64,000 nt of DNA, taken from Perognathus longimembris pacificus (Eukaryota; Chordata; Mammalia; Rodentia; Heteromyidae). Positions 1-64,000 of this stretch are shown one piece after another (position 1 is the stretch's first letter; each line of letters starts with the position of its first letter). The notes beneath the pieces are model-generated. The model was not told where the DNA came from, ran no database searches, and saw nothing but the letters and a program-made list of their open reading frames with translations. Location: positions 70,646,767-70,710,766 of the forward strand of contig NC_063161.1 in assembly GCF_023159225.1 (NCBI RefSeq), written 5' to 3'. Made by a program: the position numbers and the translations under genes.

Positions 1-340
1 AACGAACGGCGTCTGGCCGACTCCAAGATCCCAGCTGCTGTCCCGGGCGGGCGTGGCTGGGCGTGTGTGTAATCCCGGGGACGAGGGAGGAGGTGGAGAC
101 GGGAGGAGGCCGCGGTCACCTAGTCGCGAAAACAAAATAGAAACAAAAGGCTCGGGGGGCGGGGCCGCGGGGCGGGGCGGCGCGCGAGGGCCTCGCGTCC
201 ACGGAGCGCGGGACTGGAAAGGAAAAAAAAGAAAAAAGAAAACAACTTTGCGGGCCTCAGGCCTCCTCAGAGCCTCGGTGAATCCTGTGAGGGCTGCTCC
301 ACTGCCCCACCCTCCCGTCTCTACCTCAGATCGGAACTGA
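1..340 (+). promoter_or_regulatory. ZSCAN21: CpG-island promoter / 5' exon region of ZSCAN21
   Basis: GC-rich, CpG-dense sequence with GGGCGG-type GC boxes lies directly upstream of the SCAN exon on the same strand. It is the only CpG island between the window start and the ZSCAN21 coding exon, so it probably holds the promoter and non-coding exon 1. I could not fix the transcription start or the exon 1 donor. The short ORF here has no recognisable domain and is not called. Confidence 0.55.
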
Positions 341-360
341 GATCCAAACCTCCTGTCGGG

Positions 361-600
361 TCCTGGTGGCTCCAGCCTGTAATCCTAGCTACTATGGAGG
401 CTGAGATCTGAGGATCACAGTTCGAAGGCAGCCAGAGCAGGAAAGACCACAAAACCAATATCTCCAATTAATCACCAAAAAACCAGTAGTGGAGCTGTGG
501 CACAAATGGTAAAGCGTTAGCCTTGAGCACAAAAGCTCAGGGAGGGTGCCCAGAACCTGAGATTATAATATGACCGGATACAGGCACAAAATTATTAAAT
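361..600 (+). repeat. Composite SINE (type B: 7SL/B1-like head + tRNA-like tail)
   Basis: The head reads 'cctgtaatcctagctact..ggctgagatctgaggatc', like a B1/Alu monomer. The tail reads 'gtggcacaaatggtaaagcg..gagcacaaaagctcaggg', with tRNA-like box A/B spacing. This defines type B for the other entries. Confidence 0.8.
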
Positions 601-614
601 AAAATAGTGAAAGC

Positions 615-708
615 AAAAAGGGTTAGGAGGTGTGACTTAAGTGGAAGAGCACCTGCCTAACAAGCATAAGGCCCTGAGTTCAAACCCCTATACTACCCAC
701 AAAAACTT
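615..708 (+). repeat. tRNA-like monomer SINE (type C)
   Basis: Single unit 'gtgtgacttaagtggaagag..gccctgagttcaaacccc'. Similar units occur at about 13030-13108 and 14567-14645 (+) and 42835-42930 (+). Confidence 0.6.
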
Positions 709-810
709 GAGTATATTCTAGTTAAAATGTGATCGAATGAAGCCAAAAATTGTATTGCTAATTATACTCTTTTGTGTGAGGTGTTGCTGAGGATTAAAAA
801 CTCAAGGAAG

Positions 811-1020
811 GGCTGGGAGTATGGCCTAGTGGTAAAGTGCTCGCCTCATATACTTGAAGCCCTGGGTTTGATTCTTCAGCACCACATATATAGGGAGAAA
901 AAAGCCGGAAGTGGCACTGTGGCTCAAGAGGTAGAGTGCTAGCCTTGAGCAAAAAGAAGCCAGGGACAGTGCTCAGGCCCTGAGTCCCCTGGACTGGCAA
1001 CAAAAGCAAAACAAACAAAC
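811..1020 (+). repeat. Dimeric ID-like SINE (type A)
   Basis: The left unit 'ggctgggagtatggcctagt..cagcaccacatata' resembles the ID element. The right unit 'gtggctcaagaggtagag..ccctgagtcc..ggactggcaa' is a second tRNA-like unit with an A-rich end. This defines type A, which resembles the IDL-Geo SINE of geomyoid rodents as I remember it. Confidence 0.8.
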
Positions 1021-1033
1021 AAAAAACTCAAGG

Positions 1034-1268
1034 AAGAGCCTAGCGCCTATGGCTCATGCCTATAATCCTAGATACTCAGGAGGCTGAGATCTGAGGATCA
1101 CAATCCAAAGCCACCCAGGGCAGGAAAGTCCCTTAGAGTCTTCAATAAACTACTTAGAAAAAGCTACAAGTGGCACTTTGGCTCAGGTGGTACAGCTCTA
1201 GCCTTGACCAAAAGAAGCTCAGGAAAAGTGTCCAAGTCCAATGTTCAAGCCCTAGGACCACCAAAAAA
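1034..1268 (+). repeat. Type B SINE
   Basis: Full-length copy with an A-rich tail. Confidence 0.75.
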
Positions 1269-1294
1269 AAAAAGGAAGGCCTTTTGACATTTTT

Positions 1295-1545
1295 ACTCTG
1301 GTCCTCTATCACTTGAGCCATATATCCTTGCTGGCTTTGCGCTAACTAGTGAGAAATAGAGTCCTGTAGGCTATAATTGCTTGGCTGGCATCCTACCCCT
1401 TGAGCCATGCCTCCAGCTCTGGCTTTTTGTTGATTAATTGGAGGTAGTCTTAGATTTGTCTTTCTGGGCTGATTTTGACCCTCCATTCTTATATCTCAGT
1501 GTCCTGAGTAGCTTGGATTATAAGCATAAGCCACCACCAGTTGCC
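1295..1545 (-). repeat. Type B SINE
   Basis: Inverted relative to the copy just upstream, so the two could pair as a hairpin in RNA. Confidence 0.7.
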
Positions 1546-1777
1546 AGCTGAGAGTTTTTTGTTGTTGTCAGAATTAGTTTTATAGGGGCTAGAATTTCCA
1601 CAGTTAGTGTTCTGGAAGGTATGGCTATAAAAGAACAAAACCCATCCTTTCCATTCTGGTAATATGACAACCATATTTTCATAGGTTTAAGGTGTGTGGC
1701 CCTAAAAACCAGAAACCTAAAGGAACCAGTACTTTTGTTCCTCAGAGCCCACCTTAGAGAAGTGTTTCCTGGAGTCT

Positions 1778-4700
1778 GTGATGACCAAGGTGGTGGGCAT
1801 GGCCACAGTTTTGGGCCCCAGGCTGGCTCAGGAGCATGCGGGGCCTATGGCTCTGAAAGTGGAGGAGGAGGAAGACAAAAGGAAGTGCCGTCCTGGCCTG
1901 GAGCTGTTCCGCCAGCGCTTCAGGCAGTTTGGGTACCATGACACCCCAGGGCCCCGCGAGGCTCTGAGCCAGCTCCGGGTGCTCTGCTGTGAGTGGCTGA
2001 GGCCCGAAATCCACACCAAGGAGCAGATCCTGGAGCTGCTGGTGCTGGAGCAGTTCCTGACCATCCTGCCCCGGGAACTCCGGGCTTGGGTGCAGGAGCA
2101 CTGCCCAGAGAGTGCAGAAGAGGCTGTCACTCTCCTGGAAGACCTGGAGCGGGAGCTGGACGAACCAGGACTGCAGGTGACAGGAAGCTTTCTTTTGCCA
2201 GCGGGTTGGGGGCAGGATTGTGGGCTTGGCCGTTCAATAGGACTAGCTGCATGGAAGCTTCTAGTGAGTTAGGCCATGTTTCCCTCCATCCTGTACCACC
2301 TTTAGTCCCAGAATCCAGTGAAATGGGTGAATTTTTTTCCCTTTCCTAGAGGTTCTGCATAGCTCTCCTGAGATTTTTCATCTTGTTCTTACAGTGAACT
2401 GCACACACAGTCAGCTATTTCTTCCTGTCTCTAGATCTCAACTCCTCCAAGTGAACAGAAACAGATGTCACCTTCAGGAACTGCAGAGGAGTCCCCGAGC
2501 AGGGAACAGTCTGGGGACAGCAGTCCCAAATATGATTCTTGGGGTCCTCTGTACATCCAGGAGACTGGTGAGGAGCAGGTTTTCACTCAAGTTTCAAGAA
2601 GGATTCAAGGTAAAGACTGTCTCTCAGTGCCCCTAGGTTTGAGACATGTTCAAAGATGATGGGCTCCCCATCTTTAACTGTTTAAAACAGTGTTCTTGGG
2701 GCTGGGGATATGGCCTAGTGGCAAGAGTGCCTGCCTCGGATACACGAGGCCCTAGGTTCGATTCCCCAGCACCACATATACAGAAAACGGCCAGAAGCGG
2801 CGCTGTGGCTCAAGCGGCAGAGTGCTAGCCTTGAGCAGGAAGAAGCCAGGGACAGTGCTCAGGCCCTGAGTCCAAGGCCCAGGACTGGCAAAAAAAAACA
2901 GTGTTCTTAAAACAATGCTTTGGGGCATTCCCTCAGTTTTCTTCCCACCCAATGGCAGGGCCTATAAACACAGCTCTTATCACATTCTTATCTCCTTTCT
3001 GGTTCTGGTCACATACTCTTTTGACTCCCTAGGCTCATGGTCCTAGCACTCTCAATGTTGTCTCATGAAGTGACAATATCCCCTGTGGCTCATTCAAGCT
3101 GTGCACAGCTATGTGATCAGTTTGTGTATCACCCTCATTGATCCTTTAAGAGTGTGTCATCTCCTGTGTAGGGACCCTGGCCAAGGAAGCTGCTGCTTCT
3201 GGAGGAGGAGAGGGAACTACATCTGCCCAAACACTCCATTTAATCTAGAAGCCCTACTTCTGTAACCACACAGGCAGTGCTACCCTAAGGGCCACTTTCC
3301 TGGGCCATAGAGTGAAACAGAGGTGCCTCTGGGAAGGCAACTGGAAGGATTAGGAGTCTCCTTCCCTGCTGACGCTGTTCAGGGCTTGTCAGAAGTGAAA
3401 AGTGCATTAAGAGCCCGGCGCTGGTGGCATGCCTGTAATCGTAGCTACTCAGGAGACTGAGATACAAGGATTGCCATTCAGAGCCAACGAGGCAGGAAAA
3501 CGCATGAGACTCTTATCTCCATTTAATTGACAAAGGGAAAAAAAGCCTGAACTGGAGCTATGGTTCAATTGGTGGAGCACTAGCCTTGATCAGAAAATCT
3601 CAGGTACAATGTCCAGGCCTTGAGTTCAAGCCCAGTTCTGTACACCACTCCCCCCCCCCCCCCCCCAAAAAAAAAAGTTGGCTTAAAATAAGACATAAAA
3701 TATATCATTCAGATCCCAAGGAAGCAAGAAGGTGTTAGAGAAAAAGTAAGCAGCTCTGATTAAAAATATGTGTAGATAGGGTTTGTAAATGTGAATTTAT
3801 GATCACAGCTAAACATTTGAGACTGTTGCCAGAAATGCTGCTTAGGAAGACCAAGGGGCTAAGGGAAGTGTGTAAAAAGGTCTGGTGTCTGTGCAGTGGC
3901 TGCTCCAGACATGGAGACAGAATTTGGGAGAAAGGGAAATGATAAGAGTTTTGCAGAACTGATGCCAGACAAAGTCCTCAAGCTGAGGAAACATAATCCA
4001 AGCGAATAAGACAAGGTCTAGGTGGTAAAACTACAAAATGTCAAATTATATCCAATGTCTTAGGAGTCAAAATATGAAAAGTAGGTGAACCAGGCACCCG
4101 TGGCTCACACCTGTAGTCATCGCTACTCAGGAGACTGGGATCTGAGGATTGTGATTCAAAGCTAGTCCAGACAGGAAAGTCTGGGGAAAAAGAAATCTCC
4201 AGTTAAAACAGCAAAAATTTGGAAAGGGAGCTGTGGATTAAGTGGTAGGATGCTAGACTTGAGCAAAAAAAGCTTAGGAACAGTGCCTGAGCCCTGAGTT
4301 CCTGAGTTCCAGTACAAAAAGAAAACAAAGTTTTCAGCTGCTCTAAGAATTCTTTTTTCGGGGGAGGGCTGGTTGTGGGGATTGAACTCCGGGTCTGGGC
4401 ACTGTTCCTGAGCTCTTCAGCTCAAGGTTAGTGCGCTACCACTTGAGCCATGGGGGCACTTCCAGTTTTCTGGTGATTAATTGAAGATAAGAGTCTTAAC
4501 AGACTTTTCTGCCTGGGCTGGTTTTGAACCATGATCCTCAGATCTTAGCCTCTTGAGTAGCTAGGATTAGATCCAGCCACCAGTGCCTGGATCCCCAGGT
4601 AATTTTTAAATGTTAACATTTCTGGCTACTTCCTCCCACATATGAGATCCAGGGCTCTGCAGGGGCTTGAAAGGGGTATCTGTGCAGCCGAGAGGTGGCT

Positions 4701-6335
4701 CATTATGGAGAATGGAAAGGAGCTTTTCTGGGGCTCCAGTCACCAGCAGCCAGAGGGAAGGGATGAGCCTGGAAGCACCTGTTGACCAAGGAAGGAAAGA
4801 GATGGTGGAGTGAAGAAAGAAAAATGAGGTTTAGAAGGACAGCCTGTTTTTATTTTTGGGTTTTTTTCCCCAGTCCTGGGCCTTGAACTCAGGGCCTGAG
4901 CACTGTCCCTGGCTTCTTTTTGATCAAGGCTACCACTCTACCACTTGAGCCGCAGCACCACTTGTGGCATTTTCTATATATGTGGTGCTGAGGAATCGAA
5001 CCCAGGGATTCGTGTATCTTAGGCAAGCACTCTACTACTAAGCCAAGTTCCTAGCCCCTCAGTTAATTTCTTATAATCCTCTTTTTCAACATGTGGATGG
5101 TTAGCGCATGCATGCATTCATGCGCACTGCTGGTGCTGGGCATTGAACCTGAGGTCTTGTGCATGCCAGGCAAGTGTGCTGCCATGTGGGCTGCATCTCA
5201 GCCCTGCTCTGGTTGTTTTTACATGCAGTTCTGTGGGGGATATGTGTCTTGAGTTTGCAGCTTAGCTTCTTTTTGTTTCATCTTTTTGGATCTGTTTTTG
5301 CCTTATGTGTATGCGCCGGGCCTGGAGCTTGAACTTAAGGCCTGTGGCAGCCCTGAGCTTTGATGATTCGATGGTTTCTCACACAGCCATGCTGGGTTCC
5401 TGTGTATTTCATCAAGCCTTCTGAATCAGTCTGCCTTACCTGGCAATCCTGTTCCTTGCTCAGGACGAGAACATGTGACACACCTCACTATGCTTCCTGT
5501 TCCAGGTTGCAAATCGAACCCCCAGAATGAGGAGTCAGCAGATGAGCAGAAAAGTTCTGAAGAAGATGGACTCACAGGGGATTTCATCCCTGTGATCATT
5601 GCCAACCAGTGTGAGGCCAGGGCAGAGAGGCAGTGGGTGAACCCAGAAAGGGGAAGAGGAGCAAAAGCCCGTCCTCACCATGCAGGGTCCCAGAAAGGGG
5701 CAGAGTCGGCTCCTCCTAAGCCGGCACCCGGGGCAAGGCGCTACATCTGTGCAGAGTGTGGAAAGGCCTTCAGTAATAGCTCCAACCTGACCAAACACCG
5801 CAGAACGCACACTGGGGAGAAACCCTACGTGTGCACCAAATGCGGGAAGGCTTTTAGCCACAGCTCCAACCTTACCCTGCATTACAGAACGCACTTGGTG
5901 GACCGGCCCTATGACTGTAAATGTGGAAAAGCCTTCGGGCAGAGCTCAGACCTCCTGAAACACCAGAGGATGCACACGGAGGAGGTGCCCTACCAGTGCA
6001 AAGATTGTGGCAAGGCCTTCAGTGGGAAAGGCAGCCTCATCCGCCATTACCGCATCCACACTGGCGAGAAGCCCTATCAGTGCAATGAGTGCGGGAAGAG
6101 CTTTAGTCAGCACGCAGGCCTCAGCTCACACCAGCGCCTGCACACAGGTGAGAAGCCCTACAAGTGCAAGGAGTGCGGGAAAGCCTTCAACCACAGCTCC
6201 AACTTCAACAAGCACCACCGGATCCACACCGGGGAGAAGCCGTACTGGTGCGGCCACTGCGGGAAGAGCTTCTGCAGCAAGTCCAACCTCTCCAAACACC
6301 AGAAGGTCCACTCCGGGGAGGGCCAGGGGCCCTAG
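1778..6335 (+). CDS. ZSCAN21: SCAN domain zinc finger transcription factor ZSCAN21
   Basis: Coding exons: 1778-2176, 2435-2609 and 5506-6335, joined in frame to 467 aa (human about 473). Exon 1 encodes the SCAN dimerisation domain (about residues 40-125; [16 protein letters not shown] and LEQFLTILP are visible). The last exon has seven C2H2 fingers: [59 protein letters not shown] and [10 protein letters not shown]. Finger 3 has a C-X1-C spacing. The start is the first ATG in frame with SCAN; a second Met follows at once. Known role: nuclear DNA-binding activator (mouse Zipro1/Zfp38), SCAN mediating dimers. The ~2.9 kb intron 2610-5505 is mostly SINEs. Spliced from acceptors CTCTAG|ATC and TTCCAG|GTT. 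Identity is from remembered human sequence. Confidence 0.95.
2699..2900 (+). repeat. Type A SINE in ZSCAN21 intron
   Basis: Both units intact, with an A8 tail; young-looking. Confidence 0.8.
3412..3677 (+). repeat. Type B SINE in ZSCAN21 intron
   Basis: Followed by a C-run of about 17 and an A-run. Confidence 0.75.
4087..4325 (+). repeat. Type B SINE in ZSCAN21 intron
   Basis: Diverged copy with both head and tail. Confidence 0.7.
4358..4598 (-). repeat. Type B SINE in ZSCAN21 intron
   Basis: Inverted partner of the copy at 4087-4325, only about 30 bp away. Confidence 0.7.
4855..5060 (-). repeat. Type A SINE in ZSCAN21 intron
   Basis: Both units present, poly-T start on +. Confidence 0.75.
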
Positions 6336-6723
6336 CTGCCCAGCACCCTGTTTCTTATTTGTGCTTTTGTAAGTTTTAGAAGATTAATACTAGAGAAGCC
6401 CTGTAACAGAATAACAACTCTGGTGATAGATTTTGTGCCACTTGGTGGTGAGGGCTGCCTGGGAGCTGGTGCTCTGTGGCATTAGCTTTGGCAGGAGGCC
6501 TACAAGGCACTTTGTGGCCTCTGTGGTATCCTCCGAGGCCAGCCTGGCCTGACACCTTGCCCGCTTGCCCCAGGCCCCAGTGGGCCTTGCTGGCCTCTGC
6601 CTCTGTAGTTGAAGTCTGATGTGAATCAAGCTTACTTAAGGAGGAAACTGTTTCAACATTGTATATTCCACAAGTGTATTTGTAAAGAATTGAGCCACAC
6701 TGAAGACCGTTTATTGCATTCAG

Positions 6724-6729
6724 AATAAA
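6724..6729 (+). terminator. ZSCAN21: ZSCAN21 polyadenylation signal AATAAA
   Basis: Canonical AATAAA about 390 bases after the stop codon, followed by GT-rich sequence (TTGTGGGGAGTGGTGTGTTGG). This gives a compact 3' UTR. Confidence 0.7.
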
Positions 6730-7189
6730 CATAACACACAGGTAATGCCTCAGGACCGTTATTGTGGGGAGTGGTGTGTTGGTGATTGTTCTCAGAGATC
6801 CGGGGGGCGCTGCTTACTGCTCTTGCTTTTGGTTCGTTTGGGTTGGGGGTTTAGAGGTGTGTGTAGCTGTGGTAAGGTGTGGACATGGGTGGGTGTGCCT
6901 GTTGCTGTGGTAGGGGCCAATGGTGTGCTTTCCCTACACACCAATGCACTCTTGCCCATTGGGCTGTCCGCTTCATGTGGGCTTTGGTTGTGTGTGCCAA
7001 AGCCTGTGAAAAACAACACAATCCAACTTCCAGAAGTTAGTGACACTAGCCCAGTTTCCAAGTCGGACCTGTAGCCTACCCACTCTCCATGTGGACAACA
7101 TACTTTTGCTCTGCTTTCTGTTTACGCCTCCCAACAAGATCAAGATCTTTCTAATCCTCAGACCTAGAGACCTATGTGGCAGACACGGA

Positions 7190-7745
7190 TATTAGGCATT
7201 TTACAAAAATGAGCTCCAGGATCACAACCCTAATGGTACAATATACAACTTAACAAAACGGAACACGCTGTACCAGCAATCATATCCCTTGGCATTTACC
7301 CAAAGGAGCTGAAATTTTTTATCTGCAAAATGGCCTGCACATGAATGCTTGTACCTGTTATTCTAACTCCCTGGTGCTCAAAAGCACCAAGATATCCTTT
7401 GGATGAATAAACTGTGATAAGTCAAGACAGTATATACTATTTGGTACTAAGAAACAATGAGTTATCAAGCCATCAAAAGGCTTGGAGAAGACAAATGCAT
7501 CTTACTAAGTGAAGCTAAGCTGTATGATTTCAACTATATGATCTAAAGATTTGACTGGTATAAATTTGTCTAAATTCATGCATTGTTCACCAAGAGTGTA
7601 TCCTAAGGTAATCTGTGACTTCAGAGGATCTGTCAGTATTAGGCCCTGTGTCACTCAAATGGGGAGGTTGGTAATGGAGTCTGTGTGGTGTGGACACAGG
7701 ATGTATATAAGAAAGCTCTCTTTTGCTCGATGTTGCTGTAAACGT
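7190..7745 (+). mobile_element. LINE-1 ORF2 3'-end fragment (old)
   Basis: The stretch with 'ccttggcatttacccaaagg', 'gcacatgaatgcttgtacc', 'gatgaataaactgtgata' and 'tatcaagccatcaaaagg' matches, from memory, the end of mammalian L1 ORF2 in sense orientation. It is diverged and broken, with no long ORF. Its 3' boundary is approximate. Confidence 0.6.
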
Positions 7746-7787
7746 TCAGCTGCCCTTAAAGACTATTAAAAATAATTAAAGCTGGCT

Positions 7788-7998
7788 GGGCAGCCAGTGG
7801 CTCACGCCTGTAATCCTAGCTACTTGGAAGGCTGAGATATGAGGATGATGGTTCAAAGCCAGCCTGAGAAGGAAAGTCTCTAAGACTCATCTCCATTTAA
7901 CCACCAGAAAACCGGAAGTGGCGCTGTGGCTCAAAGTGATTGAGAGCTAGCCGAAGAGCTCAGGGACAGAGCCCAGGCCCAGCATTCAACCAAAAAAA
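7788..7998 (+). repeat. Type B SINE
   Basis: Lies just past the L1 fragment. Confidence 0.75.
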
Positions 7999-8426
7999 AG
8001 AAAAAAAGCTGTAGCTGCCAGTTCTGAGCTCCTCCCCCTGGAATCCCAGAACACTCGCCCTGGGCCTCCCTTGGCAGCTGGTGTGGTCCCAGCTGGTGGG
8101 AGAGGCAGGCTGTTCGCGCTTGATGAAAGCTCTAGGGGCGTCCGTTCCTGTCACTCTGCACACTGCCCGCTTTCCCTCGCTGGAAGTTCTGCTGGTTCCT
8201 TCCGAGTACGGCTTTCATCCCTCATCCCTGGTCCTCATCCCCTGTCCGACCCAGGCTGGCCCCCTCATTCCGGCTGCCAGGAGTGAGGACCATGAAGTTT
8301 TCAGAGGCCCTGAGGTCCTAGAGAGGCCGGAACTCAGGACCACAGTCCTCCTGGAAGTGGGCGGGGCCGGTGCACACCCACACCCACCCCACCCCCTCTC
8401 GTTCGGGCCGGGGGCGAGAAGTGGGG

Positions 8427-8640
8427 TTTTTTTTTTTTTTTTTTTTTTTGGCCAGGCCTAGGCTTGGAGTCAAGGCCTGAGCATTGTCCCTGGCTTCCTT
8501 TTGCTCAAGGGTAGTACTCTGCCACTTGAGCCATAGCGCCACTTCTGGCCGTTTTCTATATATGTGGTGCTGGGGAATCGAACCCAGGGCATCATGTATA
8601 GGAGGCAAGCACTCTTGCCACTAGGCCATATTCCCAGCCC
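8427..8640 (-). repeat. Type A SINE
   Basis: Near-intact with a 22-base T run on +. It interrupts a unique GC-rich stretch (8000-8420) that has no recognised gene. Confidence 0.8.
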
Positions 8641-9269
8641 CGAGAAGTGGTGTTATTAAATGGCCCTCCTGAGACTATGGGGACAGTAGAGCTGGTGGTC
8701 TTTCATTGTTTTGCTTGCGGGGCACTGAGTAGAACCCAGGGTTTCATGCTTGCTAGTCAACCACTCTACCACTAAGCCAGCTTCCCAGGCCCGGCCCTTT
8801 GTTTTGTTCAAGGGTTTCTTTTCTGCTCGACATGGCCCTGTTCCACTGGACCCTGGGATTCCAGAGGGCTCACCGCCTAGCAGAGGCCCATTTCTAGTTT
8901 CCTGATAACCAGAGGTGATATGTTTAAGAACGCTCATAACCACCTGCTCTAACATTTGGTGTCAGCAGTGCCCAAGGTAGTCTCTATCATGCACACATGT
9001 ACGTCAGCTCTTAAATGCAACAGTATGCATTTGGCAAGTGTAACAGCTGTTGCTGAGCAGTGCCCCAAGCCTGTAACCCTAGCCACTGGGGAGATGGAGA
9101 TCAAGAGATCTTGGTTGGAGCTTAGCCCAGGCTAAAAGTTCCACTCAACCACTACCCACAATGTGGTGGCACGTGCCTGACTTGCCTTGCGCCTTGCCAC
9201 ATGGGGAAGCATGGTAGGAAGGCAAGCCCAGGCCATGGAGTTGTCTCAAAAAAAAATAACTAGTGGAGG

Positions 9270-9438
9270 GGCTAAGAATGTGGCTTTGTGGTAGACTACT
9301 TGCCTAGCATGCATGAAGCCCTGGGTTCAATTCCTCAGAACTACAAAAAACAGAAGCCAGTGGCTCAAGTGCTAGCCTTGAACAAAAGAAGCTCTGGGGC
9401 AGCGCTCAGGCCAAGTTCAAGCTCTGACAAAATAAAAA
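9270..9438 (+). repeat. Type A SINE, shortened
   Basis: The left unit is complete; the right unit is partly deleted. Confidence 0.65.
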
Positions 9439-9788
9439 ACCCTAATGGAGAAGGGGACTGGAAGGGAAGTTCTATTTGCTTGGCTGAGACTGTGGTTTAG
9501 AACTCAATTCAGTGACCAGAAAGGGTTTGCCTCAGTAGCAGTGGAGAACCTACAAGCAGGTGAGCCCTAAGCTAATGGCTCACGCTTGCAATCCAAGCTA
9601 CTCAGGGAAGAGTGAGTTCCAGACTCAACCAAAACATCTGAATTGCTACCCAAACAAGTGCTGTCTTTCCTACTGAATCACACAGAATGCCTTTGTTACC
9701 ACAAACTCACGTGACTTGAAGGTGAGTGTAACTGTAGATAAATTTGAGTTAAGTCTATGACTACGTCAGAAGAGAAAGACAATGTACA

Positions 9789-9794
9789 TTTATT
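9789..9794 (-). terminator. ZNF3: Probable ZNF3 polyadenylation signal
   Basis: TTTATT on + (AATAAA on -) about 1.08 kb beyond the ZNF3 stop. It is the first canonical signal I see downstream in unique sequence. The region 9795-10875 would be the 3' UTR. Confidence 0.5.
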
Positions 9795-10875
9795 AAAGTT
9801 ATCTGTTAAAAAAATTAAGGCTCTTTTAGAATCTATTTAATAATCGGTGTTGTTCTATGGAATTTGGCTCTTGCACAAAAACACAATCTCATCTTCTGAA
9901 AAACTATCATTTTAATAGTGCACTTCATTCACGCTACAGCAGGAGCAGGTGGAAAACAAGGTGGCAGGTGGCAGTGACACTCCAGAGGCACCACCCTAAC
10001 CCTCGAAGAGCCCCACCCCAGGTGCCTGCCTTCTCTGGGACTTGCTCTATTTACATTCATCCTAGGTGGGTGAGGTCAGAAGAGGTTGAGCTACAGCTAG
10101 GTGTTAGAAGGGACAGAATGGGGCATGCTAGCTGAGTGGGCATCCTTAGCAAGGAGAGGTTACCACTGAATCACTTTTCACCCCAGGAGGGAAGGACAGA
10201 AGGAAGGCCAAAGCTAAGGCTCCTGACCCCCCTCAGGTTATTTGCTGCAGATGGACTGCCTAGTCGGTTCCACAACAGGAGGGCCTAGGACTGCCCTCGG
10301 AAATGGGGTCTTCCTGCTCCAAGAGCACTTAAAGATACAATACAGCAATCTTTTTGGTTTTTTTCAATAAATTAAATTCCTCAGCACCAAGTTTGTACTA
10401 TTTGCCAAAACAGAAAACAAAACAGCATGTTCCTTGCCAAATCTTGAGGCTGGATGGGGACAATGGCTTTAAGATCCAGCCTCTGTCCTCCTCCAAGCAA
10501 TCAGGACCCAGAACATTCTTTCCACTGCCTTTTGTGCTCACTCTACTGACGAGTAAATTCTTTGACATCTCTTTTCTAGTACGCCTGCATCCCTACCTTG
10601 GGAAAGAAGGCTTCTGTGATGTGAGAACAATGTTTTAGTGCAAACACCCTTCCAAAAAGGGGTCCCCAAAGCCTCCTTCCACCTCCAGCCCTTAATCTGT
10701 TGTCACAACCTTCCAAGGCTGGCATTGTCTGCCAATCAGTGTGCCAGGACTTCCCCAATCCACCCATTCATTCTCTGAAGTGAAAGGTGTGAGGTGGAAG
10801 GGCATGCCTAAGTTGTTTATAAAGCCAGCACCTTTGCCACCCGGGCAGTGAGGCAGTCAGGCATGTGGCTTTCTT

Positions 10876-15556
<4,681 letters not shown>

Positions 15557-15849
15557 GGGTCGGGCTGGGCGCTCGGTTAGTCTCCTATCTGCAGACTCAG
15601 CAGGAAGCAGGCTCAGAGAGTGAGGAAGCACTGCAGAAGCAAGAGTTCAAAGTTCACAGATAATTTAAACTCACCTCCTGAACACAGAAACAGGCAGCTA
15701 GCACTACCCAGGGAAGGCAGAGGAAAGCAGCAGGGACTAGTCTCTGTAATAAGTGGACCACAAAAAAAACTGCCCAAGTTTCCCATGACACCCCACTTTG
15801 GCACCCACACCAACACTCTGAAAACTGTAAACACAAAAAGTCAGTCTGT

Positions 15850-16070
15850 GCCAAACCCTGGTGTCTACGCCTGTCATCCCAGCTACTCAGGAGGCTGAGG
15901 TCTGAGGAATGCATTTCGTAGCCAACCTGGGCAGACAAATCCATGAGTCCTATTTCCAATGAACTAGCAAAAGGCCTAACTGAAGGAACTTGGCTCAAAT
16001 GGTAGAGCACCAGCCATGAGAGGAAAACGCTAAGGGAAAGCATGAAGTCAAGTTCCAAGACAAGCACTAA
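15850..16070 (+). repeat. Type B SINE
   Basis: In the ZNF3 5' intron or upstream region. Confidence 0.7.
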
Positions 16071-16649
16071 AAAAAAATAATAATAAAGAACCCCCCTCTT
16101 CAGAGAGGCAAGCGAAAGGCAGCCATGGCCCCCTCACAGCTGGCTCAAGCAAAGCTGGAACTCAAAGGCATATTGTTGAGAACAAGTCCTCAGTGTTGGC
16201 ATGAGAAAACAATGTCACTCACAGAAATAAACTCTTTACTGTGCCCCTCAGTTTCAGATGCAGGCAATGCTCTTCCCTGCCCTGCTGGATAAGCACACAC
16301 CCTACAGCTGCTCCTGGGAACTATAAAGACCACCAGGAAGTGAAGAAAACCCTGCCCTGCCATTAAGCCCACACCCTAGACCTGCTCCTGGGGACTCTAA
16401 AGATCACCAGGAAGTGAAGAGACCCGTGCAAAGCTTTACCTGGTGGACCCTTTCCTTCCTTCTTTGGAGTCGGTCCCCAGAAGGCCAGAGTAGAATCTGG
16501 CAGTTTCTGTTCAATTCCTGGCACTTCTATCTTCAGTTAATGCCAATGCTGAATGAAAAAAAAGTGGTTGTCATCTTATTCCTAACTAGATATTTAGAAT
16601 ATAGAGTGAGGCCACATAGGTTAATACACACTTATTGAGACCACACCAA

Positions 16650-16945
16650 TGGCCAGGTGCAGGTGGCTCACTCCTGTAAACCCAGCTACTCTCCTCAGGA
16701 GGCTGAGATTTGAGGATCGTGGTTCAAAGCCAGCCAGGGTAGGAAAAGTCTGGGAGCCTCTTACCTCTAATGAGCCACCAAAAGTCTGGAAGTGGAGCTG
16801 TGGCTCAAGCGGTAAAGTGCAAAAAAAAAAAAAGAAAGAAAGAAAGAAACCTCAAGGACATCGCCCAGGCCCCGAGTTCAAGCCTCCCAGGACACACTCT
16901 CTCTCTCGCGCGCGCGCGCGCACGCACACACACACACACACGAGA
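16650..16945 (+). repeat. Type B SINE with (CT)n(GC)n(CA)n tail
   Basis: The tail holds AAAG repeats and then a CT / CGCG / CACA tract at 16895-16942. Confidence 0.75.
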
Positions 16946-16959
16946 CAATCAAAACACTC

Positions 16960-17740
16960 GAAGCTAAGCGATCCCCACTCCGGAGTCCCCTGGGAGGGAA
17001 AGAAAGACACCTGTCGTTTCTCTGCGTATCCCGGGCGCCCACCGTCCGGCTCCCGCGAGGCTGGGGCCAGCTGCCCAACTCTCCCTGGAAGCCTGGGGCG
17101 ATGGGGCCCCGGCGAGGGCGGCCCGAGGCCGGCCCCGGTTCTCCGGGTTACCCCCGCGCTTCCCCAACCCAAGTGAAAGGCAAGAAACTTCCTCTCCGGG
17201 CGGGAAGCGCCGCCACCGAGGAACAGCACCCGGGAGCCGCACCGAGTGAACCAGAACCGGGGCCGGACACGCGGGGCCCCGAGGGAAGCGGGGATCCCCG
17301 CACCCCGAGTCGGCCTGGCCCACGCCAGCGCCTCCCTCCGCTCTCCCGAGACCCCCGGGGGCGGCCGGACTCACCCTGGGCTGGGATCAGGCCCTACTGG
17401 ACCCCGCCGCGGAACCACACAGGGGGCAGAACAAAGAACGGAAGCTCCCACCCCTTTCGCGTCCGGGTCGTCCCGTGCACCGCCTGGTCCACCCCACTCC
17501 CCTTGCCTGTGTGGTCTCTCTAGGAACTTCGGAGGTCTTCGCCTCTCCGTGGTTGGCTGGCACTGGAGGCTGCTCGGCGGTGTGCGCGGCGCCACCTACT
17601 GGCCGGATGGGGAAGGGCCCAGCGCCGCAGGGGAAATGGACGTGAGTGCTCCTAGACCGCACTACGCATGCTCCACACACCCGTGCGGGGAGACTGTTGG
17701 AGGCTGCCATGTGTCTGCCCCGCGGGGAGGGGTGCAGCAA
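16960..17740 (-). promoter_or_regulatory. ZNF3: CpG island, probable ZNF3 promoter
   Basis: About 780 bp of dense CpG and GC-rich DNA upstream of the ZNF3 start exon and far from the + strand gene COPS6. No ORF here shows domain content. Assignment to ZNF3 rests on position and on conserved gene order. Confidence 0.55.
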
Positions 17741-17839
17741 ATGTGAGCAACTTTGATATCATAAAGTATAATAATTCGTTGATATGAATAATACCCCTAA
17801 ACCAGACACGGTGGCTTAAGCCTGTAATACTAACTACTC

Positions 17840-18520
17840 AGTATTATGGGTTCAAGGAAGGGGGTTCCCCGTCCCTCCAAGAGCCCACCATGCAGAGGCA
17901 ATCTCAGGTTAAAAAAATGGATTTATTGGGTAAGTAAAAAGCGAACTGACTGGCCAGGGACACAGCACAGACTCGGGAGCTGTAACAGTGACCGTACAGG
18001 TCCCAGGTTTGGCACATCAGTTTCAGAAAAACATGTAACACAAAACAGGACAGAGACACAGAGACTTCAGGAAGATTTCTAAGTAACTCCTGCAGCCCAC
18101 ATATACCCTTGACCCTATCAGGAAACAGACCAGAGAGGAAAGCAAGAACAAAAACCATACCAACAACCAATTCCGCTCCAATGGAGCTGACTTGGGACAC
18201 CATGGTGATGAGAGAGCCAGGAGCCAGGACCCAGGACGTGAACATGGAGACACGTGGCATGGTGTAATGGCACCTGAGCTGGCCTGACCCTAAATAGGGT
18301 CAGGTCAGGGGGTTGAGTTACAGGAAGCTCCCAGTCCCAAGCACTTGACTAACAGTTCCAGTAACCTATAGGCCATGTGCCCACCCTGTCTCTTGGGATT
18401 CAGGAACACCCATCACCTGGGGATGGGTCTTCCTTCCAGTAGGAATCCAGGCACACCCATCAAGACAAGAGGCTAGATAGTACAACTCACCTAGTAGCCA
18501 ATGATGATGCTGGCTGGTGA
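17840..18520. repeat. LTR-like non-coding sequence, unclassified
   Basis: A non-SINE stretch with no gene. It contains ATTTATTGGG (AATAAAT on -) and direct phrases 'acacccatca' repeated about 60 bp apart. It looks like an old LTR or part of one, but I found no terminal repeats or target duplication. Confidence 0.25.
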
Positions 18521-18599
18521 CAGAACACCAGCCTTGAGTGAAAAGCTAAGGGAGAGAGATCAGATCGTAAGTTCAAGCCCCTGAGAACTATGACCAAAA

Positions 18600-19270
18600 T
18601 AATAAAATCCCAGTCAGGTGGAATACGGAAATGGACCCGAAGAGTGTGGGTAAAAGGTGAGGTTTAAAGGCTGCATCTGCTTTTATGCCCTCCTCTGAAT
18701 CCTGCAGATTCTACACAAAATGAAATCTTGTAATATCCTGAGTAACTGAGACCTTCACAATTCCCCTTAAGGTAAGAAGCAACTTAAAAGATGGATTTGC
18801 TGGGTCTGAAAATTCACTAAAAGCAAAATAAAAGCTGAATAACCCCACACAACCTCTCTTGCATCTGATGGGAATCTAAAATCCTGAAAATATGAAAGTC
18901 CACTCCTCTCCCACCATCCTCCCCACCCCCACTCCTCCCACACAGTAACAGGTTCCTGAATTCCCCAAAGCAAGGCTGACCCAGGACCTGCTTAGCAGAC
19001 TCCCTGAGCCAGGCCTGCACAGATTACCTTAGGCTCAAACTAAACTTGCAAAGCCCATCCCGAAACTTTTTGTGCCCTCTAACCACCTTCACTCAGGATC
19101 CAACTTAAGTCCCTTCACCCCTGCCCCCCAGCACACCTGGTGTCTCCTGGCTCTCCTCAGGTCCACATGGCATCCCTCTTCAACTTTCCATTAAAGTTGA
19201 TCTGCTCTGTTGAGGTCGCTGTCTCTGCCTGCTTTCATTCTTTTCGCATCCATCTTTTTCCCTAACAGTA
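18600..19270 (+). repeat. Possible old LTR fragment
   Basis: Non-coding, pyrimidine-rich sequence ending in ATTAAAGTTGATCTG then a CT-rich tail and CCCTAACA. This resembles the R-U5 end of an ERV LTR on +. No target duplication was found. Confidence 0.28.
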
Positions 19271-19494
19271 TCTGTGCCCTTCGACCCCAGCCATCCTCTC
19301 AGGTAGTAACTTTACAATCACCTTGGACTGTACAAAAGATGTTTGTGGACCAAGGCAATCTACAGGCAGAACAGCCAAAAGCTCAGGACAGATTACCTCC
19401 CCACCCCCCACCCCCCACACCCATGGTAAAGTGATAACCTGATAGAAACAAAGACTGAACTAATGGTCAACCAGACCATCCCTAACCTGGGATT

Positions 19495-19672
19495 GGGTTG
19501 TTGGTTTTTTTGAGGGGGGGTTTACATTAGGGCTTGAGGTCAGGTCTATTTGCTACCCTTTAGTGTTTTGCTCTCAATGTTGACTTTCCTGAGCTGGCTT
19601 TGAGCCATGATCCTCAGATCTCAGCCTCCTGAGTAGCTAGGTTGACAGGTGTGAGCCTCTGGTGCCGTCCCT
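19495..19672 (-). repeat. Type B SINE fragment
   Basis: Head half is clear. Confidence 0.6.
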
Positions 19673-20074
19673 GGGACTGTTTGAATTATGAATGCCTATG
19701 TAACCTGAAGCCAATGTCTGCACCCTGGAAGATGGCTTCCCATGATTACCATGTAATACACTTTCTTTCTCTGCCCTTCATCATGTCTATTTGACACATA
19801 TCACTGGAGGCCTGGGAGGCAGTCTGTGCTGAGCTTCTGGCATTTTTGGCCTTTGCCACAAGATTATCAGTGTATCAGTGAAGCCTCAAGTGGTAGATTG
19901 CAAAGTAACTACAGGAGAGAATGGCTCAGATCAGAGGGTACAGATGCAAAGAGAGGGGGCTGGGTGTCTAGTTTCCATCCTGCTTTTATGTCCCAACAAA
20001 ATCAGCTTGTGTGTGTGTACACATGCACCTGCTCCAGTGTTGGGAACTCTTAACTTTTTTCACCCAAGGTTGGT

Positions 20075-20430
20075 GTTCTACCACTTGAGTCACGCTCTAC
20101 TTCTGTCTTTTGTTTTGGCCAGTCCTGGGGCTTGAACTCAGGGCCTGAGCACTGTCCTGGCTTCTTTTTGCTCAAGGCTATAGCACTCTACCACTTGACA
20201 CACAGAGCCACTTCTGGCTTTTTCTGTATATGTGGTACTGAGGAATCAAACATGCACACTAGGCAAGCACTTTACCACTAGGCCACATTCCTGGCCTCAA
20301 CACTTCTGGCTTTTTTGCTGGGTCATTGGAGATAAGAGTATCACAGACTTTCCTTCCCAGGCTAGCTTTGAACCACAGTTGTCAGATCTCAGCTTCCTGA
20401 GTAGGTAGGATTACAGGCCAGTGCCTGGCA
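20075..20430 (-). repeat. Type A SINE inserted in a type B SINE
   Basis: The type A copy (about 20118-20300) splits a minus type B copy whose parts lie on either side, a nested insertion. Confidence 0.6.
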
Positions 20431-21064
20431 GTCTCCCATGTTTTCATTGCCTTTCTACCCAAATAGATACTAGATATTGTTGGGGCATATGCTGAGGCTT
20501 TTCCAGTTGCTTCTACTGTTTCAAAGAACTCTCCTGTATAGAGACTGAAACTGGGTTTTTAAACCTCAGGCCCAAAGTCCAGGAGTCCCACATTAGATCT
20601 ACTTGCCCCTATATGCCCAGGCAGAGAAAGATTTATTACACGGCAGCCATGAGAAGCGGGAAGAGAGAGTACTTCAGTACATCTTCAGCCAGTGGTACTG
20701 ACATTGGCTTCAGGTTAAATAGACAGAATTGGGGGCAGAGTGGCAAAGATATGTGTAGTTAAAACAGTCCCAAGTGGCAGGCATGGCCCCGTTGCCCATT
20801 AGCTGAGTCTCTGAAAGGAGTTCCAGAGGAGTTATCACTTTACCTCTGCAGGAACAAGTTGCCTGGCAAACTTCTCCTGACTTTGTGGCTGTCTTCTTTT
20901 TAAGATGACAAGAAGGCAATGCTTGTTTGAGGAGCAACCTGCCTTGTGTCACAAGATACTATCTTTCCTGGAGCCCAAAGTGATTATAAAGCGACAGAAG
21001 CAAAGAACAGCTCAGATCAAAGGGACAGTTCATTCACAGGGCCCAGCAAAAGCATCTTTTATTA

Positions 21065-21310
21065 TTTTTTTTTATTGTGGTAGGCCTAGGGCTTGAACTC
21101 AGGGCCTGGGCTCTGTCTCTGGGTTTTGCTCAAGGCTAGCATTCTACCCCTAGAGCTACAGCTCTACTTCTGGCTTTTGTGTGTGGTGGTGGTGGTTAAT
21201 TCAGCATGAGTCTCATGGAATTTTTTGCTGGAGCTGGCTTTGAACATTGATCTTCAAACCTCGGTCTCCTGAGTAGCTAGGACTACAGGTTGAGCTACAG
21301 ATGCCTGCCT
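21065..21310 (-). repeat. Type B SINE
   Basis: Diverged; followed by another type A copy. Confidence 0.6.
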
Positions 21311-21334
21311 AATAAGCATCTTTTGTCCATCCCT

Positions 21335-21535
21335 CCGCCCCCCCCCCCCTTTGGGGTTTGGACTCAGGGCCTGAGCACTGTCCCTGGCTTCTTTTTGCTC
21401 AAGGCTAGCACTCTGCCACTTTAGCCACGGTGCCACTTCTGGCCTTTTCTGTTTATGTGGTGCTGAGGAATCAAATTCAGGGCTTCAGGCCTGCTAGGCA
21501 AGCATTCTACAGCTAGGCCACATTCCCAGCCAGTG
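21335..21535 (-). repeat. Type A SINE
   Basis: Preceded by a C-rich run on +. Confidence 0.7.
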
Positions 21536-21614
21536 ATAAGCATCTTTTAGGCTGCCTCTTTATTGGGATGGCCACTTCCCCTTCTCTTCTTCCACTTCAA
21601 CCACCCTCCCAACA

Positions 21615-21765
21615 AGTAAGGTGTGGTGGTTCACACCTGTAATCCCAGTACATGAGAGGTAGAGGCACAAGGATCATGAGGTCAAGGCCAATATAGTCTA
21701 CATAATGATGGGAAAGAGTCTCAATGAAACTGGAATTTCAGGCAGGAACAACAACAACAACAAAC
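21615..21765 (+). repeat. B1-like SINE with (CAA)n end
   Basis: 'ggtggttcacacctgtaatc' head, ending in an 'acaacaacaac' tail. Confidence 0.6.
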
Positions 21766-22379
21766 AGGTTCCGTGGATCCTAATCAGATGAGATTTGTCC
21801 AGCCATCCCCACAAGCCAATTAAAGATGCCAGCAGTGATGAACAGAGAAGAGGTATACTCAGATGCGACCAGGAAGATTAAGGGGCACTGTGATGCTGAG
21901 CTGACTTTTGTCTTCGGGGCAGTTCTTTTTTTAGTTATTGAGGGCAAAGGCAGGGCAGGAATCCATAGTTAGGACAGTCGTGGACAAATAGAGCCTGGCT
22001 GATCGTGATTGCCGTCTCCGGAAGAGTTCCGGAGAAGCTGTTGCGGCTTTCCCACTGGTGCAGAACCGGAACGGGATGCCTGGAGACTGGTCTCCCTGAG
22101 CTTTGAAGTGTTTGCTTCAAGATAGGAGGAGGGCTCTCTGTCTGAGGGGCAATTTACCCTCTGCCACAAGATGTTTCTCAGTGAGTCCTGTCCTGGCAGC
22201 GCTAGGGAGTTGGGCAGTGCAGCCAGGAATGGTTCAGATCCACGGGGGGCACAGATACAAAGGGGGGAGCTGGGCGCCAATCCACCAGCCCAGGTATTAG
22301 CCATCTTTGAAGCTGTCTCGCACGTCAAAACGAAGAACGAAAACACCGAGAATTCCAAAAGGAGAAAAGGGATTCCAGC

Positions 22380-23001
22380 TCCGCTTGAAGGCCGGGCCGT
22401 GGCCCCTGTGCTCAGGAGAGGCCGTGTGCCGGCGCCGCTGCACACCCTGGAAAAGCAGCTGCGCAGGCCCGGCGCCCCGCCCGGCGGCTCCCACCGGCAT
22501 CCCAGCTGCTCCGGGGGCGCAGAGCTGAGGATCAAGGGTCGAAGCCAGCCCGGCAGGAAAGTCCGTGAGACTCTTCTCTCTCCAATAAACCAACGAGAAA
22601 GCCACAAGTGGAGCCGAGGTTCAAGGGGTAGAGCGCCAACCTCGAGCTAAAAAAGCTCGGGGCCAGCGCCGAGGCCCTGAGTTCAAGCCCCCGGACCAGC
22701 AATCAACAACAACAACCGAGAAACACAAACGCCAGGCATCCTCATCCCAACGGAGCCAACCCGGGGCGAAGCGCCGTCCCCCAAGCACCCGCTCCGAGGC
22801 TGGGAGGACCCGCGCCGAAATCCGGGTCCCGCCGCGCCCCAATGTCCCTAGCGCGAACTCGCACGCCCCACCTCCGCCCTGTCCGATCCCGTCTCCCCTC
22901 CGCGGTTCCCAGCGCCTGGCACACACTGCGCATGCGCAGCTCGCCGCCGACGGAAGCCGCGAAGGAAGGGGGCGGGGCCGGGGCTGGCGGGCGCGGGGAA
23001 A
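22380..23001 (+). promoter_or_regulatory. COPS6: COPS6 CpG-island promoter with NRF1 site
   Basis: CpG-dense DNA leads into the COPS6 ATG. A perfect palindromic NRF1-type site TGCGCATGCGCA lies at 22927-22938, 64 bp before the start codon. GGGGCGGGG follows at about 22970-22980. No TATA box is evident, as usual for housekeeping promoters. Confidence 0.65.
22515..22715 (+). repeat. Type B SINE in the COPS6 CpG island
   Basis: An unusually CpG-rich SINE copy, consistent with protection from CpG decay inside an unmethylated island. Confidence 0.65.
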
Positions 23002-25762
<2,761 letters not shown>

Positions 25763-25852
25763 AGAGGTTACTTGAAGGGATCGTGCCCAGAGGGCACTGG
25801 TAATGCCCAAAGGGGCCGGGCACTACCTCCTTTCAGAGGAACTGCTGTCATT

Positions 25853-25858
25853 AATAAA
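25853..25858 (+). terminator. COPS6: COPS6 polyadenylation signal AATAAA
   Basis: AATAAA about 90 bases past the stop, giving a very short 3' UTR. About 490 bp separate it from the convergent MCM7 signal. Confidence 0.8.
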
Positions 25859-26345
25859 GGGGGAACAGCCCTCAGCACCTTCCTGTGACTTTGTCCTCTG
25901 TTCCCCTCACCTAGTCTCAACCAGGACCTTAGTTCCAGCTTTGTTCAGAGCTAGAATCCCTTGTCATCAACAGTTTTTCCAGTGACCAAGTTCATCCCTC
26001 TGACACAATCCCTTGTTCAGCCATAGAACCATCTTTCCATATGGAGTCAGGCTGCCTGCTTCTACCTAAGTGGCATTTACTCTTAGTGTTACCCTGTAAA
26101 CATGACATGTGACAGTTTTCTTTCCCAAGCTGTCATTTACATTTTACACATGGAATAATGGAAGGTGTCCTGTGGGTACTGGACATCTTAAGCCGTGCTG
26201 TGCCTCAGGTGTGTCAGTGCTTGACTAGCAGAGTGTAAACTTCACACAGTACACTAGATGTGATAGGATAGTTTAAGGGAGAGACAATTACAAACTCCAC
26301 AATGCTCTGTATAAATAAGTCAGGCCTAAGCCAGATAAACATACT

Positions 26346-26351
26346 TTTATT
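26346..26351 (-). terminator. MCM7: MCM7 polyadenylation signal
   Basis: AATAAA on the minus strand about 130 bases beyond the MCM7 stop codon. Confidence 0.75.
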
Positions 26352-26478
26352 AGCAAAAAGAATAAATCAAATGTAGCATGAGAAAAATGGGTCTCATCTC
26401 CCTTTGAGGGCACTGTGGTAGCCTGAGCAGGGCAGGGCAGCACTGTCCGGTGCCCCCAGTGTCCTGAGCAGGCTGCAG

Positions 26479-33819
<7,341 letters not shown>

Positions 33820-34232
33820 CGCCGCTGGAGACCCTGCCGCAGCAATTGGCGGGCTTAGTTGTTTCACTTGCGGGAAGCCGCGTACGTTCGTGCAGTGGAC
33901 TGAGGCTGGCCAACTGAAATTGGCGCGAAACGTCCCCTCCCATGTGACCGGGCACGCTGCGTGCGTGCCAATCGGAATAGACGGCCCTCCGTCCCCTACC
34001 TGCCCTCCTCTGGCTCCAGCCTTAGCCAATCACTGGGCGTGCTCGGGCTGAGTGACAGAAGAGCGGTGGGCGGGGCGGGGAGGAATGGCCGAAGGTTTTC
34101 CCGCGGTCGTAGCCGGCTTGGGCGGAGGAGAGTCGCTCTTAAAGGGCTAGCCTACGTTCGTCCTTTTGTTCCTGGCCCGAAGGCGGGGCAGCCCAACTTT
34201 AACCGTCCTTCGGTCTAGTCTCCAGAACGGCC
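33820..34232. promoter_or_regulatory. Bidirectional MCM7 / AP4M1 promoter
   Basis: The two start codons are 414 bp apart, head to head. The gap has an E2F site TTGGCGCGAAA at 33920-33930 (TTTCGCGCCAA on the MCM7 strand). CCAAT boxes lie at about 33966-33970 and 34026-34030, and an inverted one (ATTGG) near 33843. E2F control of MCM7 at G1/S is established for mammals. No TATA box is seen on either strand. Confidence 0.75.
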
Positions 34233-37200
34233 ATGATTTCCCAGTTCTTCATCCTGTCGTCCAAGGGGGACCCGCTTATCTATAAAGACTGTATCCTTGG
34301 CCTGCGGGGCGGGAGTGGAATGGCTGGGTGGAAGTGGAACCTAGAACCCGTCTGTGTCGCCAGCCCCTTAACTGTCCTCCCACCTGGCCAGTTCGCGGGG
34401 ACACTGGTGGTCTGGACGTGGCCGAGCTCTTCTACCGGAAGCTGACGGGACTGCCTGGGGACGAGTCCCCGGTTGTCATGGTAACCTCGGGGCGGGCCGG
34501 TGGGAGGCTGCGGGCTGGTCAGGCCTGGTGGTTGCCCCACCTACCCCTCCTTTTGGGGGTTGCTTCCTTGGAAGCTTCCTGCGGGGGACTGGGAGGGGCG
34601 GGCCGCGATCGGTCAAACCAAAGCTCACCGAGTACTCAGCACACGCCAGTACCGTGCATTCCACCTCTGACCACCGTAGTTCTTGGGTAGGATACCATGG
34701 TTAACTCCCTTGACACAATAGGAAGCCAGGCCTTGGGGAGGCTTCAGGAACGTCCTAGGCGCTTTGCTGACGACTGGCAGGGACATCAGGCCACAGTCGT
34801 TGGCGTGTGTGTGTGTGTGTGTGTGTCTTTCGGGACTGTGGCTTGAACTCAGGGCCTGGACACTGTCCCTTAGCTGTTTCACTCTAGGCTGGTGCTCCAC
34901 CGCTTGAGCCACAGCTCCACTTGCAGCTTTTTTTGGTGGTTAATTGGAAAGTCTCACAGACTTTTCTGAGCAGGCTGATTTGGAACCTCAGTCCTCAGAT
35001 TCCAAGCCTACTGAGTAGCTAGGATGACGTGAGCCACCAGCACCCAACTCTCTCCTGTGTCCTTGATCATTAATGACAGCCCTCTTCCTAATGCCTTTTC
35101 TTTCTACCAGCATCACGGTGACAGACACTTCATTCACATCAGACACAGCAGCCTCTATTTGGTGGCTACTACTTTTGAAAATGTCTCTCCCTTTGGCCTG
35201 CTAGAGTTGCTCTCCAGGTGAGAAGGGCTGAGCCAGCCACCTGGGAGTAGGACCTACGAAGATTATTAGCATGTACACATTCTGCCCCGTTTTCTCAGGT
35301 TAGCCACTCTCCTGGGTGATTACTGCGGCACTATCAGCGAGGGGACCATTTCCCGCAATGTGGCTCTTGTCTATGAACTCCTAGATGAGGTTTTGGTAAG
35401 GCCCAAGGACTCCTCTTATTCCCTGACCCCTGAAGACATACCTATTCACTCTTCCCCCATGGGGTTCTCTAGTTGGGTAGCTAAATCCACTCCTTTTGCA
35501 CCCTTCCCCTTCATTAGGACTATGGCTATGTACAGACTACATCCACAGAGATGCTGAAGAACTTCATTCAGACAGAAGCTGTGGTCAGCAAGCCTTTCAG
35601 CCTCTTTGACCTCAGCAGCGTTGGCTTGGTCAGTAGCCAGAAAGAAGGGACAACCACTACAAGGTTGGCTGGGAGCATCAAAGCTGACTATTGCTTGCTT
35701 TGGGTGTTTTACAGTTTGGGGCGGAGACCCAACAGAGCAAAGTGGCCCCCAGCAGTGCAGCCGGCCGCCCAGTCCTGTCCAGCCGCTCTGACCAGGTAAG
35801 GGAGGGATCAGTGCAGTCAGGCTTTCTGTTTTTGATTTTTTTTCCCCTGGGACCCTGGCGTCCCCGCCCCTGGTACCATATTTTCCACTTCCCTAGACAC
35901 CCTCCTTCACATGGTGTTCCTTCTCCAGGGTCTTGCTTCAATTACTTTGTCCTTTCTGCCTTAAAAAAGTCTTTTTGTTTTGTGTGTATGTGTGTGTTTT
36001 GTTTTGTTGTTGTTTTTTTAATAGCTGGGAATGTGGCTTAATGGTATAGTGTTTGCCTAGCATGCATGAAGCCCTGGGTTTGATTCCTCAGTACCACATA
36101 AACAAAAAAAGCTGGTGCTGTATTTCAATTGGTAGAATGCTAACCTTGAACAAAAGCAGCTGGAGGGGGGGCTGGGAACATGGCTTAGCGGTAGAGTGCT
36201 CGCCTAGCATGCATGAAGTCCTGGCAGAATGCTAGCCTTGAGCAAAAAGAAGCCATGGACAGTGATCAGGCCCTGAGTCCAAGCCCCAGGACTGGCAAAA
36301 AACAAACAACAAAAGCTCAGGAATAGTGCCCAGGCCCTTAGTTCAAGCCCCAAGACTTGGTGCTGGTATTGGGGCTAAACCCAAGGTCTCCAGCTCTTAC
36401 TTAGCTTTTTTCACTCAAGGTTGGATCCGGCTTTTTGCTAGTTAATTGGAGATGAGGTTTTTGGATTTGTTTGCCCGGACTGGCTTTGAACCTTGACCCT
36501 AGATCTCAGCCTCCACTATCTATTTTAGTTCACAAGCCCTCTCCCTCTGCTCACCAAATCCTCTCTTCCTCAGAGCCAAAAGAATGAAGTTTTTTTGGAT
36601 GTTGTAGAGAGACTGTCCGTGCTGATAGCATCTAATGTAAGTTTGAGCTCCCCGCCCCAGAGCTGAAGACAGTCAACTGGTATTTGGCAGTGGGTAGGGA
36701 GATGAGGACTGGGCCTAACCTCCCTGCCTCTCCCAGGGCTCCCAGCTGAAGGTGGACGTGCAGGGAGAGATCCGACTCAAGAGTTTCTTGCCCAGTGGCT
36801 CTGGTGAGGACCTGGGGTTGAGCATGGGACAGGCTGTCTGGTGGCATACGTGGTATTTGCTGCCCTTTTCCTGATGTTATTTCTTCCAACAGAGATACGC
36901 ATCGGCTTGACAGAAGAGTTTTGTGTGGGCAAGTCAGAACTGAGAGGTGAGAACTTTAGTCTTTCCTAGGGGAAGTCACTGCCAAAGGTTTCATGGAGAA
37001 AATCAGAAACAGGCGGAGTGGCTCATGCCTGTCACCCTAGCTCCTCAGGAGGCTGAGACTGAGAATGGCACCTCAAAGCCAACCCAGGCAGTAAAGTCTG
37101 AGAGATTCTTTATCTCTAATTAATGACCAAAAAGCCAGAAGTGGCATTGTGGCTCAAAGTGGTAGAGCACTAGCTATTAGCACAAAAGCTTATGGACAGT

Positions 37201-38921
37201 GCTCAGGCCCTGAGTTCAAGTCCCGAGAGAGAGAAAAACAGAAATATTCTCCCCTCTCCCTGCCTTTTTTCTCCTGAAGTGTGGGTCTTTCTCTCTGCAG
37301 GTTATGGGCCAGGAATCCGAGTTGATGAAGTCTCATTTCACAGCTCTGTAAACCTGGAAGAGTTTGAGTCTCATCGGATCCTCCGCTTGCAGCCTCCTCA
37401 GGGCGAGGTCAGGATCAGGGTGGACAAGGGTGGTCCATCTACCTCAGGGGCAGGAGGCAGTGCAGATGTGACACCAGGCTGACCTCCTTCCTCTCTGGTC
37501 TCAGCTGACTGTGATGCGGTACCAACTGTCCGATGACCTCCCCTGCCCGCTACCCTTCCGGCTCTTTCCCTCTGTGCAGTGGGACCGAGGCTCAGGCCGG
37601 TGAGACCATTTTCTGTATTCTAGGACTACTCTGGAAGCTAGGCCAGGAGTAAGACGTGTCCTGAAGGGTGGTGGTATAGAAGCTGGAAAGACTCTGCTGA
37701 GCCTGGCTATTCTGGCCTGACTCCTTTGGGTACAACCTACACAGCCTCACAGGGAGACCCTGGGTAACAACTGGTGAGATATCTATTGCATAAGCCCCAA
37801 GTACTGGTATTCTGTTCTCTGCAATAGGCTCCAGGTTTATCTGAAGTTACGCTGTGACCTGCCCCCAAAGAGGTAAGAGAGCTGCCCAGAGCCAGAGTCA
37901 GCAGCAACAGGCTTTTTCCTTCAGACTCATAAGAAGCCACTAGAATCTGAGGCCTTAGCATTTTGGGAAGAAGTGGGGGGTGGGGATGCACTTGTTCTAT
38001 GTTCCATGGTGACATTAAAGGAACAGTGCAAGGTGGGCCCTGGTGGCTCACACCTGTAATCCTAGCTACTCAGAGAATCACAGTTAGATGTCAGCAAGGG
38101 CAGAAAAATCCATGAGACTCTAATCTCCAGTTAACCAGCAAAAAGCAAGAAGTGGAACTGTGACTCAAGTGGTTAAGAGCACCAGCCTTCAGTGAAAAAA
38201 CTAAGGAATAGTTCACAAGGCCCTGAGTTCAAGCCTCAACACTGATACAAACAAAATAGTGGAGCACTATCTTCTTAGGGATGACTATCTGTGCTTTTCT
38301 TTGCAGCCAAGCTCTCCACGTCCGACTGCACCTTCCCCTGCCCAGAGGGGTGGTCAGGTTAGTGCCAGCTTCCTTGGGGTGGAGTGCAAATGGCAAGCAA
38401 GGCAAAGCTGAGCTGAGCACTTTTCTCTCCCTTCCCTTCCTCCAGCCTGTCTCAAGAGCTGAGCAGCCCGGAGCAGAAGGCAGAGCTGGGAGAGGGGGCC
38501 CTGCACTGGAACCTGCCCCGGGTACAAGGAGGATCTCAGCTCTCAGGCCTTTTCCAGGTATCCACTGTCCCAACTCTTGTTCTAGGCTGCACCTTCCCTC
38601 CCTCGAGCCCCTGCCCTCCCGGTGCAGCTGCTCTGCCTCTGCCACCAGCATGAACTGACACCAGCCTCAGGGCCCTTTTGTCTTCTTTCCTCGCAGATGG
38701 ATGTCCCTAGCCTGCCAGGGCCTCCCAGCCAGGGGCCTGCCACCTCTGCACCCCCGCTGGGGCTAGGCCCAGCCAGCCTCTCCTTTGAACTCCCCAGGCA
38801 CACGTGCTCAGGCCTCCAAGTTCGATTCCTCAGGCTGTCCTTCAGCCCTTGTGGAAACGCCAATCCCCACAAGTGGGTGCGTCACCTAAGCCACAGTGAT
38901 GCCTACGTCATTCGGATCTGA
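34233..38921 (+). CDS. AP4M1: AP-4 complex subunit mu-1
   Basis: Fifteen coding exons: 34233-34290, 34392-34480, 35111-35217, 35299-35395, 35518-35628, 35715-35795, 36574-36636, 36737-36803, 36893-36946, 37301-37407, 37505-37599, 37828-37872, 38307-38357, 38446-38557 and 38697-38921. They join in frame to 453 aa, the human length. The N terminus [19 protein letters not shown] is the longin-like mu domain (about 1-140). The C-terminal mu-homology domain runs from about 185 ([16 protein letters not shown]) to the end (SDAYVIRI) and binds tyrosine-based cargo signals. Role: medium chain of the AP-4 coat at the trans-Golgi network, e.g. ATG9A export. No canonical AATAAA was found between its stop and TAF6. 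Confidence 0.97.
34804..35050 (-). repeat. (GT)n plus type B SINE, AP4M1 intron
   Basis: GT tract 34804-34827 at the SINE tail end. Confidence 0.7.
36020..36520. repeat. Nested type A and type B SINEs, AP4M1 intron
   Basis: Two type A copies (+), the second inserted in the first at about 36166-36300, then a minus type B fragment. Confidence 0.6.
37010..37230 (+). repeat. Type B SINE, AP4M1 intron
   Basis: Full head and tail. Confidence 0.7.
38032..38252 (+). repeat. Type B SINE, AP4M1 intron
   Basis: Ends about 50 bp before coding exon 13. Confidence 0.7.
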
Positions 38922-39119
38922 GGCTGCCTAGACCATGATGCGGGCAGCAAAGGCAGCAGGCAGTTGAAAAAGAAAAGGACGTTTTCTTTCCAGGCTTCTG
39001 GCCTGCCATGGATCATCTGGGCACAAGGAATTCCAAATCCTAAGAAGCCCAGAGGGCTCTGTAGACTCGCCCCTTCCACGGCAGGTGACGTGGAAGGCCA
39101 ACAACTTACAAATCAAATG

Positions 39120-39125
39120 TTTATT
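39120..39125 (-). terminator. TAF6: TAF6 polyadenylation signal
   Basis: AATAAA on minus about 125 bases past the TAF6 stop. It lies inside the 327-bp tail-to-tail gap with AP4M1, so the 3' ends of the two genes are very close or overlap. Confidence 0.75.
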
Positions 39126-39248
39126 CTGAGGATTTGATGACTGTACAGTATCTAAAAAGAAAGTCAAGTGAGGGAAGCTGCCTGCTCTCTCCCCCTTGGC
39201 GCACATATGCAGGAATCCGTGGATGAGGTTAGCAGACCAGTGGCGTGG

Positions 39249-44414
<5,166 letters not shown>

Positions 44415-44478
44415 CTATCTGGAGATGGAACAGAAAAAACAGATTTCAGAAAAAACAAACAGCTCAAAACCTCCCTTG

Positions 44479-44640
44479 AGCTGAGCACTGGTGGCTCATG
44501 CCTGTTATCCTAGTGACTCAGGAGGCTGAGATTTGAGAATCTCGGCTCAAAGCCAGGCAGGGCAGTAAAGTCAATGAAACTCTTAACTCCAATCAACGAG
44601 TTCCAGTCCCTGGGACCAACACACAAACACAATCTCACTA
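44479..44640 (+). repeat. Type B SINE, truncated
   Basis: The tail is mostly deleted. In TAF6 5' UTR intron. Confidence 0.6.
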
Positions 44641-44869
44641 AAACTGAATTTCTGACCTCCTCTGGCCACCTGCTGCAGTCTCCCAACCAGCAACTCATTC
44701 TTTATTGGAAACACTAAAACCCACCAGGGAATCCAACTTGATTCCTCCATTTAGGCCCAGATCACCAGACAAGAACTCCAAACACCTCTGGACAAGGTCT
44801 GCCTACTTAAGTTCTCCTACATCTATTCCTTGTAAGCAGTCAAGGCAATCAATGCATGTCAAAATGTAA

Positions 44870-45000
44870 CTCCAGGCCAGGGAGTGATGGCAAAAGCCTA
44901 TAAAATCCCACCTACCTGGGAGGCAGGGGTAAGGAGGACCACAGTGCAGGGCTTGACCAAGCCAAGAGCCCAAGATCCTCTTTTTAAAACAAAATAAAAG
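44870..45000 (+). repeat. B1-like SINE, diverged
   Basis: 'gatggcaaaagcctataaaa' with 'tgggaggcaggggtaagg'. In TAF6 5' UTR intron. Confidence 0.45.
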
Positions 45001-45239
45001 CAAAACAGCTGTGTGGGATGGGAGGCATGGTTCAAGTAGAGTGTTTACTGTTGAGTAAACGAGTGGATTGCAAGGCTTTAAGAGGTGTGTCCTCAATAAA
45101 TGCATCACTTACACGACCATCAAAACTCCAAGCTTGGCGTTTGCCCTGTGGTTAGGAGAGGGGAAGGCTTGGTGTAGTGGGATGCAAGACCAACTGGGAG
45201 GCTGGGGAGACGGGAAGGCAGATGGCTGCAGGAAAGAGG

Positions 45240-45800
45240 GTGTGCCCCCTTGGTTCATCTATGGGGAACACCGCGACTCGGGCCCGTGCTCTTCGCCTGG
45301 TGTGGAACTCACAAGAAACAGCCGTGGCCCCCGTTCCCCGGCGAACTCCTACCAACCCTTCAACACCCAGCGGCGCCTTCCAACAGTGAGAGGGCAGGAA
45401 ACCCGGCCCCGTCGGGGGCTTCTCAGATGAGTGTCGGGAGAAGCTCGGCTGCTCCGCGGCGAGGCCGCACGAGCCACAGCGGTGCCACAGTTTTCCCTCC
45501 GGCGGCGAAGCGGGACGAAGAGCCCCAGGCGGCTCCGAACCAAACCCTCATGTTCCTCAACATCCTTCCACTGCAGACACACGCCGGGGCCCCACGACCG
45601 TCCTCTTCCCAGTCCTCACACGAACCCTCCCGAGGGTCCCCTCGCGGGGATCCCGTCGATCCACCCCGCCAGCCAAACAACCCGGACGGCAAAAGCCCCT
45701 CACCGCTGCCAGAGCGCCGCTCGCCCGGCGCTGGGCGCCATCTTGGCCCCGCCCCCTCACGGGAGCAGGTCCTGGCAGAGGACCGGAGCACGTCACCGTC
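45240..45800 (-). promoter_or_regulatory. TAF6: CpG island, TAF6 promoter / exon 1
   Basis: CpG-dense block upstream of TAF6, ending in GGCGCCATCTTGGCCCCGCC at about 45736-45755, which contains a YY1-type CCATCTTGG motif typical of housekeeping starts. The non-coding first exon of TAF6 is probably here; exact ends not resolved. Long ORFs in it are GC-rich shadows. Confidence 0.55.
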
Positions 45801-45949
45801 TCGGCCCCAAGCCAGAGTTAGTCGCCTAGACTCACAGCCCAGAATTAAACAGACAATTATTTATTACAGCCTCGTGTAAGAAGAAAGCGCTCCTGTTTAA
45901 TTACTTCAATGAAGCCTGCACTACCTAGCAGCCAGGACCTTTCAGAGGC

Positions 45950-46128
45950 GCCAGAAAACCCAGGCGGGCGGGGGAAGCCCAGAGCCACGACGCCCCGCCC
46001 CCTTCCCGGGCTGGCTCTGCGCAGGCGCCAGCCGCGCGCGCCTTCCTTTGGGCGCCGCTGACCGCCTGTGAATTTAAAGGGCCCGCTCCTTCCCGAAGTT
46101 GGTTGGTGTTTGTGGACCGCGACTTGCC
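45950..46128 (+). promoter_or_regulatory. CNPY4: CNPY4 promoter
   Basis: GC-rich 180 bp directly before the CNPY4 ATG. It has an NRF1-like TGCGCAGGCGC at 46018-46028 and CCGCGCGCGCC just after. It faces away from the TAF6 island about 200 bp to the left, so the pair may act as one divergent promoter region. Confidence 0.5.
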
Positions 46129-49100
46129 ATGGGACCTGTGCGGTTGGGGATCTTCCTTTTCATTTTGACAGCGCACGGTGGTGGAGCTGGGGCGCCAAAA
46201 GAGGAGGACGATGACACGGAACGCTTGCCTACCAAATGCGAAGGTATCTAAAACGAAGCCTTGCTCACAGCTCATTTCTCTAGGCTGGGTGGAATGGACT
46301 GTGATGGGAGGCTCGATCTCCTGGAAGTCCGGAGGGAGTTCTGATGGAGCGCGGCGACATCGGAACGGGACCAAAGAGGGGTGCCGAGGACCAGCCCCCG
46401 AAGTGTGGGCTCTCCGTTTCCCACGGGACGTCCCGGGGGAGGCTTGGCCCCGGTGGATTGTGGGCAATGTAGTCCAGGGGCCGTCGGCCCTGGACCACTT
46501 TGCCTGTTCTCTTCAGTGGGTTCCCCTGTGTTACCCACCGGACCCTAGGGAGCCTGCCAGGTGCGGGGTGGGGCGCGTATCTTGTGGACAACCTGTGCCC
46601 GCCACAGCAGGGACGCTCCCAAATTACAAGCTACCTCCTTCCTCGGGGGATCTGAGGATGACTAACCGGGCCCCACTCAAGCTCATAAACATAAAGAGAA
46701 GGCCACCTCACCGCACGAGGCCCTGGAGAGGGTGTGTATTGGACTTTGCAGAAAGCAGCACCTTTCCTGTCTGCGTTAATTGGGGAGCAGGAGACAAATG
46801 CCCTGTGGTTCCTAACTTGGTTGCTCCGTTGTGACTTTCTTAGGGGGCTTTTTTTCCCCCCAGTAAAATTATTAAATACCAACGTGTACGATTCCAAATC
46901 ATTTTTTGGAGATGAAAAAAATCTCTCGGTTTTTCCTGAACTGAGTTGGAACTGCAATCCTCAGATCTCTGTCTCCTGAGAAACTTGGGTTGCAGGCACT
47001 TTGTCACTTCTGAATGGGCCATTTCTTTTCTTAGGAGCTACTATATGCCGGGTTACATAGTATGTTATTGGGCAGTGGGTTAGACACTAATGGAAACCAA
47101 AGTGTAGTAGGGAGTGACACTTATTTTTTACTTTTTGTGCTAGTACTGTGGGGCTTGAACTCGGGGCCTCAGGCCTTGTTTGGCTTATTTTGTTCAAAGC
47201 TAGTGCAATACCACTTGAACCACACCTTTCCTTCCGGCTTTTTTGCTGATCAGTGGGAGGTGAGGGTTTCTGAGATTTGTCTACCAGCACTGACTTCATT
47301 TTACTGTCCCCAACAGTCACTTTTGAATGAGGAAATGGAACTGTGGCTATAGTATATTGGTATAGTGCTAGCCTTCAGCAAAAATGCTAAAGGACAGTGC
47401 CCAGGCCCTGAGTTCAAGCCCCAGTTCACACACAGACACAGACACACACATACACATGGACCTTCCTTTGAATGTTGCTTTTCCTAGTATTATGATTAAG
47501 TCTCTTCATCTTCTTTTTTTAGTGTTTATTATGTGCCAGACACTAGAGAATTTACATATATTAAGTCCACATCATGTCACTGTAAAAGAATTACTATAGA
47601 GGTGAAGAAACTGACACACAGCACAATTATTATACAGCTACTGAGAGGCTGAGTCAGGATTCCAACCCAGTCCATCTGGCTTCAGTGTGCACTGACCGAC
47701 ATGCTCTGCTGCCTTGTGGTCAGCTGCAGGATGAACTGGTGATGTGTTCACTTGTACTTCTCATCCCCTTCAACATTTCTTCTATTAGTGTGTAAGCTGC
47801 TGAGCAGGGAGCTGCAGGAGGAGCTGAGTCACACAGGCCGATCTCGAGAGGTGCTAGAGCTGGGGCAGGTACTAGACACAGGCAAGAGGAAGAAACATGT
47901 GCCTTACAGCATTTCGTAAGTCCTCTTTGGTGCTCATCTGCCTTCTAACCCTCCATGAGTTCTGCGAGTTCCTAAAGCAATAGTTTCTCCTCTTCTTACA
48001 GAGAGACAAGGCTAGAAGAGGCCTTGGAGAATTTATGTAAGCGGATCCTGGATTATAGTGTTCATGCTGAACGCAAGGGATCACTGAGATATGCCAAGGT
48101 CAGACCCTTCCCCAAGGAATAACTATTTCTCTGAAGCAAAGATCTATATCCCCTGACATCCTTGGGGGGAATATCTGCCTGTGTCCCCCAACTTGTGGTA
48201 TGTCTCCTTATTACAATCAGGCTCCTTCTCACTCTCAAGGAACTCACTCCTGAGGCTCCAGTAGTTGACAAAACTGACATGAATGGAAGGGGAAGGAAGA
48301 GGTGGGATGAAGGGCTGGGCTGATCCTGAATTCTCCATCCCTCAGGGTCAGAGTCAGACCATGGAAACCCTGAAAGGCCTAGTGCAAAAGGGTGTGAAGG
48401 TGGATCTGGGGATCCCTTTGGAGCTGTGGGACGAGCCTAGCGTGGAAGTCACATTCCTCAAGAAGCAGGTAAGGTGATCCCACACTGTCCTAGGAAGGTG
48501 AGAAGGAGATTTGACTAGGGATGAAGAGCAGGGAGAATGGGCAGAATAAGGGCTGTGACAATGATTAAAGTACATCCAAGTAGCCAGGCACCAGTGGCTC
48601 AGCTCACGCCTGTAATCCTAGCTACTCAGGAGGCTGAGATTTAAGTATTGCAGTTTGAAGCTAGCACAGGAAGAACAATACCTGTGAGACTCCTATCTCC
48701 AGTTAACCATTCAAAAACAAGAATGGTACTGTGGCTCAAGTGGTAGAGCACTAGCTGTGAGCACAGAGAGGCTCAGAGATAATGCCTAGACCAAGCTGAA
48801 GCCCCACACTGACCAAAAAAAAAAAAAAAATACACCCAAGTATGTAAAGAATTAATAATGCTAGGCACCAGTGTCTCATGCCTGTAAACTTACTCAGGAA
48901 GCTGGTATCTGAGGATGGCAGTTCTAGGCCAGCCCAGGCAGTAATGTGGAACTCTTATCTCCATTAACCAGCAAAACGCTGTAAGTGGCTGCAGTAGCAG
49001 AGTGCTATCCTTGAGCAAAAAAGCTTAGGAACAGTGCTCTGAATTTAAGCCCCGGTATCAGCCAAAAAGAAGTAACACTGGAGACTGATAATCTCCTAGA

Positions 49101-49773
49101 TTCTGGACCACATGCTTCCCAGATGCTGCCTCATTTTACCCTACACAACTGCCTCCCATGGGAGGGTATGACTACTGTTTCCCATTTTACAGATGGGGAG
49201 CTCAGACTCAGTTTAATAACCTACTTAGCAGAGCAGGTGCTGGTAAAAGTTAGTTGAATGAAGATCCCACATCTAGAAAGCCAAGCTTAACCTCCTGGCC
49301 ACCTGCTTCTCCAAGATCAGTCAGAGTTGGGATATAGGGAGTGAAGATCAGAGAGGAGGGTCTCCAAAGCCCAACAGAGCAAAAGGTTTTTTCTGCCTTT
49401 CCACTTGACCAGTGTGAAATGATGCTGGAAGAATTTGAAGATGTCGTGGAAGACTGGTACTTCCACCATCAAGAGCAGCCCTTACAGCATTTTCTCTGTG
49501 AAGGTCATGTGCTCCTGGCTGCTGAAACTGGTCAGTGTGAAGTTTGGGCTTCTCTCTTGCCAGGCCAGTCTCTCCTTTATTTCCCAAAGCCGTTATTCAA
49601 ACTGTCTTCTTTTGTCCCACCAAGCATGTCTACAGGAAACATGGACTGGAAGAGAGAAAACCACAGATGGACAAGAAAATGCAGAAGAGGAAGAGGACCT
49701 GGAGGAGGAGGACAAGGAAGAAGAAATGACTAAGACATCAGGCCATCCCAAGCATGACCCAGAGGATCTCTGA
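46129..49773 (+). CDS. CNPY4: Protein canopy homolog 4
   Basis: Six coding exons: 46129-46243, 47789-47915, 48002-48098, 48346-48468, 49413-49530 and 49625-49773. They join in frame to 242 aa (human about 248). Residues 1-21 ([20 protein letters not shown]) look like a secretion signal. The canopy/saposin-like domain follows, with the first Cys pair in LPTKCEVCKLLS. The tail is acidic ([14 protein letters not shown]) and ends HDPEDL. Known role: ER-lumen protein that affects Toll-like receptor surface levels and related folding. The last intron uses the AAG acceptor CCACCAAG|CAT. No canonical poly(A) signal was found soon after the stop. Confidence 0.95.
47130..47275 (-). repeat. Type B SINE fragment, CNPY4 intron 1
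   Basis: Tail part; followed by a + tail unit with a (CA)n end at 47335-47455. Confidence 0.55.
48578..49062 (+). repeat. Two type B SINEs in tandem, CNPY4 intron
   Basis: Copies at 48578-48830 and 48859-49062, same orientation. Confidence 0.7.
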
Positions 49774-50149
49774 CCCTTGCCTTTTAGCCCCCGGGGGAGG
49801 GTTCATGGAGAGCACTCTCAAGCCTGACCTCTCAGGGTCCCACAGCTCTAAGGGTGTGCCTCATCTCAGGCAGGTGGGTTCAGGATAGTATGGATGTGGG
49901 AAGGTGGGAGCACCAGGTGATCCACAGCTTGCCTTCATAGATTAGCCCTCACCCTGGCGTCCTGCCCCTTCAATTGGCAGGCGTGTGTGATGTGACAGCC
50001 TTGGAGCAGTGCATAACACAGTGCATAGCAGTAAGTAACACAGCTCCTCACCCCTGTCCAGAGGTCAGCGCGGCGCGGGCTGGCAAGGTCCCTTAGACCC
50101 TGGGAAGAGAGAGGTCAGAACACTAGGCCAGAACACTACCGCCTAGATA

Positions 50150-50729
50150 CACACCGCCTGCGTCCGGGCCTCATAACCAGCCGGACGGCCCGGCACTGCT
50201 GGCGGGTCGGTGGGGCGCATGCGCGGTCGGCTTCATATTCACCAAGTGCCATGTTTCCTAGAGCGCTATTAAATTTTAAGAAAAGAATCGGCCGGGCCGT
50301 GCGCATATAACTGGAAGATGGGGCGGCTGGCCTCCTTCCCGTCAGGCAGCTAAGCGTGTCCTGTTACCCGGCCGCCCCTCCGGGCTGCCGCGGGGCGCTC
50401 GGGGGCGGGAACGCGCCACCGGAAGTGGGTTCTTCCGATGTGGCGCTGTGCTGGCCGCCATATTGGGCTTACGGGAGCTCGCAGAGGACAAAAGTCCTAC
50501 GATCTCACCGAGGCGCTACGACTCAGTTGGAGGTAAACGGCAGCCAGAGCTGGAGGAAAGGAAAAGAACCTTCTCGGGAGAAGGGCGGGGCCGCGTGGAG
50601 GGGCGATACCATCCCGGGCAGGGGGGGAGGGTGTTTTGGGCAATGCCACTTTAAGAGCGGGAGGGGTGGCACAGCGCTGAGACTCGGAGGGCCCGCGCGG
50701 TTCCCCGCAGCCCCGCTTTTTCTCCCCAG
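50150..50729 (+). promoter_or_regulatory. MBLAC1: MBLAC1 promoter, 5' UTR exon and intron
   Basis: CpG island with an NRF1 core GCGCATGCGC at 50215-50224, an ETS site CCGGAAGT at 50419-50426 and a YY1-type CCGCCATATTGG at about 50456-50467. A donor TTGGAG|GTAAAC at 50533 and an acceptor TCCCCAG ending at 50729 define a 5' UTR intron. The ATG is three bases into the second exon. Confidence 0.65.
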
Positions 50730-50731
50730 CC

Positions 50732-51526
50732 ATGAGCAGCGTGGTGAGGACGGAGCCGCTGCGCGGGGCCGAGCCCCCTTGGCTGGTGCTCGGCGACCCC
50801 TACTCCGTGGTGGTTCTCCTGCAGGGCTACACCGAGCCCGAGGGGCCGGGCCCCGCGGTGCGCGCCGACGGCTCCGTGACGCTGGTGCTGCCGCGGTCCT
50901 GGGCTCCGGCCTCCGGCCGCCGGGCGGCGCTGTCGACAGCCGACTGCGCGGAGGCCGCCCTGGAGGAGGCGGCGCGGGGCCCCGTGCTGGTGGACACCGG
51001 GGGCCCCTGGGCTCGGGAGGCGCTGCTGGGCGCCCTGGCGGGCCAGGGCGTGGCCCCGGCGGACGTGGCTCTGGTGGTGGGGACGCATGGACACTCGGAT
51101 CACATCGGGAACCTGGGACTGTTTCCGGGGGCGGCTCTGCTGGTCTCGCACGACTTCTGCCTCCCTGGGGGCCGCTACCTGCCCCACGGCCTGCGCGAGG
51201 AGCGGCCGCTGCGCCTGGGACCCGGCCTCGAGGTGTGGGCCACGCCGGGCCACGCGGGCCGGCGCGACGTGAGCGTGGCGGTGGCGGGCACCGAGCGGGG
51301 CACCGTGGTGCTGGCGGGGGACGTGTTCGAGCGCGAGGGGGACGAGGACGCGTGGCGGGCGCTGAGCGAGGACCCCGTGGCCCAGGAGCGCAGCCGAAGG
51401 CGGGTCCTGAGCACCGCGGACGTGGTGGTGCCCGGCCATGGGGCCCCCTTCAAGGTGGTCAGGGAGGCCTCGTGGGCCGCGGACGCCGAGAGTTGCGGGG
51501 ACGGCCGGCCAGAGCCAAGGACTTGA
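50732..51526 (+). CDS. MBLAC1: Metallo-beta-lactamase domain protein 1 (MBLAC1)
   Basis: Single coding exon, 264 aa (human about 266). It has the MBL-fold metal ligands: THGHSDH (His119, His121, Asp123, His124), His174 in ATPGHAG, Asp197 in AGDVF and His236 in PGHGAPF. This is a two-metal hydrolase site. Known role: nuclease needed for 3' processing of replication-dependent histone pre-mRNA; also linked to SWIP-10 in worms. Codon use is extremely GC-rich, which opens long shadow ORFs in other frames, including one of 511 codons. It is a host gene, not an antibiotic-resistance gene. Confidence 0.96.
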
Positions 51527-52009
51527 GCCCGCTGCGGTGCGCCCCAAGAGAGACTGCCCACCCCGAGGACGAACCGGCAGGCCATGGCCGGCGGAGTCAG
51601 AGCAAGAAGCTTGGTCCTTCTGGTCTTCCTGGGGACGTCTCCAAAAGGGACAGAGGTGCGGTGGCCACCAATGTCACCCAGCCTATCTCTGCAACCAAAT
51701 CAGGGACCAAGGACTGGCCCACCTCCACGGGCGTCCTCTGTGCGCCTCAGGAAAAGCACAGGACGCTCCTACTGGGATCGTGCTGTTCGGATGTAAATGT
51801 ACACAGTGATCACCGTACACTTACAGGACTCCACAGCAGCGATCAGGGAACACGGGCCAGTTGCCGCTTTCCCCAAGGCATCGGTTGCTGAGTAGACTCA
51901 TTCACCTGGCCTGGGTGCTGTTTCCTTAGCTTTTTTTTTTTTGGGGGGGGGGGGGAGGAGGGGTGTCAGTTGTCGGGCTTGAACTCAGGCCCTGGGTCCT
52001 TTAGCATTT

Positions 52010-52610
52010 TGTTTGTTTGGCCAGTCCTGGGCCTTGAACTCAGGGCCTGAGCACTGTCCCTGGCTTCCTTTTGCTCAAGGCTAGTACTCTGCCACTTGAG
52101 CCACAGCGCCACTTCTGGCACTTTTCTGTATATGTGGTGCTGGGGAATTGAACCCAGGGCCTCATGTATATGAGGCAAGCTCTCTTGCCACTAGGCCATA
52201 TCCCCAGCCCCTCCTTTAGCATTTTGGCTCAGGGCTAGTGCTCGACTTGAACCACAAAGCCCCACTTCCGGCTTTTTTTTTTGGTGGTTAATTGGCAGTA
52301 AGAGTCTCATGTACTTTTCTGCCTCAATCCTCAGATCTCAGCTTTTTTTTTTTTTTTTGGCCAGCCCTGGGCCTTGAATTCAGGGCCTGAACACTGTCAA
52401 GGCTAGCCCTCTGCCACTTGAGCCACAGCGCCACTTCTGGCCATTTTCTATATGTATGGTGCTGGGGAATCGAACCCAGGGCTTCATGTATACGAGGCAA
52501 GCACTCTTGCCACTAGGCCATATTCCCAGCCCATATTCCCAGCCCAGATCTTAGCTTCTTGAGTAGCTACGGTTACAGGTGCCAGCCGCCGATGCTGTGG
52601 GTATTTAACC
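52010..52610 (-). repeat. SINE nest: two type A copies with type B parts
   Basis: Type A at about 52016-52212 and 52345-52550. The second splits a type B element (52220-52344 and 52551-52610). 'atattcccagccc' is duplicated at its edge. Confidence 0.7.
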
Positions 52611-53119
52611 TGCAACATCCCAAGCTCTGTTACAGATCATGAGATTCAATAGTGAGCCAGATCAACTCCCTGTTCCACGTGGAAATTCTCTTCTGTTGAG
52701 ATTAATAAGATGAGCAACAATAATAGGTGCAACCAAATAATTACAGGCTGTGCTTAGTGATAGAATAATGATAACAGTAGTAAACAGGGCTACTGACTCA
52801 TAATCCAGGCTGGGATCTGGAGGGTTACAATTGGTAGGCCACTGGGTCAGAAAAGTCCTTGAGTCTGTTTCCAATTAACTAGCCTAATGCTGTGCTGGAG
52901 ACATGGCTTAAGTAGTAGTGCACCCGCTGTGAGCAAGCTGAGCGGAGGAAGTGATGAGTTCAAAAGTAAAATAAAGGATCCACATCAGAGGTGAGAGAAG
53001 GGGCTGTTTAATTTTGCATATTCAGAAGAGCCTCAGTGAGACGATGTTTAATCAGAGAAGAGGAGAAAAAGCTATGTGAGGATCTGGGAGGACATTGTAG
53101 GCATGAGAACAGCAATTAG

Positions 53120-53770
53120 AATCCTGGGGGGGGGGGGGTGGGGGGGGTGCTGGGAATATGGCCTAGTGGCAAGAGTGCTTGCCTCCTATGCATGAAGCCC
53201 TGTAAAGCTCCTATGCATGAATCCCCAATGGCCAGAGGTGGCACTGTTGCTCAAGTGGCAGAGTGCTATCCTTGAGAAAAATAAAATAAAAATAGAATCC
53301 TGTGGAGGGCATATAGCTTGACTCCCTTGACCATTAAGAAACAAATGGGGGGCTGGGGATATGGCCTAGTGGCAAGAGTGCTTGCCTCATATACATGAGG
53401 CCCTGGGTTCAATTCCCCAGCACCACATATACAGAAAACGGCCTGGTGGCGCTGTAGCTCAAGTGGCAGAGTGCTAGCCTTGAGCAAGAAGAGGCCAGGG
53501 ACAGTGCTCAGGCCCTGAGTCCAAGCCCCAGGACTGGCCAAAAAAAAAGAAACAAATGGGGGTTGGGGGGATGTGGCTTAGTGGTAGAGTGCTTGCCTAG
53601 CATGCATGATGCCCTGGGATCCATTCCTCAATACCACACAAACAGAAAAAGCCGGAAGTGGCACTGTGGATCAAGTAGTAAGGTGCTATCCCTAAGCTTC
53701 TTTTGCTCAGGGACAGTGCCCAAGCCCTGAGTTCAAGCCCTAGGACTGGCAAACAAAGAAAAAAAAATCA
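53120..53770 (+). repeat. Run of three type A SINEs
   Basis: Copies at about 53148-53290 (shortened), 53350-53550 (near-intact) and 53566-53765. The last two are flanked by 'aaacaaatgggg', which looks like a target duplication of the middle copy. Confidence 0.7.
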
Positions 53771-54075
53771 CGAAAGAAAGAAAGAAATAGGGGCTGTGGC
53801 TCACACTTGGAATCTTAGTAGGAGGATGGAAGTTTGAGGCTAGCCTGGGCAGAGACAGTTTGTGAGTCCTCCACCTGACTTCTCAACAAAGATTTGGTAC
53901 TCAGCACAGTCCTGATATTAAGCCTAACCCGTGGATCAGATCCAGGTGCACCTGGACTGGTAGCAAGATGCTATCTCAAGCATAACCAAAATAATAATAA
54001 TGTCCTGCTCAGCAATGAGAATACCTGCTTAATGAGCACAAGGAACCCAGCACTCACTTGTTTTCAAGTTGTTCT

Positions 54076-54081
54076 AGTTCT
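54076..54081. repeat. Target-site duplication AGTTCT, left copy
   Basis: Matches 54475-54480 exactly and abuts the solo LTR. Confidence 0.75.
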
Positions 54082-54474
54082 TGCTGGAACCCGCCGGCAG
54101 AGATCAGGAGTCCTGGATGAGGGGGTGAGGATAAAGAAAAATACTCAAGACAAAAGATGGGGTCTGGGGTCGGGAGGTCTACAGTTCAAGACTGCAGCCC
54201 CGTTTATTGTTGGGTCTCAGCTATATACAGCTCTTGCAAAAGGCCTGCTTGGGGTTACATTTGTACAAGTAAACAAGAAGTCTTATCAGGAAGTTCTGAA
54301 GTCAAAACAGGAGGTAGCAAAAACAGGAATAAAGTTGAACTACTAACATAAACTAGATTCTTGGAAATACAGCCAAACATCTCCGGGTATGTGTTGTTTT
54401 TCACTCGAGCTATTTTCTTCTAATCTCCTTGAGTCGACAGCACAGCCAAAAGGTCAAGCCGACCGCTCCCTACA
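54082..54474 (-). mobile_element. Solo LTR, ERV2/ERVK-type
   Basis: The 393-bp unit begins TGTAGGGAGCGG and ends CCAGCA on minus (TG...CA). It is flanked by a perfect 6-bp target duplication AGTTCT (54076-54081 and 54475-54480). AATAAACGGGGC near 54200 on minus is the poly(A) signal at the R region. A 6-bp duplication is typical of betaretrovirus-like ERVs. The internal proviral part is gone, presumably by LTR-LTR recombination. Confidence 0.8.
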
Positions 54475-54636
54475 AGTTCTGAGTGAAGAAGTTATCAGAA
54501 TGGACAGGAACCAGGTTGGCTAAACTAGTAAGAAAGTTAATTGCTGGGCAGTTGCTGCTCCAATCTGGAGACCTACAGTATTCCCAGTCCCAGCTTCCTA
54601 GAGTTTTTGTCTGGCTGTCTGTGGAAAACTTGTTTT

Positions 54637-54739
54637 TTCCCTTCCCTTTCCTTTCCTTTCCTTTCCTTCCCTTCCCTTCCCTTCCCTTCCCTTCCCTTCC
54701 CTTCCCTTCCCTTCCCTTCCCTTCCCTTCCCTTCCCTTC

Positions 54740-54786
<47 letters not shown>

Positions 54787-54790
54787 CGCA
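54637..54790. repeat. Compound microsatellite (CCTTT)n(CCCTT)n(GT)n
   Basis: About 100 bp of pure pyrimidine on + runs straight into about 17 GT units and then a GCGCGTGTGCGCACGCG tract. ORFs across it are repeat artefacts. Confidence 0.95.
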
Positions 54791-54799
54791 CGCGTGAAT

Positions 54800-54985
54800 T
54801 TAGGACCTCTGATTAGCTTTTTCACTCATGGCTGGTGGCTCTTGAGAGCCACACCACCACTTCCAGCATTGGAGATGAGTCTCATGAACTTTCTTGCCTG
54901 GACTAGCTTTGAACTCTGATCCTCAAATCTCAGCCTTCTGCATAGCTCAGATTTACAGGTAGAGTCCATCAGCACCTGGCTAAAT
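54800..54985 (-). repeat. Type B SINE fragment
   Basis: Abuts the compound microsatellite. Confidence 0.6.
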
Positions 54986-55069
54986 GAGCATTCTTTTTTG
55001 AGGGGCGGGGAGGATTGGTACTATTCACATGAGTCCTAATTTCCATCAATAGGTGAGCATTCTTTATTT

Positions 55070-55640
55070 TATTTTTTTACTTTTTGTCAGTCATGAGGCT
55101 TGAACACTCCTTGAGCTCCTCAGCTCAAGGCTAGCACTCTACCACTTGAGCCACAGCACCACTTCCAGTTTTCTGGTGGTTAGTTGGAGAAAAGAGTCAC
55201 ACAGACTTTCCTGTCAGGGCTGGCTTTGAACCCTGATCCTCAGATCTCAGCCTCCTGAGTAGCTAGGATTACAGGTGTCAGCCACCAGAGCCCAGCTAGG
55301 TGAGCATTCTTAAGCCGCAACTTTAGTCCCCACTACCTTGCTACCTTTACCCAAATTTAGCCTCAAATTCCCAATCCTCCATCCTCTACCTGTTAAGTGC
55401 TGGGATTACAGGCCTGTACCACAATGCCTGGCTAGTTTGTTTGTTGCATTAAAAAAATATTCTTTTCTTTCTTTTGTTATGATACTGGGGTTTGAACACT
55501 GAGTCTTGAGCTTGTTAGGCAGGTGCCATACCACTTGAGCCATGCCTCCAGCTTCTTTTTGAGACAGGGTCTCACTATATAATCCATGGTTGGCCTTGAA
55601 CCCATCATCTTCTGGCCTCTGCTTCTCAAGTGCTACACCT
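55070..55640 (-). repeat. Type B SINE and B1-like fragments
   Basis: Type B at 55075-55302. A B1-type element is in two parts, about 55330-55435 and 55555-55635, interrupted by a tRNA-like unit. Confidence 0.6.
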
Positions 55641-55937
55641 GACTTACATTTTCTGTATGACACATCATTGTCTAAATGTCTGTGTAACTTCTATGTTTTT
55701 ATGGTTTTAACTCTTCTTGTACAGAAGTGTCAGAGAGCAGAGTTTTGCTCACTGCTCTATCCTCAGTGCCCAAGCAGAGCCACATATGTAACTCGTGCAT
55801 TTACTGAATAGACTGCGTGCCAAGGGAGCTTGTGGCATATGGGGAATTTGATTCTGGGGAAGAGGTGAGGACATAGTTCTGTGCTTTGGAAAGAGATAAG
55901 CACAGCTTGGTGTAAGACCATCAAGACCCCCATGCCA

Positions 55938-56257
55938 GGCTAGGTGCTGGTAGTGCACATTTGTAATCCTAGCTAATCAGGAGATCAAGATTCAAAGCCA
56001 GCCTGGGCAGGAAAGTCTATAAAACTCTCATCTCCAATTAACCAGAAAAAAGCCAGAGTAGAAGTAGTGGTTAGAGGCTTGGCTCAGATGGTAGAACACC
56101 AGCCAATGAGCAAAATCAGGTATTGAGTACATGCCTCAGTCTTGCAACCACAAAAAAGCCAGAAGTGGAGGTGTGGCTCAAGTGTTAGAGTCCCAGCCTT
56201 GAGCAATAAAAAGCCAAGTGAGAGCATGAAAGCCTAGGTACTGGGTCCTCAGATCCT

Positions 56258-56298
<41 letters not shown>

Positions 56299-56300
56299 CT
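55938..56300 (+). repeat. Type B SINE, extra tail unit and (CA)n
   Basis: The tail unit is repeated (56160-56262) and runs into a CA tract 56263-56292. Confidence 0.65.
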
Positions 56301-56807
56301 CACATAGAACTTTAGAGGGCTGATGCAGAATGATCCCAAGGAGGGCGCATCTGGACAGCGTCACTCATGACTACACAGGCTTAGACAGCAGGTGATTTGG
56401 GGTCACTTGGGTGAACTGAAGACTGGAGGCATGGGTCAGGCAGTAGAGTGTAGTCCTAAAAAGCATGAGGAACTGAGTTCCAACCCCAGGACTGAAGAGA
56501 GAGAAAGGGAGAGAGAGAGAGATGGAGGAAGGAAAGATTTCTAATGATCAAAGTAGCACCTTTGCAGCTTGCTGGGCTGCAGGGGCCTCAGAGTTAAAGA
56601 TGGAAGCACAGGAACTTGAGACTGTGAGTTCAGGTCTGCTATGGATTCCCTGTATGTATAATGGCCTGTGTTGTCCCCAGGGTGCCAGATTCCGCAGAAC
56701 TTCTGCCTCTTCTCAGTAGCTCCAGTACCTTGGACAACATTCGTCAGAGTGAAAGAGGAGAGCTGGTGAAATGAAAATTAAGATCAAAGTTAACCTAAGC
56801 AGCCAGG

Positions 56808-57460
56808 CAGCAGAGGTTCAGGCCTGTAATTCTAGCTACTCGGGAGGTTGAGATGCGAGGATTGTGGTTCAAGGCCAACCTGGGCAGGAAAATCTCTGAG
56901 AATTGTATCTCCAATTAACCATCAAAAAGCAGGAAATGGGCTGGGAAGATGCGTAGGTGTATAGAGTGCTTGCCTAGCATGCATGAAGCCCTGGATTCAA
57001 TTCCTCAGTACCACATACACAGAAAAAGCCAGAAGTGGCTCTATGGCTCAAGTGGTAGAGTGCTAGCCTTGAACAAAAGAAGCTCAAGGGTGGGCTGGGA
57101 ATATGGCCTAGTGGTAAAGTGCTTGCCTCCTATACATGAAGCCCTGGGTTTGATTCCTCAGCACCACATATATAGAAAAAAGCCAGAAGTGGCGCTGTGG
57201 CTCAAGAGGTAGAGTGCTAGCCTTGAGCAAAGAGAAGCCAGGGACAGTGCTCAGGCCCTGAGTCCACGCCCCAGGACTGGCAAAAAAAAAAAAAAAAAAA
57301 AGGCGGGAAATGGAGATGTGGCTCAAATGGTAACACACTAACCTTAAATGGAATGAAAAAGCTCAGAGGCAGTGACAATCCTGAATTTAAGCCCCAGGGC
57401 CAGCACGCGCGCACACATGCGCGTGCACACACACGCACGCGCACACACACGCAGTTTACT
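56808..57460 (+). repeat. Type B SINE carrying two type A SINEs
   Basis: Type A copies at about 56938-57088 and 57092-57300 interrupt a type B element whose tail resumes at 57301 and ends in a CA/CG alternating tract (57403-57455). Confidence 0.65.
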
Positions 57461-57465
57461 GAAGC

Positions 57466-57930
57466 TGGCACTGGTGGCTCATGCCTGTAATAGCAGCTAA
57501 TCTGGAGGCTCAGATTTTAGGATTGCAATTTGAGCCATTTTAGGCAAGAATTAACCACCAAAAGTACAGAAGTGGAGCTAGGCTCAAGTGATGGAGTGCT
57601 AGCCTTGAGTGTAAAAGTTCCAGAACAGTGCCCAGGACTTGAGCTCAAGCCACAGGACTGGCACACATGCACGCACGCACACACACACAGCACAGCTGGG
57701 CACTGGTGGCTCATGTCTATAATCCTAGCTACTCAAAATTTTGGAGACCTGAGGATCCAAGTTTGAAGCCAACCAAAGTAAGAATCTGAGAAGACTGCAT
57801 CTCCCAATCAACCAGCAAGAAACCGGACCAGCGGCATGATTCAAGAGGTATAGCAAATGCATTGAGGAAAAGAAAAAGCTAAGTGAGAGCCTGAGGCTGT
57901 GAGTTCAAGCTCTGATACAAGAACAACAGG
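57466..57930 (+). repeat. Two type B SINEs
   Basis: Copies at 57466-57690 and 57695-57930, same orientation, the first with a (CA)n end. Confidence 0.65.
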
Positions 57931-58124
57931 CATATAAAATATCTCATTTATATATCATTAGAGGTTCACCAAAATCTGAGTAATGGTTGATCACATGAGG
58001 CAGTCTGTCTTGGGGAAATTACTTTCCCCTGGATTGAACTGTTTGCTTAATGTCTCATGGTAGCTCTTTGCCATTCCAGTGACCAGGCCTCAGGCTCTGT
58101 CCAGCACAGAGCCGGTCTTCTCAG

Positions 58125-58558
58125 TGTTGTGCCATGTCGCGAGACGACCACCAAGAAGGCCACCGAGACTCAGACGTTCCGAAATGCAAAAGCAAGGCAA
58201 GACTTTATTCAAGCGGGGCCGCGGCCCAGGCCTCGTCCTACCTACCGACACAGGGGAGGTTAGGAGCCAGCCTCGAGCTGCGATTACACAGAGCTTATAA
58301 AGGCAAAAACAAAGTTACAGCATCAGGTGTTCAAGCAAGCAAGATTAGGACACAGGTACAAATCTGATAGGGCTCGAGGCATTCTAGGGGTGGTTAGAAT
58401 TAAGCATTCCCAGCGGTTAGAGTTCTTGACCGGCTGGGCCCTAATAAGCTTGCCCTGGGTCTGCTCACAGGGCCTGCTTGTCTCAGGTTCATGTGGTAAA
58501 GTAGGGTTCGCGCGGTAGTGCGGTAAAGTGGGGCCTGACTTCAAAGTCTGGCACTTCA
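58125..58558 (-). repeat. 3' LTR of the older provirus
   Basis: 434 bp, TGAAGTGCC...CACAACA- type ends on minus (the last bases of U5 are diverged). TATA-like TTTATAAG near 58297 and AATAAAG near 58205 on minus mark the U3/R features. Confidence 0.85.
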
Positions 58559-59168
58559 TTTCCCCTTTTTTTCTTTGGTACCTTGGGAGCCAATCATGGC
58601 TCCATTCTGTCCATTTCAATGGATTGCCTGTCTAGGGGATGATATAGAGATAAGGCATGGGCCAATAGGGCCCAAAGTAGTAACCAAAGGGCCTGTCACC
58701 ATTTCTCACAAGTACAGTCTCTGTACCTCTGTTTTGCATGCCTCTAGTTTATCCTGCCTCATCTTCCCAAAAACAACTCTGGTCCCTCCGTTTTAAAGGG
58801 GGGCTGATGGGTGAAGATCATCCATCTTCTGTAACTTCTTCAGGCTGATTCAGGGGCGTTGACCTTACCTAGCCAGCAAGCTATAACCTTAGTCTACTTT
58901 ATCAAGGGACTGCACACATCAAACTGGACAGGACTCCTGCTCATCACACTCAGGAAGTCGCTTATTCAGGTTCGGATCCAAGTGATCTGGAACATCCCAG
59001 TTGCCTGTGGCCAGATCACATAAGTAAGTCTGGCCACCAGGTTCCTAAGGGGGCTTCCTTAGTTGCTAAAATAAGGGGGTCACCCCACTTTGGAGTGAGC
59101 TGCCAAAATAACATCAACATTAGCCAGGGTAGCAAGGAAAGAAGGCAAAAAGAAAATTATAACAATAT

Positions 59169-60718
59169 TCAGTCTAACTTTCTTTTCTTGAGGCGAAGGC
59201 GAAGCGGCTGAGTCGGGTGCTTGGAGACCTCCCATGTTCCACCACAGTAGTCGTCGTCCAGGGCAAAGGGGTCAGCTAGCCTGGTGTGGGAGCAATGGAC
59301 CCAAGTGGCGATGCCGTCTACCTTGAGGGCAGTGGGAGTAGTCAGTAGCACTACATAGGGTCCCTTCCACCGTGGTTCTAAGGATTTGGGGTTATGCCTC
59401 CAGACGAGCACCCAGTCCCCTGGTCTGAATAAATGGGGGCTAGAGACAGAAGCAGAATCATATAATGCCTTAAGCTGGGGCCACATATTCTTGTGCATGA
59501 GCTGCAAATAATCAAGTTTACATAAAAATTCAGCATATCCAAATCAGCAAGCAATTCAGTCTGAAGGCTAGGGATAATGGGTGGGGGGTACCCGTACATT
59601 ATTTCAAAAGGAGTAAAGCCAAGCTGATAGGGAGAATTTCTTCCTCTAAGCAGAGCAAAAGGAAGGAGTGACACCCAGTCTGCGCCAGTCTCTAAGGCCA
59701 ATTTAGTTAAGGTCTCTTTTAGAGTCCGATTCATTCTCTCTACCTGTCCTGAACTCTGGGGTCTATAAGTACAATGCAATTTCCAATCCGTCCCCAGTGC
59801 AGCAGCTATTCCCTAACTTACTTTTGAGATGAAGGCCGGTCCGTTGTCCGACCCAATGGTGGATGGGAAGCCATACCTGGGTAGGATTTCTTCCAGGATC
59901 CTCTTAGCCACTACATTTGCGGTCTCATGCTTTGTTGGATAAGCTTCAACCCATCCTGAAAAGGTGTCTACAAAAAACTAGCAAATATTTGTATCCAAAT
60001 CTTCCAGGTTTAATTTCTGTGAAATCTACTTCCCAATACATGCCTGGCCTATCCCCACGGAGGCGAGCTCCTTTAGTAACTTGTTGATTGGGGGCATTGG
60101 TGAGCTGACAGGCCTTGCAATTTTTAACAATATCTTCAATAAGTTGATCTCCTTGTCTAATTTTCACTTTGGAGTGTCGGAGCAAGTCCTGCATTCTTCG
60201 GGTTCCCATGTGAGAAGCTCGGTGGATTCTCTTAAGAATCCCCTTACCCAGCCCTTGTGGCAAGATAAGTTTCCCTTCACAAGTTTTCTACCAGTCATTG
60301 TTTCCTTCTCTGTTCGGGGTTTTGTGGGCCATGGGATTTTTCTTCATCCACTCCAAGTCTTCTTGGGAATACTGGGGCACAGGAGGCAAAGCTCGTGGCT
60401 CTGGGTCTACTAGAGTCAATACTTCTCTGGGCTGAAGGGCTGTTTCCTTAGCTGCCTGGTCAGTCAGATTATTCCCTCTAGTCACCGAATCAACTCCCTT
60501 TTGATGACCCGGACAGTGCATAATGGCAATCTTTGCTGGGGCCCATAGGGCCCGGATGAGGCTTAAAATCTCCTGCTTGTTTCTAATGGCCTTTCCTTCG
60601 GCTGTCAGTAGCCCCCTCTCTTGGTATTCATGTCAAGTAGGCCTAAGGCAGGAGCTTCCAGAAGGCTTTTCTAGATTGCCTCAAAGGCTTTTTGCATCTG
60701 CTCAGTCCAATGAAATTC
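59169..60718 (-). pseudogene. Gammaretroviral pol remnant: RT end, RNase H, integrase
   Basis: In minus order: the reverse transcriptase connection piece (to about 60640), the RNase H C-terminal part with HCPGHQ (60521-60288), the integrase zinc-binding N domain with CKACQ (60263-59946), the catalytic core (an SDNGP-type second Asp near 59850; third acidic residue in GQVERMN) and the C-terminal SH3-like domain (GDWV, WKGPYVV) to the stop at 59169. The frame is broken by a shift near 59507-59530 and by stops near 59815 and 60280. An internal deletion brings RT close to RNase H. It cannot encode a working polymerase. Confidence 0.88.
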
Positions 60719-60740
60719 TTGGAGGCATTCTAGGGGTGGT

Positions 60741-61047
60741 TGTTGTGCCAAGTCGCAAGACCACCCCCAAGAAGACCACTGAGATTCAGACACTCCGAAA
60801 TGCAAAAGCAAGGCAAGGCTTTATTTAACGAGCTGCCAACTCGGGCCTCGTCCTACCCACCGACACAGCGGAGGTTAGGAGGAAGCCCCGAGCTGTGATC
60901 ACACAGGGCTTATAAAGGCAAAGAACAAGATTACAACAATCACCTGTGCAAGCAAGATTAGAACACAGGTACAAATCTGATTGGCTCAGGGTTCGATTCT
61001 AAAATGGGTTCATGTGGTGGGGCCTGACTTCAAAGTCTGGCACCTCA
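60741..61047 (-). repeat. 3' LTR of the young provirus
   Basis: 307 bp. Against 63354-63661 I count two substitutions and one single-base indel. TTTATAAG near 60920 (minus) and AATAAAG near 60825 (minus) serve as TATA and poly(A) signals. Confidence 0.9.
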
Positions 61048-61414
61048 TTTCCCCCTTTTTCTTTTTGGTACCTTGGGAGCCAATCATGGCTCCATTCTGT
61101 CCATTTCAATGGCTTGCATGTCTAGGGGATGATATAGAGGTAAGGCATGGGCCAGTAGGGCCAAAAGTAGTATCCGAAAATAACTCTGGTCCCTCGGTTT
61201 TAAAGGGGGGCTGATGGGTGAAGATCATCCATCTTCTGTAATTTCTTCAGGCTGACTCGGGGGCGTTGACCTTACCTAGCCAGGAACCTATAACCTTAGT
61301 CTACTTTACCAAGGGACTGCAGGATTCACCTCACTTTGGAGTGAGCTGCCAAAATAACATTAACACTAGCCAGGGTAGTAAGGAAAGAAGGCAAAAAGAA
61401 AATTATAACAATAT

Positions 61415-61612
61415 TCAGTCTAACTTTCTTTTCTTGAGGCGAAGGCGAAGCGGCTGAGTTGGGTGCTTGGAGACCTCCCATGTTCCATCACGGTAGTTGT
61501 CATCCAGGGCAAAGGGGTCAGCTGGCCTGGCGTGGAAGCAATGAACCCAAGTGGTGATGCCATCTAGGGTCCCTTCCACCGTGGTTAATCTGTTGATTGG
61601 GGGCATTGGCAA
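61415..61612 (-). pseudogene. Integrase C-terminal fragment in the young provirus
   Basis: Matches the end of the older copy's integrase, then jumps at about 61568-61588 to sequence that in the older copy lies near 60085. This shows an internal deletion of most of integrase. Not functional. Confidence 0.85.
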
Positions 61613-61624
61613 GCTGACAGGCCT

Positions 61625-63000
61625 TTAACAGATCTCAATAAGGACACAACACAATCTCAGGTCTACAAGCTTTCTTTCCTAAACAGATGTATCAGCTTAA
61701 AATTCTTACTGCCAGTCAGGGCTTTGAGTAAATGTGGGGGGTGAGATTTTAATCTATCCTCTCATTTGACAAACTTACCCTTACTTAACCACTATCACAG
61801 ATGACTGGTAAATTCCTGCCCAGTAGACAGACATGGGCATTGGAAAGGCATGCTTATGAACTATTCTTCTAGGACTTCCCAGCTTTGATTAACTTTTGAA
61901 AGGCCAAATAGGAGTGACTCTAGGATCTGACACCATCTCTGCCATCCAAGCAGCGGCTTACTGCCTCTGGATGCTCCATCACTTTTGTCCCAGGAGGAGT
62001 GACTTTCGACTTGGACTCAGGGCCTGAGTGCTGTCCCTCAGCTCTCCAGCTCAAGACTAGCACCCTACCACTTTTGAGCTCCACACCACTCCGTTCCCAG
62101 CACTCTGCTGGCTGATTAGAGACAAGTCTCTCACAGGGACCTTTCTTTGCCTGGGCTGGCTTTGAACCGCAGATTCAGACCAATGAGTCTTATAAGGGGC
62201 CACTTTACTCCAATTATAAGCAACAAGGTGGTCCACACAGAAGTAGTTTTTAAGCATGCTCTCTTACCTGGAACTTATTAAGGGTCAGTATTAGATCTTG
62301 ACAAACTTGTAGGAATCACCTGTGCTTCTCTGTGGGCCTGCTGGAAACTGTTACAAAAAACCTACAAAGAAGCTGGAATGGCAATTAAACATTTTGGTAG
62401 CCATAATTCTCCTTTTCTCACTTTGCAATAATTATTTAGGACAATTTTACTTCCAAATTTCTTATCTAGAAATGTATTCTTGATTTCCAAAGCCTTTCTA
62501 ACACTAACACAACACTTTAGCTTTTATCTGCATCGGAAAAACTGAAGCTCACAGGCAATCTGAAACCAGGTGCCGCCCTTTGCTTACGGGCTGCTTGTTT
62601 CAAAAGAGCCTCTTTCTTTTTTTCAGTCCCAGTTACTGCATGGCATGAAGACCTTTGAATTTAAACTTAGTTTTGCATCATACTGCAGTCTTGAACATGT
62701 TCACACTCACACATGCACACACACATACATTTTCAAAAGATCTTAAAGCGCGCTGAATAAGCATTGGCCATACATTTTCAAGTCCAGGGGAGTGGAAGGA
62801 ACGTTCCCCATCATCCGTTTGTCAGTCAGGCACAGTGCAAGAAAGAAACTCACAAAAATGAGCTATCTCCTTAACCTCCCTCCAGTGAGCTAGGATCAAG
62901 TCTAGGGGGCTAGATGGAGGTCCTCAAGATAGAACGTTATCCATAGCTCTGATCAGATGTAATACAAAAGGAGGAAAACACACAGGCCTAAGAAAAGCTA
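61625..63000. other. Non-coding interior of the young provirus
   Basis: About 1.4 kb with no long ORF and no gag-like motif that I recognise. It occupies the place of gag-pro-RT. It includes a SINE-like piece (62010-62180) and a short CA-rich tract near 62705. Origin unknown. Confidence 0.5.
62010..62180 (-). repeat. Type B SINE-like piece inside the young provirus
   Basis: 'ggactcagggcctgagtgct' to 'gcctgggctggctttgaacc' matches the type B tail and head in minus orientation. Confidence 0.6.
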
Positions 63001-63011
63001 CGAGTTGGAGA

Positions 63012-63190
63012 TCTCCCAAGCTGGCCCACAACCTCCTACAAGGGTGCAGAAGGAATGGACCCGAGTTGGCCCACAACCTCCTGCAAGAAGGAGTGGACCC
63101 GAGTTGGCCCACAACCTCCTGCAAGGGTGCAGAAGGAGTGGACCCGAGTTGGCCCACAACCTCCTGCCAGATAAGCAGAAGGAGCAGACC
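63012..63190 (-). repeat. Tandem repeat in the proviral leader
   Basis: Four copies of a unit built on 'gttggcccacaacctcctgc' plus 'gcagaaggagtggacccga', with units of about 33-45 bp because one copy lacks the internal 'gggtgca' piece. It lies 3' of the primer site in proviral orientation. Confidence 0.85.
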
Positions 63191-63333
63191 CAAGTACAAG
63201 GTGGGCGGGTTGAGTCTCGTTTAGGAGGCCCTCCTGGTCAGTTCCGGCCAAAAACCAAACTGACTCGCGCCCTACAAGTATAAGCCGCTGTTTTCTTACC
63301 TTCGGAGTCTGGGATCTCGGGGTCTCTGGGGCT

Positions 63334-63351
63334 ATCCCGGACGAGCCCCCA
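63334..63351 (-). other. Retroviral primer binding site, tRNA-Pro type
   Basis: On minus the 18 bases begin TGGGGGCTCG and end CCGGGAT, two bases inside the 5' LTR. This is the proline-tRNA primer site used by many gammaretroviruses. Confidence 0.9.
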
Positions 63352-63353
63352 AA

Positions 63354-63661
63354 TGTTGTGCCAAGTCGCAAGACCACCCCCAAGAAGACCACCGAGATTC
63401 AGACACTCCGAAATGCAAAAGCAAGGCAAGGCTTTATTTAACGAGCTGCCAACTCGGGCCTCGTCCTACCCACCGACACAGCGGAGGTTAGGAGGAAGCC
63501 CCGAGCTGTGATCACACAGGGCTTATAAAGGCAAAGAACAAGATTACAACAATCACCTGTGCAAGCAAGATTAGAACACAGGTACAAATCTGATTGGCTC
63601 AGGGTTCGATTCTAAAATGGGGTTCACGTGGTGGGGCCTGACTTCAAAGTCTGGCACCTCA
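63354..63661 (-). repeat. 5' LTR of the young provirus
   Basis: 308 bp, begins TGAGGTGCC and ends CACAACA on minus. Pairs with 60741-61047. Confidence 0.9.
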
Positions 63662-63822
63662 GTGGTTAGAGTTGAGCATTCCCAGGGGTTAGAGTTCTTG
63701 ACTGGCTGGGCCCTAATAAGCTTGCCCTGGGTCTGCTTACAGGGCCTGCTTATCTCAGGTTCACGTGGTAAAGTAGGGTTCACGTGGTAAAGTGGGGCCT
63801 GACTTCAAAGTCTGGCACTTCA
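63662..63822 (-). repeat. U3 remnant of the older 5' LTR
   Basis: Continues the older LTR from the GTGGT duplication onward. It aligns to 58390-58558 of the 3' LTR with about seven to nine substitutions and one 8-bp gap. Confidence 0.82.
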
Positions 63823-63833
63823 CTCAGGAGCAC

Positions 63834-64000
63834 TCAGGATGGGCAGATGAAGGACAGAAGTACGTCCACCTCATTTTGGACAATGAGCCTTCCTGGGTGG
63901 ATGTTGTCAGGCACAGCCAGGCTGGAAGTCATTTCCCAGGCATCCACAAAAGCCACAGGGAGGTCAGCAAAGGAAGCTCGGAGCATCCGGTTCACCTGCA
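63834..64000 (-). CDS. NXPE-family protein, C-terminal end (partial)
   Basis: Open on minus from the window edge (first full codon at 63998) to TGA at 63836-63834, 55 codons. The piece contains FVDAWEMT, DNIHP and VQNEVDVLLSFIC, which match my memory of the NXPE (neurexophilin and PC-esterase) family C terminus, where the late Asp-X-X-His belongs to the esterase-like site. Mouse has Nxpe5 in this syntenic place, so an Nxpe5-type gene is likely. The symbol is left empty because only the last 55 residues are visible. The older provirus begins 11 bases past the stop. Confidence 0.68.
   Translation of the reverse strand, partial: QVNRMLRASFADLPVAFVDAWEMTSSLAVPDNIHPGRLIVQNEVDVLLSFICPS

Follow-up and report, generated by a model that had tools for sequence, protein, structure and literature searches.

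Proviruses that lie within other proviruses have been described at the sequence level, and the mouse nonagouti allele provides a close parallel, in which an ERV beta4 element resides within a VL30 provirus, with target site duplications of 4 bp around the outer and 6 bp around the inner element (PMC6677723). The allele shares with our locus the arrangement of a provirus inside a provirus with direct duplications at both levels, and differs from it in that the inserted element is a beta4 and a phenotype results (PMC6677723). At the locus analyzed here, by comparison, both elements are of the ERV1 type, the target is the U3 region of an LTR, both duplications are 5 bases long, and the insertion is not known to cause a phenotype. 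The second parallel is methodological: REANNOTATE orders nested elements and dates them by their LTR pairs (PMC2672092). We follow the same logic, with nesting giving the insertion order and LTR-pair divergence the relative age, whereas REANNOTATE works from RepeatMasker output and leaves the duplications unchecked, and at our locus they were checked (PMC2672092). The locus is an ordinary case of nested ERV1-type endogenous retroviruses, and nesting of this sort is unremarkable in animal genomes. It serves as a clean example in which two insertions are ordered by nesting without any clock, and it leaves the understanding of retroviral integration unchanged.

The window, that is, the whole stretch of 64,000 nucleotides that was analyzed (G000:C1:70646767-70710766), consists of A, C, G, and T throughout with no N, and it lies in a genome of 2.2 Gb. 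Both proviruses lie on the minus strand. The outer provirus is bounded by CTCAG on both sides (58120-58124 and 63823-63827). Its complete 3' LTR of 434 bases (58125-58558) starts with TG and ends with CA, and adjoins an internal remnant of about 2.2 kb (58559-60725) carrying integrase (zinc-binding, core, and MLVIN_C domains) and the end of RNase H, while the 3' part of the remnant has no Pfam match. The remnant ends at a deletion junction (60722-60725), where a 4-base GAGG is common to the relatives' sequence and the LTR, so these four bases could be assigned to either pol or the LTR. A proximal U3 piece of the outer 5' LTR (60722-60740) is identical at 19 of 19 bases to 58376-58394, has no further site in the window on either strand, and ends with GTGGT, the left copy of the inner duplication (60736-60740). 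The inner provirus (60741-63661, 2,921 bases) is composed of a 3' LTR of 307 bases (60741-61047), an internal region of 2,306 bases (61048-63353), and a 5' LTR of 308 bases (63354-63661). Beyond it lies the distal U3 remnant of the outer 5' LTR (63662-63822), colinear with 58390-58558 and made up of the right copy of GTGGT (63662-63666) plus 156 more bases. The older LTR continues on both sides of the inner element, with 19 bases on the left and 161 on the right sharing the 5-base duplication. The coordinates and letters given in the preliminary description hold, as do both flanking duplications and the colinear continuation of the older LTR that it had reported, and base by base the nested arrangement reads as it had stated.

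The orientation of the two elements was assigned from the sequences next to the LTRs. An 18-mer resembling a primer-binding site (63334-63351, minus strand), which we take to be of the tRNA-Pro type, lies two bases from the right inner LTR. Next to both left LTRs is a pyrimidine run, equivalent to a purine tract on the minus strand. The LTRs on the right are thus at the 5' end, which puts the inner insertion in U3 of the older 5' LTR, where the preliminary description had placed it. Within U3, the inner element lies upstream of the position that corresponds to a presumed TATA-like motif that the intact left LTR has near 58295. The primer-site-like stretch next to the 5' LTRs varies at one base among 15 copies (flanks of L010-L068); the sequence before the 5' LTR is ACCCCAAA in 11 of the 15 copies and CCCCCAAA in the other 4, and the window has CCCCCAAA. 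A tRNA scan found none.

The inner element has the parts of a provirus, namely paired TG...CA LTRs, the GTGGT duplication, the primer-binding-site-like sequence by the 5' LTR, and the purine tract by the 3' LTR. Its two LTRs differ by 2 transitions over 307 sites plus a 1-base gap, a divergence of 0.65% that is near the approximately 0.7% first estimated, and both substitutions fall at CpG positions variable across the family. Three bases are common to the two inner LTRs and absent from all 28 of the other inner-type copies, which amount to 22 distinct sequences. In five further inner-type pairs the two LTRs have 0 differences, which indicates that the inner pair of the window is not among the youngest. 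Outside the window, the inner LTR is matched at 97-99% by 38 further places among those listed (the 40 scored from 871 candidates), and neighboring inner-type LTR pairs lie, start to start, 2.9-3.6 kb apart in five cases and 6.2 kb apart in one. The internal region holds a weak match to MLVIN_C (the integrase end), a SINE-like segment, a tandem-repeat leader, and segments without Pfam match. Since the SINE-like segment (~62010-62168) lies between the same neighbors in the same order in other copies (e.g. L047, L059, L063, and L068), it belongs to the family and did not insert here later; it was apparently captured by the family before the family spread. The same segment (62010-62168) resembles many places in the window, and the leader region (62998-63171) contains tandem repeats of 38/83 bases.

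The pairing of the outer LTRs requires more caution. Only 175 sites can be compared between them, with 9 differences (5.1%) and one 8-base gap; CpG positions account for five of the nine differences, and both states are present in other rows at four of the nine. Over the same stretch, the left outer LTR differs from the other rows at 5-24 sites, and of the 38 other LTR rows, which represent 36 distinct places, 19 match it as closely as its own partner does; the pair is therefore not proven by LTR similarity on its own. One base is common to the left LTR and the right remnant and absent from all 38 of these rows. Because the partner is no closer than half of the rows, the outer pairing rests on the CTCAG duplication together with this shared base; the outer element thus presents paired LTRs and a duplication, with its 5' LTR surviving only as a U3 remnant.

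These properties also bear on the ages. The outer provirus is older than the inner one by virtue of the nesting itself, and the 5.1% outer divergence matches the roughly 5% initially reported, but the numerical contrast drawn between the two pairs is weaker than claimed. The difference between inner and outer divergence gives a Fisher p of 0.0025 (95% intervals, 0.08-2.3% for the inner and 2.4-9.5% for the outer pair); the outer 5% is nevertheless a weak clock, given the 175 sites, the CpG share, and the half of the rows that are equally close. Substitution rates of 2-5e-9 per site per year, assumed here in t = K/2s, would place the inner insertion at about 0.7-1.7 My and the outer at about 5-14 My, and less when CpG sites are left out. 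Furthermore, the 208 bases beside the left LTR show 1 mismatch to one relative, which is below the expectation from a 5% LTR divergence. The short, CpG-affected LTR remnant illustrates how LTR divergence alone can mislead.

A mosaic origin of the left LTR was considered, since the best relatives of the outer element's internal pieces share 98-99.5% identity with them and those of the left LTR at most 92%. Nine relatives were chosen by the 208 internal bases, and the LTR and these 208 bases were compared in 12 rows, comprising six of the nine relatives, five LTR-chosen copies, and the window; L070, L073, and L076 were left out, as their LTRs match incompletely. The median distance was 0.068 for the LTR and 0.019 for the internal segment. 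With the window and six other LTR-chosen copies holding both segments, the medians were 0.061 and 0.050, and the LTR was more distant than the internal segment in 8 of 21 pairs. The contrast shrinks in the LTR-chosen copies and is therefore largely a selection effect. A mosaic left LTR or LTR reshuffling is unsupported with the LTR farther in just 8 of 21 pairs, and no mosaic is needed.

To place the duplications in context, flanks were fetched for 57 LTR copies, which are the best-scoring of larger candidate lists and not a random sample. Solo-like copies carry a duplication in 15 of 21 cases (11 of 4 bases and 4 of 5 bases, with lengths of 4-6 looked for), and none was seen in the flanks of the other 6. 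As a control, mismatched flanks of different copies agree in 6 of 420 comparisons. All five inner-type LTR pairs with both LTRs fetched have a duplication (four of 4 bases, one of 5); a sixth nearby inner-type pair on C1 stands outside this count. Both duplications in the window are 5 bases long, and in the family as examined, 4 bases (15 copies) are commoner than 5 (5 copies). A single LTR family with duplications of either 4 or 5 bases is seen, and no 6-base duplication occurs among the copies examined. Across the 57 sampled copies (114 flanks of 120 bases), another LTR of the family lies in the flank of 4. In two of them (L012 and L061), the second LTR starts within two bases of the LTR edge, as insertion into an LTR predicts, although no other half of the target was found, or it lay outside the view. 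In L037 and L048, the second family LTR is 27-48 bases off and in the opposite orientation.

A feature that had escaped the preliminary description is the loss of 251 of the 434 bases of the outer 5' LTR together with the stretch between LTR and pol. When 60560-60740 was searched against the genome, the full 181 bases were matched by the window only, among the 40 places scored from 761 candidates. Matches at the remaining 39 end at positions 159-170 of the 181, and 37 of them at 165-166, corresponding to 60724-60725; the join of pol to U3 is found only here among the 40 scored. In five fetched relatives, GAGG is followed by a different sequence with no match in the window, and in the intact left LTR the bases preceding the same GAGG differ, which together indicate that the RNase H region and U3 were brought together by a deletion. 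This junction is separated by 15-19 bases from the inner element and by 10-14 from the inner duplication, which is intact. The window has one exact occurrence of the primer-site 18-mer, within the inner element, and none in the outer element, whose own primer site presumably went with the deletion. If the gene order was the usual one, gag and upstream pol were probably deleted as well.

Two successive retroviral integrations and one deletion very probably account for the locus, a reading that supports the earlier interpretation with a weaker clock and one added deletion. In this scenario, a gammaretrovirus-like (ERV1-type) provirus would have entered the minus strand at a host site without a second copy, duplicating CTCAG. 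Later, a short relative, apparently non-autonomous, would have integrated in the same orientation into U3 of the outer 5' LTR, duplicating GTGGT; both duplications would reflect staggered cutting by integrase. A deletion, before or after the inner insertion and with the 4-base GAGG match at its ends, may have arisen by end-joining. It would have removed the outer primer site, U5, R, and proximal U3, and presumably gag and upstream pol, stopping just before the inner element.

The uniqueness of the locus was assessed by genome search. The 23-mer spanning the nested junction has its exact match only here, with 3 other places at 3 mismatches and 1 match for the reversed control, and each host flank matches the window alone, with no second copy found. 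A composite shared with or amplified at other places was rejected, as neither the exact nested junction nor, among the 40 scored of 761, the pol-U3 join recurs. An improbable alternative is that two neighboring proviruses or LTRs of one family were fused by a deletion at 60722, so that the left LTR and the right remnant would never have been parts of one provirus. The outer pair is indeed as divergent as typical family copies, the right remnant does hold a deletion end, and some internal pieces are nearer to other copies than the LTRs are; the last of these contrasts, however, is gone with LTR-chosen copies (LTR farther in 8 of 21 pairs). CTCAG moreover stands exactly at both outer LTR ends, where mismatched flanks agree in 6 of 420, and one base is limited to the left and right LTR (0 of 38 other rows).

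A misjoin of a relative's provirus into the LTR during assembly is less probable still. The family is highly repeated, with 4,720 and 871 first-look candidates, which would favor such an error, but the join carries an exact 5-base duplication, certain bases are limited to the two inner LTRs, no second copy of either host flank was found, and the window is free of N. We give the least credence to recombination or gene conversion between LTRs, in place of integration, as the event that brought the two LTR types side by side. A single BLAST hit (63354-63822, 77.8%) does align the right inner LTR together with the outer remnant to the left LTR, yet 9 gaps are opened in this hit, and neither side of the inner unit is incomplete: it has LTR ends of its own, a purine tract, the primer-site-like 18-mer, and a duplication, a form shared by five other paired inner-type proviruses with duplications.

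The classification of both elements was derived from a Pfam search of 19 of the 23 stop-to-stop pieces on the minus strand that reach 50 residues or more; the four omitted lie in or across LTRs. The outer element matches RNase H (below the curated cut-off), the integrase zinc-binding and core domains, and the MLV integrase C-terminal domain (MLVIN_C, PF18697, 7.2e-32). In the inner element, the end of MLVIN_C is the sole match in the pieces searched, at 7.3e-05 and below the curated cut-off. Neither env nor reverse transcriptase gave a Pfam match in these 19 pieces. With an MLV-type integrase C-terminal domain, both elements are ERV1-type, gammaretrovirus-like relatives. They resemble ERV1 or gammaretrovirus-like endogenous retroviruses in MLVIN_C, weak in the inner element, and presumably also in a tRNA-Pro-type primer site, and depart from them in the shortness of the inner element and the missing 5' part of the outer. 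It is possible, though we hold it tentatively and consider it rather doubtful, that this locus is part of a large ERV1-type system with recent activity, in which the proteins of relatives move short, SINE-carrying non-autonomous elements and one integrase lineage leaves duplications of either 4 or 5 bases.

Elsewhere in the window, 84-base tandem units occupy 10933-11580, a pattern that we take to resemble C2H2 zinc-finger genes, and a TTCCC array of 21 copies with 98% matches lies at 54637-54741.
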